Shown piece by piece: positions 1-64,000 of a stretch of 64,000 bases of DNA. Source of the DNA: Maritalea mediterranea (GTDB taxonomy: Bacteria; Pseudomonadota; Alphaproteobacteria; Rhizobiales; Devosiaceae); assembly GCF_021568695.1 (NCBI RefSeq), contig NZ_JAKGTI010000003.1:1-64000 (forward strand). Reading direction: 5' to 3'. The notes below the pieces were generated by a model. That model was given only the letters and a program-made list of their open reading frames with translations. It did no database searches and was not told the DNA's origin. Each line of letters opens with the position of its first letter. Position 1 is the stretch's first letter. The position numbers and the translations under genes are program-made.

Positions 1-429
1 GTGGCGCAAGCGGCCAAGAGCTTGGAGGCCATGCTGGAGGCTGCACGGTCCAACAATACCATCATGGTGTCGATTGCCGACAAGAGTAAAGCGCAAGCCT
101 CTTCGATTGAGCAGATCAATCAGGCGGTGCGGGATATGGATGAGACGACGCAGCACAATGCGGCGCTGGTGGAAGAAACCAACGCAGCGATTGAGCAAAC
201 GGAAAACCAGGCCACCGAACTCGATAGTATTGTCGATGTGTTTGTCACAGATGATGGGGGGCGTCCACGTCAACCTGTTGGGGTGAATGGTGAATCGCCT
301 GAAGAACAGCCCAAACATGCTTTTGGCCGGGTAAAAGAATATCAGGAGCGCGCGAAATCAGTTGCGAAACAGTTTGTTGCGCAAGGCAATACTGCTCTCA
401 AGCCGGATGAAGACTGGACTGAATTCTAG
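1..429 (+). CDS. Methyl-accepting chemotaxis protein, C-terminal part (cut by window edge)
   Basis: Only the last ~142 codons are present and the reading frame is open to base 1, so the sensor, membrane and HAMP parts lie outside. What remains is the end of the cytoplasmic signalling hairpin: the segment with [20 protein letters not shown] is the membrane-distal return helix found in both complete receptors just downstream. A flexible linker follows and the protein ends in DWTEF. Aromatic-x-x-Phe terminal pentapeptides of this type (NWETF in E. coli Tar and Tsr) dock the methyltransferase CheR; here that role is inferred. First of three tandem receptors, closed by its own terminator. The apparent GTG at base 1 is not a real start. 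Confidence 0.93.
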   Translation: MAQAAKSLEAMLEAARSNNTIMVSIADKSKAQASSIEQINQAVRDMDETTQHNAALVEETNAAIEQTENQATELDSIVDVFVTDDGGRPRQPVGVNGESPEEQPKHAFGRVKEYQERAKSVAKQFVAQGNTALKPDEDWTEF

Positions 430-454
430 TAACAGTTGCAAATTTAACTTCAGA

Positions 455-481
455 AAAACGGCGCCGATGGGCGCCGTTTTG
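455..481 (+). terminator. Rho-independent terminator after first MCP gene
   Basis: An 11-bp perfect stem (left arm 455-465, right arm 470-480, loop GATG) whose right arm ends in TTTT, 26 bases after the stop codon. It separates transcription of this receptor from the next one. Confidence 0.85.
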
Positions 482-585
482 TATTAAAACTACGTTTTTC
501 CTTTATTAATCATCATTTTACTTCCCACTGTTAGGCTTTGCCACAACTGACTTATGGGGAAGTGCGTAAGCACTTTGTGGGTAGC

Positions 586-2700
586 ATGAAAAAGCGGTTT
601 AAATTCAAAAAGCCAAGCCTGCGCGGCTTTAAGCTGACGACGTCCATTGCTTTACTGGTGTTGGTGAGCATTGCTGTGTCGATCATGGCGGTGGCTTTCG
701 CCCTTTATTGGCAAATGTCTTCAGATACTTATCGCGAGGCTCAGCGCAATCAAATGGTCGATATGTCGGTGGCACTTTCGATTTTCGAAGTGCAATTGCC
801 GGGCACCGAAGTAATTTGGGCGGAGGACGGGTCGCTTGAGGCTGTGGAGACACGCCGCATGCCCCGCTTGCGCACGGACGATCTCGTCGATGCGGTGTCG
901 CGTTTGACCGAGGGCGAAGTATCGATTTTCCGCTGGGTTGAAGAGGAAAAGCATTTTGAGCAATTCACCACGACATTGGAATTGGCCGACGGGACACGCG
1001 ATAAGGAACGGGTGATCGCTGAGGGCCATCCTCTTTATGAACAGCTGGCAGCCGGTGAACGGTTCGAAGGCCAGGTAGACATACTCGGAAAACGCTATTT
1101 CAGCGCGTACCAGCCCTTTTTAAACATGAATAAAGAAGGGGTGGCCGGTATCCTATTTGTGGCCACGCCGACGGCTGTTGCTGACAAATCGGTGCATTCA
1201 TTGCTGCAAACATTAATGTTTGTGGCGCTGGGCACTTTGGTTGTTGCCTCAATTGTTGCTGCGATCGCTGCGCGCCTCCTGATGCGGCCTATTCCGCGTC
1301 TTTCCCATGCCATGACTGAAATTGCAAATGGGGATCTGAACTATGAAGTGCCCTATGTGAACAACAGCAATGAGTTGGGCGATATGGCTCGGGCGGTGGA
1401 AGTGTTCCGGGCCAATGGCGAACGGGTCAATGAAATGACCGAAGAGGAAAAAGAAGCTTCAAAACGCCGCGCGATCGAACGGTCATCCATGATGAGCGAA
1501 CTGCAAAGTGCCTTTGGTGTGGTGGTGGACGCTGCGGTGGCGGGTGATTTCTCTAAGCGGGTGAACACCGAATTTCCCGATGAAGAACTGAACAGTCTTG
1601 CCCGTGGGGTGAACAGTCTTGTGGAAACGGTCGATCGCGGCATCACTGAGACAGGCGAAGTGCTCTCGGCGCTGGCCAATGCTGATTTGACCCGGCGCAT
1701 GCAAGGCAATTACCAGGGGGCCTTCTTGCAATTGAAAGAAGATGCCAATGCGGTGGGTGAAAAGCTGGGCGATGTGATCCGTCAGCTGCGCGAAACATCA
1801 CGCAGCCTCAAGCACGCCACCGGTGATATTTTGTCCGGTGCCAATGATCTGTCAGAACGCACCACCAAGCAGGCGGCCGCCATTGAAGAGACGTCAGCAT
1901 CTACCGAGCAATTGGCCGACACGGTGAACGAAAACACCAAGCGGGCCAAAACGGCACAAAATAGTGCAGAAGAAGCGCGGCAGGTGGCTGAACGTGGCGG
2001 TGAAGTGATGGCCGAGGCCAATCAAGCGATGGAACGCATCACCTCTTCTTCTTCAAAAATCTCCAATATTATTGGCATGATCGATGATATTGCCTTCCAG
2101 ACCAATTTGCTGGCGTTGAACGCCTCGGTGGAAGCGGCGCGGGCCGGCGAAGCAGGCAAAGGTTTTGCGGTGGTTGCTGTTGAAGTGCGGCGGTTGGCAC
2201 AATCAGCTGCCGAAGCCTCAAACGAAGTGAAAGCGCTGATCGAGCAATCGGTCACCGAAGTGGATGGCGGCACCAAGCTGGTGGCGCAGGCCTCTGAGAA
2301 CCTTGAAGGTATTGTAAGCTCGGTGCGCGGTGTGACTGAACTGATGAATGCGATTGCGCAGGAAAGCCAGGAGCAAGCGACAGCGATCAATGAAATTTCG
2401 CAATCGATCCGCGAAATGGATGAAATGACCCAACACAATGCGGCGTTGGTGGAAGAAACCAATGCGGCCATTGATCAAACAGAGGCCCAAGCCTCAGAGC
2501 TTGACCGGGTGGTCGAGCAGTTTGTGGTGGAAGGCAGCCACAGCGTGTCCAAGTTCGATGAAACTGCGGCCGACAGACAGATGGAAGAGATGCAAGCGAC
2601 TGCAACAGCCAAGCCGACCCCACAAAAGGCGGTGGCCGGTGAGTATTTGACCAGCGGTAACCAGGCACTGGCCGAAGACCCGGAATGGCAAGAGTTTTAG
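586..2700 (+). CDS. Methyl-accepting chemotaxis protein with periplasmic Cache-type sensor
   Basis: Transmembrane chemoreceptor of about 704 residues that relays ligand binding to CheA/CheW. Order: basic N-terminus, TM1 (about residues 21-42), a periplasmic region of roughly 160 residues resembling the single-Cache 3/2 fusion sensors (contains [10 protein letters not shown], typical of Cache folds), TM2 near 210-235, HAMP, a second HAMP-like segment with the motif [17 protein letters not shown], then the signalling hairpin whose tip has [19 protein letters not shown]. It ends in EWQEF, a likely CheR docking tail. The frame is open upstream to a TTG at 538, but ATG 586 is preferred because the protein then begins with the basic KKRFKFKK cytoplasmic segment. 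The signalling part is nearly identical to that of the next gene, so they are recent paralogues with different sensors. Ligand unknown. Confidence 0.93.
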
Positions 2701-2724
2701 AACATTGTGACATCACGAACGATG

Positions 2725-2751
2725 TGGGCGCTTTCGAGCGCCCATTTTTTT
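2725..2751 (+). terminator. Rho-independent terminator, TTCG tetraloop
   Basis: Perfect 8-bp stem (2725-2732 with 2737-2744) closed by a TTCG loop and followed by a run of T, 25 bases after the receptor stop codon. Confidence 0.9.
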
Positions 2752-2822
2752 GGTCGTTTTGATAACCAATTTATTACCAATTTCAGATATGTTTAGGACG
2801 ATTTCTATCGGGGGGTATGCAA

Positions 2823-5195
2823 ATGGTTCGGTCACTTGTGCAGAAAGTTCGGTCAAAATGGCAATTCAAGCTGCCGTCGGTCCGCTCGACCAAAATCTCC
2901 ACACGCATCGTGTTCAGCACCGCGCTAAGCGCGCTCACGATCGGGTTGATCGGTTTGATGTTCTGGGTATCTGAACAGCAAAAAGCCTCGACCATATTGC
3001 AAGAGCGTCATTTTACCCAAGCGCAAAACACGGCGCAGATTTTTGGGCTGGATGTGTTGCAGGTGCGGCGTTTCCAAAAGGACTATATTGCGGCTGACAG
3101 CGCTGAAAATGCGGACCTGACCCGCGATCAAATTGCGGCCGCTCAAGCGCGGTTAAGTGAATTGCGCACAGCGCTGGATCAAGAAGTGATCGCGGGCAGC
3201 TTTGCGGTGGTGCAGGATGCGTTGACCAAATATGGCAGCTTGTTTGAGCTGATGATCGAAACCTCAGCAGAAATCTCGATCAATCAAGACGAGAGCTTTC
3301 TGAACAGTTTTAGAACCACTGCGGACGAGGTGTACAAGGATGTGCGCAGTTTGCGCGATGACCCGACCGAGTTGGCCTTTTCTGAAATGCGCAATTATGA
3401 ACGGGAGTTTTTACTGTTTGGCGGTGCGCGCAACATTATGGGGGTCGATAAGCAGATCAAGCGCGTGACACGTGCCGCGGGCAAAGGCGGGGCTGAGCCC
3501 ACATTTCAATTTGAAATCGCGGACAAATTGGAAAAATACAATGTGGCTTTTGATGAATTTGCGGGGGCCAAAGAGCGGTTCAACGCATTGAGCGCGGAAA
3601 TGGACACGCTTTACGACACGATTGCGACTGAGTTAAAAACCATTATCGAATATGCCATGGGCAAGGGCCAAGAAGCGCGCACCACATTGGCGACGATGAC
3701 CGAACAGACCAAGATTTTCATGTTCGGCACCATTGGCGTTGCCTTTGTGGCGATCATCATTCTGGGCTTTATCATCGGGCGGTCAATTAGCGTGCCGGTC
3801 AACCGGATTACCGGCGTAATGGGCAAGATTGCTGATGGTGATTATGATGCCGACGTGCCGTTCACCCAAAGACGCAACGAGTTGGGTGAAATGGCCCGTG
3901 CGGTGGAAGTGTTCCGCGACAATGGCCTGCGCGTCAATGAAATGACGGAAGAGGAAAAACAGGCATCAAAGCAGCGAGCGATTGAGCGGGCGACCATGAT
4001 GAGCGAGCTGCAAAGTGCATTTGGCGAAGTGGTGGGCGCGGCCACGGACGGCGACTTTTCCAAACGGGTGCAGGCAGAGTTTCCTGATGAAGAACTGAAC
4101 CGGCTGGCGCATGGGGTGAACAGCTTGGTCGACACGGTAGATCGCGGCTTGCAGGAGACCGGAGCAGTGCTGTCGGCGATGGCCAACACAGATTTGACCC
4201 ATCGAGTTGAAGGCGAGTATCGTGGTGCCTTCCTGCAATTGAAAAATGACACCAATGCGGTGGGCGAAAAGCTCAGCGAGGTGATTGGTCAATTGCGCTC
4301 CACCTCACGCGGATTGAAGAGCGCCACGGGTGAAATTCTGTCCGGTGCCAATGATTTGTCGGAACGCACCACCAAGCAAGCGGCCGCGATTGAAGAAACA
4401 TCTGCAGCGACCGAGCAATTGGCCAATACGGTGAATGACAACACTGAGCGGGCGCAACAGGCGCGCAAGTCAGCGCTGGAAGCACGGCAAGTGGCCGAGC
4501 AAGGTGGAGAGGTGATGCAGTCAGCCAATCAGGCGATGGTGCGGATCACTGAATCGTCCAATAAAATTTCAGACATTATTGGGATGATTGACGATATCGC
4601 TTTCCAGACCAATTTGCTGGCCTTGAACGCCTCGGTTGAAGCGGCACGGGCTGGCGAAGCGGGCAAAGGTTTTGCGGTGGTTGCTGTTGAAGTGCGGCGG
4701 CTGGCGCAGTCGGCGGCCGAAGCTTCGAATGAAGTGAAGGCCCTGATTGAGCAATCTGTCACCGAAGTGGATGGCGGTTCCAAACTTGTTGCGCAAGCGT
4801 CTGAGAGCCTTGAAGGCATCGTGAACTCTGTGCGGGGCATGACCGGGCTGATGGATGAGATTGCCAATCAGAGCCAGGAACAATCATCGGCGATCAATGA
4901 GATTTCGCAATCGATCCGGGAAATGGATGAAATGACCCAGCACAATGCGGCGCTGGTAGAAGAAACCAATGCTGCGATTGACCAGACAGAAGCCCAAGCT
5001 TCAGAGTTGGACAAGATTGTGGATCAATTCATAATTGAACAAAAAGAGATGGATGTTTCATTCGATGAGCAGATCGCTGACCGCCACATGATGGCGGCCG
5101 CGAGACACGCGTCACCGGCATCAAAACCAACGGGCACTTATCTAAGCTCTGGTGGCGCGGCGATTGACCAAGATGCGGATTGGCAAGAATTTTAA
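2823..5195 (+). CDS. Methyl-accepting chemotaxis protein with all-helical sensor
   Basis: Chemoreceptor of about 790 residues. TM1 lies near residues 30-50 and TM2 near 300-322. The ~250-residue periplasmic part is alpha-helical with two matching motifs, [10 protein letters not shown] and [12 protein letters not shown], that resemble the repeated [R/Y]xxEKxF pattern of helical bimodular (HBM) sensors; these bind small organic acids or polyamines in characterised cases, but the ligand here is unknown. HAMP and a HAMP-like repeat follow, then the same signalling hairpin as the upstream receptor, and DWQEF at the C-terminus. ATG 2817 abuts a GGGGG run, while ATG 2823 places that run at normal Shine-Dalgarno distance, so 2823 is chosen. 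Likely transcribed alone because terminators lie on both sides. Confidence 0.92.
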
Positions 5196-5241
5196 TCCAT
5201 ATCGTTGATCGGTTGAATTTATAATTATAAATAGACAGTAA

Positions 5242-5287
5242 AGTCGTCTCTATAGTTATCCGATTGGGTAATTGAGGCGGCTTTTTT
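5242..5287 (+). terminator. Probable terminator after third MCP gene
   Basis: A 9-bp stem with GU pairs (5242-5250 with 5274-5282), a long loop of about 23 bases and a T run from 5282. The loop is large, so efficiency is uncertain, but no other candidate lies before mgsA. Confidence 0.55.
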
Positions 5288-5456
5288 ATCTATTGTTGCC
5301 TAAACCAAGCATATTGCGCGCAGCTGTTGCCGAAACTGGTCAAAAAGGCAACTTTTTTCACGCCAAAAGCTTTTCAGGTTAGTTGCTTTGTTGTATCTGT
5401 CCCGGGCGAGGGAGCTTTGGGAGAAGCTGGATCGATAGGGTCCGAAGGGAAGACAA

Positions 5457-5822
5457 TTGAGCAAAAAAATCGGCCTGGTTGCACATGATAAGAAAAAACA
5501 AGACCTTACGGTCTGGTGCAGCCAATCAAAAGAAAAGCTGGCTCAATTTGAATTGTTTGCCACCGGCACAACCGGCAAGGCCATAAAAGACGCCACCGAC
5601 CTGTCCGTTCATTTGTTGAAAAGCGGGCCATTGGGCGGCGATGCCCAATTGGGTGCCATGATTGTCGAAGGCGAACTTGACGGTCTGGTTTTTTTCATTG
5701 ATCCCCTCACCGCAATGCCGCACGATGTCGACGTAAAAGCGTTGATCCGGCTGGCCACATTGTATGATGTGCCATTCGCTTGCAACAAGTCGACGGCGGA
5801 TGCGGTTTTGACATTGTTCTAA
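5457..5822 (+). CDS. mgsA: Methylglyoxal synthase
   Basis: Converts dihydroxyacetone phosphate to methylglyoxal plus phosphate, a bypass that relieves sugar-phosphate stress. The 121 residues span the MGS-like domain: AHDKKK near residue 10 (phosphate-binding start), the LFATGTTG loop at 33-40, and SGPLGGDAQ where D62 corresponds to the catalytic base (D71 in E. coli); then FFIDPL and MPHDVD with H89. The start is TTG 5457, placed about 5 bases after a GAAGGGAAG ribosome-binding site; no in-frame ATG fits. Shorter than E. coli MgsA (152 aa) but complete over the conserved core. Monocistronic by position. Its product would be detoxified by the glyoxalase path, whose second enzyme (gloB) lies at 31.3-32.1 kb. 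Confidence 0.95.
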   Translation: MSKKIGLVAHDKKKQDLTVWCSQSKEKLAQFELFATGTTGKAIKDATDLSVHLLKSGPLGGDAQLGAMIVEGELDGLVFFIDPLTAMPHDVDVKALIRLATLYDVPFACNKSTADAVLTLF

Positions 5823-5904
5823 TTGCTGAATTCTGGCCCCTTGACCAGATGGGACAGAGCTGAGCATTTAGGCGGAATAAACTCCGACAAGAGGGGAATA
5901 CGGG

Positions 5905-6690
5905 GTGCAAAAAAACAACATGATTGAGGTGCGTCATGTCTCCAAAAAATTTGGAGGCTTGAAGGCCGTAAATGATTGTTCGCTCTCGGTGGCCAAAGGC
6001 ACCATCACCGGCCTGATCGGGCCGAATGGAGCGGGCAAGACCACCTTGTTCAATATGGTGGCGGGCAATCTAAAGCCCACAGAAGGACAAATCATTTTTG
6101 ATGGTGAGGATGTCACCGGACTGAAACCATTTCAGCTCTATAAAAAAGGCTTGCTGCGCACATTTCAGATTGCGCATGAGTTTTCCCATATGACCGCGCT
6201 TGAAAACCTGATGGTTGCCGGGGCAGATCAGCCTGGGGAATCCTTGTTCCAAAGCTGGTTTAATCCCAAACATGTGGCTGAGTTCGACATGGAAATCCGC
6301 AAAATGGCGGAAGATGTGATCGACTTTTTGAAGCTGGGCCATGTGCGTAATGAACTGGCGGGTAATCTGTCTGGCGGGCAGAAAAAGCTGCTGGAGCTCG
6401 GGCGCACTATGATGACGGATGCCAAAGCGGTGCTGCTGGACGAAGTGGCGGCCGGGGTGAACCGGACCCTGCTGAAAGATCTGGCGGCCAATATTCAGCG
6501 CATGAATAAGGAACTGGGCTATACCTTCTTTGTAATTGAGCACGATATGGATTTGATTGCCGAGCTGTGTGATCCGGTGATTGTGATGGCACAGGGCACG
6601 GTGATTGCAGAGGGGCCGATGGAAGAAATTCGCGCCAATCCTGAGATTATCGAGGCTTATTTCGGCTCTGCGGTGGAGGCTGTATCGTGA
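5905..6690 (+). CDS. ABC transporter ATP-binding protein, LivG type
   Basis: Cytoplasmic ATPase of a branched-chain amino acid/amide (HAAT) importer; first gene of a four-gene operon. Walker A GPNGAGKT at residues 39-46, signature LSGGQ at 155-159, Walker B ending DE at 179-180, H-loop in VIEHDMD. After the Walker B acid pair the usual Pro is replaced: DEVAAGVN instead of DEPAAGLN. I recall this variant in alphaproteobacterial LivG relatives, so it is unlikely to be inactivating. GTG 5905 is chosen because GAGGGG sits 8 bases upstream; ATG 5920 is an alternative. The last bases overlap the next gene by 4. Substrate cannot be told from the ATPase. Confidence 0.93.
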   Translation: MQKNNMIEVRHVSKKFGGLKAVNDCSLSVAKGTITGLIGPNGAGKTTLFNMVAGNLKPTEGQIIFDGEDVTGLKPFQLYKKGLLRTFQIAHEFSHMTALENLMVAGADQPGESLFQSWFNPKHVAEFDMEIRKMAEDVIDFLKLGHVRNELAGNLSGGQKKLLELGRTMMTDAKAVLLDEVAAGVNRTLLKDLAANIQRMNKELGYTFFVIEHDMDLIAELCDPVIVMAQGTVIAEGPMEEIRANPEIIEAYFGSAVEAVS

Positions 6691-7391
6691 GTTTGTTGGA
6701 AGTAAAAGATGTGCATGGCGGCTATGGCGGTGCACCGATTTTGAATGGCGTGAACATGTCCATCAATAAAGAGGATGTGGGCGTAATTGTGGGGCCGAAC
6801 GGGGCAGGTAAATCCACCACATTGAAAGCTATTTTTGGTCTGTTGGAGGTCACCGACGGGTCTATTCAGCTTGAGGGGCAGGAAATTGCCAACATGCAGG
6901 CCGACAAGCTGGTGCCCATGGGGCTGGGCTTTGTGCCGCAGGAATTTAACGTGTTTACCTCGATGTCCGTGCACGAAAATCTGGAGATGGGCGCTTATAT
7001 TCGCCGGGACGATTTTTCCGACACGCTGACCTCGATCTACGATATGTTCCCGCCGCTTAAAGAAAAGCGCAGGCAAAATGCGGGGGAACTGTCTGGTGGG
7101 CAACGGCAGATGGTGGCCATGGGCCGTGCGCTGATGAGCCAGCCAAAATTGCTGTTGTTGGACGAGCCATCTGCCGGGTTAAGCCCGCGCTATATGATGG
7201 AAATCTTCGAAACGGTTGTGAACATCAACAAGGCCGGCGTGGGCATTTTGATGGTCGAACAGAATGCACGACAGGCCCTTGAATTTGCATCCAAGGGGTT
7301 TGTTTTGGCGAATGGTAAAAACCGGTTTACAGGAACCGGACAGGAACTGCTTGACGACCCTGAAGTCGCACGCAGCTTCCTTGGCGGCTAA
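6687..7391 (+). CDS. ABC transporter ATP-binding protein, LivF type
   Basis: Second ATPase of the same HAAT importer (234 residues, normal for LivF). Walker A GPNGAGKS at 36-43, Q-loop in FVPQEFNVF, signature LSGGQ, Walker B LLLLDEPSAGLSP. It begins with GTG inside the GTGA overlap with the upstream ATPase gene, so the two are translationally coupled and presumably form the heterodimeric motor under the LivH/LivM-type permeases encoded next. Confidence 0.94.
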   Translation: MSLLEVKDVHGGYGGAPILNGVNMSINKEDVGVIVGPNGAGKSTTLKAIFGLLEVTDGSIQLEGQEIANMQADKLVPMGLGFVPQEFNVFTSMSVHENLEMGAYIRRDDFSDTLTSIYDMFPPLKEKRRQNAGELSGGQRQMVAMGRALMSQPKLLLLDEPSAGLSPRYMMEIFETVVNINKAGVGILMVEQNARQALEFASKGFVLANGKNRFTGTGQELLDDPEVARSFLGG

Positions 7392-7408
7392 CGGGGGACG
7401 TAGACGCT

Positions 7409-8410
7409 ATGATAAACGAACTGATCTTTTTCTTTAACAAGGTTATTGTGTCTGGTGCCGTATTGGGCAGCGTTTATGCGCTCGGTGCGGTGGGCATTAC
7501 CTTGATTTTTGGTATTTTGCGTTTTGCGCACTTTGCGCATGGCGACATGATGACCATGGGGGCCTTTGTGTCCTTCATGTTGGCCGCAGCGGCCAGTGCC
7601 ATGGGCATATCCACCTTCTGGCCCACGGGCTTTATTGTGCTGCCCTTTGCCATGGCCATCACGGCGGGCCTGGCCTTGGGGATCGACCGAACCTTTTATC
7701 AGCCGTTGCGAGAGCGCGGGGTTCGGCCGGTGACCTTGTTGATCGCCTCCATCGGCGTGACCTTGATGATCCAGGGTTTGGTGCGCCTGTTCGGTGGGGT
7801 ACAAACCCGCAGTTTCTTTGAAAATGAACCCAAAGAATTGTTCCGTTTCGACACCTCATGGATTGGCGGGACCCGTTCGATCAATGTGTCTGAACCTCAA
7901 TTATTGCTGATTGCGGTTACCGTGATTGCTGTGGTGGCGCTGCATTTTTTCCTCACCCGTTCGCGGTTGGGCAAAGGCATGCGCGCCATGGCCGACAATC
8001 CTGACCTGGCGCTGGTTTCCGGCATCAATACCAATCAGGTGGTGCGTGCCACTTGGATTATTGCCGGTAGCTTGGCCTGTATGGCGGGCACCATGTTGGC
8101 GTTGGACGTGATCTTGAAACCTGACTTGGCCTTCAACATTGTGCTGCCGATCTTTGCGGCGGCGATTGTGGGCGGTTTGGGTCAAGCCTATGGCGCGATT
8201 GCCGGTGGTTTGATTATTGGCTTTGCAGAAACAATGTCGGTGTTCAACTGGGCGATTATGTTGCGTCCATTCCGGGATCATTTGCCAGAATGGTTGCCAA
8301 ACGACCTGTCCATCGTACCAACCGAATATAAACTCACCGTGGCCTTTGTGATCCTGGTGGTTGTGTTGCTGGTGCGCCCAACGGGTATCTTTAAAGGAGT
8401 TTCATCATGA
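7409..8410 (+). CDS. ABC transporter permease, LivH type
   Basis: Inner-membrane permease (333 residues, about 8 predicted TM helices). The N-terminal GSVYALGAVGITLIFGILRF and following AHGDMMTMGA match the conserved start of LivH-family permeases. It lies 17 bases after the LivF-type gene and overlaps the next permease gene by 4 bases (ATGA). With that partner it forms the transmembrane path of the importer. Confidence 0.94.
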   Translation: MINELIFFFNKVIVSGAVLGSVYALGAVGITLIFGILRFAHFAHGDMMTMGAFVSFMLAAAASAMGISTFWPTGFIVLPFAMAITAGLALGIDRTFYQPLRERGVRPVTLLIASIGVTLMIQGLVRLFGGVQTRSFFENEPKELFRFDTSWIGGTRSINVSEPQLLLIAVTVIAVVALHFFLTRSRLGKGMRAMADNPDLALVSGINTNQVVRATWIIAGSLACMAGTMLALDVILKPDLAFNIVLPIFAAAIVGGLGQAYGAIAGGLIIGFAETMSVFNWAIMLRPFRDHLPEWLPNDLSIVPTEYKLTVAFVILVVVLLVRPTGIFKGVSS

Positions 8411-9693
8411 TTCGTCGCGATGCTATTCTGTTTATGGCGCTTGGGGCGTTTCTGCTCGCGATCGCCGCGTGGCAGCAAATTCCGACCACCCTGTTTATGT
8501 TGGTCACCGCGTCAGCTTATGCCCTGATTGCGTTGGGTCTCAACGTGCAATGGGGTTATGCCGGCCTGTTTAACTTCGGTGTCATGGGCTTCTTGATGGT
8601 GGGCGGCGTGGCCGTGACCTTTGTGTCCTATCCCATCAATGACGCCTTTTGGGCATCGGACGGACCGTTCATGCTGTTCAAGGCGTTGCTGGCCGCCATT
8701 TTCGGCGGGGTGTTGGTCTATCTGGCCACCAACTCACAGCGCTTTGGTATTAAAGGCAAGTTGCGCACCTTTTTGATCGTTGTCTCTTGGGCTGTGGCCT
8801 ACATTGTCTATCGCTCGCAGATTGATCCGGCTGCCCGCCTGATTGAACAGGAAGCCGGCTTTATCGGCGGGCTGGGCCTGCCGGTGGTGCTAGGCTGGGT
8901 GTTCGGCGGTATTTTGGCGGGGGCCATTGCCTATGTGGTGGGTCGCGTATGTCTCGGCTTGCGCACCGACTATTTGGCGATTGCCACAATCGGTATTTCG
9001 GAAATCATCCGGGCGCTGGTGAAGAATATGGATTGGTTCACCCGCGGGACGCTCACCGTGTCGCCGCTGCCGTGGCCAACCCCTTCGCCCAACGACATTG
9101 TGGCGGCCGGCCTGGATGACGCGACCATGTCCACCGTTCTGGCACGGGTCGGCTTTTTGTCGTTGACCGTTTTGATGATTGCAGTGATCTTTTACTTCCT
9201 GCAAAAAGCCTATGAGGGGCCGTGGGGGCGCATGATGCGCGCCATTCGCGACAACAATGTTTCCGCTTCCGCCATCGGTAAAAATGTGACCAAGCGCGAG
9301 CTGGAAGTGTTTATTCTGGGTTCGATCCTGATGGGGATCGGCGGCGCGGTGCTGGCCTCTTTCTCGCAAATTCTCGATCCCAGCGGCTATCAGCCGATCA
9401 ACCACACCTTTATTGTGTGGGTGATGATCATTGTGGGTGGTGCGGGCAACAATTATGGGGCGCTGTTTGGTGGCGTGTTCATCTATATTGTATGGACCGT
9501 GTCCGAACCGGCATCGGTGATCTTGTTCGACATTATTTCCGACTTCTCGGAAGGTGCCGGAATTGGGGCCATCCCGAACATTGAATCCCGTGCGTTGCAA
9601 ATGCGCGTGTTTGTGTTGGGGCTAGTGATCACGTTTGCCCTGAGATACTTCCCACAAGGGATCATTCCCGAGCGGGTGCGCACGGAAAAATAG
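8407..9693 (+). CDS. ABC transporter permease, LivM type
   Basis: Second permease, 428 residues, close to E. coli LivM (425). The conserved block YALIALGLNVQWGYAGLFNFG lies near residue 40 and GRVCLGLRTDYLAIATIG with EIIRALVKN around 180-205, both typical of LivM. Between them is a longer stretch with extra hydrophobic segments. Last gene of the operon; a strong terminator follows directly. The usual binding protein is not in the operon but lies convergent at 10.4-11.7 kb. Confidence 0.94.
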   Translation: MIRRDAILFMALGAFLLAIAAWQQIPTTLFMLVTASAYALIALGLNVQWGYAGLFNFGVMGFLMVGGVAVTFVSYPINDAFWASDGPFMLFKALLAAIFGGVLVYLATNSQRFGIKGKLRTFLIVVSWAVAYIVYRSQIDPAARLIEQEAGFIGGLGLPVVLGWVFGGILAGAIAYVVGRVCLGLRTDYLAIATIGISEIIRALVKNMDWFTRGTLTVSPLPWPTPSPNDIVAAGLDDATMSTVLARVGFLSLTVLMIAVIFYFLQKAYEGPWGRMMRAIRDNNVSASAIGKNVTKRELEVFILGSILMGIGGAVLASFSQILDPSGYQPINHTFIVWVMIIVGGAGNNYGALFGGVFIYIVWTVSEPASVILFDIISDFSEGAGIGAIPNIESRALQMRVFVLGLVITFALRYFPQGIIPERVRTEK

Positions 9694-9718
9694 GTGTTTG
9701 CCTTAGCAACAGATTTGA

Positions 9719-9754
9719 GCGTCGCTTCCTTATTGGAGGCGGCGCTTATTTTTT
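9719..9754 (+). terminator. Rho-independent terminator of the HAAT transporter operon
   Basis: An 11-bp stem with two GU pairs (9719-9729 with 9735-9745, loop of 5) followed by TTATTTTTT. Its T tract overlaps the stop codon of the convergent methyltransferase gene. Confidence 0.85.
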
Positions 9755-10339
9755 GGCGATGCACCAAATCGATTGGTAGGGCTGATTGTCCGCCCCAACG
9801 CCCCCGGCGCCGGCACGATGGTCAAGCCTGGTCCATGGGGCAGCCCCGTCAAGTTTTTGCATCAGTGCAGGGCGTGTGGGCAGATTATAATAGCGCCCCA
9901 ACTCGTCGCGTTGGGCGCCGTTGCCGACCTTGAAGCTGGCCCAAAGCACACCTGCCGGTTTGAGCGCGCGGTGAATACGGGCGAATATTTGATCGAGGGT
10001 TTCCCACGGGGCATGAAGCAGACACATATTCGCCCAGATGGCATCAAACTTATGTTCAGCTTCAAGCTCGTCAAACCGCATGATCGCGACCGGGGCACCA
10101 AAATTCTGTTCAGCTTCTTGCGCCAGAGCCGGGTTGCCTTCTGTCGGGGTGACGCGAAAGCCTTGATCTTTCATGTGCCGGGCTTCCAGCCCGGCTCCGC
10201 AGCCGAGCTCGAGAATTTCGGCTGCTGCCGGCAGGGCGGCAAGAAAATGATGCAGCGTATCTGACACCTTTTCGCGGCGGGTTGCATAGCTTTTGGCGTT
10301 CCTGGCGTAGAAGGCGAAAGTTTCAGGATCATAGCTCAT
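9746..10339 (-). CDS. Class I SAM-dependent methyltransferase
   Basis: About 197 residues with a Rossmann-type methyltransferase fold: motif I ILELGCGAGLEARHM near residues 42-56, an acidic residue closing strand 2 (TPTEGN), motif IV region FDAIWANMCLLHAP, and the post-motif FARIHRALKPAGVLWASF. Substrate unknown; the sequence looks like a general small-molecule methyltransferase. The frame extends upstream to 10396, but ATG 10339 has a GGAGTG site just before it and the protein then starts MSYDPETFAFYA, so this start is used. It sits between the transporter operon and the separate binding protein gene on the same strand as the latter, without obvious functional link. Confidence 0.88.
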   Translation of the reverse strand: MSYDPETFAFYARNAKSYATRREKVSDTLHHFLAALPAAAEILELGCGAGLEARHMKDQGFRVTPTEGNPALAQEAEQNFGAPVAIMRFDELEAEHKFDAIWANMCLLHAPWETLDQIFARIHRALKPAGVLWASFKVGNGAQRDELGRYYNLPTRPALMQKLDGAAPWTRLDHRAGAGGVGADNQPYQSIWCIAKK

Positions 10340-10396
10340 GGGGCACTCCAACAGGCGAGAGAGGCTGAGCTTATGAACCGTGTGCGATTTGCGCAA

Positions 10397-10426
10397 TAAA
10401 AAACCCGACGCCGCAGCGCCGGGTTT
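10397..10426 (-). terminator. Rho-independent terminator after the binding protein gene
   Basis: On the minus strand a GC-rich stem (arms at about 10417-10426 and 10401-10410) is followed by TTTTTTATT. It lies 26 bases after the stop of the solute-binding protein gene and before the methyltransferase, so the two are probably separate transcripts. Confidence 0.82.
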
Positions 10427-10451
10427 CCAATTTTTGTGTCGTCAATGTGGC

Positions 10452-11651
10452 CTATTCGAGCGGACCAACCTCAACGAACACACCATCTTTAATGGTCATT
10501 TCTACGATTGCACCAGCAACGTCACCAGCTTCATCAAACTCGTGGTCACCACCAGCACCTTCATAGTTGATCTCTTTGCCTTCAGCGATCAGCTTTTTGG
10601 CTTTTTCCCATTCGCCCGGCAAGATTACTTCGCCCGGAGCTGTTGCAACTGAACGCAAGGCTTCGTTCACGCCTTCACGGTCTGTGTTGCCTTTTTGCTC
10701 GAACGCAAGGGCCAGCAGGAACGCTGCGTCATAGGCTTGTGGGCCAAATGAAGCGATTGGGTCTAGGCCAGCGTCCTTGGCCAATTTCTCGTAAACAGAT
10801 GTACCTTCTGTTTCCAAGCGACCTTGACGTGTTGCCAGCATGCCTTCAACCGCGGCTGGATCAATGCCAGTCACCAGCGCGTCAGCCACCATGCCGTCAC
10901 CACCGAAGTAGGTCACGAAATCGCCTGCTTCAATTGCTTGACGCAGAATAGTTTGGCCTGAGCCAGAGGCATAAGCCAAGATGATCAGGTTTTGTGAGCC
11001 GCTCGCAGCCAAAGAACCCAATTCAGCACGGTAGTCTGATTTGCCTTCTTCGTGGGCTTCAGAAATCAACACATCGCCGCCGCCTGCTTCATAAGCGGTC
11101 GCCAACGCATCGGCAAAGCCTTTACCATAGTCGTTGTTCACATAGGTGATGGCGATGTCGTTGATGCCTTTGTTGAGCAACATGCGGGCAACAACTTCAC
11201 CCTGATAAGCGTCAGATGGACCAACGCGGAACAGCAAGTCATTGTCTTCCACAGTGGTTACTGCAGGAGATGACGCTGATGGTGAAACCATCACAACACC
11301 AGCCGGAATGGCTGCCGTGTTGGCCGCAGAAATGGTGGCGCCGGAGCACATCGCGCCCACAATGGCGTGCACGCCGTCTGAGTTGATCAAACGGTCAGCT
11401 GCGGTGGCAGCTGCTGTGGCGTCGGCACAAGTTGAGTCACCAATGGTGAACTTTGCTTCGCCGCCCAGAATGCCGCCTTGCTCATTTACATGTTGTAGTG
11501 CCAATTTGGCTGCATCACCGATTGGTGGTGCCAATGTTTCAAGTGGACCGGTATACCCCAGAAGAATACCGATATTTACGTCTTCAGCCACAGCCGGTGT
11601 AGCAACGCTAAGCGCTGCGGCTGCTGTCAATGCAAGTTTAAGATGACGCAT
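10452..11651 (-). CDS. Branched-chain amino acid/amide ABC transporter substrate-binding protein (LivK-like)
   Basis: Periplasmic solute receptor of 399 residues. A signal peptide of about 22 residues ends at AVA. The mature start VNIGILLGYTGPLETLAPP and KLALQHVNEQGGILGG is the Peripla_BP_6 (type I fold) signature; a later block TYVNNDYGKGFADAL is also typical. It most likely feeds the LivGFHM-type operon that ends 0.76 kb away on the other strand, because no other permease of this family is in the window. Substrate is not determinable: leucine-type amino acids, amides and urea are all bound by relatives. ATG 11651 follows an AGAGGGAAA site. Having its own promoter allows higher expression than the membrane parts. 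Confidence 0.93.
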   Translation of the reverse strand: MRHLKLALTAAAALSVATPAVAEDVNIGILLGYTGPLETLAPPIGDAAKLALQHVNEQGGILGGEAKFTIGDSTCADATAAATAADRLINSDGVHAIVGAMCSGATISAANTAAIPAGVVMVSPSASSPAVTTVEDNDLLFRVGPSDAYQGEVVARMLLNKGINDIAITYVNNDYGKGFADALATAYEAGGGDVLISEAHEEGKSDYRAELGSLAASGSQNLIILAYASGSGQTILRQAIEAGDFVTYFGGDGMVADALVTGIDPAAVEGMLATRQGRLETEGTSVYEKLAKDAGLDPIASFGPQAYDAAFLLALAFEQKGNTDREGVNEALRSVATAPGEVILPGEWEKAKKLIAEGKEINYEGAGGDHEFDEAGDVAGAIVEMTIKDGVFVEVGPLE

Positions 11652-12003
11652 AATTTCCCTCTAATTTGTACATCTTTGATCAACGGATAAGGCGAACTTT
11701 TTCCCAGCTCTTGTTTATGCTTTATCCGCGTTTGGCCGAGGTCGTGTTCCTCCCTCGTTGGTGTCAACAATAACGATTTTTTAATAAGAGTCACCAGCTT
11801 TTGTGGTATTAACCCGCAAAAGGTTGCCAATAATGTTAATTTCATTTGTAACAAAAACGGTGAAGAAATAAGGGGCTTAGGCCAGCGTGGCCATGTGCCC
11901 CTCTTTTCTGCGGCGTGCACATGACTTTGGGGCGTTTGACGATTGATTTGTTGGCCCAAACTGGCCACATTGGCGGCAAAGCGAAGTAAAGGGGTAACGC
12001 GCC
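11652..12003. other. 352-bp divergent intergenic region
   Basis: AT-rich gap between the start of the LivK-like gene (minus strand) and the start of the first betaine-type binding protein (plus strand). It must hold both promoters. A TTGACG at 11936-11941 has no convincing -10 at 17 bp. The main visible structure is the hairpin at 11871-11902, listed separately. No coding frame is convincing. Confidence 0.6.
11871..11907 (+). terminator. Orphan terminator-like hairpin
   Basis: Outer stem AGGGGC/GCCCCT (11871-11876 with 11897-11902), inner stem GGCCA/TGGCC (80-84 with 88-92, loop GCG), then CTTTTCT. No plus-strand gene lies upstream within 2 kb, so it ends no annotated transcript: it may close a small RNA, act in the leader of the gene at 12004, or block read-through. 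Confidence 0.45.
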
Positions 12004-12981
12004 ATGCGCAAGTGGATCGCGGCAATCTTGATGGGATTGATCAGCCTGGCAGCGCCGATGGCGCTGGCGCAGTCTGAAGGCGAGCCCGAATTTGCCGGTT
12101 GCCGGGGTGAAAGCGTGACCATTGCTGATCTGCAATGGCCATCTGCCAGCGTTTTGGCACATATTCACCAGCAACTGATCCAGACGGAATTTAAGTGCGC
12201 GGCGCAAGTGGTGCAAAGCGATCTTGCCAATGTTGTGGCCACAATCGATGCGGCGCAGGAGCCCAAAATTGTTCCGGAAATGTGGGTTAATCGGGTGGCG
12301 GCGCAGTGGAATCAGATTGGCGAGGCGCAACGGGCGTTTCTCTCAACCACCACGTATGATGTAGCCATTCTGGAAGGTTGGTTCGTGCCCGCGAAAGTGG
12401 TCGGCGATTTTCCGCAATTGCAGGCTACAGATAAATTAAGGGATATGCCCGAGCTTTATGCCCGCAGCAAGATCCGGTTTATCACCTGTCCAGAGGTCTG
12501 GGCCTGTCATATTCTGAATGACAATTTGATCCGCGCGTTTGGGTTGCGTGATGTGTTCGAGGTGGTGGTGCCCGCTTCGCGCTTTGAAATGGATCAATTG
12601 ATCGGGCAGGTCATTTCAGGGCGAGAGCCGGCGGTGTTCTATTATTGGCGACCGAACGCTGTGTTGCATCAGTTTGATTTTGCGCCACTCTCCCTAGGCA
12701 ATTATGATGCAGAGGCCTATCCCTGCTTGGCACAAACCAATTGTGCGGCGCCCCAACCCAGTAACTTTCCAAGTGAAGAGATCGGGCTGGTGGTGGCAAG
12801 CGATGTGCGCGCCGATATGCCCGAGTTGCTCGGGTATTTGCGGCGGGCAACCATGCCGGTGTCGGTGATGAATGAATTGCTGGCGATACAGGAGCGGCAA
12901 GCGCTTTCATCTGCCGCAACTGCCGCGTATTTTGTCAGCAACTTTCCCGACATCTGGCAAAGTTGGGTTAGTGCGCCCTAG
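12004..12981 (+). CDS. Glycine betaine/choline-type ABC substrate-binding protein, divergent paralogue
   Basis: Periplasmic OpuAC-family solute receptor, 325 residues. The signal peptide ends at ALA near residue 22. It is collinear with the next gene: ADLQWPSASVLAHIHQQL pairs with AEMNWPSAAALAHIHATI there, and both keep FYYWxP. Some likely ligand-contact residues differ: GWFVPA here against GWWIPA, and CPEVWAC against CPPGWGC in the partner, so it may bind a different quaternary ammonium compound or have lost affinity. In OpuAC proteins Trp/Tyr residues cage the trimethylammonium group. The gap to the second paralogue (241 bp) contains that gene's own predicted promoter, so the two are probably expressed independently. 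Confidence 0.88.
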   Translation: MRKWIAAILMGLISLAAPMALAQSEGEPEFAGCRGESVTIADLQWPSASVLAHIHQQLIQTEFKCAAQVVQSDLANVVATIDAAQEPKIVPEMWVNRVAAQWNQIGEAQRAFLSTTTYDVAILEGWFVPAKVVGDFPQLQATDKLRDMPELYARSKIRFITCPEVWACHILNDNLIRAFGLRDVFEVVVPASRFEMDQLIGQVISGREPAVFYYWRPNAVLHQFDFAPLSLGNYDAEAYPCLAQTNCAAPQPSNFPSEEIGLVVASDVRADMPELLGYLRRATMPVSVMNELLAIQERQALSSAATAAYFVSNFPDIWQSWVSAP

Positions 12982-13155
12982 GTTCACAACCTGTTGATCG
13001 CCGCACTAAGATTTTGTTTTAGCTTATGAATGATATCGATCACTTGCCTGTTAGGTCGGTGTCAAATCAGCGTGACTTGCATCTCAATAAAGATCGCAGA
13101 CTTATGCTTTTTATTACTAAAGTATTTATTTGAAAATTACTTATAACTGTTGTGT

Positions 13156-13184
13156 TTGACCGCATGATATTGGCTGTTTATGCT
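13156..13184 (+). promoter_or_regulatory. Predicted sigma-70-type promoter for the second binding protein
   Basis: TTGACC (13156-13161), a 17-bp spacer and TATGCT (13179-13184), placed about 38 bases before the start codon at 13223. Spacing and -35 are close to consensus; found by eye only. Confidence 0.5.
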
Positions 13185-13222
13185 GTTTTCTCGTCTTGCA
13201 GGAAAGTCGGGAGAGCTGAGCA

Positions 13223-14221
13223 ATGCAAAGAATTAAGTTGGCCATCGCAACAGCCTTTGTTGCCGTTGGCGCCACAGGTGGCGCTTTTGCCGCCGAGTGT
13301 GGCACAGATCGTACAATCGATATCGCCGAAATGAACTGGCCGTCAGCGGCGGCTTTGGCGCATATCCATGCCACGATTTTGGAAGAGGGTTATGGTTGTA
13401 ATGTGGAGCTGGTTGCGGGTGATTCCGTGCCCACATCGGCATCCATGCTGTCGAAAGGCCGTCCGGCCATTGCCCCTGAGTTGTGGATTGGTACGGTCCA
13501 GGACCAGTGGAAAAAAGGTCTGGAGGAAGGCACTGTGAAGGATGCGGGCCTTGCCATTTCAGACGGTGCGGTTGAGGGCTGGTGGATCCCAGCCTATGTG
13601 GCGGAGGAGAATCCGGGCCTGAAACGGGTTGAAGACTTGCCTGAATATGCTGAATTGTTCGCCGATCCGGATGATCCGGGTCAGGGCCGTTTTTACTCCT
13701 GCCCGCCAGGTTGGGGATGCGAAATCGCCAATGCGGCTTTGTTTGAGGCTTATGATCTAGAAGACAGCTTCAATCTGTTTTCACCCGGTTCCGGTGGCAA
13801 TCTGGATGCCTCCATCGTGCGTGCCTTTGAGCGTGAAGAGCCGATCGTATTTTACTATTGGGGGCCCACGGCCATTATGGGCAAATATGACATGGTACAG
13901 CTCGAAATGCCAGAGCATGACCCGGAAGTCTGGGCCTGTAATGTTGAGTCTAGCTGCGAAAACAAAGGCAAAAGCGCCTTCCCCACACCGCCTGTGACGG
14001 TGGGTACGGCGGCATGGCTTGCTGAAGAAGCCCCTGTGGTTTTTGACTATTTGAGCGAAGTGGCGCTGAACAATGTTCAAATCTCCAAAATGTTGAATTG
14101 GGGCGCAGAGAACAAAGCTGGTGCCGAAGAAACAGCCGAACATTTCTTGAAGACCGAAGCAGATGTCTGGACCCAGTGGGTGCCGGCAGATGTGGCTGAA
14201 AAAGTGAAGGCTGCCCTTTAG
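13223..14221 (+). CDS. Glycine betaine/choline-type ABC substrate-binding protein
   Basis: Periplasmic receptor of 332 residues delivering a quaternary ammonium osmolyte to the permease encoded next. The signal peptide ends at AFA near residue 23. OpuAC features: MNWPSAAALAHIHA, PELWIGTVQDQW, GWWIPAYV and VFYYWGPTAIM, which supply several Trp/Tyr candidates for the aromatic cage; paired cysteines near residues 158, 163, 236 and 242 may form disulfides. It is followed by a strong terminator before the permease gene, a layout that gives excess binding protein over membrane parts. Choline, betaine or proline-betaine are possible ligands; the sequence does not decide. Confidence 0.9.
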   Translation: MQRIKLAIATAFVAVGATGGAFAAECGTDRTIDIAEMNWPSAAALAHIHATILEEGYGCNVELVAGDSVPTSASMLSKGRPAIAPELWIGTVQDQWKKGLEEGTVKDAGLAISDGAVEGWWIPAYVAEENPGLKRVEDLPEYAELFADPDDPGQGRFYSCPPGWGCEIANAALFEAYDLEDSFNLFSPGSGGNLDASIVRAFEREEPIVFYYWGPTAIMGKYDMVQLEMPEHDPEVWACNVESSCENKGKSAFPTPPVTVGTAAWLAEEAPVVFDYLSEVALNNVQISKMLNWGAENKAGAEETAEHFLKTEADVWTQWVPADVAEKVKAAL

Positions 14222-14245
14222 TGGGCTACCGTTAAAGCATTGGAG

Positions 14246-14279
14246 ATGGCCGGGTGATTAGGTTCACCTGGCCATTTTT
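14246..14279 (+). terminator. Intra-operon terminator between binding protein and permease
   Basis: A 12-bp stem with one GU pair (14246-14257 with 14264-14275, loop of 6) followed by TTTTT. It lies 24 bases after the binding protein stop and before the permease ATG at 14299, so it should cut most transcripts and let a fraction read through into the permease and ATPase genes. Confidence 0.88.
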
Positions 14280-14298
14280 GCATAAAGGGATCAAGGCG

Positions 14299-15195
14299 AT
14301 GTTCGAGTTTTTCTTCAGCGGTGAATTTCCGGAATTTATCGATACGCGGCCTTTGCGGTTTTGGTTGGACGATGGGCTGAACTGGGTGGTGCGCCATTGG
14401 GGCGATGAGTTCGAAGCGGCGGCCTATCCCTTGCTGGTGATGCTCAACAGTATTGAGGACTGGCTGCTGATGGTGCCCTGGTGGTTGATCATACTGGCCT
14501 TTGCCGCTCTGGCCTATGGCGCAACCCGCAGCAAGGCCCTGCCGATCATTGTGGTGGTGGGGCTTGTGTTTATGGGACTGATGGAGCTTTGGGAAGACAG
14601 TGTGGAAACCATGGCATTGATGATTTCCGCGACGCTGACCGCCATTGTCTTTTCGATTCCATTGGGCATTGTGATGGCGCGGTCAGAGATCGTGCAACGC
14701 GTCGTCACGCCGATTTTAGATTTGATGCAGACCATGCCCAGCTTTGTGTATCTGATCCCGACGGTGATGATTTTTGGTCCCGGCAAAATTCCGGCGTTGC
14801 TGGCCACCATTGTTTATGCGGCGCCACCGCTGGTGCGCCTGACCAATCTGGGCATTCGACAAGTAGAGCCGAATGTGATGGAAGCCGCGCAGGCCTTTGG
14901 TGCCTCACCGCGGCAACGGCTGTTCGGGGTGCAGATCCCGCTGGCCTTGCCCACCATATTGGCTGGGGTAAACCAGACCACCATGATGGCACTGGCCATG
15001 GTGGTGATCGCCTCCATGATCGGGGCCGGGGGCCTCGGGTATCAGGTGTTGCAAGGCATCGGTCGGTTGGAGGTCAGCCGTGGTGTGTTTGCGGGCCTGG
15101 GCATTGTGGTGCTGGCGATTATTTTTGACCGGATCACGCAGGCTTACGGCAAACAGTTGCAAGCGCGGATCGGGCTGGTAGGGGATCGCTCATGA
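14299..15195 (+). CDS. Glycine betaine/choline-type ABC transporter permease (ProW family)
   Basis: Inner-membrane permease, 298 residues, about 6-7 TM helices. The binding-protein-dependent transport domain contains MQTMPSFVYLIPTVMIFG and the EAA-loop-like segment EAAQAFGASPRQRLFGVQIPLALP (residues roughly 195-218), which contacts the ATPase. A longer frame begins at GTG 14254, but that codon lies inside the terminator stem; ATG 14299 has AAAGGGA 8 bases upstream and is chosen. It overlaps the ATPase gene by 4 bases (ATGA). Confidence 0.92.
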   Translation: MFEFFFSGEFPEFIDTRPLRFWLDDGLNWVVRHWGDEFEAAAYPLLVMLNSIEDWLLMVPWWLIILAFAALAYGATRSKALPIIVVVGLVFMGLMELWEDSVETMALMISATLTAIVFSIPLGIVMARSEIVQRVVTPILDLMQTMPSFVYLIPTVMIFGPGKIPALLATIVYAAPPLVRLTNLGIRQVEPNVMEAAQAFGASPRQRLFGVQIPLALPTILAGVNQTTMMALAMVVIASMIGAGGLGYQVLQGIGRLEVSRGVFAGLGIVVLAIIFDRITQAYGKQLQARIGLVGDRS

Positions 15196-16223
15196 ACCCG
15201 CAATATAAAATTGAAATGCGCGGAGTGACCAAGATTTTCGGGCCTGAACCGCAGGCGGTGTTGGAGAAGCTGCAGGCGGGGGAGTCAAAGGATACGTTGC
15301 AGGCGGAAACCGGGCATGTGATTGGTTTAAACAACGTTGATCTGAACGTTGTTGCGGGCAAAGTTCACGTGGTGATGGGGCTCTCGGGGTCCGGCAAGTC
15401 CACCCTGATCCGGCATGTGAATCGGTTGATCGACCCCACGGCGGGGGAAATCTTTGTTGATGGCCGGAATGTATTGGAGATGAGCCTTGATGAGTTGCGC
15501 ACTTTCCGGCGCACCCAAATTGCCATGGTTTTCCAAAAATTTGGACTATTGCCGCACCGGTCGGTGCTGGACAATGTGGCCTATGGCCTGGAAATTCGCG
15601 GTGTCGACAAAAAGGAGCGGTTAGAAGTTGCAGAAAAATGGATCGCTACCGTCGGGTTGCAGGGCTATGAAAAATCGCGCCCGCACCAATTGTCCGGCGG
15701 CCAGCAGCAACGCGTTGGCCTGGCCCGCGCTTTGGCCATGGATGTCGATGTTTTGCTGATGGACGAGGCCTTCTCGGCGCTCGACCCTTTGATCCGCTCG
15801 GGCATGCAGGATGAATTGTTGGCGCTGCAAAAAGAGCTGAACAAAACCATATTGTTCATCACCCATGATTTTGACGAGGCGCTGAAAATTGGCGATCAAG
15901 TGACGGTGCTGCAGGATGGGGCAGTGATCCAATCCGGGCGGCCGGAAGAAGTGGTGCTCAATCCGGCCAATGCCCATGTGGAAGAATTTGTGCAGGATGT
16001 GAACCGTGCGCGGGCCATCCATGTGCACACCATCATGGAGCGTGGCGATTTTGGCGCGAGTGGTGCCACTGTGTCCGCAAATGCCCGCTGCGAAGACGTG
16101 TTACCGCTTTTTGCCGATCATGACTGGGTGGGCGTCACCAATGCGAATGATAAGGTGATCGGCAAGGTGACCGCCAAACAAGTGATTAAAGCGCTCGCGC
16201 GCCATAGTGGGATGGCGCGCTAA
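15192..16223 (+). CDS. Glycine betaine/choline-type ABC transporter ATP-binding protein (ProV family)
   Basis: ATPase of 343 residues. The N-terminal GVTKIFG followed by LEKLQAGESKD is the ProV/OpuAA-specific extension; Walker A GLSGSGKST at 63-71, signature LSGGQQQR, Walker B LLMDEAFSALDP (Ala in place of Pro, normal for this family), H-loop in ITHDFDEA. After about residue 270 there is a short CBS-like segment (CEDVLPLFADHDWVGV, then VTAKQVIKAL), shorter than the tandem CBS pair that senses ionic strength in OpuA. The stop codon is one base from the stop of the convergent glpK, leaving no room for a separate terminator. Confidence 0.92.
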   Translation: MNPQYKIEMRGVTKIFGPEPQAVLEKLQAGESKDTLQAETGHVIGLNNVDLNVVAGKVHVVMGLSGSGKSTLIRHVNRLIDPTAGEIFVDGRNVLEMSLDELRTFRRTQIAMVFQKFGLLPHRSVLDNVAYGLEIRGVDKKERLEVAEKWIATVGLQGYEKSRPHQLSGGQQQRVGLARALAMDVDVLLMDEAFSALDPLIRSGMQDELLALQKELNKTILFITHDFDEALKIGDQVTVLQDGAVIQSGRPEEVVLNPANAHVEEFVQDVNRARAIHVHTIMERGDFGASGATVSANARCEDVLPLFADHDWVGVTNANDKVIGKVTAKQVIKALARHSGMAR

Positions 16224-16224
16224 T

Positions 16225-17730
16225 CTATCTGCTATGCGTCGACAACGTCCTCGACACAGCATCCTGCCAACCCGCATATTTTTTCTCGGCCCAGTCGGCG
16301 CTTTGCTGCGGGGTGAATTGCTGGTCGAGTTCCCATTTCGCCATCATATCTTGAGGTGGGGGGCACAGACCCACATGCAGCCCGGCCAGATAGGCGGCGC
16401 CTTTGGCCGTGGTTTCCAGATTTTGTGGCCGGTCGACCGGGATTTGGCAGATGTCGGCAAGGAATTGCATGGTCATGTCCGAGGCGGTCATGCCGCCATC
16501 GACGCGCAGCACGCCCACATCATCGCCAAAATCGGCATTCATGGCGGTGATCAGGTCGCGGGTCTGGTAGCCCACTGATTCTAGGGCGGCCTTGGCCAAT
16601 TCGTTGGGGCCGGAATTGCGGGTGAGGCCAAAGATGGCACCACGGGCATCGCTGTCCCAATAGGGAGCGCCGAGGCCGACAAAGCCGGGCACCAGATAGA
16701 CGGACTGGGTTTCGTCGGCCTGTTCGGCAAATTCATTGACCTGCGGCGCGCTTTCAATGATTTTCAGCCCATCGCGCAACCATTGCACGGTGGCCCCGGC
16801 CATATAGATGGAGCCTTCAAGCGCATAGGTGGGCTTGCCATCCAGCTGGTAGCACAGGGTGGATAAAAGCCGGTTGGAGGAGGCGAGCGGCGTGTCGCCC
16901 ACATTCATCATGGCGAAACAGCCGGTGCCATAGGTGGATTTGATCATGCCTTTTTCAAAACAGGCCTGGCCGATGCTGGCGGCATGTTGGTCGCCCGCCA
17001 CGCCGGTGATCGGCAAGGCGGTGCCAAACAGGTCTGGATCGGTCGTGCCGAAATCGGCGGCGCAATCCTTTACTTCAGGCAGCAAGGCGGGGGGAATATC
17101 AAACAGGTCGAGCAGCTCGTGATCCCATTTGCCCTCATGAATATTATAGAGAAGCGTGCGGCTGGCATTGGTGGCGTCGGTGACGTGGGACGCGCCGCCG
17201 GTGAGCCTATAGATCAGCCAGCTATCGATGGTGCCGATGGCCAGTTCGCCTTTTGCCGCGCGGTCGCGCGCGCCCGCCACATTGTCCAACAGCCATTTGA
17301 TCTTGGTGCCGGAAAAATAGGGGTCGAGCAGCAGGCCGGTTTTGGCGGTGACTTTTTCCTCCAGCCCCTTTTGTTTCAGCTCGGCACAATAGCGGGCGGT
17401 GCGACGATCTTGCCAGACAATAGCATGGTGCAACGGTTCGCCGGTTGCGCGATCCCAAAGGGTGATGGTTTCGCGCTGGTTGGTGATGCCAATGGCGGCA
17501 ATATCGGCAGTCGTGATATCCGCTTTTTTTATGGCGCCCTTTACTGTTGCTTCCACGCTGTACCAGATTTCATTGGCATCATGTTCCACCCAGCCGTCCT
17601 GGGGAAAAATCTGCTTGAACTCTTGCTGGTCGCTCGCAAACGGGTTGAGGTCCAGATTATAGAGGATGGCGCGGCTGGATGTGGTGCCCTGATCGATCGC
17701 GAGTAGATAATTTGTGTTTTGTTCAGACAT
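16225..17730 (-). CDS. glpK: Glycerol kinase
   Basis: Phosphorylates glycerol to sn-glycerol-3-phosphate in the cytoplasm. The 501 residues match E. coli GlpK (502). FGGY-kinase features: [12 protein letters not shown] at 11-22 (phosphate loop), [18 protein letters not shown] with the substrate residues, [15 protein letters not shown], then the C-terminal ATP domain with [18 protein letters not shown] and [15 protein letters not shown]. The frame runs on upstream to 17919, but ATG 17730 follows a GGAGG site and gives the normal length. No glpD, glpF or glpR lies nearby, so it is an isolated glp gene here. Converges on the betaine transporter ATPase gene. Confidence 0.96.
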
Positions 17731-17951
17731 AATGCGCCAGCCTCCTCTTATTTGATCAAGAATTTCAATCATATGGTCTAAAATTTCAAGCCACTCTGCG
17801 AAAAAGTGCCCTTCCCATCGCAAATGATAAATATATTTCTCTATTTGGTGCGGTTTTGGTTTGAGATGTGCTTGCCATGGCCCTTTCGCCCCGCCTATAA
17901 CCTTGATGACCAGCATCATGTGCCATGCGGTCGAGATGAAAGGACGATAGG

Positions 17952-18362
17952 ATGGAAATCAAAACCATCAATGATAAGGTGAGCGTATCACCACAGATTT
18001 CGCCCAACGACTTGCCCGCTATTAAAGAGGCTGGTTTTACGACCATCATCAATAATCGCCCGGATGGCGAAGCCCCGGATCAACCGGATGGCGCGCTGAT
18101 CGAACAAGAGGCGAGAAACCTAGGGTTAGAATATATTGCGATCCCCATGGGGCGTGACGGGGTGAGTCCCGACATGATCGAGGCCACCAAAAATGCCATG
18201 GCCAGCGAGGGCAAAGTGTTTGCCTATTGCCGGTCCGGTACCCGGTCCACCACCCTTTGGGCGCTCAGCCAGGCGGGAGAGATGCCCGCTGACGAGATCA
18301 TCAAATCGGCCGCGAATGCGGGCTATGATGTCTCGCATCTGGCGCAATATCTGAGCGAATAA
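17952..18362 (+). CDS. TIGR01244/DUF442 phosphatase-like protein
   Basis: Cytoplasmic protein of 136 residues. It begins [25 protein letters not shown], the hallmark of the DUF442 (beta-lactamase-hydrolase-like N-terminal) family, and carries the Cys-x5-Arg protein-tyrosine-phosphatase loop CRSGTRST near residues 95-102. Relatives are fused to or sit beside sulfur-oxidation or metallo-beta-lactamase proteins, sometimes annotated as sulfur transferases; here it stands alone, divergent from glpK and upstream of pyc. Both the nucleophile Cys and the Arg are present, so catalysis is plausible; substrate unknown. Confidence 0.88.
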
Positions 18363-18384
18363 ACCCGAATAACCGAACCATATA

Positions 18385-18432
18385 GCGCTACAGCGCGTTG
18401 GAAAGGTTGATGTTCAACACTTTTGAAAAGTG
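18385..18432 (+). promoter_or_regulatory. Cluster of three perfect palindromes in the pyc leader
   Basis: GCGCT-AC-AGCGC (18385-18396), GTTGA-TGT-TCAAC (18406-18418) and CACTTTT-G-AAAAGTG (18418-18432) lie within 55 bases of the pyc start at 18440. The last overlaps the probable ribosome-binding region. They could be operators or mRNA hairpins that hide the site; no T tract follows. Confidence 0.4.
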
Positions 18433-18439
18433 AGATGCT

Positions 18440-21400
18440 ATGTCGATTAAGAAAATCCTTGTTGCCAACCGAAGTGAGATTGCCATTCGCGTTTTCCGCG
18501 CGGCCAACGAACTGGGCTTAAAAACCGTCGCGGTTTTTGCTGAAGAAGATAAATTGGCATTGCATCGGTTCAAGGCAGACGAGGCTTATCTGATCGGCAA
18601 AGGGCTGGGGCCGGTTGAAGCTTATTTGCAGATTGATGAATATATCCGCATTGCCAAAAAGTCGGGTGCGGACGCGATTCACCCCGGTTATGGTCTTTTG
18701 TCTGAGAGCCCGGAATTTGCCGATGCCTGCGCTGATGCGGGCATTATTTTTATTGGGCCCCGTTCTGAAACCATGCGGGCGCTGGGCAACAAGGTCGCCG
18801 CGCGCAATCTGGCGGTGGAAGCTGGCGTGCCGGTGGTGCCCGCCACAGAGCCCTTGCCTGACGATATTGATGAAGTCGTCAAAATGGCCGAAGAGATCGG
18901 CTATCCCTTGATGCTGAAAGCCAGCTGGGGCGGTGGTGGTCGCGGCATGCGCACCATCCGCGACGAAAAGGCTGTGCGCGCTGAAGTGGCGGAAGCCAAG
19001 CGTGAAGCCAAGGCGGCGTTCGGCAAAGACGAAATGTATTTTGAAAAGCTGATTGAGCGCGCCCGCCATGTGGAAGTGCAGCTGATTGGCGATGATCACG
19101 GCAATCTGGTGCACTTGTTTGAGCGGGATTGCTCGGTGCAACGCCGCAACCAGAAAGTGGTGGAGCGCGCCCCTGCGCCATATCTCACCGAAGAGGTGCG
19201 CAAAGGCCTGACCGATTCGGCCCTTAAATTGGGCAAGGCGGCCAATTATCGCGGTGCGGGCACGGTTGAATTTTTGATGGATGCGGACAGCGATGAATTT
19301 TACTTCATCGAAGTGAACCCGCGCATTCAGGTGGAGCACACCGTTACCGAAGAAGTGACCGGTATCGATATTGTCAAAGCGCAAATCCGGGTGCTGGAAG
19401 GCGAAAAGATCGGTGACCCGAAATCTGGCGTGCCGAACCAGGAAGATATTCATCTGAACGGTCATGCGCTGCAATGCCGGGTGACCACAGAAGATCCGGA
19501 AGAAAACTTTATTCCCGACTATGGTCGCATCACCGCCTATCGCGGCGCGACCGGCTTTGGCGTGCGTTTGGATGGCGGTACCGCCTATTCTGGCGCGGTG
19601 ATCACCCGCTATTATGATCCATTGTTGGAAAAAGTGACCTGCTGGGCGCAAACACCGGAAGACGCGATTGCGCGGATGGACCGGGCCTTGCGCGAATTCC
19701 GTATTCGTGGCGTGACCACCAATCTGAACTTCTTGGAAAATATTATTTCCCACCCCAACTTCAGGGACAATAGCTACACCACGCGCTTTATTGACGAAAC
19801 GCCTGAGCTGTTTGACTTCCCGAAGCGGCGTGACCGGGCGACCAAATTGTTGACCTATCTTGCAGATGTGTCGGTGAATGGCCATCCGGAAGTGAAGGAT
19901 CGGCCAATGCCGCCCGCAGAAGCGGCGGCGCCGGTGGTGCCCAAGTTTGACCCGCCCGCGACCCTGGACGGTACACGCCAAATTTTGGATCGTGACGGGC
20001 CAGACGGGTTGGCCAAATGGATGAAGGCGCAAAAGCAGGTGCTGTTTACCGACACCACCATGCGTGACGCGCACCAGAGCCTGTTGGCCACGCGAATGCG
20101 GACCCATGATATTGTCAAAATTGCCAAGGCCTATAGCCATGGCATGCCGAACCTGTTCTCGCTGGAGTGCTGGGGCGGGGCGACCTTTGACGTGTCCATG
20201 CGGTTCCTGACCGAAGACCCGTGGGAGCGTTTGGCGATTATTCGCGAAGAAGCACCAAATATTATGACGCAGATGTTGCTGCGCGGCTCCAATGGCGTGG
20301 GCTACACCAATTATGCGGACAATGTGGTGAAGTTCTTCGTGGAACAAGCGGCCAAGGGCGGCATTGATGTGTTCCGCGTGTTTGACTGCCTGAACTGGGT
20401 GGAGAATATGCGCGTCTCCATGGATGCAGTGATCGAGGCAGGCAAGGTCTGCGAAGGCGTGATTTGCTATACCGGCGATATGCTGGATCCAGACCGGGCC
20501 ACTTATGATTTGAAATATTATGTCGGCTTGGCCAAAGAGCTGGAAAAAGCGGGCGCCCATGTGCTTGGCCTGAAAGATATGGCCGGCCTGTTGAAGCCAG
20601 CGGCGGCCCGCAAGTTGATTTCAACCTTGAAGGAAGAAACTGACCTGCCGATCCATTTCCACACCCACGATACGTCAGGCGCCGCAGCGGCCACCGTTTT
20701 GGCGGCTGTGGATGCGGGCGTTGACGCGATTGATGCGGCGATGGACAGCTTCTCCGGGACCACGTCGCAACCATGTCTTGGCTCACTTGCGGCGGCCTTG
20801 CGCGGCACCGAGCGTGACCCGGAACTGGATGCGAAGACGATTCGCGAAATCTCGTTCTATTGGGAAGCGGTGCGCACGCAATATCGCGCTTTTGAAAGCG
20901 ATTTGCGCTCCGGTGCGTCAGAAGTATATCTGCACGAAATGCCAGGCGGTCAGTTCACCAATCTGAAAGAGCAAGCGCGGTCATTGGGGCTTGAGTCTCG
21001 TTGGCACGATGTGGCGCAAACCTATTCGGACGTGAACGATATGTTTGGTGACATTGTGAAGGTGACGCCAAGCTCGAAGGTGGTGGGCGATATGGCGTTG
21101 GCCATGGTGTCTTCCGGCTTGACCCGCGCCGATGTGGAAGATCCGAACCGCGATGTGTCGTTCCCGGATTCAGTGGTTGGCTTCTTCGCAGGTGATTTGG
21201 GCCAGCCGCCAAACGGCTTCCCGAAAGCGTTGCAAGACAAAGTGCTGAAAGGCAAAAAGGCGCTGGATAAGCGTCCGGGCGCCTATCTCGAGCCGGTTGA
21301 TCTTGAAGCCAAGCGCAAAGAGATTGAAGAGATCACCGAGATTGAGATCGATGATTATCGGCTGGCTTCTTATCTGATGTATCCAAAAGTCTTCACCGAA

Positions 21401-21883
21401 TTTATGGCGGCGCAAAAGACGTATGGGCCAACATCTGTGTTGCCGACCCCGGCCTATTTCTATGGGCTGGAAGCGGGTGACGAACTGTTGGTGGACCTTG
21501 AAAAAGGCAAGACCATGGTGATCCAGCTGGTGGGCCAATCCAAGCCGAATGAAAAAGGCATGGTGCGGGTGTTCTTTGAACTAAACGGCCAGCCCCGCAC
21601 GGTTGCGGTGCCAGATCGTTCTATGGCCAGCGAAATCGTGGCGCGGCCAAAAGCGGAAACCGGCAATGCCGCCCATGTGGGCGCGCCGATGCCGGGCGTT
21701 GTTTCCACCCTGGCGGTGAAAGCCGGGCAGGAGGTGCAATCCGGTGACGTGCTCTTGTCTATCGAAGCGATGAAGATGGAAACGGCCATCCATGCGGAAA
21801 GCGATGGGGTGGTGGCCGAAGTGCTGGTGAAGCCGGGTGATCAGATCGACGCCAAGGATTTGCTGGTGCGGCTGGAAGAATAA
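18440..21883 (+). CDS. pyc: Pyruvate carboxylase
   Basis: Single-chain biotin enzyme of 1147 residues that makes oxaloacetate from pyruvate, bicarbonate and ATP. Order: biotin carboxylase domain (1 to ~460) with ANRSEIAIRVFRAANE at the start, the Gly-rich ATP loop WGGGGRGM near 162-169 and EVNPRIQVEHTVTEE; carboxyltransferase domain (~530-800) with FTDTTMRDAHQSLLATRMRT and the metal-binding HFHTHDTSG; the PYC/OADA conserved domain with a BC-CT linker function (~830-1050); and the C-terminal biotinyl domain with EAMKMET, where K1112 is the biotinylated lysine. Full length for bacterial PYC (1140-1180). It replenishes the TCA cycle and gives the first step of gluconeogenesis. Transcribed alone: its own leader and terminator. 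Confidence 0.97.
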   Translation: MSIKKILVANRSEIAIRVFRAANELGLKTVAVFAEEDKLALHRFKADEAYLIGKGLGPVEAYLQIDEYIRIAKKSGADAIHPGYGLLSESPEFADACADAGIIFIGPRSETMRALGNKVAARNLAVEAGVPVVPATEPLPDDIDEVVKMAEEIGYPLMLKASWGGGGRGMRTIRDEKAVRAEVAEAKREAKAAFGKDEMYFEKLIERARHVEVQLIGDDHGNLVHLFERDCSVQRRNQKVVERAPAPYLTEEVRKGLTDSALKLGKAANYRGAGTVEFLMDADSDEFYFIEVNPRIQVEHTVTEEVTGIDIVKAQIRVLEGEKIGDPKSGVPNQEDIHLNGHALQCRVTTEDPEENFIPDYGRITAYRGATGFGVRLDGGTAYSGAVITRYYDPLLEKVTCWAQTPEDAIARMDRALREFRIRGVTTNLNFLENIISHPNFRDNSYTTRFIDETPELFDFPKRRDRATKLLTYLADVSVNGHPEVKDRPMPPAEAAAPVVPKFDPPATLDGTRQILDRDGPDGLAKWMKAQKQVLFTDTTMRDAHQSLLATRMRTHDIVKIAKAYSHGMPNLFSLECWGGATFDVSMRFLTEDPWERLAIIREEAPNIMTQMLLRGSNGVGYTNYADNVVKFFVEQAAKGGIDVFRVFDCLNWVENMRVSMDAVIEAGKVCEGVICYTGDMLDPDRATYDLKYYVGLAKELEKAGAHVLGLKDMAGLLKPAAARKLISTLKEETDLPIHFHTHDTSGAAAATVLAAVDAGVDAIDAAMDSFSGTTSQPCLGSLAAALRGTERDPELDAKTIREISFYWEAVRTQYRAFESDLRSGASEVYLHEMPGGQFTNLKEQARSLGLESRWHDVAQTYSDVNDMFGDIVKVTPSSKVVGDMALAMVSSGLTRADVEDPNRDVSFPDSVVGFFAGDLGQPPNGFPKALQDKVLKGKKALDKRPGAYLEPVDLEAKRKEIEEITEIEIDDYRLASYLMYPKVFTEFMAAQKTYGPTSVLPTPAYFYGLEAGDELLVDLEKGKTMVIQLVGQSKPNEKGMVRVFFELNGQPRTVAVPDRSMASEIVARPKAETGNAAHVGAPMPGVVSTLAVKAGQEVQSGDVLLSIEAMKMETAIHAESDGVVAEVLVKPGDQIDAKDLLVRLEE

Positions 21884-21914
21884 GCGGGTCGCCAATCGGC
21901 CTTTAGATAAAATT

Positions 21915-21941
21915 AAGGCGGGCTTCGGCCCGCCTTTTTTG
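21915..21941 (+). terminator. Rho-independent terminator of pyc, TTCG loop
   Basis: Perfect 9-bp stem (21915-21923 with 21928-21936) around a TTCG loop, then TTTTTT, 31 bases after the pyc stop. Confidence 0.92.
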
Positions 21942-21963
21942 TGGCTGCTTCTAACCGCAACGT

Positions 21964-22284
21964 TTACATGCGGCGCGCGGTGCCGTTGATGGTTTTCTCA
22001 TCACGGGTGGTGTCCTGATATTGCGGGGGCTCCTGATGCTGCGTGGTCGCGCGGGGCAGGCGCGACACGATCCAGGAGACAGCAAAGGAGACGATGACGA
22101 AATCGTCAATCCAGCCGAGCACCGGGATAAAATCGGCCACGAGATCGATCGGGCTGATCACATAGAGCGCCGTTAAAATGGTGAGCACCTTCAAATAGGT
22201 CGGGGTCAGCGGATGCCAAAAGGCCCGCCACAACATCACAATCTCACGGCGAAAACGCATTAAACGTTGAACAATCAAATTCAT
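21964..22284 (-). CDS. DUF1232 (YkvA-type) small membrane protein
   Basis: About 106 residues. The core LKVLTILTALYVISPIDLVADFIPVLGWIDD is the diagnostic DUF1232 motif, with a hydrophobic hairpin that probably inserts in the inner membrane and a basic, low-complexity tail. Function in the family is not established. ATG 22284 follows a strong GAGGAGG site; the upstream extension of the frame has no coding character and crosses a hairpin. It lies downstream of the Bcr/CflA exporter gene on the same strand with the hairpin between them. Confidence 0.85.
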   Translation of the reverse strand: MNLIVQRLMRFRREIVMLWRAFWHPLTPTYLKVLTILTALYVISPIDLVADFIPVLGWIDDFVIVSFAVSWIVSRLPRATTQHQEPPQYQDTTRDEKTINGTARRM

Positions 22285-22308
22285 GTGCAGCCTCCTCATT
22301 TGCGGCGG

Positions 22309-22357
22309 GAATTCGGGCCCCACCTGCTTTATAGATAGGTTAAGTGGGGCCGAATTC
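22309..22357. other. Long hairpin between exporter and DUF1232 genes
   Basis: Arms 22309-22323 and 22344-22357 pair over 14 bp with one bulged G (outer GAATTC, inner CCCCAC/GTGGGG), loop about 20 bases with a small inner CCT/AGG. No T run follows on either strand, so a processing or mRNA-stability element is more likely than a terminator. Confidence 0.5.
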
Positions 22358-22373
22358 AAGAGGCGAAAGGTGC

Positions 22374-23573
22374 CTACGATTTTGCTGCCCTGGGCAAAGG
22401 ATGGCGCACGGTGATGCGGGCCAGGACGAAGGCGCCGATGCCGCAAAGGGCGATCACGGCCAGCATGGGCACCGGTGTGCCGTTAAAAATGGCGCTGGAA
22501 ATGCCCATGGCAAAGGCGCCCAGCAGCATTTGCATGGTGCCCCCCAGTGAGGCGGCGGCGCCGGCGATGGGGCCATGTTCTTCTAACGCCAGCACCATGG
22601 AAGTGGGGATAATCAGGCCCATAAAGGCGTTGGCGATGATGAACAGGATGATCAGCGCCGGCAGGCTGCCAAAGCCGAAAAAGAACACGCCGAGCAAAAT
22701 AATCACCATGGTGGCATAGCCCAGCGTGGCGCCGCGGATCAGCCGTTCGGGGCCGATTTTGCCCATAATGGTGGCCGAGAATTGTGAAGCGACAAAAAAG
22801 CCGGACGCGTTCACTGCAAAGGCCAGTGAGAACTGAGTCGGGGTGAGGCCGAAATGCTCCATATAGACAAAGGAAGCGCTGCCCAAAAAGGTGAAGAAGG
22901 CGGCCATGCCCAAGCCGCCAATAAAGGTGAGGCCAAGATAGTTTGTGTCGCGCAGCAAAATGCCGAAGCTTTTGAGCATGGAGGTAGCCACAAAGGGGGT
23001 GCGGTTTTCCGGCTTCAGGGTTTCCGGCAGGGCAAAGGCGGCCAGCGCCATGGCAATGAGGGTGGCCAGAGCAATGGCCAGGAACACGGCGCGCCAGCCA
23101 AATGGCACGATCACCGCGCTGCCCAAAAGCGGTGCCAGCATGGGGGAAATGGCGATCACAATCATAATGGTCGACATCATGCGGGTGGCTTTTTGACCAG
23201 TATAAAGATCGCGGATCACGGCGCGCGGGATCGCCATGGGCGCAGCTGCTCCAATGCCTTGCAAAAAGCGCAGCGCGATCAGGCTTTCAATATTCGGGGC
23301 GAAGGCGCAACCGATGGAGGTGACCATAAAAAGCCCGAGGCCGAAATAGATCGGCTTTTTGCGGCCAAACATGTCGCTGGCCGGGCCGTAAAACAGCTGG
23401 CTGACGCCAAAGGCGATAAAATAGACCATCAGCGTCATCTGCGCCGCTGAAGTGGATGAATTCAGATCTTCGGCCAAGAGCGGCAAAGCGGGCAAATACA
23501 TATCGATGGCGAAGGCGCCCACGGCGCTCATCAGCCCGAGAATAAGCGAGAATTTCAGTATATTGCGGTCCAT
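22374..23573 (-). CDS. Bcr/CflA family drug-resistance MFS transporter
   Basis: Inner-membrane proton-coupled exporter, 399 residues, 12 predicted TM helices. The start GAFAIDMYLPALPLLAEDL in TM1 and YGPASDMFGRKKPI in the TM2-3 loop are the signatures of the Bcr/CflA (DHA1) group; RFLQGIGAAAPMAIPRAVIRDL in TM4-5 is the antiporter motif C region. Relatives export bicyclomycin, sulfathiazole or chloramphenicol; the substrate here is unknown. ATG 23573 starts directly at the MDRNILKFSLILG helix. Probably co-transcribed with the DUF1232 gene 89 bases downstream. Confidence 0.92.
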   Translation of the reverse strand: MDRNILKFSLILGLMSAVGAFAIDMYLPALPLLAEDLNSSTSAAQMTLMVYFIAFGVSQLFYGPASDMFGRKKPIYFGLGLFMVTSIGCAFAPNIESLIALRFLQGIGAAAPMAIPRAVIRDLYTGQKATRMMSTIMIVIAISPMLAPLLGSAVIVPFGWRAVFLAIALATLIAMALAAFALPETLKPENRTPFVATSMLKSFGILLRDTNYLGLTFIGGLGMAAFFTFLGSASFVYMEHFGLTPTQFSLAFAVNASGFFVASQFSATIMGKIGPERLIRGATLGYATMVIILLGVFFFGFGSLPALIILFIIANAFMGLIIPTSMVLALEEHGPIAGAAASLGGTMQMLLGAFAMGISSAIFNGTPVPMLAVIALCGIGAFVLARITVRHPLPRAAKS

Positions 23574-23832
23574 AATAGTCTTTCGGTCAGGGCTTCAAAA
23601 AAGCTAAGGGGCAATCAAATGTGGAGGTGGCTTCGTCGCCCGTTTGGGTGGCGCAGCAAAAGCGGATCCCTGTGCGATGTGCGCACGACTCGGGGGGAGG
23701 GCAACAAAACATGATTTTCGCGTTTTGCCAAGCACTGGCCCGGTGTGAAATTGCAATGCAGCGTTCACTGATAGTTTGGTTGCGTGCGCTTGGCGTAGGC
23801 CTTATATGCAAGGGACAATAAAGGAGTTCTCC

Positions 23833-25065
23833 ATGTCTGATCTTGGGTCCGAGACAATTACCCGCAGAAAATCAGTGGGCGTGATGGTTGGTGATGTGCA
23901 AGTGGGCGGTGATGCCCCCATTGTGGTGCAATCCATGACCAACACCGACACCGCCGATATCGACAAAACGGTGGGCCAAGTGGCCGAACTGTGGCGTGCC
24001 GGGTCTGAAATTGTGCGGATCACGGTCGATCGGGACGAGGCCGCCGCCGCGGTGCCGCATATTCGCGACCGGCTGATGGCGATGAACATCAATGTGCCGT
24101 TGGTGGGGGATTTCCACTATATCGGCCACAAGCTTTTGGCCGACCATCCGGCTTGTGCCGAAGCCCTGGCGAAATATCGGATCAATCCGGGCAATGTGGG
24201 CTTTAAGGCCAAGCGCGACACGCAATTTTCGCAAATGATCGAGATCGCCAACCAGAATGACAAGCCGGTGCGCATTGGCGTCAATTGGGGGTCGCTGGAT
24301 CAGGAATTGCTGACCAAATTGATGGATGAAAATGCGGAACGCGAGACACCTTGGAGCGCGGCGCGGGTGCAGCGCGAGGCGATTATTCAATCGGCTTTGA
24401 TGTCCGCTGCGCGGGCGGAGGAATTGGGCATGGGGCGCAACAAGATTTTGCTCTCCACCAAAGTCTCGAATGTGCAGCATCTGATTGATGTTTATACCGA
24501 TCTGGCGCAACGCTGCGATTATGGTCTGCATCTGGGGCTGACCGAAGCGGGCATGGGCGCCAAAGGCATTGTCGCCTCCTCTGCGGCGCTGGGCATTTTG
24601 CTGCAGCGCGGTATTGGCGATACGATCCGCATTTCCCTGACGCCAGAGCCGGGGGGCGACCGCACCTTGGAGGTGCAGGTGGCGCAGCAATTGTTGCAAA
24701 CCATGGGCTTTCGTCAATTCCTGCCGGTCGTCACCGCGTGCCCGGGCTGTGGCCGCACCACCTCCACCGTGTTTCAGGAATTGGCCAAGGATATTCAGGA
24801 TCATTTGAACGACTCCATGCCGAAATGGCGCGAGCAATATCCCGGCGTGGAAGGGCTGAATGTGGCGGTGATGGGCTGCATTGTGAACGGGCCGGGGGAG
24901 AGTAAACACGCCGATATCGGCATCTCGCTGCCCGGCACCGGGGAAACGCCCGCCGCGCCCGTATTTATTGATGGGCAAAAGGCCAAAACCCTGCGCGGTC
25001 CCAACATTGCCAATGAGTTTAAAGTGATGGTGGCCGATTATATTGAGAAGCGGTTTGGTGGCTAG
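23833..25065 (+). CDS. ispG: 4-hydroxy-3-methylbut-2-enyl diphosphate synthase
   Basis: [4Fe-4S] enzyme that reduces methylerythritol cyclodiphosphate to HMBPP, the seventh step of the non-mevalonate isoprenoid pathway. 410 residues. The N-terminal TIM barrel holds [12 protein letters not shown] and [11 protein letters not shown]-like strands; the C-terminal half has the cluster ligands CPGCGR (C303, C306) and C349 in [12 protein letters not shown] with Glu 355. ATG 23833 lies 7 bases after AAGGAG; the longer frame to 23776 is not used. Its 3' end overlaps the GNAT gene. ispA at 27.5 kb acts later in the same pathway. Confidence 0.96.
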
Positions 25066-25564
25066 CGACGCTGCGCTTTTGGACGCCATTGTCGATCTCG
25101 ATATGGCCTTGCTCAAGGATCATACTGAGGCTGCGGGGGATCGCTTTGAGCGCGAATGCCATCGGCAGGCACTTAAAGAGCGGTTTGAATGTGCCGAGAT
25201 TGCAACGGTTTGGCGCAACGATAGATTGATCGCCTATAGCTTTATTTGGCCCAAGGATGATCGTTGGTTTGTCGGCGGCTTTGCCATTCATCCAGCGCAT
25301 CGCAATGCGGCAATTTTGGGTGAATTGTTTAGGCAGGTTCTGGAATGCACAAATGCTGGCCCGCAAACGCATGTGGAAAGCCATGTTTACAAAACCAATC
25401 GCCTCTCTATCGACTTTCATCGAAAACTGGGATTTGAAATTATTCAGGAAAATGAGAAGGGCGTTGCCTTTGCTCAGAAAATGGATGTGTTGAGACAACA
25501 TCCAATTGTGAGGCGTGCGGAAAGATGCGCGGCCGGGGGGATTAAATGGACCATAAGGGCTTAA
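25058..25564 (+). CDS. GNAT family N-acetyltransferase
   Basis: About 168 residues. The acetyl-CoA fold is seen in [21 protein letters not shown] (strand 4 and P-loop region, degenerate) and the C-terminal [19 protein letters not shown], typical of GNATs. Substrate unknown. No ATG is available near the 5' end; GTG 25058 overlaps the end of ispG by 8 bases with GAGAAG upstream, so translational coupling to ispG is likely; TTG 25043 and ATG 25103 are alternatives. The 3' end overlaps the decarboxylase gene by 19 bases, so the three form one operon. Confidence 0.8.
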
Positions 25565-26931
25565 AAGAGTGGAGCAAAAAGGCGGCGGATTGGGCGCATG
25601 AGTATCATGAGAGCCTCAGGGACCGTCCGGTGCGGGCAACGCTTGAGCCGGGATCTCTGCGCGATCAATTGCCGGACACCGCACCGGAACAGGGGGAAGC
25701 GATGGAGCGCATTTGGGAGGATTTCACTTCGCTGGTGCCCGACGCGATGACCCATTGGCAGCATCCGCGCTTTTTTGCCTATTTCCCCGCCAATGCGGCG
25801 CCTGTGTCGATGTTGGCGGAGCAGTTGGTCAATGCCATGGCCAGCAATGCGCTGATCTGGCAGGCGGCACCTGCGGCCACGGAAGTGGAGCAGGCGATGA
25901 TGGTGTGGTTGCGCAAGGCCCTCGGCTTGCCGGAGGCCTTTACGGGCACCATTCACGACAGCGCCACCACGGCGACCCTTTCGGCCATCCTGACCATGCG
26001 CGAGGCGGCGCTGGAGTGGAAGGGGCTTTATGAAGGCCTCTCCGGCCAACCGCGTATGCGGATCTATGCCAGCGGCGAAACCCATTCCAGCATTGATAAG
26101 GCGGTGCGCGTTGCGGGCATCGGCCAGGACAATCTGGTGAAAATCCCGGTGGATGAAGATCTGTCCATGCGGCCCGATTTGCTGGCACAAGCCATCAAGG
26201 ATGATCGCGCGGCAGGCTATCTGCCGATCGGCATTGTGCTTTGTGCAGGCGGCACCTCGGTGGGCGCGTTCGACAAGATGAAAGAATGCATTGCCATTGC
26301 AAGGAAAGAAGATTTGCCCACCCATATTGATGCGGCCTGGGCTGGCAGCGCCATGATCTGCCCGGAATTCCGCGCGCTTTGGGACGGTGCTGAAGGTGCG
26401 GACAGCATCATTTTCAACCCGCATAAATGGCTGGGGGCACAGTTTGATTGTGCGGTGCAATTTATGCGCAATCCGGTGGATCAGGTGCGCACGCTTGGCC
26501 TGCGCCCCACCTATCTGGAAACGTTGGGCACGTCAGAAGTCACCAATTTTAATGAATGGACCGTGCCGCTGGGGCGGCGGTTTCGGGCGCTTAAAATCTG
26601 GTTTTTGTTGCGGGCGCATGGGTTAAATGATCTGCGCCAGCGCATCCGCAATCATGTGGCGTGGGCGGAAGAGCTTTACGGCAAAATTGCCCAGCTGCCC
26701 GGTGTCGAGATGGTGACAGCCCCGCGCCTATCCCTGTTCAGCTTTGCGCTGGAAGCAGGCGATGGGGCCACGGAACAGTTGTTGAGTCGGATCAATGATG
26801 ATGGCCGCATCTATCTCACCCAAACCCACCATCAGGGGCGGTTGGTGATCCGGGTGCAGGTGGGACAATTTGACTGTACCCGTGACGATGTGATGATGGT
26901 GGAGACGGTGCTGAAAGAGTTTCTGGCCTAG
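25546..26931 (+). CDS. Pyridoxal-phosphate-dependent group II amino acid decarboxylase
   Basis: Aromatic-L-amino-acid-decarboxylase-like enzyme, 461 residues. Seen: MTHWQHPRFFAYFPAN near 68-83 (substrate pocket), H180 in SGETHSS (stacks on PLP), D262 in HIDAAWAGSA (binds the pyridine N) and K294 in NPHKWLG (Schiff base). Family members decarboxylate Trp, Tyr, DOPA or Phe; the exact substrate cannot be read from the motifs. Third gene of an ispG-GNAT-decarboxylase run. Its TAG stop shares the palindrome CTAG with the stop of the convergent methyltransferase. Confidence 0.9.
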   Translation: MDHKGLKEWSKKAADWAHEYHESLRDRPVRATLEPGSLRDQLPDTAPEQGEAMERIWEDFTSLVPDAMTHWQHPRFFAYFPANAAPVSMLAEQLVNAMASNALIWQAAPAATEVEQAMMVWLRKALGLPEAFTGTIHDSATTATLSAILTMREAALEWKGLYEGLSGQPRMRIYASGETHSSIDKAVRVAGIGQDNLVKIPVDEDLSMRPDLLAQAIKDDRAAGYLPIGIVLCAGGTSVGAFDKMKECIAIARKEDLPTHIDAAWAGSAMICPEFRALWDGAEGADSIIFNPHKWLGAQFDCAVQFMRNPVDQVRTLGLRPTYLETLGTSEVTNFNEWTVPLGRRFRALKIWFLLRAHGLNDLRQRIRNHVAWAEELYGKIAQLPGVEMVTAPRLSLFSFALEAGDGATEQLLSRINDDGRIYLTQTHHQGRLVIRVQVGQFDCTRDDVMMVETVLKEFLA

Positions 26932-27491
26932 CTCTTCTGTGCCAAAATCCAGAAGGAATCGTCCTTTTCCATTTCGGTATAAAGCGCACTGTCCACCAGC
27001 TTGAACTGATCGCCCAACAGGGCGGTCAGGGTGTCTGGCCGACGATAATAAAAGCGCATGCCCATCATTTCTTCCATATGATCGCCATGCCAGAAGCTGT
27101 GAAAAATCAGGCCTTCGTCGTAGAGGCAATCTGCTTGCGCCGCAAACGACTGGCGCAGTTCTTCATCTGAAAAATGATGCAGCACCTTATTGGAATAAAT
27201 GCCGTCAAACTGGCGGGCAACGTCCATGGTGACGGCATTCAGCTCCATCACATCCGCATCCGGATGGGCCTTTTTATAGCGCTCAACAAAGTAGGCTGAG
27301 TAATCTGAGCCGGTCACCTGATAATGCGGGGCCAGCAGATCGAGATCGACACCCGGTCCCATGCCCAATTCCAAAACAGCTTTGCCTTTGGGCAGGTGGG
27401 CGGTGAGAATCTCAATCAATTCCGCCCCATCATAGCCTTTGGCCATTTCAATATACTGCTCGGCATTTTCCGGCTTGTCGTAAAAGCTCAT
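26928..27491 (-). CDS. Class I SAM-dependent methyltransferase
   Basis: 187 residues. Motif I is AVLELGMGPGVDLDLL near 38-53, followed by VTGSDYSAYFVERY (acidic residue on strand 2), then FDGIYSNKVLHHFSDEEL, the usual motif IV region of ubiE-like small-molecule methyltransferases. Substrate unknown. Its start codon overlaps the ispA stop by one base (same strand), so it is the second gene of an ispA operon; a role in isoprenoid or quinone modification would be speculation. Confidence 0.87.
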   Translation of the reverse strand: MSFYDKPENAEQYIEMAKGYDGAELIEILTAHLPKGKAVLELGMGPGVDLDLLAPHYQVTGSDYSAYFVERYKKAHPDADVMELNAVTMDVARQFDGIYSNKVLHHFSDEELRQSFAAQADCLYDEGLIFHSFWHGDHMEEMMGMRFYYRRPDTLTALLGDQFKLVDSALYTEMEKDDSFWILAQKS

Positions 27492-28393
27492 CAGGAGGTT
27501 CTTTCTGCAAAATGAGTGACCAACTGTGCGAGCGGCGCGGCACGGTCGCCGAAGGGGGCGAGCAAGGATAGCGCGGATTGCAACTCTTGACGCATCACCG
27601 CATTGGCATGGTCCAGCCCGTGGCTGGCGATCAGGGTGGATTTGCCCTGGGCTTCATCCTTGCCGGCGGTTTTGCCCAGTTGTTCTGAGCTTTGAGTGGC
27701 GTCGAGAATATCGTCGGCCAATTGATAGATGCGGCCGGCAGCTTCGCCGAAGGCGGTGAGGCTTGTCAGCTCTTCCACGTTTGCGCCCCCCATCAGGGCG
27801 CCAATGCGCACGGCGGCGCGGATCAGGGCGCCGGTTTTCATGGCGTGGATCAGCGAGATAGTTTCCGGGTCATAGCCCTTTCGCTCGCCCTCCACGTCGC
27901 GCATCTGGCCCCCAGCCATGCCGCCAACACCCGCGCCGTGCACCAGTTCGATCACCAGCTGGTTGCGCAAGGCCGGATCGGGGTGGCAGTTTTTATCGGC
28001 CAAAAGGGCAAAGGCGTGGGTGAGCAGCGCATCGCCCGCCAAAATGGCGGTGGCGGGGTCGTAGGCCTTGTGCACGGTGGGCTTGCCGCGGCGCAGATCA
28101 TCATCATCCATATCGGGCAGATCATCATGCACCAGCGAATAGCAATGCACATATTCGATGGCGGCCCCGGCCTGAACCAAATCGCCTTTTGGTGTTTCAA
28201 ACAAATGGGCGGTGAGGTGCACCAGCACCGGGCGCAGTCTTTTGCCGCCATTAAGTGCCCCGTGGCGCACGGCATCGACCAGACGGTCTGGCGCGGGCAG
28301 CGGGGTGCTCAGCTGTTGAGCGGTCAAATGTTGGTCTAAAAATTGCTCGGTTTTTTGAGCGATTTCGGCCATGGCGGCGTTGAGATCAGACAT
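27491..28393 (-). CDS. ispA: (2E,6E)-farnesyl diphosphate synthase
   Basis: Condenses IPP with DMAPP and then geranyl-PP to farnesyl-PP. 300 residues, as E. coli IspA (299). First aspartate-rich motif DDLPDMDDDD at 90-99 with the two-residue insertion typical of bacterial FPP synthases, followed by RRGKPT; second motif DDILD; NGGKRLRPVL at 48-57 binds IPP. ATG 28393 has AAAGG upstream; the longer frame to 28462 is rejected because the alignment begins at MSDLNAAM. Co-transcribed with the downstream methyltransferase. FPP feeds undecaprenyl phosphate, ubiquinone and hopanoid synthesis. Confidence 0.94.
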   Translation of the reverse strand: MSDLNAAMAEIAQKTEQFLDQHLTAQQLSTPLPAPDRLVDAVRHGALNGGKRLRPVLVHLTAHLFETPKGDLVQAGAAIEYVHCYSLVHDDLPDMDDDDLRRGKPTVHKAYDPATAILAGDALLTHAFALLADKNCHPDPALRNQLVIELVHGAGVGGMAGGQMRDVEGERKGYDPETISLIHAMKTGALIRAAVRIGALMGGANVEELTSLTAFGEAAGRIYQLADDILDATQSSEQLGKTAGKDEAQGKSTLIASHGLDHANAVMRQELQSALSLLAPFGDRAAPLAQLVTHFAERTS

Positions 28394-28595
28394 GGTGCCT
28401 TTATTGCTTTGCGGCAAATTGACGGGTAAAAGAGTACTATCGGCCCCTATAGCCAAGATCAATAGTGGTTTTGTTGCGAATTAAGACTAGCCAAACCGCA
28501 CAAGAACGCGTATAACCCGCGCCAACAGATTAAAGTTTGCTAGATGGCGCTTTCACTTTCCGTGCAGGTGCCGTTTTGTTGATGGAGTTAGAACC

Positions 28596-28778
28596 ATGGC
28601 AGTACCTAAGAAAAAAGTGTCCGGCATGAAGCGCGGCAATCGCCGTTCAACTGATGCCCTGAAGGCACCTACATATGTAGAAGATAAAGACAGCGGCGAA
28701 TTGCGTCGCCCGCACCATGTTGATTTGAAAACCGGCATGTATCGCGGTCGTCAAATCATGGAGCCACGCGACAGCTAA
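28596..28778 (+). CDS. rpmF: 50S ribosomal protein L32
   Basis: 60 residues, [18 protein letters not shown] at the N-terminus, standard for L32. No cysteines at all, so this is the zinc-free form usual in alphaproteobacteria. Preceded by a GGAG site and followed by a strong terminator: single-gene transcript. Confidence 0.97.
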
Positions 28779-28805
28779 GTCGTTTGTGCTTCGTGCATTG
28801 ATTTA

Positions 28806-28837
28806 AAGCCAGTCTCCTTCGGGAGGCTGGCTTTTTT
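28806..28837 (+). terminator. Rho-independent terminator of rpmF, TTCG loop
   Basis: 12-bp stem with one GU pair (28806-28817 with 28822-28833), TTCG loop, and a run of six T starting within the right arm. Confidence 0.92.
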
Positions 28838-29416
28838 AGTTTGTGCGGGTGATGCGCCGCATGCCGCCGTTCACCATGGAGCGCACTATCATTTTGTGAA
28901 ACGGCTTCACGACAAACAAATAGGTGTGGCCCAGCCAATTGTGGCGGTGCACCCAGGTGGCGGCAAAAAGCTTTTCTGGTCGCGTTGGCGAACGGTAGAC
29001 CGACACGCGATAGTCCAGATGGGTGTCGTCATCGCCCATCAGAATTTCATTATCATCGCGGTGATAGATGCGGAAGAAATTGATCAGTTCACCGGGTTTG
29101 CATTCGCCTTGCTGTGACTGTTGGCCATCAAATTCTGTGCGCAGGCCAAATGGCTTGACCAGTAGATTGCGCAGGGCCAGCAGATATTGCGCCCATTTGG
29201 GCGGCGTTGTAGCCAGGCTGCGCGCCAATTCATCGATGGTCAATCGGCTGCCTTTTTCCCCCAAGTCAATGCTGAAGCAATCCAAAAATCTTTTGGTCCC
29301 ACATGGTCGTGCAGTTTGGCGGAAAGGGGCAGACGGTCGGCTTTGGCACGCATGATCAATCCTTTGAGTGGCAGCGTGGCCATTAAGCGCCAAATGCTGG
29401 TCAACGCATAGGGCAT
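28836..29416 (-). pseudogene. DUF2867 protein gene with a one-base frameshift
   Basis: Two overlapping minus-strand frames make one protein. The upstream frame (from 29416) reads MPYALTSIWRL..., then ADRLPLSAKLHDHVGPKDF; the downstream frame continues LDCFSIDLGEKGSRLTI to the stop at 28836, with KPFGLRTEF and the end FVVKPFHKMIVRSMV of DUF2867 proteins. The join is at an A5 run on the plus strand (29284-29288; T5 in the gene): one more T would restore GPKDF-LDCF. Before the join the downstream frame gives Arg/Pro-rich nonsense. Either a sequencing error in a homopolymer or a real recent loss. The reconstructed protein of about 193 residues has no known activity. ATG 29416 is one of several Met choices (29380 and 29353 also fit). 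Confidence 0.75.
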
Positions 29417-29504
29417 AATTGTCGCGGGGCGGCGCTGGTTGCAATGATGTTCAATTCGATTGATGATGCGCGCATATTTTTGCTGCAATTAAAGGAGCGC
29501 CAAG

Positions 29505-30896
29505 ATGACATCACGTATCGAAACAGATTCCATGGGTGAAATTGAGGTGCCGGTCGACCGCTATTATGGCGCGCAAACCGCCCGCTCCATGCAAAACTTT
29601 GCCATTGGCAATGAATATCTGCCGATCGAGATTGTGCATGCCTTTGCCATATTGAAGCGCGCGGCGGCAGAAGTGAATTGTGATCTGGGCCTTTTGGAAA
29701 CCGACAAGAAAGATCTGATTGTGGCGGCCGCCAATGAGGTGGCCGAGGGCAAGCTGGACGATCATTTCCCGCTGAAAGTTTGGCAGACCGGTTCAGGCAC
29801 CCAATCCAACATGAATGTGAATGAGGTGATCTCCAACCGTGCCATTGAGATGGCCGGGGGACAGATGGGGTCCAAAGACCCGATCCACCCCAATGATCAT
29901 GTGAACAAATCCCAAAGCTCTAACGATACTTTTCCCACTGCCATGCATATTGCGGCGGTGCGCGAGGTGGTGCAGCGGCTCAAGCCCGCGATCGGCCATT
30001 TGCGCGACATAATAGACAAAAAGGCCAAGCAATATGAGGACATCATCAAAATCGGGCGCACCCATTTGCAAGACGCGACGCCCCTAAGTCTGGGGCAGGA
30101 AATGAGCGGCTGGGTGGCACAGCTTGATTTCGCGTTGGAGGCGATTGAGGCGCAGGAGCCGCAAATGCTTCAATTGGCGCTGGGCGGCACCGCCGTGGGT
30201 ACCGGGCTCAATACGCACCCGGAATATGCCGAGCGGGTGGCCAAGCGGATTGCGGACTTGACTGGGCATAAATTTGTGACCGCCGAGAACAAGTTCGCCT
30301 ATCTGGCCGCCCACGATGCCTTTGTGGGTATGCATGGGGCAATCAAGCAATTGGCGGTGGCGGCGATGAAGATCGCCAATGATGTGCGGTGGTTGGGATC
30401 CGGCCCGCGCTGCGGCATTGGCGAGTTGAACCTGCCCGCCAATGAGCCGGGCTCCTCGATTATGCCGGGCAAGGTGAACCCCACCCAGTCTGAGGCGCTG
30501 ACCATGATCGCCACGCAGGTGATGGGCAATGATGCCACCATCGGCGTGGCGGCCAGCCAGGGCAATTTTGAATTGAATGTGTTCAAGCCGGTGATTGCCT
30601 ATAATTTCCTGCAATCGGTGCGGTTGCTGGCGGACGGGCTTAATAGCTTTGCGGACAATTGCGCTGCCGGGCTAGAGCCGAATCGGGAAAATATCCAGAA
30701 CCATCTGGAGCAATCGCTGATGCTGGTGACGGCGTTGAACCAGCGCATTGGCTATGATTCGGCGGCGAAAATCGCCAAATATGCCCATGAGAAGGGCACC
30801 TCATTGCGCGAGGCGGCATTGGCGCTGGATCTGCTCAGCGAAGCGGAGTTTGATGAAATTGTGCGACCGGAAAAAATGATCGGGCCGAAAGCCTGA
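29505..30896 (+). CDS. fumC: Fumarate hydratase, class II
   Basis: Iron-independent fumarase of the TCA cycle, fumarate to L-malate. 463 residues (E. coli FumC 467). Seen: [15 protein letters not shown] near 92-106 and [14 protein letters not shown] near 130-143 (substrate site), [19 protein letters not shown] with the catalytic-site His around 188, and the lyase signature [13 protein letters not shown] near 319 with the catalytic Ser. An AAAGGAG site precedes the ATG. Monocistronic. Confidence 0.97.
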
Positions 30897-30904
30897 CTTC
30901 CGCC

Positions 30905-31165
30905 TTAGGCGTCGACCGTGCGGTTATAGCCAGCAGGCATGCGCTTGATGATGCGCTCGGCATTCGCCCGATAGGCGGATTGCGCCGCGAAGGCGCCCGG
31001 GCGCATCTGCCGCCGGTTGGGGCTTAGATTTTGACGCTGGGTCAACAGGTGGGCCACAAAGTGTGCTTCGGGCCGATAGGCATGGCGACGACGCGCCTGA
31101 TGGGATTGAGCTTCAATCACCATCGGGGCATGTGCCACATTGTTATTTTGATGTTCGGTCGCCAT
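30905..31165 (-). CDS. Small basic hypothetical protein
   Basis: 86 residues, no recognised domain. The N-terminus is polar and low complexity (MATEHQNNN), the middle rich in His/Gln/Arg, and the C-terminal part AYRANAERIIKRMPAGYNRTVDA looks more conserved in type; I recall similar short tails in alphaproteobacterial proteins of unknown function, but cannot name a family. ATG 31165 is preferred over the upstream 31186. Convergent with fumC, 8 bases apart. Could be a spurious frame; base composition does not settle it. Confidence 0.5.
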   Translation of the reverse strand: MATEHQNNNVAHAPMVIEAQSHQARRRHAYRPEAHFVAHLLTQRQNLSPNRRQMRPGAFAAQSAYRANAERIIKRMPAGYNRTVDA

Positions 31166-31305
31166 CAAATTGCCTACCTGTTTCAAAAAGGGACATTTTT
31201 GTCCTTATTCTTCAACAAGTATGCCAGCAAATGATGACGATATAAAGGATTTGTTAACTTTTGCGGCTGGGATATTGATCGTGTGGTTAACCCGTAAAAT
31301 TAGAT

Positions 31306-32079
31306 TTAAAACTGATCTTTGGCCTTGCGTATGGCGGCGAAAACTTCCGCTTTTGGCGCGCCGTGCTGACCAACAGCTTTGGCGACTTCCGGGTCGTCGG
31401 CCCGCAAAAACGGGTTATTGGCTTTCTCAAAACCAAGCGTTGAGGGCAAGGTGGGCTGATTTTGTGCTCTTCGTTCCTCGACCCATTGTAAATGCTGGCG
31501 CAGGGCTTGATGTTCGGGCGTCAGGCTCAGGGCAAAATTGACATTGTCGCGGGTATATTCATGACCACAATAAAGCGTGGTTTCATCCGGTAGGCGGCGC
31601 AATTCCTTCAAGCCTTCCCACATGGCATCTGCTGGGCCGTCAAACATGCGGCCACAGCCGATGGAAAAAAGGGCGTCGCCCGCAAACAAGGTCGGCTGCT
31701 CCTGCAAATAATAGGCGATGTGGCCGCTGGTGTGGCCGGGGGTCGATAGCACAGTGAAGTGGCCCGCCCCAAAGGGGAGAATCGCGCCGGGCGAGATGGT
31801 TTCATTGTGGGGGGAAATCTGGTCTTTTTCCGCTTCCGGCACCACAATCAGCGGGTTGTAACGGTCTTTGACTTTTTCCAGTCCGTCCACATGGTCCCAA
31901 TGGCGGTGCGTGACCAGCACCAGGCTTGGTCGCCATTGCTTTTGTTCCAAAAAGGCAAAGATTTTGTCATCGTCCGGCGCATCCACCATGGCCACTTTGC
32001 CGGTGGTGCGGCATTTGACAAAAATGGCATAATTGGTGTCAAGAACCGGGAGCATTTCAATTTCAAACTTTTGGGTCAT
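31306..32079 (-). CDS. gloB: Hydroxyacylglutathione hydrolase (glyoxalase II)
   Basis: Hydrolyses S-lactoylglutathione to lactate and glutathione, the last step of methylglyoxal detoxification. 257 residues of the metallo-beta-lactamase fold: THRHWDHVDG with the HxHxDH metal motif near 58-63, TPGHTSGHIAYY near 113-124 (third His), LFAGDALFSIGCGR (bridging Asp) and GHEYTRDN (last His); the C-terminal domain has EERRAQNQPTLPSTL, which contacts glutathione. ATG 32079 is used; the upstream Met 32109 adds only MPTLILTSLS. Divergent from a methyltransferase gene 87 bases away. Complements mgsA at 5.5 kb. Confidence 0.94.
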   Translation of the reverse strand: MTQKFEIEMLPVLDTNYAIFVKCRTTGKVAMVDAPDDDKIFAFLEQKQWRPSLVLVTHRHWDHVDGLEKVKDRYNPLIVVPEAEKDQISPHNETISPGAILPFGAGHFTVLSTPGHTSGHIAYYLQEQPTLFAGDALFSIGCGRMFDGPADAMWEGLKELRRLPDETTLYCGHEYTRDNVNFALSLTPEHQALRQHLQWVEERRAQNQPTLPSTLGFEKANNPFLRADDPEVAKAVGQHGAPKAEVFAAIRKAKDQF

Positions 32080-32166
32080 GGATAAACTCGTCAGAATTAG
32101 CGTTGGCAATGAGGTGCTTTGCGCATTACATTTAGCATAGGTGCAACGCGAGGGTGAAGCCGGGCA

Positions 32167-32907
32167 ATGTCGGTAACGATCGAAGATCTCAAGCAGTTTT
32201 ACCGCTCACCGCTGGGGCGGATTTCCCGCCGTTTTATTGCGGACACGTTGGTGCCCTTGACGCCGGTGAAGGGGCAGCGCGTGCTGGGAATCGGATATGC
32301 CACGCCTTATCTCGGCCGTTTGCGGCCGGATGCCGAACGGGTGATGGCCTTTATGCCCCAGCGCCAAGGCGTGGCCCATTGGCCGCCAGATGCCCCAAGC
32401 CTTAGTGCGTTGGTGGATCCATTGGAATTGCCCTTAACCGATAGCGCTGTTGATGTGGTGGTGGCCATTCATGCGCTTGAGCATTTGTTCGATCTGGAAG
32501 AATTTATGCAGGAATTGTGGCGGGTCACAGCGCCGGGCGCACGGGTGGTGCTGGTGGTGCCACGCCGCCGCGGCTTTTGGGCCCAACGCGATACAACGCC
32601 CTTTGGCCATGGCCACCCTTTCTCACAAAATCAATTGGCGCGGCTTTTGAAAGATCATTCCTTCACCCCCGAAGTGTGGCGCGAGGCGCTTTACCTGCCG
32701 CCATTCAATTTCGCGCCCATGCTGAAATCGGCTCGAGTTTTTGAAAGTCTGGGGCGGTTGCTGGGGTCAGGCTTGGCTGGGGTGATGCTGGTGCGGGCGC
32801 GCAAGGAGATGTATCCGGCGGTCACCCGCCGCCGTCGAGCGCCTCAATTCGCCAATATCCCCGGACTTGTGTCACAACCTGCCTGGCCCACAGGCCATAT
32901 TCGCTAA
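32167..32907 (+). CDS. SAM-dependent methyltransferase, gloB-linked
   Basis: 246 residues. Rossmann-fold core: GQRVLGIGYATPYLGRL near 36-52 (degenerate motif I, GIGYAT in place of GxGxG), LPLTDSAVDVVVAIHALEHL (motifs III-IV) and ELWRVTAPGARVVLVVP. The weak motif I makes SAM binding less certain than in the other two methyltransferases of this window. It is divergent from gloB, a pairing I know from other alphaproteobacteria. The C-terminus is basic and Pro-rich. Substrate unknown. Confidence 0.85.
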   Translation: MSVTIEDLKQFYRSPLGRISRRFIADTLVPLTPVKGQRVLGIGYATPYLGRLRPDAERVMAFMPQRQGVAHWPPDAPSLSALVDPLELPLTDSAVDVVVAIHALEHLFDLEEFMQELWRVTAPGARVVLVVPRRRGFWAQRDTTPFGHGHPFSQNQLARLLKDHSFTPEVWREALYLPPFNFAPMLKSARVFESLGRLLGSGLAGVMLVRARKEMYPAVTRRRRAPQFANIPGLVSQPAWPTGHIR

Positions 32908-33015
32908 AATTCGTTCGCCATGCGTCAATAAGACCAAAAGAAACGCGGGTTTTCTTTGCGTCTTTTAAAGGCTTTGCCTATGGTGCGCCCGGCAAATTTC
33001 GTCAGGAAGAATAAA

Positions 33016-34110
33016 ATGTCAGACAAACCGATTGCACGTGCTTCGATTTTGGATATTGCGGCCTACAAGCCCGGCAAATCCAAATCTCCATCCGGCCAGT
33101 CTTTGGCCAAGCTTTCCGCCAATGAGTCGCCTTTGGGCGCCAGCCCGAAAGCCATGGAGGCCTATCGATATTATGCGGACCGGCTGGCAGAATATCCAGA
33201 TGGCGGCGCAACTGCATTGCGGCAGGCGATTGGTGATGTGCACGGGCTTGATCCGGACCGGATTGGTGTGGGCGCCGGGTCAGATGAGATTTTGCACCTG
33301 TTGGCCCAGGCCTATGTGGGGCCGGGCGATGAAACCGTTATGTCGCAATATGGTTTTCTGGTTTATCCGATCGTGACCAATGCCGCGGGGGGCACTTGCA
33401 TCAAGGCGCCCGAAACCGAGTTGAAAGCTGACGTGGATGCGCTGCTGGATGCGGTGACCGAGAAAACAAAGATTGTGTTTCTGGCTAACCCGAATAACCC
33501 CACCGGCAGTTATTTGAGTGTCGATGAGATCAACCGCCTGCACCAAGGGCTGCGGTCCGACATTTTGCTGGTGCTGGATGCGGCTTACGCTGAATATGTG
33601 GATGCGGCAGATTATCAGGCGGGTATTGAGCTGGTGGATCGGGCGCAGAATGTGGTGATGACCCGCACTTTCTCCAAGATTGGCCTCGCCAATTTGCGGG
33701 TGGGCTGGTTTTATGGCCCTGCCCATATTCTCGATGTCTATAACCGGTTGCGGGGGCCGTTCAATGTGAACGGTATTGCCCAAGCGGCGGCGGAAGCGGC
33801 GGTGCGCGATGTGGACTTTACCGCAGAGCTGAAGGCGCACAATGCGAAAATGCGCGACTTGTTGGTGCGCGAGCTGCAGTCCAACCGGTTCAAGACCTAT
33901 CCCAGCCAGTGCAATTTTGTGCTGACCGAATTCGCCGATGAACGCGGGTTCACGGCGGCCGATGCTTTTAATCTATTGATGGAAAAGGGCCTGATTGTGC
34001 GCGAAATGCATTCTTATGGCCTGCCCAATTGCCTGCGCATCTCCATTGGGACCGAAGCGCAAATGAAATTGGTGATCCAAACCTTGCAAGAAATGAGTGA
34101 CCATGGCTGA
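33016..34110 (+). CDS. hisC: Histidinol-phosphate aminotransferase
   Basis: PLP enzyme (fold type I), 364 residues; transaminates imidazole-acetol phosphate to histidinol phosphate, and in organisms with this gene order may also act on phenylpyruvate or prephenate. Seen: SANESPLGASPKAMEAY near 32-48, GAGSDEILHLL (phosphate cup), NPNNPTGSYL, DAAYAEYV with the PLP-binding Asp/Tyr, and TFSKIGLANLRVGW with the Schiff-base Lys. ATG 33016 has AGGAAG upstream; the longer frame from 32956 is not used. It overlaps the prephenate dehydrogenase gene by 8 bases, an aromatic/histidine pairing typical of the Rhizobiales. Confidence 0.93.
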   Translation: MSDKPIARASILDIAAYKPGKSKSPSGQSLAKLSANESPLGASPKAMEAYRYYADRLAEYPDGGATALRQAIGDVHGLDPDRIGVGAGSDEILHLLAQAYVGPGDETVMSQYGFLVYPIVTNAAGGTCIKAPETELKADVDALLDAVTEKTKIVFLANPNNPTGSYLSVDEINRLHQGLRSDILLVLDAAYAEYVDAADYQAGIELVDRAQNVVMTRTFSKIGLANLRVGWFYGPAHILDVYNRLRGPFNVNGIAQAAAEAAVRDVDFTAELKAHNAKMRDLLVRELQSNRFKTYPSQCNFVLTEFADERGFTAADAFNLLMEKGLIVREMHSYGLPNCLRISIGTEAQMKLVIQTLQEMSDHG

Positions 34111-35044
34111 GACCATATTGTTTGACCGTATTGCCTTGATCGGGATTGGCCTGATCGGCTCCTCGATCGCCCGTGCCATTTTGCGCGGCAATTTAACTCA
34201 AGAACTGGCGATCTCGGATGCCTCGCCGCAGCACCTGTCCGAGGCTGAAAAGCTGGAGCTGGGCCATGCCTATCATACCGACCCGTTGGAGGCGGTGAAG
34301 AATGCTGATCTGGTTATTTTGTGTACGCCAGTGGGGACCTATCGTGAGATCGGCGAGCGCATTGCACCCGGGTTGAAAGCGGGGGCAATTGTGTCGGACG
34401 TGGGATCGGTAAAGGAACATGTGATCAATGCGTTGCAGGATGTGCTGCCCGCCCATGTCGATTTTATTCCCGGCCACCCGATTTCGGGCACAGAGAAATC
34501 CGGGCCAGTGCACGGCTTTGCGGAGCTGTTCGACAACCGTTACTGCATTTTGACGCCCGCTGACGATGCGGCCCAATTGGCGGTTGATCGGCTGAAAGAA
34601 TTCTGGGAAGCGATCGGGTCGGATGTGGAGATTATGGATGCCAAGCACCATGATCTGGTGCTGGCGATCACCAGCCATGTGCCGCACTTGATTGCCTACA
34701 ATATTGTGGGCACCGCCGATGATCTTGAAAGCGTGACCAAATCAGAAGTGATCAAATTCTCCGCCGGTGGCTTTCGCGACTTTACCCGGATTGCCGCCTC
34801 GGACCCGATCATGTGGCGGGATGTGTTTTTGACCAACCGTGATGCGGTGTTGGAAATGCTGGGGCGCTTCTTGGAAGATTTGAGCATGCTGCAGCGGGCT
34901 GTGCGCGACAGTGATGGCGACATGCTGGAAGGCTTGTTCACCCGCACACGCAATATCCGCCGCTCCATTATTGATGCAGGGCAGGAAACTGATGCGCCGG
35001 ACTTTGGCCGCGCCCATCACACAGAGCGCAGCGAGGAGAGCTAG
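34103..35044 (+). CDS. Prephenate/arogenate dehydrogenase family protein
   Basis: Oxidative decarboxylation in tyrosine biosynthesis. 313 residues: NAD(P) loop ALIGIGLIGSSIA near 12-24, VSDVGSVKEHV, then the catalytic HPISGTEKSGP (His of prephenate dehydrogenases) and FVTLTSHVPH-like segment AITSHVPHLIAY. The helical dimer domain ends near 300. ATG 34103 is chosen over GTG 34097. Translationally coupled to hisC. The stop is 3 bases from the stop of the convergent DUF2125 gene. Confidence 0.93.
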   Translation: MAETILFDRIALIGIGLIGSSIARAILRGNLTQELAISDASPQHLSEAEKLELGHAYHTDPLEAVKNADLVILCTPVGTYREIGERIAPGLKAGAIVSDVGSVKEHVINALQDVLPAHVDFIPGHPISGTEKSGPVHGFAELFDNRYCILTPADDAAQLAVDRLKEFWEAIGSDVEIMDAKHHDLVLAITSHVPHLIAYNIVGTADDLESVTKSEVIKFSAGGFRDFTRIAASDPIMWRDVFLTNRDAVLEMLGRFLEDLSMLQRAVRDSDGDMLEGLFTRTRNIRRSIIDAGQETDAPDFGRAHHTERSEES

Positions 35045-35047
35045 GCT

Positions 35048-36022
35048 CTAAAACAGGGCGGGCACCATATAGATGGGTGCCATGCCCACGCTGATCACGC
35101 CGGCATTGGCCATGATCGGAATATGGTGCTTGCCCTCTTCATCTGGCGTGCCAACAATGGCGGCGGCCATGGGGCCGAGGGCGGACAGATCAATCTGGCT
35201 GACAATGTTTTTGGAGCTGGTGCGCAAAATCCCCTGCAAAAAGCCTTGCTCGGTGAGTGTAAACTCGCCTTCGGCGTTGACTGAGATGTCCTGAGCTTCA
35301 CTTTGACCCAGCGGCACGACGCGGCCGCTTGTCTCGTAATTCTCGATGATCAATTGCCCCTCATCAGCGGCGAATTGTTGCAAGGTTTGGGGGAAAACCC
35401 AGTTGCCCACATTTTGATCGAGGGTGGTGATCTCAGCCTCAAGCTGGGTGTTCAAGCTCTCAACGCCAAGCTGTTGGCTTTGCACATTGTCGAGCTTGGC
35501 ATAGGCGAAAAAGCCCGTGTCCTTTTCTGCACGGGCAAGCAAGTGGAGTTCTGCCAGATCGGCCTGCGCCACATCGACAGTGCCGATCAATTGATCGGAC
35601 CAGACAGGCGCGACCATTTGCACCGACACCCGCTTCAGGTTTAGCGAGAAGTCAGCGCGGGCGCTGGCATTGGCGGTTTCAAAGCGCAATTGTTTTTTCG
35701 CGCCGGTAAAGGCATTTTCATAGCTGATCGGGCCCTCAAGAAATGCGAGAAGATGAGTGGGGCGATAGAACAGCGCTGTCCCCTCAATCTTGGGAATAGA
35801 GATCGTCGCATCGCCGGCGAGCACCGTGGCATTCATGCAGCGCACATCGAAGCGGAACGGATAACCCGAAACGCTGCGTTTGGCGCAGCTCAAATTGACG
35901 CTGGGATCGTTAATGGCTTGCATTATTTGCTGGTCGATCTGACGAGCGACAAAAAACCAGGCGGCGGAGAGGCCACCGCACACCACAAAGATGATCGCCA
36001 GCATGATTTTAAATTTTGCCAT
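35048..36022 (-). CDS. DUF2125 domain protein
   Basis: 324 residues. One N-terminal TM or uncleaved signal anchor (IMLAIIFVVCGGLSAAWFFV), then a periplasmic part rich in beta strands containing SGYPFRFDVRC near 51-61, the DUF2125 hallmark, and repeated lipid-transfer-like strand patterns. Function not established. ATG 36022 has AGGAAT 7 bases upstream; a TTG at 36028 is less likely. The order tyrosine gene/DUF2125/ChaC is common in Rhizobiales, supporting the identification. Confidence 0.87.
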   Translation of the reverse strand: MAKFKIMLAIIFVVCGGLSAAWFFVARQIDQQIMQAINDPSVNLSCAKRSVSGYPFRFDVRCMNATVLAGDATISIPKIEGTALFYRPTHLLAFLEGPISYENAFTGAKKQLRFETANASARADFSLNLKRVSVQMVAPVWSDQLIGTVDVAQADLAELHLLARAEKDTGFFAYAKLDNVQSQQLGVESLNTQLEAEITTLDQNVGNWVFPQTLQQFAADEGQLIIENYETSGRVVPLGQSEAQDISVNAEGEFTLTEQGFLQGILRTSSKNIVSQIDLSALGPMAAAIVGTPDEEGKHHIPIMANAGVISVGMAPIYMVPALF

Positions 36023-36130
36023 ATTCAATTCCTAGATTTGGTCCATTGCGCTGCGGCGCGCGCTTGAGTCTATGCAAAGAAGTTTGTACATCTCCATGAT
36101 GGATTTTCAAACAAGTGATTTGGCGGACTG

Positions 36131-36658
36131 ATGGGGAAATGGGTTTTCGGCTATGGCTCGCTCATTTGGCGGCCCGGCTTTGACTATATGGAAAAGCGCC
36201 CGGCCTTGCTGCGTGGCGCACATCGGCAGCTTTGCATTTATTCCTTCACCCATCGTGGCACAGAAGAGTGCCCCGGCCTTGTGTTTGGCCTAGATCGTGG
36301 TGGTGCCTGTCGTGGCATGGCGTTTGAGGTTGATCCCGCACTTTGGGACAAAACCTATGCCTATTTGCATGCGCGTGAGCAGCAGAACGGGGTTTATCGC
36401 GAAACTTTGCGCCGGGTGGCTCTGGATGATGGGCGCTATGTGGATGCGCTGGTCTATCTGGCTGACCCACGCCACAAACAATATGCAGGACGCCTCGATC
36501 ACGATGAACAGCTGAGATTGGTGCAGCAAGGGCATGGACAAGCTGGCCCAAACATTGAGTATGTGGTCAACACTCATGCGCATCTAGTGGAAATGGGGAT
36601 CGAGGACCATGGTCTGGATGCGCTGGTGCAGGCGCTCGGGCCTATCCCGTCATCCTAG
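36131..36658 (+). CDS. Gamma-glutamylcyclotransferase (ChaC type)
   Basis: 175 residues. Begins KWVFGYGSLIWRPGFDY: the YGSL motif binds the gamma-glutamyl carboxylate. AYLHAREQQNGVYRE near 77-91 holds the catalytic Glu, and HAHLVEMGIEDHGL is the conserved end. ChaC enzymes cleave glutathione to 5-oxoproline and Cys-Gly. Divergent from the DUF2125 gene over 108 bp. Confidence 0.92.
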   Translation: MGKWVFGYGSLIWRPGFDYMEKRPALLRGAHRQLCIYSFTHRGTEECPGLVFGLDRGGACRGMAFEVDPALWDKTYAYLHAREQQNGVYRETLRRVALDDGRYVDALVYLADPRHKQYAGRLDHDEQLRLVQQGHGQAGPNIEYVVNTHAHLVEMGIEDHGLDALVQALGPIPSS

Positions 36659-36677
36659 TGGCCCAAGCCGCCTTTTG

Positions 36678-37118
36678 CTAAGCGGCGTGTGGCAATTGGT
36701 GGTGCGTATTTGTGAGATCCCAGCTGATCAGATTTTGCTCTGCAATATTTTCGATGGCAATGATATAGGCCTTTTCCGCCTTGTTGACGACATCCAAAAA
36801 CTCGGCCCGATTGGGCTGGTCGTGCACAAGGCTTTGACCCGAGCCCACCCACAACACATTCTCGCCTTCGGCAGATTGCGTGCTGAGCAGGCACACCTGA
36901 TCATCGCGAATACGCAAATTTTCAAGCTCTGTTGGGTGGACTTTGTATTTTTTTCCCGACCGCCCGACAAATGATTTTGCGGAGTTGCAATCGGTTTCGC
37001 TCTGTTGGTCGACAATAAAAGGTGACCTTGTCTCTTCGGACAAACTGACCGTCGAGGTGGTGGCCTCAATGGTATCCATTTGTGTGGAACCGGTAGGAAT
37101 GAGTGTTCCATCAGTCAT
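36678..37118 (-). CDS. Hypothetical acidic protein
   Basis: 146 residues, no family recognised. The first half is Ser/Thr-rich and probably disordered (STVSLSEETRSPFIV), the second half more structured (SGKKYKVHPTELENLRI, AEFLDVVNKAEKAYIIAIENI). No signal peptide, TM helix or cysteine pair. ATG 37118 follows GGGAGG at good spacing, which supports real translation; the upstream extension to 37169 is not needed. Converges on the ChaC gene with a short unrelated hairpin (GCCGC/GCGGC) between. Confidence 0.65.
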   Translation of the reverse strand: MTDGTLIPTGSTQMDTIEATTSTVSLSEETRSPFIVDQQSETDCNSAKSFVGRSGKKYKVHPTELENLRIRDDQVCLLSTQSAEGENVLWVGSGQSLVHDQPNRAEFLDVVNKAEKAYIIAIENIAEQNLISWDLTNTHHQLPHAA

Positions 37119-37257
37119 AGCTGCCTCCCCAAGCTGCCCACCTAAACATGACATTGCGGAAAGGAACAAAGATAGAACAAAAGCCGCATTTAGTCAAATT
37201 TTATTAAAGTATATCTATATTTATGAATTGTGTCGCTAATTTGTCAATATCTAGTAG

Positions 37258-38049
37258 TTATGCGGATCGACGATTTTGAATGCGTTGCTGAAATGCATCA
37301 GAAATGGGCAGGCTGATTCCTTTGTCGAGATCTTCAAAGATCATCTTGTCGGTCTCCGCTTCAATAACCCGTTGTAACTCGGCGTGGAATTCTTCCGGAT
37401 CCAGCCCTGGGGGAATGGGTTTCAAATAGCGTGCGCGGGCGGTGCCGGGCCATAGGACCAAGGAATTGCGGGGCCAATAGAGACCGGAAGTGAGGGCCAC
37501 GGGCACCACAGGTACGTTCAACTCCGTATAGAGTTTTACGATGCCCCATTTGTAGTTAGGGTCTGCCAAGGGCGCTTTGCGGGTGCCTTCAGGATAAATA
37601 ACAATCCGGCAGTCATGATTGATGGCATCTTTAGATTGCTCAATCATTTGGGGCAGGGCCCCACGCCCCTTTTTGCGGTCCACCGAAATGGTTTGAAAAT
37701 TACGGGCGGCCCAGCCGAAGAACGGGATGTCTAGAAGTTGTTTTTTGGCGATAAAGGAGGGGCGTCTACCGGTGGCCGGCAGGAGCGCGAAAATATCCCA
37801 ATCTGACTGGTGTTTGGAAGCAATGATGCAGGGCCCGTCGGGCAGATTTTCTTCGCCCCCGATCTTTGATTTGATGCCGACAAACAGGCGCAGAAACAAC
37901 AAGTTCGCCCGATACCAGAACCACACCACCGGATATCCGGAAAATTTGGGCGCGACCAGGGAATAAAGCCCCATTGGTATCGCCAAAATGGCGGTGATGC
38001 CGATGAAAAAAACGTAGAAGATCAGCGAGCGGATGGTTTGCACAATCAT
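37258..38049 (-). CDS. plsC: 1-acyl-sn-glycerol-3-phosphate acyltransferase
   Basis: Inner-membrane enzyme that acylates lysophosphatidic acid to phosphatidic acid. 263 residues: N-terminal TM hairpin (about 8-35), acyltransferase motif I KHQSDWD (HX4D) near 74-80, motif III IVIYPEGTRKAP and the Pro-rich motif IV VPVVPVALTSG. The conserved His, Asp, Glu and Arg are all present. Third gene of an ftsE-ftsX-plsC operon, 33 bases after ftsX. Confidence 0.92.
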   Translation of the reverse strand: MIVQTIRSLIFYVFFIGITAILAIPMGLYSLVAPKFSGYPVVWFWYRANLLFLRLFVGIKSKIGGEENLPDGPCIIASKHQSDWDIFALLPATGRRPSFIAKKQLLDIPFFGWAARNFQTISVDRKKGRGALPQMIEQSKDAINHDCRIVIYPEGTRKAPLADPNYKWGIVKLYTELNVPVVPVALTSGLYWPRNSLVLWPGTARARYLKPIPPGLDPEEFHAELQRVIEAETDKMIFEDLDKGISLPISDAFQQRIQNRRSA

Positions 38050-38082
38050 ATTGCAGCCTTGCGAATCAGGTCCCAGCGGACT

Positions 38083-39009
38083 TTAGGGCGCCACCTGCGC
38101 CAAAAAGCGGTGTACTGTAATCCGTGAGGTGACACTTGTCAGCCCGGCAATGATCGCCACCACCAAGACCAGCCCCAATATGCCGATCCAGCCCAGTGAA
38201 AGCTGGCCGAACAGCAGTTCCACCTGTTCCGCGTTCTGGCTGGGCAGCAAATAGTTGGTGATCACGCCCGCCAGCACAAAGAAAATCAGTGCGGCCACGC
38301 CGCCAACAATGCCGCCTTCCAACCCGATGGTAAAAAACCGCGACTGAAACGCGCGGGCGATATATTGATCGGACGCGCCGATAAAGTGCAGCACATCGAC
38401 GATTTCACGGTTGGAGGCCATGGCACCATTGGTGGCAAAAATCACAGCGAGGATGGTGGCGGCCATGATCAGCATGAGCGCCAATAGGCCGGAAAACACA
38501 ATGGTACCGGACATGGCATTGAGCTTTTGCTGCCACGCTTTGTGGGTATCGATGCTTGCACCTGCAAGCGATTGATCAAGCTTGGCCTGCAAGGCTGTTT
38601 GGTCAAATGCATTGGGATCGGACAGATGCACCACAATCAGGCGCGGCAGATCAAAGCCCTCCAGATCGAATTCATCGCCCAACCAGGGGGCCAAAAGCCG
38701 CTCGCTATCCTCAACGGTAAGTTCTTCCGCGTTGCCCACTCCTGGGCTATCAAGCGCCAGGGCGATGGCGGTTCGGACATTGGAGGTCATTTCCTCGCCA
38801 TCCACCGGTTGCAGTTGGATGGTGATTTCGCGGCCCACTTCCGAGGACCAGGCGACCGCGGAGTTTTGTACCAGATAAACGGCGCCGAAAGTCACACAGC
38901 TCAAAAAGGTCATGATGGCAACCAATAGGGCCAAGGTGCGCCCAGCGATCGAAGAGCGAGGCACGATCGCGATATCGGCACGGTTGCGGTTCAAAAATTG
39001 ATCAATCAT
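38083..39009 (-). CDS. ftsX: Cell division protein FtsX
   Basis: Permease-like membrane part of FtsEX, which couples ATP hydrolysis to activation of peptidoglycan hydrolases at the septum. 308 residues: cytoplasmic N-terminus, TM1 near 28-50, a periplasmic domain of roughly 115 residues (EVGREITIQLQPVDGEE onward) and three C-terminal TM helices (about 170-195, 220-248, 270-295). Alphaproteobacterial FtsX is shorter than E. coli FtsX (352). The start overlaps the end of ftsE by 8 bases. Confidence 0.93.
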   Translation of the reverse strand: MIDQFLNRNRADIAIVPRSSIAGRTLALLVAIMTFLSCVTFGAVYLVQNSAVAWSSEVGREITIQLQPVDGEEMTSNVRTAIALALDSPGVGNAEELTVEDSERLLAPWLGDEFDLEGFDLPRLIVVHLSDPNAFDQTALQAKLDQSLAGASIDTHKAWQQKLNAMSGTIVFSGLLALMLIMAATILAVIFATNGAMASNREIVDVLHFIGASDQYIARAFQSRFFTIGLEGGIVGGVAALIFFVLAGVITNYLLPSQNAEQVELLFGQLSLGWIGILGLVLVVAIIAGLTSVTSRITVHRFLAQVAP

Positions 39010-39679
39010 GGATGCTCACCTCCCCATCTTGCAGTTGCAATCTGGGAAACCTGAACTGATCCAGCAGATGCAATTCGTGGGTGGCCAAAATAATCGTGGT
39101 GCCCATACGATTAAGTTCGACAAATAAATGGAGCAGCCGTTCCGCTAGTTCAGGGTCTACATTGCCGGTTGGCTCGTCGGCCAACAGCAATTCCGGCTTT
39201 GCGATCACCGCCCGTGCGATGGCAGCGCGTTGTTTTTCGCCTCCAGACAAGAGTTCCGGGCGCGCATTGATCTGATGACCAAGCCCCACCCAGTCCAGCA
39301 ATTCTCGGACGTTGGAGCGATAGGCGGCTTCCGGTTCGCCGCGCACGGCCAGCGGCAGCGCCACATTTTCGAAAGTGGTGAGGTGATCGAGCAGGCGAAA
39401 TTCCTGAAAAACAATGCCAATGCGCTGGCGCAACGCCATCAGGCCCTGCTTGTCCAATTGTGAGACATCTTTGCCAAACATATTTAGCCGCCCGGCCGTG
39501 GGGCGCAATGACAGCAAAAGCAAGCGCAATAGAGAAGTTTTGCCAGCGCCGGAGGGGCCTGTGAGAAAATGAAAGGAACCGGGGTCAATTTTGAAATTGA
39601 GATTTTTAAGAATCTCGGGGCCTGTGCCGTATTGCAGCCCCACATTATCAAATTCGATCACTGGCAACTCCCGAATCAC
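39002..39679 (-). CDS. ftsE: Cell division ATP-binding protein FtsE
   Basis: ATPase partner of FtsX, 225 residues (E. coli 222). Walker A GPSGAGKTS at 41-49, Q-loop VFQEFRLLDHL, signature LSGGEKQRAAIARA, Walker B LLLADEPTGNVD with the FtsE/LolD-type DEPTGNVDP, H-loop ATHELHLL. The first gene of the operon, divergent from the zinc-ribbon gene over 127 bp. Confidence 0.95.
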   Translation of the reverse strand: MIRELPVIEFDNVGLQYGTGPEILKNLNFKIDPGSFHFLTGPSGAGKTSLLRLLLLSLRPTAGRLNMFGKDVSQLDKQGLMALRQRIGIVFQEFRLLDHLTTFENVALPLAVRGEPEAAYRSNVRELLDWVGLGHQINARPELLSGGEKQRAAIARAVIAKPELLLADEPTGNVDPELAERLLHLFVELNRMGTTIILATHELHLLDQFRFPRLQLQDGEVSIHD

Positions 39680-39806
39680 TATTTGGCAACCATGTTAGCA
39701 GTGATGAAGCAATGTTTGGGCGAAAGCTAGCCCGGTTTTTTCGGAGTGTTAAGATTCTGCGGCTTATGATGCGTCCAGTGTTGGAAGAAGTGTCTTTTTA
39801 AAGCCC

Positions 39807-40826
39807 ATGATCATTGTATGCCCAAATTGTAACGCCGAATATGAGGTGGCTGACCAGGCTATTGGCGAAACCGGTCGGGTCGTACAATGTGCTGGCTGTG
39901 CCCAATCCTGGCGTGCCATGCAGCAGCCCACGCCCAAAGCCGAATCAATTGAGGTTCCCGACATCGATCTGGCCGCTGATTCGGATGATTTCGCCCAATT
40001 GCTCGATGATGCGATGAAGGAAGAGGGGTTGGACCCCATCAAGCGCCAAAAGCAAAAAAAAGATGGTGCCAAAGAGCAAAAAGGCGCTTTGGATCAAGGC
40101 GATGGCAGCGATTCTCGTGATGAAGCCGAACTTGATGAGGAGATGAAATCTCTGGATGAAGGTGCTGGAAAGTCGGGCGAGCCGAACGCGGATGGTATCG
40201 ACACAAAGGATAGTGCTGCCAAAAAAGATTTGGCCGAAGATGACGCAGAAGTCGCAATAGAATCAGCGTCTTATGCAACGAGACGGCGTACGCGCATTGA
40301 TCGGATGAATCGCGCCCGGCGGGTGGCCAAACGACATCGAGACATTGCGCGTGGCCTGCCGATGGCCCGTACCAGGCGCCTGATCACAGCCAGTTGCGTC
40401 GCGCTCTCAGCAGCGATTTTGATGGGGCTGTTTTCGTTTCGGGTTGAGGTGGTGCGGCTCTATCCGGAGATGGCAAGCCTATATCGCCTTTTCGGCACCG
40501 AAGTGAATGTTGTTGGACTTGACTTTGCAAATGTGCGTACAATTCGGTCATGGAAGGACGGACATGAGGTCCTGAACGTGACAGGTGACATTCAAAATGT
40601 AACCGGCAAAATTGCGTATTTACCGCCTATTAGGGTGGCGCTGGTTAGAGATGACAAAACGGTCATCTATGAATGGAACATGACACCGGGCATATCCGTC
40701 TTAGAGGCAGGTGGCTCCTTTGAGTTTTCAACTCAATTGTTGTCCCCGCCGAATGATGTGCGACGTGTGAAGCTATCATTCCTGGATTGGCAATCAAATA
40801 GATCAAATGTTTCCAATTCGGACTAA
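39807..40826 (+). CDS. MJ0042 zinc-ribbon membrane protein with DUF3426-like tail
   Basis: 339 residues. An N-terminal zinc finger (C5, C8, C28, C31 in VCPNCNAEY and CAGCAQSW, the MJ0042 motif) is followed by a long charged linker (about 45-185, acidic then strongly basic TRRRTRIDRMNRARR), one TM helix (192-212) and a C-terminal beta-rich domain of the DUF3426 type (LNVTGDIQNVTGK). Topology: ribbon in the cytoplasm, tail in the periplasm. Function unknown. It sits between ftsE (divergent) and a response regulator (29 bases downstream); this set recurs in Rhizobiales. Confidence 0.88.
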   Translation: MIIVCPNCNAEYEVADQAIGETGRVVQCAGCAQSWRAMQQPTPKAESIEVPDIDLAADSDDFAQLLDDAMKEEGLDPIKRQKQKKDGAKEQKGALDQGDGSDSRDEAELDEEMKSLDEGAGKSGEPNADGIDTKDSAAKKDLAEDDAEVAIESASYATRRRTRIDRMNRARRVAKRHRDIARGLPMARTRRLITASCVALSAAILMGLFSFRVEVVRLYPEMASLYRLFGTEVNVVGLDFANVRTIRSWKDGHEVLNVTGDIQNVTGKIAYLPPIRVALVRDDKTVIYEWNMTPGISVLEAGGSFEFSTQLLSPPNDVRRVKLSFLDWQSNRSNVSNSD

Positions 40827-40855
40827 TCAGGGACGTGGGTAAGGAGTAACGGGTA

Positions 40856-41263
40856 ATGGCACGGATTTTGTTGGCGGAAGATGACCCCAGCGTACGCGAA
40901 TTTGTGGCGCGGGCATTGGAAATGGACGGACATGCTGTGCTGGCCACTGAAGATGGCGGCCTTGCGGCGGAAGCCATTCTTGAGCATGACGGTGCGTTTG
41001 ATTTGTTGCTCTCAGACATCAAAATGCCGGTGATGGACGGCATTGCATTGGCCCTCAGAGTGGCAGATCAATATCCTGATGTCACGATTTTGCTCATGAC
41101 CGGCTTTGCCGATCAGCGCGAACGGGCGCATGGACTGGATGCTTTGGTGCACGATGTGGTGCCCAAGCCGTTCACCCTGGCCGACATTCGCGCAAAGGTG
41201 AAAGAAGCGTTGGACGGACGCCCCGCCGAGGCAGAAACGTTGGCGCAACAACTCGGCGCCTGA
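40856..41263 (+). CDS. Single-domain response regulator, CpdR-like
   Basis: 135 residues made of one receiver domain: acidic pocket EDD at 8-10, phosphoacceptor D54 in SDIKMPVMDG, T82 and K104 (VVPKPF) switch residues; no output domain. Resembles CpdR, which in Caulobacter and Sinorhizobium controls ClpXP-dependent proteolysis during the cell cycle. The C-terminal extension (about 15 residues, RPAEAETLAQQLGA) is short. The CpdR assignment rests on length and context (ftsEX neighbourhood), not on a diagnostic residue. Follows the zinc-ribbon gene as a likely operon. Confidence 0.88.
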   Translation: MARILLAEDDPSVREFVARALEMDGHAVLATEDGGLAAEAILEHDGAFDLLLSDIKMPVMDGIALALRVADQYPDVTILLMTGFADQRERAHGLDALVHDVVPKPFTLADIRAKVKEALDGRPAEAETLAQQLGA

Positions 41264-41352
41264 CCTAAGGCGTCGCTTTTCGGAAATGTCACTTTTCCGT
41301 GCCGCTTGTTATGTGCGTTTGGCGACTAAAGTCGCCATCTTGTGAAATGAAG

Positions 41353-41382
41353 AGCCCCGCATGATCTGCGGGGCTTTGTTTT
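41353..41382 (+). terminator. Rho-independent terminator after the response regulator
   Basis: Perfect 9-bp stem (41353-41361 with 41367-41375, loop TGATC) followed by TTGTTTT. Oriented for the plus-strand genes; lysA on the other strand ends 12 bases beyond and the minus-strand side is not T-rich. Confidence 0.88.
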
Positions 41383-41393
41383 GGGCGATTGCG

Positions 41394-42659
41394 CTATAGC
41401 CAATCCGGCACAGAATCCTGTCCGATCAGTTCTTCATAGGTTTGGCGCGGGCGGATCACGTGGAACTGATCGCCATCGACCAGCACTTCGGCGCAAAGGG
41501 GGCGGGTGTTGTAGGTGCCGGACATAACCGCACCATATGCCCCCGTGCTCATTACGGCGAGCAAGTCGCCTTCTTCCACATGGGGCAGATGGCGGCCTTT
41601 GGCAATATAGTCGCCCGTCTCGCAAACCGGCCCTACGACGTCGCCCATGCGCTCCTGCAATTTGGCGTCTTCTTTCACTGCCTGCACGGTGTGGTAGCTT
41701 TCATATAGGGTGGGGCGCAAAAGATCGTTCATGCCCGCATCGACAATCACAAATTGCCGCTCAGCGCCTTCTTTTACATATTCCACCTTGGTGATGAAAA
41801 TACCGGCATTGCCTGCCACCATGCGGCCCGGCTCCAGCACAATTTCACAATCGAGATGGTTGAGGTTTTTGCGGACGATCTCAGCGTAATCCATGGGCTC
41901 AGGCGGCACCTGATTGGAATTGTCATAAGGTATGCCCAGACCGCCGCCCACATCGATATGTTCGATTTTGTGGCCCGCAGCGCCAAGCTTTTCCACCAAC
42001 TCGGCCATCAGTTTGAAAGCATTGTCGAACGGTTCCAGATCGGTGATCTGCGAGCCGATATGCATATCGATGCCCACCGCCTGCAAATGATCACAGTCGG
42101 CAATCAGCTGATAGACTTCATTGGCGCGTTCAAACGGAATGCCGAATTTGTTTTCCGCTTTGCCGGTTGAAATCTTGGCATGGGTTTTGGCGTCCACATT
42201 GGGGTTGATGCGCACGGAAACCGGCGCAATTTTGCCCATTGATTTCGCCACTGCGTTGATGCGGAGCAGTTCAGGCTCGCTCTCGGCGTTAAAGCATTTG
42301 ATGCCCAGATTTAGCGCATAGGCGATTTCGTCATGGGTTTTGGCAACGCCGGAAAAAACAATCTTTTCTGGCGGGATGCCCGCTTTTTCCGCCCGCATCA
42401 ATTCACCCAGCGACACCACGTCAGCGCCCGCGCCAAGACTTGCCACCAGTTTCAAAATGGCCTGATTGGAATTGGCTTTCACCGCGTAGGCCACAAGGGT
42501 GGGGCGGTCGGCAAAAGCCTCTTGCATCACCTTGATGTGGCGCGTGAAGGTGGCGCGAGAATAAAGATAGAAGGGGGTGCCCACTTCTGACGCAATGTCA
42601 GCAATGGCCACATCCTCGGCGTAAAGCTCGCCTTGGCGATATTGAAAATGGTGCACCAT
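41394..42659 (-). CDS. lysA: Diaminopimelate decarboxylase
   Basis: Last step of lysine biosynthesis: meso-DAP to L-lysine. 421 residues (E. coli 420). Fold III PLP enzyme: YAVKANSN near 60 with the Schiff-base Lys, HIGSQI near 200, HIDVGGGLGIPY (PLP phosphate loop) and GPVCETGDYIAKGR near 343 with the substrate-binding Cys/Glu. Downstream of argH by 18 bases, same strand; the small lipoprotein gene (lptM/lppL) that often lies between the two in related bacteria is absent. Confidence 0.96.
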   Translation of the reverse strand: MVHHFQYRQGELYAEDVAIADIASEVGTPFYLYSRATFTRHIKVMQEAFADRPTLVAYAVKANSNQAILKLVASLGAGADVVSLGELMRAEKAGIPPEKIVFSGVAKTHDEIAYALNLGIKCFNAESEPELLRINAVAKSMGKIAPVSVRINPNVDAKTHAKISTGKAENKFGIPFERANEVYQLIADCDHLQAVGIDMHIGSQITDLEPFDNAFKLMAELVEKLGAAGHKIEHIDVGGGLGIPYDNSNQVPPEPMDYAEIVRKNLNHLDCEIVLEPGRMVAGNAGIFITKVEYVKEGAERQFVIVDAGMNDLLRPTLYESYHTVQAVKEDAKLQERMGDVVGPVCETGDYIAKGRHLPHVEEGDLLAVMSTGAYGAVMSGTYNTRPLCAEVLVDGDQFHVIRPRQTYEELIGQDSVPDWL

Positions 42660-42677
42660 AAACTGCCCTTACTTGAT

Positions 42678-44063
42678 TTATGCGCTGGTGAGGCGGTCGC
42701 GCCAGATTTTGGCAGCCGCTTTCACATTGGCGGGGGAGGTGCCGCCATAGGAAGTCCGGCTTTTAACTGAATCTTCCACTGTCAGCACCTTAAAGACGCG
42801 GGCGTCGATGCGCTCGTCGATTTCTTTAAAGTCCTCAATGGTCAGCCCGGCCAGTTCGCAGCCCTTTTCTTCGGCCCGTGCCACGGCAGAACCGGTGATG
42901 TGGTGGGCATCGCGGAAGGGCACATTGGCCTCGCGCACCAGCCAGTCGGCCAGATCCGTCGCGGTGGCAAAACCTGCGCCAGCAGCAGCGCTCATGGCGT
43001 CTTTATTCACCTTCAAATCTTTGATCATACCGGTCATCGCAGCCAGGGCCAGCGACAGGCTGTCAAAGGCATCAAAGCTGACTTCCTTGTCTTCCTGCAT
43101 GTCTTTGGAATAGGCGAGGGGCAGGCCCTTCATCACGGTCATCAGCGACACGAGTGCACCGGTGATGCGGCCGATTTTGGCGCGGATCAGTTCGGCAGCG
43201 TCCGGGTTGCGCTTTTGCGGCATGATGGAGGAGCCGGTGGAGAATTTGTCTGAAAGGGTCACAAAGCGGAATTGCGCCGTGGACCAGATCACCAATTCTT
43301 CTGACAGGCGGGACAAATGCATGGCGCACAAGCTCGCGGCGCTCAGTGTTTCCAGCACAAAGTCGCGATCAGAGACAGCATCCAGCGAATTGGCGGCGGG
43401 GCGATCAAAGCCCAAAGCTTCTGCGGTCATGTCGCGATCAATGGGGAAGGAGGTGCCAGCGAGGGCGGCGCAGCCCAAGGGGCTTTCATTCAGCCGTTTG
43501 CGGGCATCTTGAAACCGTCCTACATCGCGGCCCAGCATTTCCACATAGGCCATCATATGGTGGCCAAAGGTGACCGGCTGGGCGCTTTGCAAATGGGTGA
43601 AGCCGGGCATCACGCTATCGGCATGCTCCTCGGCGCGGTCGACCATTGCCAATTGCAAGGTCTGGATTTGGGTCACAAAAGTGTCGATGCAATCGCGGAC
43701 ATAAAGTTTGAAATCGGTGGCGACCTGGTCGTTGCGCGAGCGGGCGGTGTGCAGCCGACCAGCGGGTTCGCCGATAATCTCTTTCAGCCGCGCTTCCACA
43801 TTCATGTGAATATCTTCGAGTGCGCGCGAAAAAGTGAACGTGCCTGCGGCAATTTCTTCACTGACCTGATCTAGACCAGAAAGGATTGCGTCTTTATCTT
43901 GTTCGGTGAGGATGCCGACACTGGCGAGCATTTCCGCATGGGCTTTTGAGCCAGCGATGTCCTGGGTGTGGAACCGCTTGTCATAGTCGATGGAGGCGTT
44001 GATCTCTTCCATGATCGCATCTGGACCGGTGGCGAAACGGCCACCCCACATTTTGTTGCTCAT
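42678..44063 (-). CDS. argH: Argininosuccinate lyase
   Basis: Cleaves argininosuccinate to arginine and fumarate. 461 residues. Seen: [20 protein letters not shown] at the start, [13 protein letters not shown] near 108, [16 protein letters not shown] with the catalytic His near 160, and the superfamily signature [12 protein letters not shown] near 280 with the catalytic Ser. Same superfamily as fumC at 29.5 kb. ATG 44063 has AGAGGG upstream. The start codon lies 24 bases from that of divergent tlpA. Confidence 0.96.
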
Positions 44064-44086
44064 TGTACCCTCTTTTAGGAGAACCT

Positions 44087-44797
44087 ATGTCCTCTCAACC
44101 ATCAAATCCAAACGGCAATGATCGCGATGATGGTGCCAAACCTGCCCGCAAGAAAGGCTTGAGCATTGGCGCGGCCATTGCAATTGTCGTAGCTATAGCG
44201 ACCGCCGTGTGGGTTAGCAATGGGAACAATGGCGGAAATGGTACGGCTGTGGCGGATTCATGCCCCGCCAACCCCGAGGTGCAAACCGCCTTGGACGAAA
44301 AAGCAATTGGCGATCTCGCGGCGGTGCAGGTGACGGCCAAAGGCGCGCGCTATGATGAGATCAGCTTTATTCATGAGAATGGTGATGAGGTTGGCTTCAG
44401 CGCCTTTGAGGGCAATGTAACGCTGGTCAATTTCTGGGCCACCTGGTGCGCACCCTGCCGAGCTGAGATGCCCGAGCTGGAAGCGCTGCAAAAGGATTAT
44501 GGCGATAAGGGCTTCACGGTCGCCACGATCAATCTTGATATTGGTGATGACGGGCTGGCCAAGGCCAAAAAGTTTATGGACGAAGAAGATCTGAGCGAAT
44601 TGCCTTTGCACCGTGACCCCACCTTTGAGGCGTTTGAAGTGTTGAAAAAGCGCGGCGTGGCGTTGGGCTTGCCCGCCACCTTGGTGTTGGGGCCCGATGG
44701 CTGTGAATGGGGCGTGTTGGCTGGACCTGCCGCCTGGCATGGGGACGACGCAAAAGCCTTTGTCGAGAAAGCGTTAGCGCTGGCTGAAAACAGCTAG
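44087..44797 (+). CDS. TlpA-like membrane-anchored thioredoxin
   Basis: Periplasmic thiol-disulfide oxidoreductase of 236 residues with one N-terminal TM anchor (about 24-43) and a thioredoxin domain: FEGNVTLVNFWATWCAPCRAEMPELEAL, redox pair C121/C124, and a cis-Pro in GLPATLVL. Two extra cysteines (C59 and that in PDGCEWG) may form a structural disulfide, as in Bradyrhizobium TlpA, which helps mature cytochrome oxidase. ATG 44087 follows TTAGGAGAA and is better than 44063. Divergent from argH, an arrangement known in alphaproteobacteria. Converges on the acetyltransferase gene with one base between the stops. Confidence 0.92.
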   Translation: MSSQPSNPNGNDRDDGAKPARKKGLSIGAAIAIVVAIATAVWVSNGNNGGNGTAVADSCPANPEVQTALDEKAIGDLAAVQVTAKGARYDEISFIHENGDEVGFSAFEGNVTLVNFWATWCAPCRAEMPELEALQKDYGDKGFTVATINLDIGDDGLAKAKKFMDEEDLSELPLHRDPTFEAFEVLKKRGVALGLPATLVLGPDGCEWGVLAGPAAWHGDDAKAFVEKALALAENS

Positions 44798-44798
44798 G

Positions 44799-45377
44799 CT
44801 AAATCTGCCGCACCACGCGGGCCGGATTGCCGACGGCGAGGCTGTCGGCGGGCACATCTTTGGTGACAACCGCTCCCGCGCCGATGACGGCTCTGTCGCC
44901 GATGGTGACGTTAGGCAGAATGATCGCGCCGGCGCCGATCCAGCAGCCATTGCCGATTTTGATCGGCCCGGCCAGATTGACAAAATTCATCCGCTCCGGC
45001 TCATTTTCAAACGGATAGACCATGCGGTCACTGGCCTTGATCGGGTGGCCAGCGGCCATGATTTGCACATTGGGCGCGATAAGCACCTGGTCGCCGATGG
45101 TGACCCCACCGCCATCCAAAATGGTGCAATTGGTGTTGATAAAGACCTTGTCGCCAATTTTGGTGAGTTCGCCGAAATCGACATAAAGCGGCGCTTCAAT
45201 CCACACATTCTCGCCCATCTCGCCAAAGATGGGGCGCAAATGGTCCATGCGGGTTTCATCGTCTGGATGCGCCTGATTAAAGGCGAAACAGGCGCGGGCG
45301 GCAATTTCGAGCAATTCAGGATCGCCGGACAAGGTGGGTTCCCCCGCCAGCATGCGTTCTTTATCGGAGCGGGTCAT
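44799..45377 (-). CDS. Sugar O-acetyltransferase (maltose/galactoside type)
   Basis: 192 residues of left-handed beta-helix. An N-terminal mac domain (MTRSDKERMLAGEPTL) then hexapeptide repeats (IGDKVFINTNCTILDGGG, IGDQVLIAPNVQIMAAGH with the catalytic His, IGNGCWIGAGAIILPNVT). CoA-dependent acetylation of a sugar, substrate not known; LacA/Maa-like rather than NodL. A 19-bp palindrome lies 18 bases before its start. Confidence 0.92.
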   Translation of the reverse strand: MTRSDKERMLAGEPTLSGDPELLEIAARACFAFNQAHPDDETRMDHLRPIFGEMGENVWIEAPLYVDFGELTKIGDKVFINTNCTILDGGGVTIGDQVLIAPNVQIMAAGHPIKASDRMVYPFENEPERMNFVNLAGPIKIGNGCWIGAGAIILPNVTIGDRAVIGAGAVVTKDVPADSLAVGNPARVVRQI

Positions 45378-45394
45378 AAAGCCATAGGTTTTAA

Positions 45395-45413
45395 ATTGGT
45401 TATATCAACCAAT
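45395..45413. promoter_or_regulatory. Perfect palindrome upstream of the acetyltransferase gene
   Basis: ATTGGTT-ATATC-AACCAAT: 7-bp arms, 5-bp centre, in the likely core promoter of the minus-strand acetyltransferase. Operator-like; the binder is unknown. Confidence 0.45.
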
Positions 45414-45450
45414 CTTTACGAGGCTTTTTCCGATTTGACCAGTGGGAAGT

Positions 45451-45642
45451 TTAGGCGGTTTTGTCGACAATTGTGCCGGTGCCAGGGGCGGGCATCGCTT
45501 TGGCATTGGCCAGGCCCTGATCCAGCATGCTGATCATCGCCTTTTGCATATCATCTGCCGCTTTCACCATCAGCAGTTGCGCTTGTTCCTGGCGCTGGGC
45601 TGATTGCATGGCGACGGCTTGGGTCACCAATGACATATCCAT
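45451..45642 (-). CDS. Putative motility protein, YjfB family
   Basis: 63 residues, MDMSLVTQAVAMQSAQRQEQ at the start, one amphipathic helix with many Gln/Met and a Pro/Gly-rich tail. Matches the pattern of YjfB-like small proteins found near flagellar genes; their role is not established. A GGAAGG site precedes the ATG. No flagellar genes are adjacent here, though chemoreceptors lie 40 kb away. Confidence 0.72.
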   Translation of the reverse strand: MDMSLVTQAVAMQSAQRQEQAQLLMVKAADDMQKAMISMLDQGLANAKAMPAPGTGTIVDKTA

Positions 45643-45729
45643 CTGAATGGCCTTCCTAGCTTTTCAGTCGCGCCAAGTCTCGCAATTCAGCGTTAATTAT
45701 TTCTTAATGCGCAGGACCAACGCACGGTC

Positions 45730-45767
45730 TTGACAGTGCCCAACTACTTCTATAACTAATAGGTTAT
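45730..45767 (+). promoter_or_regulatory. Predicted promoter with overlapping palindrome for the ArsR gene
   Basis: TTGACA (45730-45735), 15-bp spacer, TATAAC (45751-45756), ending only 9 bases before ATG 45766, so the transcript would have almost no leader. ATAAC-N6-GTTAT (45752-45767) overlaps the -10 and start codon: a possible autoregulatory site. Confidence 0.4.
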
Positions 45768-46134
45768 GGAACAGGTTGGTTATGGAAATCAGGCGCAGAA
45801 TTTGGATGCGGTTTTTGCCGCATTGGCAGACCCCACACGCCGCGCGTTGCTGACGCGTCTGGCGGAGGGGGAAGCGTCTGTTGGGGAATTGGCTGCACCG
45901 TTTCAGATCAGCCAGCCTGCGGTCTCGAAACATCTGAAAGTGTTGGAGAAAGCCGGGCTGGTTGAGCGGGGCATTGACGAACAACGTCGGCCCGCCCGCC
46001 TGAAGGCGGAACCCATGGCCGAGGCTGTGGAATGGATGAGTTATTTTAAACGGTTCTGGGGGGACAGCTTTGATCAACTTGATGATTTGCTGGTGAAACT
46101 GAAAGCCCAGCAGGAGGAGAATAAGGATGGGTAA
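45766..46134 (+). CDS. ArsR family transcriptional regulator
   Basis: 122 residues, winged helix: AVFAALADPTRRALLTRL near 18-35, then GELAAPFQISQPAVSKHLKVLEKAGLV (recognition helix) and wing RGIDEQRRPARL. No CxC metal site is present, so metal sensing is unlikely; it belongs to the group paired with SRPBCC/AHSA1 proteins. Overlaps the AHSA1 gene by 8 bases. Confidence 0.92.
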   Translation: MEQVGYGNQAQNLDAVFAALADPTRRALLTRLAEGEASVGELAAPFQISQPAVSKHLKVLEKAGLVERGIDEQRRPARLKAEPMAEAVEWMSYFKRFWGDSFDQLDDLLVKLKAQQEENKDG

Positions 46135-46624
46135 CCCTGCAGAATATGTGTTTGAGCGTGAGTTTGATGCGCCGCGATCCCTGGTGTGGAAAGCCTGGAC
46201 GGATCCGGACTTGTTGGCCCGGTGGTATGGCCCCAATATTGAAACCATTATTCACAAATTTGACCTGAAGCCCGGGGGCGAATGGCGCAATGAAATGGTG
46301 ATGGGTGAAAAATCTGACCTTTCTGTGATGAAGTTCAAAGATGTCGTCCCGGAAGAAAAAATGGTGTGGCACCATTGCTCGGCCGATCGGGACTGGAATG
46401 TGGTGGCTAATCCGATGATGCCCAATTGGCCGAAAGTGCTGCACACCACGGTGACCTTTGAAGAGGTGGGGGACAAAACCAAAGTGACCCTGGTGCAGGT
46501 GCCGCTGGAGGCGACGCCGGAAGAAAATGAAACCTTCGCCAATATGATGCGCGGTATGGATAATGGTTGGGGGTCTGGCTACAAAATCATCGATCAGATT
46601 TTGGCCGAGCTGCAATCTGCTTAG
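46127..46624 (+). CDS. SRPBCC/AHSA1 domain protein
   Basis: 165 residues of the START-like fold: FEREFDAPRSLVWKAWTDPDLLARWYGP near 7-34 is the classic activator-of-Hsp90-ATPase-1-like start, with GGEWRNEM and WGSGYKIIDQILAEL at the end. Binds hydrophobic ligands in relatives; function unknown. Translationally coupled to the upstream ArsR regulator, which probably controls both. Confidence 0.93.
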   Translation: MGNPAEYVFEREFDAPRSLVWKAWTDPDLLARWYGPNIETIIHKFDLKPGGEWRNEMVMGEKSDLSVMKFKDVVPEEKMVWHHCSADRDWNVVANPMMPNWPKVLHTTVTFEEVGDKTKVTLVQVPLEATPEENETFANMMRGMDNGWGSGYKIIDQILAELQSA

Positions 46625-46651
46625 ACGTTTTCACGAAATCAACGGATCTCA

Positions 46652-46678
46652 AAGGCGCGCTTCGGTGCGCTTTTTTGT
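46652..46678 (+). terminator. Rho-independent terminator of the ArsR/AHSA1 unit
   Basis: 9-bp stem with GU pairs around a TTCG loop (46652-46660 with 46665-46673) followed by a T run, 27 bases after the stop. Confidence 0.88.
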
Positions 46679-46729
46679 CTGGGCGAAGCGTGTTGTCCTT
46701 CAGCTCAAAGTGAAATTTCACCCGCCCTC

Positions 46730-46758
46730 TTGCCACGCCTATCTTGCCTCTCTATATA
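46730..46758 (+). promoter_or_regulatory. Predicted promoter of the TetR operon
   Basis: TTGCCA (46730-46735), 17-bp spacer and TATATA (46753-46758). The end of the -10 box meets the operator palindrome. Confidence 0.55.
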
Positions 46759-46777
46759 TAACTGACTCGTCAGTTAT
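46758..46777. promoter_or_regulatory. TetR-type operator palindrome
   Basis: ATAACTGAC-TC-GTCAGTTAT: 9-bp perfect arms around a 2-bp centre, covering the end of the -10 box and the presumed transcription start. The operon it fronts ends with a TetR-family gene, so autoregulation is the simplest reading. Confidence 0.6.
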
Positions 46778-46791
46778 TTTAGAAAGTGAAC

Positions 46792-47388
46792 ATGATGCGT
46801 ATAGATTGGGAACCACCGGCACCGCGGCGCGGGCTGTCAGGCAGTTGGGATAAATTTGTTGGCCCCGGCGCCACCAACGCGGAAGAAATTGTGCAATTGG
46901 GGTTGGGCGCGGTGATTGCGCTGGCGTTGATTGGGCTGTTCTGGCAAGGCGCCACGGCTGATCATATGATTTGGCACTGGGTCTTTGTGGTGGTGTTGGC
47001 GCTGGATATTGGCGGCGGGATTGTCACCAATGCGACCTCCGCGGCCAAACGCTGGTATCATCGCAAGGGCCATGGCAAGCGGCAGCACTTTTTGTTTGTT
47101 TGCGCCCATTTGCTGCATTTGGGGTTGGCGGCCTTGTTGTTTGCGGCGCAGCCAATGGTGTTTTTTGCTGTGGCGGCGGGCAGCCTGTTGCTGGGCACGT
47201 TGATCATTCTGTTCACCCCGCTTTATTTGCAGCGGCCGGTGGCGTTTGGGGTGGCGACACTTTTTATGCTGCTGTCCTTTGTGCCCGAGATGGCACTGCC
47301 CAACCTGAATTGGCTGTTGCCGTTGCTGGCGCTAAAATTGCTGCTGGGGCATTTGGTCAAAGAAGCGCCTTTTCAGCCGGAGAACTAA
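46792..47388 (+). CDS. Unrecognised six-helix membrane protein
   Basis: About 198 residues. A short cytoplasmic start (RIDWEPPAPRRGLSG), then around six hydrophobic segments (near 38-56, 66-85, 101-120, 124-143, 150-163 and 170-190). The second helix has DIGGGIVTNAT, then a His/Lys/Arg-rich loop (KRWYHRKGHGKRQH) and FVCAHLLHLGL: several His in or near the membrane could bind a metal or haem, but I know no family with this pattern. First gene of a three-gene operon with a GNAT and a TetR regulator. ATG 46792 has AGAAAG upstream. Confidence 0.78.
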   Translation: MMRIDWEPPAPRRGLSGSWDKFVGPGATNAEEIVQLGLGAVIALALIGLFWQGATADHMIWHWVFVVVLALDIGGGIVTNATSAAKRWYHRKGHGKRQHFLFVCAHLLHLGLAALLFAAQPMVFFAVAAGSLLLGTLIILFTPLYLQRPVAFGVATLFMLLSFVPEMALPNLNWLLPLLALKLLLGHLVKEAPFQPEN

Positions 47389-47991
47389 ATGTCGATCGAG
47401 ATCAAAAGCTGGGATGGGGCAGATCGCAAAGCGTTGGCACAAATGTTTGCCCGCGCCTTTGCGCAGGATGCGGCGATGGTCTCGCTTGTGGATGCGCACA
47501 GCGAGGAGGACGTTGAACGATTGGCTCGTTGGTTTCACATCACATTAGGGGCATGGCCTTCGTCCCATGTGATGGTGGCCCGGAAAGGCGGGCAAATTGC
47601 TGGCGGCAATATTGTCAGTTTGGGCAATGAGGCACCTCCTTTGCGTTTCCTGGTGAAATGGTTCTGGCAGCAAGGGTGGGCGCTTGGGTTTCGAGTGCCC
47701 TGGCAAATGGTGCAGCATGAGCGCAAGCGGCTGAAGCATTATTCGGATAAAGCGGATTTGGTGATTGAGTTTCTGGCAGTGGATCAGGCAGCGCGGGGCC
47801 AGGGGCTTGCCCGCCACTTGCTTGAGGCGGCCTATGCGCAAGTTAATCGACCGACCACCATCGCGCTGGAAACCGGCAATCCGCAAAATGTGGCGCTTTA
47901 TCAGCATTTGGGTTATCAGGTGGTTGCGCGCTATTCCGATAATGGTGTGGACTATGTGGTGTTGACCAAGCAGTTGGAAAAGGAAGAGTGA
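47389..47991 (+). CDS. GNAT family N-acetyltransferase
   Basis: 200 residues. The acetyl-CoA site is clear: LVIEFLAVDQAARGQGLARHLLE near 124-146 (R/QxxGxG/A), followed by IALETGNPQNVALYQHLGYQVV, typical of GNATs that act on small molecules. Substrate unknown. Starts directly after the membrane protein stop; overlaps the TetR gene by one base. Confidence 0.9.
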   Translation: MSIEIKSWDGADRKALAQMFARAFAQDAAMVSLVDAHSEEDVERLARWFHITLGAWPSSHVMVARKGGQIAGGNIVSLGNEAPPLRFLVKWFWQQGWALGFRVPWQMVQHERKRLKHYSDKADLVIEFLAVDQAARGQGLARHLLEAAYAQVNRPTTIALETGNPQNVALYQHLGYQVVARYSDNGVDYVVLTKQLEKEE

Positions 47992-48584
47992 TGCCCCGCC
48001 CCAATATGAGTGCCAAACGTGTGCCCCAAATTTTGGATGCGGCCATGTTGGTGTTTGCACGCAACGGGTTGCAATCTGCCAAGCTGGAAGAAGTGGCGCT
48101 GGCCGCTGGGGTGAGCAAAGCGACCATCTATCTCTATTTCAAAAGCAAGGATGATCTGATTGCGGCGCTGATGAAGCGGTTCTTTGAGCAGAATATGGAT
48201 GTGTTACAGCATTTGCGGCTGACCAAGGGGGACTTTCGGCAAATTCTGACCGACTGGCTCGACCAGACCGAAGAAATGCTGAGCGAGAACCAGATTTTTG
48301 TCGCCATTGGGTTGGAGTTTTATTCCTATGCCGGACGCAATGAGGCGGCGCGAAAAATGGTGCACGGATTTTTTGTCGAGTTTCAGCGCATCCTGACCGA
48401 AATGATTGAACAAGCGCTGTCTACTCGTAGGCAATCTACAGCACCGGCACCGGATATTGCCTTCGGACTCATTTCGTTGTTTGAGGGCTCTAACGTTTTG
48501 GGGGCTTTGTTCAACTGGGACACAAAAATGTATCGGCAGGTCAAAACCAATATGCTCTATTTGCTGGATGGGGCGGGGCTTTAG
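47991..48584 (+). CDS. TetR/AcrR family transcriptional regulator
   Basis: 197 residues. HTH at about 12-56: RVPQILDAAMLVFARNGLQSA, then EEVALAAGVSKATIYLYFKSKDDL, the TetR signature. The C-terminal ligand domain is helical and hydrophobic (IAFGLISLFEGSNVLGALF). ATG 47991 with GGAAGAG upstream. Last gene of the operon headed by the palindromic operator at 46758. Confidence 0.93.
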   Translation: MPRPNMSAKRVPQILDAAMLVFARNGLQSAKLEEVALAAGVSKATIYLYFKSKDDLIAALMKRFFEQNMDVLQHLRLTKGDFRQILTDWLDQTEEMLSENQIFVAIGLEFYSYAGRNEAARKMVHGFFVEFQRILTEMIEQALSTRRQSTAPAPDIAFGLISLFEGSNVLGALFNWDTKMYRQVKTNMLYLLDGAGL

Positions 48585-48593
48585 CGCTCGCCC

Positions 48594-49274
48594 CTAGCCC
48601 TGAAACAGTTTCACCTCGGGACGCTTGAATAAAAACACCAGCGCCATGCCGCAGGCGACGCCGCCAATATGTGCCCACCACGCCACTGAGTCGGTTTGCG
48701 GCAAAATCACATAAACAAATTGCATGATGATCCAGGCGCCCAGCACCCATAAGGCCGGGATGGGCAGGGGCAGCGGAATGATGATCCGCGCCAACACATA
48801 GACGCGCACTTTGGGATAAAGCAGCACGTAGGCGCCGATCACGCCTGCAACTGCGCCGGAGGCGCCAACCAGGGGCGAGAGATCGCCCTGAAACATCAAA
48901 TAGTGAAGTGCTGCGCCACCTGCGGCACATAGGAGGTAAAACAATAAATAGCGCACATGCCCCAGCGCATCTTCAATATTGTCGCCAAACACCCATAGAA
49001 ACAACATGTTGGAGAACAAGTGCAGCCAGTCACCATGCAGAAACGCATAGGTGACGAAGGTGAACTCGTCCGGCACAAAAGGGATCTGATCGATCCGGCC
49101 ATCGGCAAACCAATAGGGGACGACAGCAAAGGTGGCGATGATGTAATTCTCCGCATTTTGCGGCAGAATATATTGGATCGCGAACAGGAAGATGGTGATC
49201 AGGATCAGCGCGTAATTGACATAGGGTTTGATCACGAAGCGCTTGGGGTTTTGGTCATAAAAAGGCAAAAACAT
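48594..49274 (-). CDS. Rhomboid family intramembrane serine protease
   Basis: 226 residues, six TM helices. Seen: HLFSNMLFLWVFGDNIED near 85-102 (HxxxN region in TM2), catalytic S139 in GASGAVAGV (GxSG) and H202 in WWAHIGGVACG. Dyad complete, so probably active on membrane substrates. Its C-terminus is only 9 bases from the TetR stop (convergent). Confidence 0.93.
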   Translation of the reverse strand: MFLPFYDQNPKRFVIKPYVNYALILITIFLFAIQYILPQNAENYIIATFAVVPYWFADGRIDQIPFVPDEFTFVTYAFLHGDWLHLFSNMLFLWVFGDNIEDALGHVRYLLFYLLCAAGGAALHYLMFQGDLSPLVGASGAVAGVIGAYVLLYPKVRVYVLARIIIPLPLPIPALWVLGAWIIMQFVYVILPQTDSVAWWAHIGGVACGMALVFLFKRPEVKLFQG

Positions 49275-49306
49275 ATCGCGCTTCGCTCACTTCCTTGCGG
49301 GCTAAT

Positions 49307-49882
49307 CTATCGATGTTTGCCCGGGGTCCACAAAATATCACCGGCCCCATTATCATTGGCAATGCGCGACAGCACAAACAATAAATCCGAAAGGCGGTTG
49401 AGATATTTGATCGCCTGGGCGTTCACATCCTCTTCGTGCGCCTTAAGCTCGGTGGCGTCCCGTTCAGCGCGGCGCACCACGGTGCGGGCCAGATGCAGAT
49501 GGGCCGCAAGGGCTGAGCCACCGGGCAGGGTGAAGCTTTTAATCGGCTCCAAATGCGCGTTGAACTGGTCGATGGTTTCTTCCAACCAAGTCACCTGGCT
49601 CTCAATGATGCGCAGCGGTTCAAAGCCCAAATCTTCACCAGTGTCCGGTGTGGCCAGATCGGAGCCGAGATCGAACAGGTCGTTTTGAACCCGAAGGATC
49701 ACCTGATCCATTTCCTGATGGTCGGTGGTGTGCAGTCGCACCAGCCCGAGGGTGGAATTGGCTTCGTCCACCGTGCCATAGGCGGTGACGCGCAAATCAT
49801 ATTTCGGCCGGCGCGGGCCGACCACAAGGCCTGTGGTGCCGTCATCGCCGGTTTTGGTGTAAATCTTGTTCAGCTTGACCAT
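49307..49882 (-). CDS. Cob(I)alamin adenosyltransferase, PduO type
   Basis: Transfers adenosyl from ATP to cob(I)alamin to make coenzyme B12. 191 residues: KIYTKTGDDGTTGLV near 6-20 (ATP loop), YGTVDEANSTLGL near 36-48, and RRAERDATEL near 129-138 (ATP/cobalamin contacts). A strong AGGAGG precedes the ATG. Lies 9 bases after the HIG1 gene; in many Rhizobiales this pair precedes etfBA, which is missing here. Confidence 0.93.
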   Translation of the reverse strand: MVKLNKIYTKTGDDGTTGLVVGPRRPKYDLRVTAYGTVDEANSTLGLVRLHTTDHQEMDQVILRVQNDLFDLGSDLATPDTGEDLGFEPLRIIESQVTWLEETIDQFNAHLEPIKSFTLPGGSALAAHLHLARTVVRRAERDATELKAHEEDVNAQAIKYLNRLSDLLFVLSRIANDNGAGDILWTPGKHR

Positions 49883-49891
49883 TTTCGCCTC

Positions 49892-50086
49892 CTATTTGGG
49901 TGCAAAAAAGAATGCGGCAATAAATAAAAGCAACAGCGCCACGGCTTGCGCGATCACCCGCGCGCGCATCAATTTCTGGCTGAGATTCGGGTTGCCGCCA
50001 CGAAACATATTGATCAGGCCGGCGCCCAGAATAAGGGCGACCACAGCGATGGCGGCGAAGATGAGATAATTGAGTGCTTGATCCAT
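49892..50086 (-). CDS. Twin-TM small protein with HIG1 domain
   Basis: 64 residues, two TM helices (about 6-28 and 46-62) joined by a loop with NLSQKLMRARVIAQ, the HIG_1_N pattern. Mitochondrial HIG1 proteins assist respiratory supercomplexes; the bacterial role is unknown. Upstream of and probably co-transcribed with the adenosyltransferase. Confidence 0.88.
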   Translation of the reverse strand: MDQALNYLIFAAIAVVALILGAGLINMFRGGNPNLSQKLMRARVIAQAVALLLLFIAAFFFAPK

Positions 50087-50101
50087 AAGACGACTTTTTC
50101 T

Positions 50102-51010
50102 TTATCTGATTTGGGGGGCAGTATAGGGGATAAGTTCTTTGGCCAATAGGTCATAAATGACGCGGATACGCCTTGCGCGGTGTACCTCCTTATGCGCGGC
50201 GACCCACATTTCCATGGGCGGAATTTGTAGCTCCGGCACCAGCCGTACCATGCCTTGCGTGGCGTCGATCAGGCTGAGCTGGGCAAAGGAAATGCCCAAC
50301 CCGGCTTTCACCATTTCCCAAATTACGGTCTGGCTGTCGGTTCGGATTGCAAAGTGCTCGCGTCTAAGTTCAAAGCCGATGGACCGCGCCACTTTGATGA
50401 TGTCTTCCTGCCGGTCCAGCCCCAGCAATTCATGTTCATAAAGATCGCTGATGGTTTTCGGCGCGCCATGCCGATCCAGATAGGATTGGTGGGCACACGC
50501 CCCCAGCGGCACCGCCCCGACCTTTTTGGCCACCACGTCCAACTGGCTGGGACGAAACATGCGGATGGCAATATCGGCTTCGCGTAGCAACAGATTTTCT
50601 GCCGAATCGGAAGGCACCAGCTCCAGCTGAATGGTGGGGTAGGTCTCCCGCGCCTTTTTTAAAATGCCGGGCAAAATATGGTGGAACAAGATTTGCGACG
50701 CGGTGATGCGCACGGTGCCGTCCAGCATCTGCGTGCTGCCGCTGGCCAGCAATTGCGCTTCGGCGAGGGCTGATTTGGCGCTGCGCACGCTGTTGAGCAT
50801 CTGATGGGCAAGGGCTGTGGGGTTCAGGCCGCGTCCGGTGCGGTCAAACAGCACCACGTTGAGGCTGGTTTCCAGCTCTTCAATATGACGGCCAATGGTG
50901 GGTTGTGACGCTCCCAGCTTGCGGGCGGCGGCGGAGAGAGAGCCTTCATCCATCACCGCCAGAAAGGAGCGCCACAAAAACCAGTCTGGCTCGGTAGTTT
51001 GGTTATTCAT
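50102..51010 (-). CDS. LysR family transcriptional regulator
   Basis: 302 residues. HTH near the start: FLAVMDEGSLSAAARKLGASQPTIGRHIEELE; effector domain with two lobes follows (LRREHFAIRTDSQTV, GLGISFAQLSL). The frame extends to 51253 but ATG 51010 is the correct start by family. Divergent from the SDR gene over 90 bp that contain two palindromes, the typical LysR layout for regulating the neighbour. Confidence 0.93.
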   Translation of the reverse strand: MNNQTTEPDWFLWRSFLAVMDEGSLSAAARKLGASQPTIGRHIEELETSLNVVLFDRTGRGLNPTALAHQMLNSVRSAKSALAEAQLLASGSTQMLDGTVRITASQILFHHILPGILKKARETYPTIQLELVPSDSAENLLLREADIAIRMFRPSQLDVVAKKVGAVPLGACAHQSYLDRHGAPKTISDLYEHELLGLDRQEDIIKVARSIGFELRREHFAIRTDSQTVIWEMVKAGLGISFAQLSLIDATQGMVRLVPELQIPPMEMWVAAHKEVHRARRIRVIYDLLAKELIPYTAPQIR

Positions 51011-51059
51011 ATTTGAATATCTCAAATGCAATTTCAGCCAATTTTCATTTGATAATGAA
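51011..51059. promoter_or_regulatory. LysR-type binding sites in the LysR/SDR gap
   Basis: ATTTGA-ATATC-TCAAAT (51011-51027), which contains a T-N11-A core, and TTCATT-TGAT-AATGAA (51044-51059). Two palindromes in a 90-bp divergent gap are what LysR regulators bind. Confidence 0.55.
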
Positions 51060-51100
51060 TAGACCATCTTGGTCCCATCAGCAATGAAGGGATCAAGCAA

Positions 51101-52087
51101 ATGACAAACAACAGCACTCAAAAAGTTACCATTTTGGGCATTAATGGCCGGATCGGCCAATTCGCCGCCAAGGCCTTTATCGACGCAGGTTGGCAGGTGA
51201 AGGGCTTTGGCCGCGAGAACCGCGCGCCATTTCAGGGCTTTGAATTCGTGCAAGGTGATGCGTTCAATCTAAAGAACATGCAGCGGGCGGTTGCGGGTGC
51301 CGATGTGGTGGTGCACGCGCTTAACCTGCCCTATGACAAATGGGCCGATCAAGAGAAGGGCGCCGTGAAGCTCAATCATGTGGTGATCGAGGCGATGAAG
51401 GGCAGCGGCAAAACCCTGATCTTTGCGGGTAATATCTATAATTATGCGGCCAAGGACCACAAATTGACACCAGATTTGCCGCAGCGCCCGGCCACCGACA
51501 AGGGCGAAATTCGGGTGCAGATGGAACAGGATCTGGTGGCGGCCGGACGTGCCTATAATTTCCAGGTGATTGTGATCCGCGCCAGTGACTTTTTCGGGCC
51601 AGACGCAAGCGGCAGCTGGTTTGATCTGGCGATTGGCCGCGAGTTTGCCAAAAGCAAGATCACGCGGGTGTGTGACGGCAAGACCAAACATAGCTGGGCC
51701 TATTTGCCGGATTTGGGCCGCGCCTTTGAAAAAGTGGCGGCGCAGCGCGATCAACTGGGGGCCTATGAGAATTTCCATTTTGCCGGTTTCCGGGTGACCG
51801 GTGATGAGTTGATTGCCGAAATCCAGCGGGCACTGTCAACGCCCTATAAGGTTGTGCAATTGCCCTGGTGGGTGTTCAACGCGATGGCTCTGTTCAATCC
51901 GATGATGCGGGAAATTGTGAAAATGCGCTATTTGTGGCAAGAGCCGCACGAGCTGGTTGACCCGAAGCTGGATGCGATTTTAGGGCCGAATTTCGGCACA
52001 CCCTTTGAGCGGGCCGTGGCGGAAACCACCCACAGCTTGCTGTCCGAAAGCGAGTTGGCGAAAATTACGGTCAAGCGGGCGGCTTAA
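51101..52087 (+). CDS. NAD(P)-binding SDR/epimerase-type oxidoreductase
   Basis: 328 residues, atypical/extended SDR. Cofactor loop VTILGINGRIGQFAAKAF near 8-25 (GxxGxxG), then VVVHALNLPYDKW, and IYNYAAKDHK where a Tyr-x3-Lys pair (YAAKDHK) could be catalytic. C-terminal part FNAMALFNPMMREIVKMRYLW resembles NmrA/epimerase-type enzymes. Substrate unknown; probably controlled by the divergent LysR. Its TAA shares TTAA with the stop of gluQRS. Confidence 0.88.
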   Translation: MTNNSTQKVTILGINGRIGQFAAKAFIDAGWQVKGFGRENRAPFQGFEFVQGDAFNLKNMQRAVAGADVVVHALNLPYDKWADQEKGAVKLNHVVIEAMKGSGKTLIFAGNIYNYAAKDHKLTPDLPQRPATDKGEIRVQMEQDLVAAGRAYNFQVIVIRASDFFGPDASGSWFDLAIGREFAKSKITRVCDGKTKHSWAYLPDLGRAFEKVAAQRDQLGAYENFHFAGFRVTGDELIAEIQRALSTPYKVVQLPWWVFNAMALFNPMMREIVKMRYLWQEPHELVDPKLDAILGPNFGTPFERAVAETTHSLLSESELAKITVKRAA

Positions 52088-52941
52088 TCCATTTCGATGG
52101 CGGCGCGCACTTGCTGCGCGCTCCAACCTAGGTCGCGAAGCTCCTTCAAGCTTTGCGACTTCTTTGATTTTGACAATTTCTCGGCCGCGTCATCGCGGAT
52201 CAGTTCATGGTGATGATAGAGCGGTTCGGGCAGGTTGAGCAGCGTTTGCAGCACCCGATGGATGGCGGTGGCGAAATAGAGGTCTTTGCCGCGCGTCACA
52301 TGGGTGACGTGCTGCAAGGCATCATCCAGCACCACGCTGAGATGATAGGAGGTGGGCGTATCTTTGCGCACCAATACCACGTCGCCCCAGGCCATGGGGT
52401 CGGCACTGATGATGTTGATGGTTTTCAGATCATCCTGCACCTCTCGCCATTGCGGTGTGCCGGTTTCGGCCAGGGCTTTTTGCATATTCAGTCGCCAGCT
52501 ATGGGGCAGGTTTTGCGCCATCTTGGTGGCAATCTCATCAGCAGAAAGGTGGCGGCAGATACCGGGATAGATGGGGGCGCCATCAGGATCTTTGCGGCCA
52601 TCGGCATTTTCGCGAATCTGCTTGCGGCTGCAAAAGCAGGGATAGATCAAGCCGCGCTGTTTCAGCGTGTCCGCGGCGGCGCGATAACGGTCAAACTGAT
52701 CGGATTGCTTGAGGGGCGTCCCCTGATATTCAAATCCGATCCACGCCAGATCTTCGAGCATTTGGTCCACCAGCTCCGGGGTGCACCGGAGCACGTCAAT
52801 ATCTTCGATGCGCAGCAGGGTTTGGCCGCCAAAATGCTGGGCAATCCTATTGGTCAGCAGGGCTGAATAGGCATGGCCCAGATGCAAATGCCCATTGGGA
52901 CTGGGTGCGAAACGGAAAACGGGTTGTGTTTTTGCGGTCAT
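52084..52941 (-). CDS. gluQRS: Glutamyl-Q tRNA(Asp) synthetase
   Basis: Truncated GluRS that charges queuosine at position 34 of tRNA-Asp with glutamate. 285 residues: FAPSPNGHLHLGHAYSAL near 11-28 (HIGH-type), zinc ligands in CFCSRKQIR and YPGICRH, and KLSKSKKSQSL (KMSKS-type) near 255. No anticodon-binding domain, as in the family. Confidence 0.95.
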   Translation of the reverse strand: MTAKTQPVFRFAPSPNGHLHLGHAYSALLTNRIAQHFGGQTLLRIEDIDVLRCTPELVDQMLEDLAWIGFEYQGTPLKQSDQFDRYRAAADTLKQRGLIYPCFCSRKQIRENADGRKDPDGAPIYPGICRHLSADEIATKMAQNLPHSWRLNMQKALAETGTPQWREVQDDLKTINIISADPMAWGDVVLVRKDTPTSYHLSVVLDDALQHVTHVTRGKDLYFATAIHRVLQTLLNLPEPLYHHHELIRDDAAEKLSKSKKSQSLKELRDLGWSAQQVRAAIEMD

Positions 52942-52989
52942 AAGTCAAAGCTAGCGAAAAGGTGTTTCACTCATACACGAGCAGAGGCC

Positions 52990-53637
52990 ATGCATAAAGA
53001 ACGATTGAAAAGCAAAGAGGTTTTGGCGGCGCATTTGGATGGGCTGGCCGCGCGCGATCCGCGCCTGAAGCCGGTCATCGCCCAATGCGAAGAAGTGCCT
53101 TTGCGCGAGACGGAAGACGGGTTTGAGGGCATGGCCAAAATTGTGGTGGGGCAACAGGTCTCCGTCGCCGCCGCGTCGGCTATCTGGGGCCGCTTTGCCA
53201 GCCTGATGGACAATGTGTGTGCCACCGAATTTTTGGCGCATCGGGAAGAAGACGTGCGGGGCGCGGGGTTATCAGCCAACAAATTTCGCACCCTTTGTGC
53301 AGTGGCCGAGGCGGAGCGAACTGGCGATCTTAGATTTGAGAAATTGGCCGATCTGCCGCCTGAGGAGGCGATTGAGACGCTGACCCGGATCAAGGGCATT
53401 GGCCCCTGGACGGCGGAGATCTATTTGCTGTTTTGTTTGGGTCATCCGGATATTTTCCCCGCAGGTGATCTGGCGTTGCAAAAAATGGTAGGGCATATCA
53501 ATGGGCTGGAAGATGTGCCAAAAGAAAAAGAAACGCGCGCCCTTGCGGAGATCTGGTCGCCCTATCGCGGGGCGGCATCGCGGCTGATGTGGCGCTATTT
53601 TGCAGTGTTGAGAGATAAAGAAGGTATTGTTTTATGA
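52990..53637 (+). CDS. DNA-3-methyladenine glycosylase, AlkA type
   Basis: Base-excision repair enzyme, 215 residues, helix-hairpin-helix superfamily: IVVGQQVSVAAASAIWGRF near 51-69, HhH LTRIKGIGPWTAEIYLLF near 131-148, catalytic Asp D160 in FPAGDLAL. Lacks the AlkA N-terminal domain, like many alphaproteobacterial forms. ATG 52990 is preferred; the longer frame from 52873 runs into gluQRS on the other strand. Overlaps the esterase gene by 4 bases. Confidence 0.92.
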   Translation: MHKERLKSKEVLAAHLDGLAARDPRLKPVIAQCEEVPLRETEDGFEGMAKIVVGQQVSVAAASAIWGRFASLMDNVCATEFLAHREEDVRGAGLSANKFRTLCAVAEAERTGDLRFEKLADLPPEEAIETLTRIKGIGPWTAEIYLLFCLGHPDIFPAGDLALQKMVGHINGLEDVPKEKETRALAEIWSPYRGAASRLMWRYFAVLRDKEGIVL

Positions 53638-54305
53638 CCCAGACCACTGAACTGTTCGGCCCCACGCTAGCGCCAGCCAATGGCCAACCTGCCAAAAAAT
53701 TGGTGATCCTGCTGCATGGCTATGGCTCGGACGGGCAGGATTTGATCGGGTTAGGACAGTTTTGGGCCGATGCGTTCCCGCATGTGGGGTTCTTTTCTCC
53801 CAATGCGCCGCATCAATGCGGTATGAACCCGATGGGCTATGAGTGGTTTCCTTTGGCCGTGGAGCGGATTGGCAGCAAGGATACAGACTATCGCGGTGGC
53901 GCTGCGCGCGCTTATCCTGCCATTCGCGATTATGTGTTGGCGCGCACCGAAGAGGCAGGCTTAACGCTGGGCGATGTGGTGCTGGGCGGTTTTTCCCAAG
54001 GGGCGATGATGGCGCTTTATACCGGGCTGCGGTTTGAAACTCCGCTGGCGGGCATTCTGGGTTTTTCCGGCAAGCTGATTGATCAGGACCATGTGGCGGA
54101 TGCGATTCAATCCAAACCGCCCGTTTGTCTGGTGCATGGCGAAATGGATGATGTGGTGCCGATTGCGGGCAGCGTTGAGGCGGCTGCCGCGCTAGAGGCC
54201 GCAGGGCTTGATGTGCGTTTGAAGAAATGCCCGGGCACCGCCCATGGTATTGCAATGGATGGGCTTGAGTTTGCCGGAGAGTTTTTGAACAAGCAGTTGA
54301 GTTGA
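53634..54305 (+). CDS. Alpha/beta-hydrolase, phospholipase/carboxylesterase family
   Basis: 223 residues. LLHGYGSDGQDL near 25-36 (oxyanion loop), nucleophile Ser in GGFSQGAMM near 117-125, catalytic Asp in GEMDDVVP and His in TAHGIAMDG: full triad. Relatives hydrolyse short-chain esters or lysophospholipids; substrate not known. Coupled to the upstream glycosylase gene. Confidence 0.92.
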   Translation: MTQTTELFGPTLAPANGQPAKKLVILLHGYGSDGQDLIGLGQFWADAFPHVGFFSPNAPHQCGMNPMGYEWFPLAVERIGSKDTDYRGGAARAYPAIRDYVLARTEEAGLTLGDVVLGGFSQGAMMALYTGLRFETPLAGILGFSGKLIDQDHVADAIQSKPPVCLVHGEMDDVVPIAGSVEAAAALEAAGLDVRLKKCPGTAHGIAMDGLEFAGEFLNKQLS

Positions 54306-54361
54306 CGCGGAGAATTATTTGGGGTCGCTCAGTTGCCGTGTCGTAAAAATAGAACAAAGAC

Positions 54362-54391
54362 TTCACATATATGACATGTTCTGCCTACAAT
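54362..54391 (+). promoter_or_regulatory. Predicted promoter of the HNH gene
   Basis: TTCACA (54362-54367), 18-bp spacer, TACAAT (54386-54391), 45 bases before the GTG start. Confidence 0.45.
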
Positions 54392-54436
54392 AGTTAATGC
54401 AAGTTAACTGAGTGATTCCATTTTAAGGAGGAAGGC

Positions 54437-54994
54437 GTGACCCTGCATGTGTCACCCGAATCTCTTCCGGCGCTGGTACTCAATGCTGACTATCGGCCCC
54501 TGAGTTATTATCCACTATCCTTGTGGTCGTGGCAGGACGCGATTAAAGCCGTTTGCCTTGAGCGGGTGAATATTGTTTCTGAATATGACCGGGTGATCAA
54601 AAGCCCGAGCTTTGAGATGCAATTGCCCAGCGTGGTCAGCCTCAAATCCTATGTGAAGCCCACGGGAAACCCGGCCTTTACGCGGTTTAACGTGTTTTTG
54701 CGCGACCATTTCCAGTGCCAATATTGTCACTCGAAAGAGGATCTGACCTTTGATCATCTGATCCCGCGTTCCCGCGGCGGGCGCACCACATGGGACAATG
54801 TGGTCACGGCCTGTTCGCCGTGTAATCTGCGCAAGGCGAACAAGATGCCAAGGGACATAAATATGTGGCCGCGGCAGATGCCTTATCGCCCGACCACATT
54901 TGATCTGCAGGCCAATGGCCGCAAGTTCCCGCCCAACCATCTGCACGAAAGCTGGATGGATTATCTTTATTGGGATATTGAGCTTGAGCCCTAG
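54437..54994 (+). CDS. HNH endonuclease family protein
   Basis: 185 residues. Core: FQCQYCHSKEDLTFDHLIPRSRGG near 94-117 and VVTACSPCNLRKANKM, i.e. two CxxC zinc pairs framing the ββα-metal motif with DH as the catalytic pair; no other domain. This is the common chromosomal HNH family of alphaproteobacteria, not tied to a phage here. GTG 54437 has a very strong AAGGAGGAAGG site. Confidence 0.93.
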   Translation: MTLHVSPESLPALVLNADYRPLSYYPLSLWSWQDAIKAVCLERVNIVSEYDRVIKSPSFEMQLPSVVSLKSYVKPTGNPAFTRFNVFLRDHFQCQYCHSKEDLTFDHLIPRSRGGRTTWDNVVTACSPCNLRKANKMPRDINMWPRQMPYRPTTFDLQANGRKFPPNHLHESWMDYLYWDIELEP

Positions 54995-54997
54995 GGG

Positions 54998-55495
54998 CTA
55001 TGCGATTTTCTTGACGCTTTTATAGGTGGCCAAGCCGAATATGGCCGCGATCAGCAATGAGACGATGGCATTCATCCCGGCAAAGCTGAGGCCGAAAAAG
55101 CGCACGCTGGCGCGATCGCACGGCACCACGCGCGAGCCGTCAATATCATTCAATTGCTCAAGACTGATGCCGTCGCCCATGCCGGAGCACGTGTTCGGCC
55201 CGGGCCAGAAACCCCATTCCACCCCGGCGTGATAGCCCGCCTGATAGGTGCTCCACAAAAAGATCAGCATCATGGCGGAGACCAAAGTGGTGATCATGAT
55301 TTTCGAGAGCTTGCTCCAAAAGATCAGCGCCAGCAGCAAAATCGGAAGGGCGATATAATAGGGGTTGCGCTGCGCATAGCATAGTTCGCAAGGCTGATAA
55401 CCCATGACATATTGAAAGAAATAGACGCTGAGAATGGTCAGCGCTGACAGCCCAAAGCCTAAAATGGTCAGCTGTTTTACGTTCAAATTGTTCAC
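54998..55495 (-). CDS. dsbB: Disulfide bond formation protein B
   Basis: Inner-membrane quinone-linked oxidase of DsbA. 165 residues, four TM helices; first redox pair C36/C39 (QPCELCYAQR), second pair C103 and C126 (NTCSGMG, VVPCDR). Second gene after the yqaA-like gene with 14 bases between. No dsbA in the window. Confidence 0.93.
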   Translation of the reverse strand: MNNLNVKQLTILGFGLSALTILSVYFFQYVMGYQPCELCYAQRNPYYIALPILLLALIFWSKLSKIMITTLVSAMMLIFLWSTYQAGYHAGVEWGFWPGPNTCSGMGDGISLEQLNDIDGSRVVPCDRASVRFFGLSFAGMNAIVSLLIAAIFGLATYKSVKKIA

Positions 55496-55509
55496 GGCCC
55501 GATACCCCC

Positions 55510-56091
55510 TTAGAACAAAAACTTCACGGCCACAAAGCCGCCCACCAGCAAAGCGCAGCCCAATAAGAACATGAGGCCCAGCCGCTTTTCGATAAAGTCC
55601 TTAATTGGGGGACCAAAGAAATAGAGCAGGCCGGCAACGATGAAAAAACGCAAGCCGCGCGCCACAATGGAAGACAGGATAAATATGGGCAGATTAAGGC
55701 CAGTCGCGCCCGAGGCGATGGTGATGACTTTATAGGGGAAGGGGGTCAGGCCAAAGACGAACACAATCAACAGGCCCCATTCATTAAAGGCTTCCTGGAA
55801 AGTTTCGAATTTGTGCCAATAGCCGTAAAATTCAAGAATGGGCTGGGCCACGGTTTCCAGAAGAAACGCGCCGATCAAATAGCCGAACAAGCCGCCGACC
55901 ACCGAAGCAATGGTGCACAAAAGCGCAAAGCGCCATGCGGCCGCGCGTTTGGCCAGCACCATCGGGATCAGCATAATATCAGGTGGGATGGGGAAGAAGG
56001 AGCTTTCCGCAAAGGACACGATTGCCAGAGCTTTGGGCGCATCTTTTGAGGCGCCGAGGGCCAAAACCCAATCGTATAATTTTCTAATCAC
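55510..56091 (-). CDS. YqaA/DedA-type (VTT domain) membrane protein
   Basis: 193 residues with about five hydrophobic segments. SFAESSFFPIPPDIMLIPM near 27-45 and GLTPFPYKVITIASGATG near 117-134 are VTT/SNARE-associated signatures (conserved Pro and Gly). DedA-family proteins are proposed flippases for phospholipids. Operon with dsbB. Confidence 0.92.
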   Translation of the reverse strand: MIRKLYDWVLALGASKDAPKALAIVSFAESSFFPIPPDIMLIPMVLAKRAAAWRFALLCTIASVVGGLFGYLIGAFLLETVAQPILEFYGYWHKFETFQEAFNEWGLLIVFVFGLTPFPYKVITIASGATGLNLPIFILSSIVARGLRFFIVAGLLYFFGPPIKDFIEKRLGLMFLLGCALLVGGFVAVKFLF

Positions 56092-56116
56092 AAATCGTTC
56101 CTTTTTGTCTCTTTAT

Positions 56117-56298
56117 TCTTGCCGCCACCGGTTGCTGCGCTCCCGTCCCCGGCACCCCCGCCATTTTCTTGCCGCCACCGGTCGCGCTTTCTGGCGCTCA
56201 CGCCGCGCGGGCTGGCTCCCGTCCCCGCGGCACCCCCGCCATATTTTTACTGCCGCAGGTCACGGTTTATGGCGCTTGCGCCGCCCGGGCTGGCCCGG
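56117..56298. repeat. GC-rich imperfect tandem repeats
   Basis: Three related units in the 360-bp gap between the yqaA-like gene and tRNA-Leu. Unit 1 (56117-56167) and unit 2 (56168-56248) both begin CTTGCCGCCACCGGT and end with CCCGTCCCCG..GCACCCCCGCCAT plus a T run; unit 1 lacks the middle. Unit 3 (56249-56298) repeats the middle GGCGCT.. CGCCG..CGGGCTGGC but lacks the end. Much richer in GC than the flanks; not convincingly coding. The rest of the gap (to 56391) shows nothing clear. Confidence 0.6.
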
Positions 56299-56391
56299 AA
56301 CCACTCAACCGCACTGTCGTCGACCTTGTTGCCCAGATGCAGGATAATCGGGGCAAAAACAGGGTTTAGATGTAAAGAGTTTCAAATTAGT

Positions 56392-56432
56392 GTCAATCAG
56401 TGATTGACGGGGGCGAAACTTTACGATATTTC
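56392..56432 (+). promoter_or_regulatory. tRNA-Leu promoter with overlapping palindrome
   Basis: TTGACG (56404-56409), 17-bp spacer and TATTTC (56427-56432) lie 20 bases before the tRNA. GTCAATCA-G-TGATTGAC (56392-56408) is a perfect 8-bp-arm palindrome covering most of the -35. Confidence 0.5.
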
Positions 56433-56451
56433 GCATCCCCATCACCTTAGT

Positions 56452-56536
56452 GCGGGTGTGGCGGAACTGGTAGACGCGCGGGATTCAAAATCCCGTTCCT
56501 TCGGGAGTGGGGGTTCGATTCCCTCCACCCGCACCA
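56452..56536 (+). tRNA. tRNA-Leu(CAA)
   Basis: 85 nt with encoded CCA. Acceptor GCGGGTG pairs with CACCCGC (56526-56532), D arm TGGCGGAACTGGTAGACGC, anticodon stem CGGGA/TCCCG around TTCAAAA with anticodon CAA (56486-56488), long variable arm GTTCCTTCGGGAGT typical of class II tRNAs, T loop GGTTCGATTCC. It reads UUG codons. Confidence 0.97.
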
Positions 56537-56977
56537 TCAAAAATTTTCCCAAAAATTGAGCCATTACAAATGGTTGAGGACCGGCGCAGTTGACGTGTTT
56601 CTGCGCGTGGTGGTTTGTGTTTGCATGATGCTGACCAGGTTGGATCCCTTGGGTAGGGATTTGGCGGGTGCTTTAAATTCTGTTGGCCCATGCGGGATTG
56701 ACCGCAGGTTGAACAAAATCTTCATCTGAGGTTCAGCTGCCTACCTTTATACCAACGACAACACCGAAAATCGGACATTTCCTGTGCCAAGGATTTGTGC
56801 CGCAATCGAATGCGAGACAATCTTAGACAACTGACTAATGGAACCGAATAGGTGCTTAAACATTCTTACTGAGAATGTGCGTATCAAACTTGATTTGCGT
56901 TTGACCGGGGGTGATCGAACGAATCCTCATCCGAGAAATTGCGAATTTGATTTGTGAAATCAAAAAGGAAGATGACC
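56537..56977. other. 441-bp intergenic region upstream of the OmpA-family gene
   Basis: No coding frame is supported. Seen: a palindrome ACATTCT-TACTG-AGAATGT (56860-56878), about 100 bases before the OmpA-family start, possibly an operator. No obvious terminator follows the tRNA; only an A/T-rich stretch just after it. No direct repeat of the tRNA end was noticed, so no sign of an integrated element. Confidence 0.55.
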
Positions 56978-59236
56978 ATGCGCAACGTGCTTTTGACGAC
57001 GACCATGCTGGCTACGCTCAGTATAGCGCCGACACCGATTATGGCTCAGGACCAATCGGCACCGAGCTCTACAACGCTAGAAGCAGCGCCACAAGGCGAG
57101 ACGTTGGTTGAGGTAAATCTAGATCAGCAACCCCCCGTTGAGCTCGCCGCTGTCTATGAACGATATGCGGCAGCCTTATTGGCCTATCGGCAATTCGGCG
57201 CTGTATCTGAACAACAAGGCAATGGCCAAGCCAAAGGATATGTGGCACTTGAGGTTGACAGCCCCGAGGAGGCGATGGAGATCGTGATGGAGACGGGTGA
57301 CCGGCTCGCTGGAATCTGCGAGCAACTCGGCACGCCAGATATCGCCACTTGTCTTGACCGCTTTATCCCCTCCGGCCAACGTTTGCCCAATGATGTCCGA
57401 CCGCTAGAAGGTGTGGAACAGGCTTCGGCAGCAGAAATGACACGTGGTGATGAAGTCACTGATGGGGCCGACGGCGCGCAAGTGGAGGCGGAAAACACTG
57501 CCGAAACGGAGACCCAAGGCGCAGGGGCAGCCTCACCGCAATCTGACGCGGGGAGCGACCAGATGGAAATGAGCGATGCTGAGCAACCCAACGCTGACAC
57601 CGCCGCCGAGACTGAAGGGCAAGTTGATGCTGAGGCGAGTTCGGATGCTGCAGGGGAAGCTGTAAACGCAGAAGGTCAAGCGACTGCCCAGGCAGATATA
57701 GCTGCCGAGACGCCAACAGAACTGATCGCAGCTTATGAAAGCTATGTTGCAGCGCGACTGGACTTTGTTGACGCCCGGACTTCCGGTGAGGATACCGCCG
57801 CCGCAGGAGCGGTGCAATCTTCGCGTCAACACCTTGAAGAACTGTGCACGGAATTCGGGTCACCAGATCTTGCCACCTGTGTTGACCGATATATCCCGGT
57901 CGAGATGCGCCTGCCGGATGATTTGGCGCCACTGGCCATAAACGCTGACTCTGCACTCATTGACTCAAGCGCTGAGGCACAAGCACCTGCATCCGAGAAG
58001 AGCGGTGATCAGGTGGCTACGGGGTCAGATAGCGATGCGCCTTCTGAGCCGGTTGAGCCGATCGAGGGTGATGATGTGGCGGCGGAAGATGTGGCCCCGG
58101 TGCTGGACAGCGCCAAGGAAGCGACATCAGCGCCAGCTGAGGCAGGGGCGGCTGCCACAACGAAAGTTGAAGGTGAAACCTCTGGTGAGGCTGAGTTGAA
58201 GCAGACAGACGAGGCAGCATCTGCGACTGAGTCAAATGCACCGCCGCCAAAAGATGATGCGGATGCGCAGGCTGATGCGGCGCCGACCGAGATCAAATCG
58301 ATCACCGCGGAAGACGGTGAGCCGGTTTCAAAAGAAGAGCAGGCGGAAACCAGCGGCACACGGGCTGCACCGCAACAAGCAAAGGTGGTGGAAGAGGACC
58401 GGTCTGATTTCCGGATTGTGTTCCAGTTCAACAATCAGACCTTTGTGGAAAGCAAAGACAATGCCCGGTTGGAACAGGGCGCGGATGACATTTATGTTGA
58501 GCGCTTGAGCAATGGCCGGACCCGCGAAACAATTTTGCGCGCGGATGGCTCGGAAGTGGTGACCATTTATAACCGCAATGGCGATATCGTTCGTCGCTCA
58601 CGGTTCACTCCGGAAGGTGAAGAGATCGTGCTGGTTTATGTAGACGAGGCTTATCAGGATGATTTGCTAGAGTGGCGCGATCCTGCCGAACAACTCGGAC
58701 CGCTGCGTTTGGACATTGCGCTTTCGGACTATGTTCTAGATGCAGATGAAGCGGATGAAGAGGAGTTGGTCCAATTTTTTGAACAGCCGCCAGTCGAACG
58801 TGTGCAGCGGCTTTATTCAATCAATGAAGTGAAGCGTTCTGCCCGGCTGCGCGATATGGTGCGGCGGCTCGAAATTGGTGGCCTGACGTTCGCCACGGAT
58901 AAGGCGACTGTCGCGCCGGATCAAATCTCCAGTTTGGCGCATGTCGCGGATGCCATGTTGGATTTGCTAGAAGACAATCCAGCGGAGACCTTCCTGATCG
59001 AAGGGCATACAGATGCCGTTGGTGACGAGATCTACAATTTGAAACTGTCAGATCGTCGTGCGGAAACTGTGGCCGTGCTTCTCACTCAAGTTTTTGGGGT
59101 GCCACCTGAAAACCTGGCCACTCAGGGCTATGGCGAGCGTTATTTGAAAGTGCGGACCGAGCAGCCCGAGCGGCGCAACAGACGGGTGACGATCAAACGG
59201 ATCACGCCGTTGGTTTCGCCAGTGGCCCGTCGCTAA
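56978..59236 (+). CDS. OmpA-family protein with duplicated N-terminal Cys-pair domain
   Basis: Envelope protein of 752 residues. The signal peptide ends near residue 23 (IMA). Then two related domains: residues 52-145 and 246-319, both with C-x3-LG/FG-T/S-PD-I/L-ATC-x-DR-F/Y-IP-x4-RLP and one Cys pair each (114/125, 290/301). Acidic Ala/Glu/Asp-rich linkers separate them (146-245, 320-472). A beta-rich region (about 478-560, FRIVFQFNNQTFVES) follows, then an OmpA C-terminal domain (632-742): GHTDAVGDEIYNLKLSDRR keeps the peptidoglycan-binding Asp 679 and Arg 694. ATG 56978 is chosen because AAGGAAG lies 6 bases upstream; the frame is open to 56954. No beta-barrel is evident: a periplasmic wall-bound protein is likely. 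Monocistronic with its own terminator. Confidence 0.9.
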   Translation: MRNVLLTTTMLATLSIAPTPIMAQDQSAPSSTTLEAAPQGETLVEVNLDQQPPVELAAVYERYAAALLAYRQFGAVSEQQGNGQAKGYVALEVDSPEEAMEIVMETGDRLAGICEQLGTPDIATCLDRFIPSGQRLPNDVRPLEGVEQASAAEMTRGDEVTDGADGAQVEAENTAETETQGAGAASPQSDAGSDQMEMSDAEQPNADTAAETEGQVDAEASSDAAGEAVNAEGQATAQADIAAETPTELIAAYESYVAARLDFVDARTSGEDTAAAGAVQSSRQHLEELCTEFGSPDLATCVDRYIPVEMRLPDDLAPLAINADSALIDSSAEAQAPASEKSGDQVATGSDSDAPSEPVEPIEGDDVAAEDVAPVLDSAKEATSAPAEAGAAATTKVEGETSGEAELKQTDEAASATESNAPPPKDDADAQADAAPTEIKSITAEDGEPVSKEEQAETSGTRAAPQQAKVVEEDRSDFRIVFQFNNQTFVESKDNARLEQGADDIYVERLSNGRTRETILRADGSEVVTIYNRNGDIVRRSRFTPEGEEIVLVYVDEAYQDDLLEWRDPAEQLGPLRLDIALSDYVLDADEADEEELVQFFEQPPVERVQRLYSINEVKRSARLRDMVRRLEIGGLTFATDKATVAPDQISSLAHVADAMLDLLEDNPAETFLIEGHTDAVGDEIYNLKLSDRRAETVAVLLTQVFGVPPENLATQGYGERYLKVRTEQPERRNRRVTIKRITPLVSPVARR

Positions 59237-59246
59237 ACACGCTTTG

Positions 59247-59277
59247 AGCCCCCGCCCTTCGGTCGGGGGCTTTTTTT
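59247..59277 (+). terminator. Rho-independent terminator of the OmpA-family gene
   Basis: 8-bp GC-rich stem (59247-59254 with 59264-59271), 9-base loop with TTCGG, then seven T. Its T tract overlaps the stop codon of the convergent serine hydrolase. Confidence 0.9.
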
Positions 59278-60472
59278 ATTCCGCTTGTTGGTCAAGCAGG
59301 CGCAACAAATCGCGGGTGAGTTGACCAAAGCCAAATTCTGACCGTTTGATGTGGCCGATATTGGTGGCGAGGGCGAAGCTTGCGTTGGTTTTCGGGTCAT
59401 TGACCAAAAAGGCATACCACATGGTGTTGGAGCCATTGTGAAACAGGCTGAGGCGTTCATCGTCGCTAAAACTCATCCAAATCCAGCCCCCGGCATAGGG
59501 CGGGTGGTCCGCATTAATTGGTTTTGGCGCCTGATGCAGCCATTTGATGGTGGACGCGGACAGGTAATCACTTTCGCCGCGGGCGGTGGCCAAATGGGCT
59601 TGGCCATATTTGGCCAGGTCCTGCAGACTCATATGCACCGTGCCCGCCGGGCCCATAATGGGGGAATTGTCGGATTCGGGTGTTTGCGGGTCCATGGGTG
59701 TGATCATTACCAACCATTTTTTGCCATGCCCCCACGGGTTGTCGCCTTTTGGGGCACCGAACCCGGCGCTGTCTAAACCCAGTGGTTCAAATACTTCTTG
59801 CTGCACTAGGTATTCCCAGGATTCACCCGCCACCACAGAAGCCAATTGCCCGGCAATGGCGTAGCCAATATTAGAATATTCAAATTTGGTGCCAGGCTGG
59901 TGCGCCGGTGGTTTTTGCAAAATCTTGCGCACGGCAGCCGCACGCGCGGCGTCAAGTGCGGCCTGATCGGTAAAGCTGCGATCAAACAGCACTTTTAGAC
60001 CAAAATTGGCTTTGGCGCCGCTGGTGTGGTGCAGCAATTGCCCTAGGGTAACGGTGCGCCAAATTGGGTCCATCTCGGCCGCCGCGTCCAGCCAGAGTTC
60101 GCCAATGGTGCTGTCGAATGAAAGCTGGCCCTTGTCGACCAGCCGACCGATCAGGGTGGCGGTGATGGATTTGGTGATCGAGCCAATGTGCCACTTATCA
60201 TTCGGGCCAATCGGCGTGTTACGATCTTTTTGGCGCAGCCCGTGATGGCTTTGGGCAATGATGTCGCCATCTTGCAGGACCACCCCGGCATTGCCGATCT
60301 GGCCTGCGTCCTGCAGGATTTGCGGCAAGCGCTGGTCCAACAAGGATTGTACGGTTCGCGATGATGCGGGCGACGCGGTTTCTTGTGCCTGAGATGACAT
60401 GAAAAATCCTTGCGATAAGAGCAATGATAGCATCAAAGCGCCCAGAGGATTTGGCAATATAACTCTTGGCAT
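59276..60472 (-). CDS. Serine hydrolase, class C beta-lactamase-like
   Basis: 398 residues with a signal peptide (about 1-30, SSQAQ). Penicillin-binding-type fold: S98-x-x-K101 in GSITKSI, YSN in KFEYSNIGYAIAG near 197-209, and a later HNGSN in place of the KTG box. Relatives include D-aminopeptidases, esterases and EstB-type enzymes; true AmpC activity is unlikely since KTG is missing. GGAGAG precedes the ATG; a 21-bp palindrome lies just upstream of it. Confidence 0.88.
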   Translation of the reverse strand: MPRVILPNPLGALMLSLLLSQGFFMSSQAQETASPASSRTVQSLLDQRLPQILQDAGQIGNAGVVLQDGDIIAQSHHGLRQKDRNTPIGPNDKWHIGSITKSITATLIGRLVDKGQLSFDSTIGELWLDAAAEMDPIWRTVTLGQLLHHTSGAKANFGLKVLFDRSFTDQAALDAARAAAVRKILQKPPAHQPGTKFEYSNIGYAIAGQLASVVAGESWEYLVQQEVFEPLGLDSAGFGAPKGDNPWGHGKKWLVMITPMDPQTPESDNSPIMGPAGTVHMSLQDLAKYGQAHLATARGESDYLSASTIKWLHQAPKPINADHPPYAGGWIWMSFSDDERLSLFHNGSNTMWYAFLVNDPKTNASFALATNIGHIKRSEFGFGQLTRDLLRLLDQQAE

Positions 60473-60487
60473 TGGACTCTCCGCGGG

Positions 60488-60508
60488 CTTATCTCTCGTA
60501 GAGATAAG
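60488..60508. promoter_or_regulatory. Palindrome between Kef antiporter and serine hydrolase genes
   Basis: CTTATCTCT-CGT-AGAGATAAG: perfect 9-bp arms, 3-bp centre, 15 bases before the serine hydrolase start and 24 after the antiporter stop. No T run on the minus strand, so operator or leader hairpin rather than terminator. Confidence 0.45.
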
Positions 60509-60531
60509 AGGGATCCCTTAGCCATTCAAGT

Positions 60532-62412
60532 TTAGCCAGAAGATGATTTTTCCGTGGTGTCCTGATCCTTGTCGATGATCTTTTTCATCCGGCCGATCAA
60601 TTGCTCTTCCCAATGATCCAGCGACTCACGGATGCGCCCCATATATTGTTCGTTTTCTGTGGCGGGCACCTCCACCTGCCAATGTTCGGCAAGTTCAATC
60701 ATTGTTTTCCGGTCAAAGCTGTCAAATTCGTCCACCAAATGCTGTGCTGTGTTCCGATCCAGGCCCAAGGCCTCCAGGCTGGAGCGCGCGGTGCGCATGG
60801 AGCTGTCATAAGTTTCACGAATGATGTCGCGACAGCCATAGGCCCATAAATCATAAACATGGTTGCGGTCGACGGCGCGGGCGATCACGTGGACATGCGG
60901 ATTGTTCTTGATCACATATTTGGCGAGATCGGTGATGGCATGTTTGTCGTCTATGGCGATCACCAAAATCTTTGCGTGCTCAATGCCAGCGGCATGCAAT
61001 AGATCGGGACGTGTGGCATCGCCAAAATAGACTTTGAGGCCGAACTTGCGCAGCATGTCCAATTGATCAGAACTGTAGTCCACAACAGTGGGGGCAAAAC
61101 CGGCCGCGCGCAGCACGCGGTTCACGATGCCGCCAAAACGGCCGTGTCCGGCAATGATGATTCCGTTTGTGGCCTCAATTGTATCTGCCGGGCGTACCTG
61201 GCCCTGAGCGTAATGGGGGGCGATGACCCGATCATAGAAGATGAAGATAAAGGGCGTGATCAACATGGAAAGGGCGACAACCATCAGCAACAATTGAGAC
61301 AGTTCTGCCGACAGGATGAAGTTACTCACCGCGAATGACAGCAGCACAAAGCCGAATTCGCCCGCTTGCGCCAGGCCCAGGGCGTAAAGCCATTTATGCT
61401 CGCCCTTCAGGCCGAAAAGCTGTGCCAGACCGAACATGACCACCATTTTGACCGCGATCATGCCCACCGTGAGCCCGATCAAAATCAAGAAATTGTCGGC
61501 CAGATAGCCGAAGCTGATGCCGGCGCCGATGGTGATGAAGAAGACGCCGAGAAACAGGCCCTTGAACGGATCAATGTCGCTTTCCAGCTCATGACGATAT
61601 TCGCTGTTGGCCATCACCACGCCGGCTAAAAAGGTGCCGAGGGCTGGCGAGAGCCCCACAAGGCTCATCAGCAAGGCAATGCCCACCACAAGCATAAGTG
61701 CGGTGGCGATCAACAATTCGCGCAGCTTGGCTTTCGCGACATAGCGGAATATTGGATTGGTCAGCATGATCCCGCCGCCCACCACCAAAGCGATGGCCGC
61801 AAAGTTTACCAGTGCGGTCTGCCAACCATTCAGCCCCGCCACCAGGCTAAACCCGGCCCCGTGGCCATCGTCGTGATGCGCATGGTCGGCCAATTCCGGT
61901 AAAGCCAGAAGCGGCAGGAGCGCCAGCATGGGGATCACGGCAACGTCCTGAAATAAAAGGGTTGAAAAACTCGCCTGGCCACCATCAGACCGCAGAAGCC
62001 CTTTTTCGTTGAGGGTTTGGTTGACGATGGCAGTTGAAGACAAGGCAAAAATCAAACCAATGGCGATGGCGGTTTGCCACACAACGCCGAACGCAAGGGC
62101 GATTGCTGCAATGGCCAGTGCCGAAAGTGAAACCTGCAGCCCACCAAGCACAAAAATCTGCGATCGCATTTCCCAAAGGCTTTTGGGGCTCATTTCGAGG
62201 CCAACGATAAACAGCATCATCACCACACCGAATTCTGCGAAATGCTGTAGTGAGGTGATATCAACATTGAGCTGATGGAGAATTGGGCCGACCAAAATGC
62301 CGGCGATCAGATAGCCCAAGACTGAGCCAAGCCCGAAGCGGGAAGCGAGCGGCACACAAATAGCCCCCGATAGAAAAAGTGCGAATGTAATCAGCAAAAA
62401 TTCGGTTGTCAT
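60532..62412 (-). CDS. Monovalent cation:proton antiporter-2 (KefB/KefC-type)
   Basis: 626 residues. N-terminal CPA2 transport domain with 12-13 TM helices (1 to ~395; QTLNEKGLLRSDGGQASFSTLLFQDVAVIP near 131-160 contains the conserved FQD), then a cytoplasmic TrkA-N/RCK domain starting IIIAGHGRFGGIVNRVLRAAGF near 416 with the GxGxxG NAD site, and a C-terminal coil. Likely potassium efflux with proton entry for pH or electrophile stress; fits a genome with mgsA and gloB. No KefF/KefG ancillary gene nearby. ATG 62412. Confidence 0.92.
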   Translation of the reverse strand: MTTEFLLITFALFLSGAICVPLASRFGLGSVLGYLIAGILVGPILHQLNVDITSLQHFAEFGVVMMLFIVGLEMSPKSLWEMRSQIFVLGGLQVSLSALAIAAIALAFGVVWQTAIAIGLIFALSSTAIVNQTLNEKGLLRSDGGQASFSTLLFQDVAVIPMLALLPLLALPELADHAHHDDGHGAGFSLVAGLNGWQTALVNFAAIALVVGGGIMLTNPIFRYVAKAKLRELLIATALMLVVGIALLMSLVGLSPALGTFLAGVVMANSEYRHELESDIDPFKGLFLGVFFITIGAGISFGYLADNFLILIGLTVGMIAVKMVVMFGLAQLFGLKGEHKWLYALGLAQAGEFGFVLLSFAVSNFILSAELSQLLLMVVALSMLITPFIFIFYDRVIAPHYAQGQVRPADTIEATNGIIIAGHGRFGGIVNRVLRAAGFAPTVVDYSSDQLDMLRKFGLKVYFGDATRPDLLHAAGIEHAKILVIAIDDKHAITDLAKYVIKNNPHVHVIARAVDRNHVYDLWAYGCRDIIRETYDSSMRTARSSLEALGLDRNTAQHLVDEFDSFDRKTMIELAEHWQVEVPATENEQYMGRIRESLDHWEEQLIGRMKKIIDKDQDTTEKSSSG

Positions 62413-62604
62413 GATGTTTGTCCCCCCGTTGACCGCCCGTTTTGGACCTGCTTCTATTTGTTCTTCAGAATTCCCATAGCGTCAATTGCAAAGCTGATTT
62501 TAAGCGCAAACGGGCAAAAAATCGCCGTATTCGCGCGGCAGTGATTGCATGCTCATCTTGCCGAGGGTAGAACTGAGCCAGTAATTTTTGGGGTCGGGGT
62601 ATTC

Positions 62605-63690
62605 ATGGGTTCAATTTGTCGGGTCATTTTGCTCGTCTTGACGTTTATGTTGGGCGCGGGTCCAAGCTATGGGTTGCCACAACTCCTGCTGGATATGCGC
62701 ACAGGGGAAGTGCTGTTTGAAAAAGATGCTGGCCACCCTTGGCACCCGGCTTCGCTGACCAAATTGATGACCGCCTATTCGGCTTTCGAAGCGATTGCGG
62801 CGGGCCGCGTAACCCTTGATACGCCGGTGGTGATGAGCGAAAATGCCCTTAAAGCCCCGCCCAGCAAAATGGGGTTTCCGGTGGGCACAGCGGTGACGCT
62901 GGAAGATGCGCTTTATTTGATGATTGTAAAATCCGCCAATGATGTGGCCACCGCGATCGGCGAGACCGTGGCCGGGTCCGAGGCCGAATTTGTTGACCTG
63001 ATGAACTGGCATGCGGCCAATCTGGGCCTCACCGCCACGCGCTTTGCCAACGCCCATGGGCTGCACGACCCCAGTCAGATCACCTCCGCGCGGGATATTG
63101 CGATTTTGGCCTTTGTGATCCGCTCGCGCTATCCGCAATATGACGAGATGTTTGAGACGCGCGCGATCAAGTTTGGCCGGTCCACACTGAAATCTTACAA
63201 TATTTTGCTGGAGAAATTTCGCGGCACTACCGGCATGAAAACCGGCTATGTGTGCGCGTCCGGTCTCAACATTGTCGCCACGGCCAAGCGCAATGGGCGC
63301 GAATTGATGGCGGTGGTGTTTGGCGGCGTGACGTCGCGGGAACGCGGTGAACTGGCGGCCCTTTTGTTGGAGCGCGGCTTTCAGGGGCGCTATCCGGGCA
63401 CCCGCCAAAGCGTCACCAATATCGTCAACCGTGCCCTTGCGCCCCCCAATATGCGCCCGCAAATGTGCGGGGCGGAAGCCAAGACCTATTTGGAAACGCG
63501 GAAAGCTGCTTTCCCTTTCGGCCTCGAAGGGCAGATCAGCTATTTGAATGATGTTGTGCCGGAGCGTGCGGTGCGCGTGACAACCCTTGGCACAATTGTG
63601 GATGTGGATTTGCCGCGCCCCCGCCCGGCCTATAGCTATGTGCCCGAGCCGATTGCCCTGCCACGCCCGCGGCCAGCAACGCTACCCTGA
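62605..63690 (+). CDS. D-alanyl-D-alanine carboxypeptidase (peptidase S11)
   Basis: Low-molecular-mass PBP, 361 residues. Signal peptide about 1-23; active site S50-x-x-K53 (HPASLTKLM), S110-A-N112 (KSAND), KTG at 212-214 (GMKTGYVC): complete. It trims the terminal D-Ala of peptidoglycan stem peptides. There is no PBP5 C-terminal domain; the tail is Pro/Arg-rich (LPRPRPAYSYVPEPIALPRP). ATG 62605 is preferred over 62545 because the signal peptide starts there. Divergent from the antiporter gene over 192 bp. Confidence 0.93.
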   Translation: MGSICRVILLVLTFMLGAGPSYGLPQLLLDMRTGEVLFEKDAGHPWHPASLTKLMTAYSAFEAIAAGRVTLDTPVVMSENALKAPPSKMGFPVGTAVTLEDALYLMIVKSANDVATAIGETVAGSEAEFVDLMNWHAANLGLTATRFANAHGLHDPSQITSARDIAILAFVIRSRYPQYDEMFETRAIKFGRSTLKSYNILLEKFRGTTGMKTGYVCASGLNIVATAKRNGRELMAVVFGGVTSRERGELAALLLERGFQGRYPGTRQSVTNIVNRALAPPNMRPQMCGAEAKTYLETRKAAFPFGLEGQISYLNDVVPERAVRVTTLGTIVDVDLPRPRPAYSYVPEPIALPRPRPATLP

Positions 63691-64000
63691 TCGCGCGCGC
63701 TTATAGGTCAGTTCCAGTTCAATCAGCTTTTGCTTGCGCCACAAGCCGCCGCCATAGCCGGTGAGCTGTCCGTCTGCCCCGATCACGCGATGGCAGGGGA
63801 TGATCACTGCGATCTGGTTGGCGCCATTGGCCCGGGCCACGGCGCGGGCGGCGCTGGGGTTGCCCAAACGTTTGGCCAACTCACCATAGCTGACCGTCTC
63901 GCCCGCTGGAATGGTTTGCAATTCGCGCCAGACCTGCCGGGTGAACTCGGATCCATGCAAGGCAAGCGGCAGATCAAAGTGCGGGTGCTTGCCTTCAAAA
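63682..64000 (-). CDS. ogt: Methylated-DNA-[protein]-cysteine S-methyltransferase, C-terminal part (cut by window edge)
   Basis: The frame is open to the window end: FEGKHPHFDLPLALHGSEF leads into FTRQVWRELQTIPAGETVSYGELA, the wHTH DNA-binding part, then the active site PCHRVIG with the acceptor Cys and the end YGGGLWRKQKLI. Single-use repair of O6-alkylguanine. At least 105 codons shown; the N-terminal half lies outside. A TTG at 63960 is not a real start. Its 3' end overlaps the D,D-carboxypeptidase gene by 9 bases. Confidence 0.95.
   Translation of the reverse strand, partial: FEGKHPHFDLPLALHGSEFTRQVWRELQTIPAGETVSYGELAKRLGNPSAARAVARANGANQIAVIIPCHRVIGADGQLTGYGGGLWRKQKLIELELTYKRARSG

Follow-up and report, generated by a model that had tools for sequence, protein, structure and literature searches.

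A putative family-specific Cys-pair domain on an OmpA-family envelope anchor of the Devosiaceae

Introduction

Pba (PA1041) of Pseudomonas aeruginosa is an OmpA-family peptidoglycan anchor and lipoprotein, and the accessible part of its description names an Asp/Arg pair of the OmpA domain as the residues that hold diaminopimelate (PMC7947798). In Agrobacterium, which belongs to the same order as the organism studied here, Braun's lipoprotein is missing and the wall is attached to a variety of outer-membrane proteins, according to the accessible portion of a paper on that genus (PMC11527210). In Rhizobium leguminosarum, the OmpA-family protein RL2752 is required for lentil root colonisation, in the part of the report available (PMC11103875); it might be orthologous to the protein described below. 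The word OmpA is absent from a review of the Brucella envelope (PMC10787603).

Here we describe a 752-aa OmpA-family protein encoded in a 64,000-nucleotide stretch of the Maritalea mediterranea genome (the window; contig NZ_JAKGTI010000003.1). As far as the accessible text on Pba goes (PMC7947798), the two proteins share a C-terminal OmpA domain, an Asp/Arg pair 15 residues apart, an N-terminal part specific to the member and a place as envelope anchor. Pba is a lipoprotein, whereas no lipobox Cys was seen by eye in the signal peptide of the 752-aa protein, which in addition has a far longer arm and modules with a Cys pair. On sequence grounds, we regard this C-x10-C module of the Devosiaceae as an undescribed, family-specific domain on a known kind of envelope anchor. 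We lean towards reading the whole protein as a periplasmic peptidoglycan anchor whose disordered arm would carry disulfide-stapled docking or spacer beads.

Results

Gene and domain organisation

The gene and the parts of its product are as follows.

56978..59236, + strand: OmpA-family protein, 752 aa (frame and translation; Pfam OmpA, 64.5 bits)
56978..57046, + strand: signal peptide, residues 1-23 (by eye; cleavage probably after IMA)
57131..57412, + strand: module 1, residues 52-145 (helices 54-78, 96-116 and 122-129; C114 and C125; profile E 8.9e-19)
57413..57706, + strand: acidic linker, residues 146-243, probably disordered (pLDDT block means 27-42; composition)
57695..57952, + strand: module 2 as modelled, residues 240-325 (helices 247-269, 272-292 and 298-305; C290 and C301)
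57953..58417, + strand: acidic Ala/Glu/Pro-rich linker, residues 326-480 (pLDDT block means mostly 27-36, up to 56)
58415..58678, + strand: beta-strand region, residues 480-567 (weak model, pLDDT 59-72 over residues 501-550, lower at the edges)
58886..59182, + strand: OmpA peptidoglycan-binding domain, residues 637-735, with D679 and R694 (Pfam; invariant columns; PDB relatives)

An alternative GTG start at 56954 would give a protein of 760 aa. Export to the periplasm is predicted, and neither a barrel nor a lipid anchor was seen in the 752-aa protein. The preliminary description of this gene, made from the sequence, had called the OmpA domain intact, and rightly so: residues 637-735 match PF00691 at 64.5 bits against a cut-off of 27.2, and D679 and R694 are invariant in 7 aligned sequences. 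We take these two to be the diaminopimelate-binding residues, and the domain would bind peptidoglycan. The profile match for module 1 spans residues 50-144 and that for module 2 residues 242-322 (E 2.5e-23); a profile search of the window's genome found the module in this gene alone. The beta-strand region (58415-58678) was alignable in 7/7 orthologues compared and has no Pfam match of its own.

The internal repeat

The internal duplication reported earlier is genuine. The 752-aa frame holds two copies, with C114/C125 and C290/C301 in place, that align over their full length with 34% identity (BLASTP E 3e-16), and their local score of 128 was reached by 0/2000 shuffles (25.8 ± 4.9, maximum 54). 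Taken alone, the part before the motif is similar over 18 residues (score 48; 2/2000 shuffles as high), and copy 1 contains a 17-residue insertion. Other details needed adjustment. The motif exists, but its correct form reads C-x2-[LF]-G and IP-x3-RLP, each one residue shorter than first written; the two cysteines, given as 11 apart, stand at an offset of 11 but are separated by 10 residues (C-x10-C); and the similar part, put at about 90 residues before the motif, covers 62 residues before the first Cys in copy 1 and 44 in copy 2.

Predicted structure and searches for a known family or fold

An AlphaFold2 model of copy 2, made with 11 relatives (alignment A1), reached pLDDT 89 and pTM 0.80 and predicts a fold of three helices (8-30, 33-53 and 59-66), in which a helical hairpin is followed by a short third helix. 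Cys51 sits at the end of helix 2 and Cys62 within helix 3, so the pair flanks the turn between them. Overall quality is low in the full-length model, built on 7 sequences (mean pLDDT 47.6), yet the three helices recur in both copies with block means mostly 82-94; for module 1, these were 84-94 over most of the helices and 39-62 around the insertion. In the same model the OmpA domain, though a well-known fold, scored only 26-49, and low linker scores are therefore weak evidence of disorder. From these scores in a poor model and from composition, the linkers are likely disordered; the long flexible linkers of the acidic tether proposed earlier thus remain likely, on a model of limited quality overall.

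The preliminary description recognised no named family, and our searches agree: no matching family was found in Pfam, NCBIfam or PDB sequences, and in Pfam no single domain matched both segments. Against Pfam and NCBIfam, the copies alone gave nothing meaningful beyond one weak HspR match (E 0.047). When 39 modules were compared with Pfam (E <= 0.1), nine families came up, none of them with more than one module, and searching PDB sequences with a profile built from these modules brought no convincing match (best E 0.17). DUF4398 (PF14346) is at most a weak candidate for a parent family; it matched 1/39 modules at E 0.0083, a level at which chance alone should yield about 0.3 matches, and was absent among 8 stretches scanned against Pfam. 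Foldseek of the module model against the PDB gave no E under 0.001 (best E 4.7). The best of 37 chains compared by VIA-align was Rop (2ijk_A; Z 6.1 over 53 residues, rmsd 2.1), a Z of about 6 being common for helical hairpins according to the tool. Rop and generic PDB hairpins thus resemble the module as antiparallel hairpins but differ from it in sequence (9% identity to Rop) and in the Foldseek result. The twin CX9C (CHCH) proteins of mitochondria are likewise helical, with a Cys spacing of 9 or 10 and an oxidising compartment, but in the accessible part of their description they carry two pairs on one hairpin (PMC12114033), whereas a single pair would staple a third helix to the hairpin in the Devosiaceae module. 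The module falls outside the CHCH family, which was not among the Pfam matches: each module of 51 arms has a single C-x10-C pair, and the model has a third helix. No title or abstract on this Cys-pair module came up in our literature searches.

Distribution of the module

With the C-terminal 271 residues as query, orthologues were found in 102/121 sampled Devosiaceae genomes (E <= 1e-40) and in 153/297 sampled genomes of the order (E <= 1e-30). None was found at the former threshold in 5/16 sampled Devosiaceae genera, many of whose genomes are small or incomplete. A profile of the module (A2) likewise matched 102/121 Devosiaceae genomes at E <= 0.01, and 100 genomes were common to both sets, the positions of A2 matches being compared with the orthologue gene for a part of the matches listed. 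Two genomes (G076 and G108) have an orthologue without an A2 match, one of which (G108) retains one C-x10-C; two others have an A2 match without an orthologue match at threshold, one strong (G072, E 3.5e-20) and one probably due to chance (G009, E 0.008). Because A2 was built from Devosiaceae members, the test is not independent inside the family, and both copies in the window belong to the class (A2 match plus a spacing of 10) by construction, being A2 rows themselves. The protein of L013 (Arsenicitalea aurantiaca, Devosiaceae) is the same as that in family member G002, which identifies the sampled family as the Devosiaceae.

In the order sample, A2 matched 12/13 family members and 5/284 non-family genomes, the latter only at E 0.002 to 0.008, with about 3 expected by chance; by eye, these five appear to be unrelated proteins, two of them lipoyl synthases. 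The class (385 genomes) and phylum (398) samples yielded, at E <= 0.001, the window's genome and one spurious match each. Among the candidates rejected, G975 (E 1.7e-4) reads like an acetolactate synthase, and G779 (E 1.3e-4; L185, G779:C1) is an unrelated 357-aa membrane protein from another alphaproteobacterial family, with a C-x10-C between helices that is probably due to chance. A 265-aa frame in G114 (E 0.002) looked noncoding by eye. Scoring in the wide searches stopped short of the full set of first-look candidates in many genomes (for example, 18 of 42), so the absence outside the family is incomplete. Within the samples searched, the module nevertheless appears confined to the Devosiaceae, with no convincing match outside. 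The order-wide conservation in Hyphomicrobiales that had been expected found no support: among distinct fetched orthologues, the C-x10-C arm was present in 60/60 from the Devosiaceae and 0/54 from other families. The 60 (loci L013-L015, L017, L019-L095, L098 and L104, less duplicates with identical last 200 residues) are a part of the family.

Copy number and locus history

We built a tree of 75 modules over 77 columns, leaving out L060; many of its forks are open and its bootstrap is unsettled. Outside the window's genus, one group (96/81) held 29/30 first modules and 3/30 last modules, a split by which the two-module arm looks old. Within the tree, the nine modules carried by the orthologues in that genus (3 proteins), in G001 and in G010 all fall into a single group (100/99); with both copies of the 752-aa protein inside it, this pair stems from a secondary duplication or was homogenised by gene conversion. 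The two copies had been described as old, which suits the first/last split but not the window's own clade. The second gene of G001 (L054) falls elsewhere in the tree on long branches. Local pairs of this kind occur in G004 (98/89), in G013 (two modules, 96/90) and in the second gene of G062 (99/93); in G028 it is the middle three modules that group together (100/100).

At the G028 locus (L077, G028:C1:2180000-2195000), the protein has five modules, three of them nearly identical, a recent tandem duplication. L060 (G011:C2:176000-191000) is a second, paralogous OmpA gene with six short Cys-pair units 43-60 residues apart, from which helix 1 is apparently missing.

The orthologue was not found in 3/6 genomes of the window's genus. 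In those three, the slot between a YqaA-like and a beta-lactamase-like gene holds a chemoreceptor gene (Pfam MCPsignal):

L201 7809-9839; L202 7834-9849; L203 2881-5217: methyl-accepting chemotaxis receptor in the OmpA gene's slot

A slot without the OmpA gene in half of these genomes indicates that the gene is not essential in the genus. Over 39 loci examined, DsbB was a neighbour only in the window's genus, where it also stands beside slots without the OmpA gene; the neighbourhood is thus no functional link, and a DsbB-OmpA connection was rejected.

Cysteine pairs and proposed role

In the reading that we lean towards, the protein would be a soluble periplasmic anchor whose C-terminal OmpA domain holds peptidoglycan and whose disordered arm, several hundred residues long, would extend from that domain with one to six folded beads. 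In each bead, a short third helix would cap a hairpin of two antiparallel helices; a disulfide across C-x10-C, from the end of helix 2 to helix 3, would make a stapled helix-turn-helix corner and lock the bead, with no large core needed. Oxidised by the DsbA/DsbB system, the beads would most likely dock or space toward outer-membrane-side partners, several in a row providing avidity. This docking or spacer role is, of all the parts of the scheme, the one that we most infer; if docking is the right reading, the partner for the beads would lie on the outer-membrane side.

A less probable account, though one that deserves to be taken seriously, is that the beads have no partner and act as passive bulges that set the length or stiffness of the tether, block proteases, or serve as steric stoppers in the peptidoglycan mesh. 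A copy number ranging from 1 to 6 fits this account, and so do the best-kept positions, which are structural. Across 121 modules, counted from the first Cys, these were G at +4 (93%), A at -8 (87%), D or S at +7 (84%), I, L or V at +8 (81%) and A at +13 (76%), that is, helix-stop, helix-start and packing residues such as a disulfide-stapled helix-turn-helix corner needs. The top charged residue over 38 tabulated positions was Asp at +7 (49%, alternating with Ser), and with no single charged residue above that figure nothing suggests an active site; no conserved surface pointing to a ligand was seen. Orthologues in other families, with an arm of similar length (median 417 residues against 441.5, the frames being partly cut or extended) and other charge, do without this bead, which also agrees with passive beads. 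The median arm charge per residue was -0.157 in 82 Devosiaceae rows and -0.009 in 57 others (range -0.31 to +0.31; rows not de-duplicated); charge that is not conserved is expected of a tether and suits one more than it would an enzyme or a receptor. Against passive beads, first and last modules are distinct over most of the sampled family (29/30 versus 3/30, above), suggesting that they are not interchangeable, and this long-kept difference leans slightly to docking over passive spacing.

The cysteines of the arm bear on the state of each bead. Among the 60 distinct Devosiaceae orthologues, a start was called automatically in 51, and in these arms 224/224 cysteines after residue 26 lie in 112 C-x10-C pairs, with no other spacing under 30 between neighbouring cysteines. 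The number of pairs per protein was one in 4, two in 38, three in 7, five in 1 and six in 1, and the last 260 residues were Cys-free in 59/60 proteins. A check on all 60 frames that does not depend on the start gave 131 C-x10-C pairs. Only 2 unpaired cysteines follow a first pair, both of them in L056, in a 5' part of the frame that lies ahead of the likely start; 73 precede one, and the 21 of these within 75 residues of the pair lie, by eye, upstream of the start or inside the signal peptide. The window's genome has a DsbB gene (54998-55495) and four DsbA-family matches, which show that the cell is able to make periplasmic disulfides. One disulfide per module, as first proposed, is the best inference from these sequences.

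That the pair is instead a redox switch, a reduced bead opening and so altering tether length or binding, seems to us very unlikely: both cysteines are present in 121/121 modules (by construction of the motif search) and no arm Cys lies outside a pair, as a switch would have it, but the neighbouring positions resemble usual helix caps, a CxxC-type motif is absent, and the different Cys pairs in other families' arms (below) fit structural disulfides better. Least credible of all are intermolecular disulfides that join tethers into fibres or meshes, which several cysteines per molecule could permit but which sit badly with an always even number, one short spacing across a modelled helix-turn-helix, and a lone Cys in 0/51 arms.

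Given how the Agrobacterium wall is attached, a widespread OmpA-domain tether with variable beads and no obvious barrel or lipid anchor makes a knockout worthwhile.

Related hairpins and other Cys pairs

In orthologues from three other families (f15, f25 and f28), the arm starts with an Ala-rich, Cys-less helical hairpin. It shares with the module its place in the orthologous protein and about equal length, but no third helix or Cys was seen and by eye it is apparently single copy. A profile of six such hairpins picked by eye (L109, L112, L113, L114, L126 and L127) matched A2 with a probability of 81% (E 1.2e-5 for the single comparison) over 48 columns that cover A2's two long helices and stop just before the first Cys. 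Controls gave 0-0.1% for reversed profiles, at most 0.4% for eight column shuffles and 6.5% for swapped helices, and leave-one-out runs gave 75-86%. The hairpin alone scored 85.9%, helix 1 alone 1.2% and the loop plus helix 2 alone 52.7%, placing the signal mostly in helix 2. When the single profile was run in a plain search against 61 arms from outside the Devosiaceae, no hit was significant (best whole-sequence E 1.7), and one domain of L126 at E 0.0003 came with a whole-sequence E of 6 and strong composition bias; the homology thus rests on the profile-profile comparison of six by-eye stretches. As coiled-coil periodicity helps such matches, we take the Cys-less hairpins as likely, not proven, homologues of the Devosiaceae module. 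The comparison suggests that an older hairpin gained a third helix and a disulfide in the Devosiaceae and then multiplied with changing copy number, which would make the module a case of domain birth.

Reading 54 other-family arms by eye, we saw cysteines in the mature arm of 10 and a lone Cys in none; the remaining cysteines of these frames belong to the signal peptide or precede the likely start. In L111, three cysteines at the beginning of a frame that has no start codon were not counted; L012, L110, L115 and L143 are truncated short of the arm's start; and L102, which carries a Cys pair, was dropped as a duplicate with an identical C-terminus. The other pairs have spacings of 8 (L099, L100, L101 and L103 of family f23, which we guess to be the Rhizobiaceae; L136 and L155), 11, twice (L018), 17, twice (L134), 6 (L123) and 5 (L144), and these differing sequences and spacings suggest independent gains. 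We think it improbable, if worth stating, that the arm is a site of repeated disulfide-knob origin, the knobs being interchangeable latches or stoppers that limit the distance between outer membrane and wall, with bead number tuning reach. The protein of L134 (G276:C9:15500-25500) has a different duplicated Cys motif, C-x17-C twice, and that of L018, from a Phyllobacteriaceae MAG, has two CPPG-x8-C motifs (C-x11-C), apparently an independent duplicated pair.
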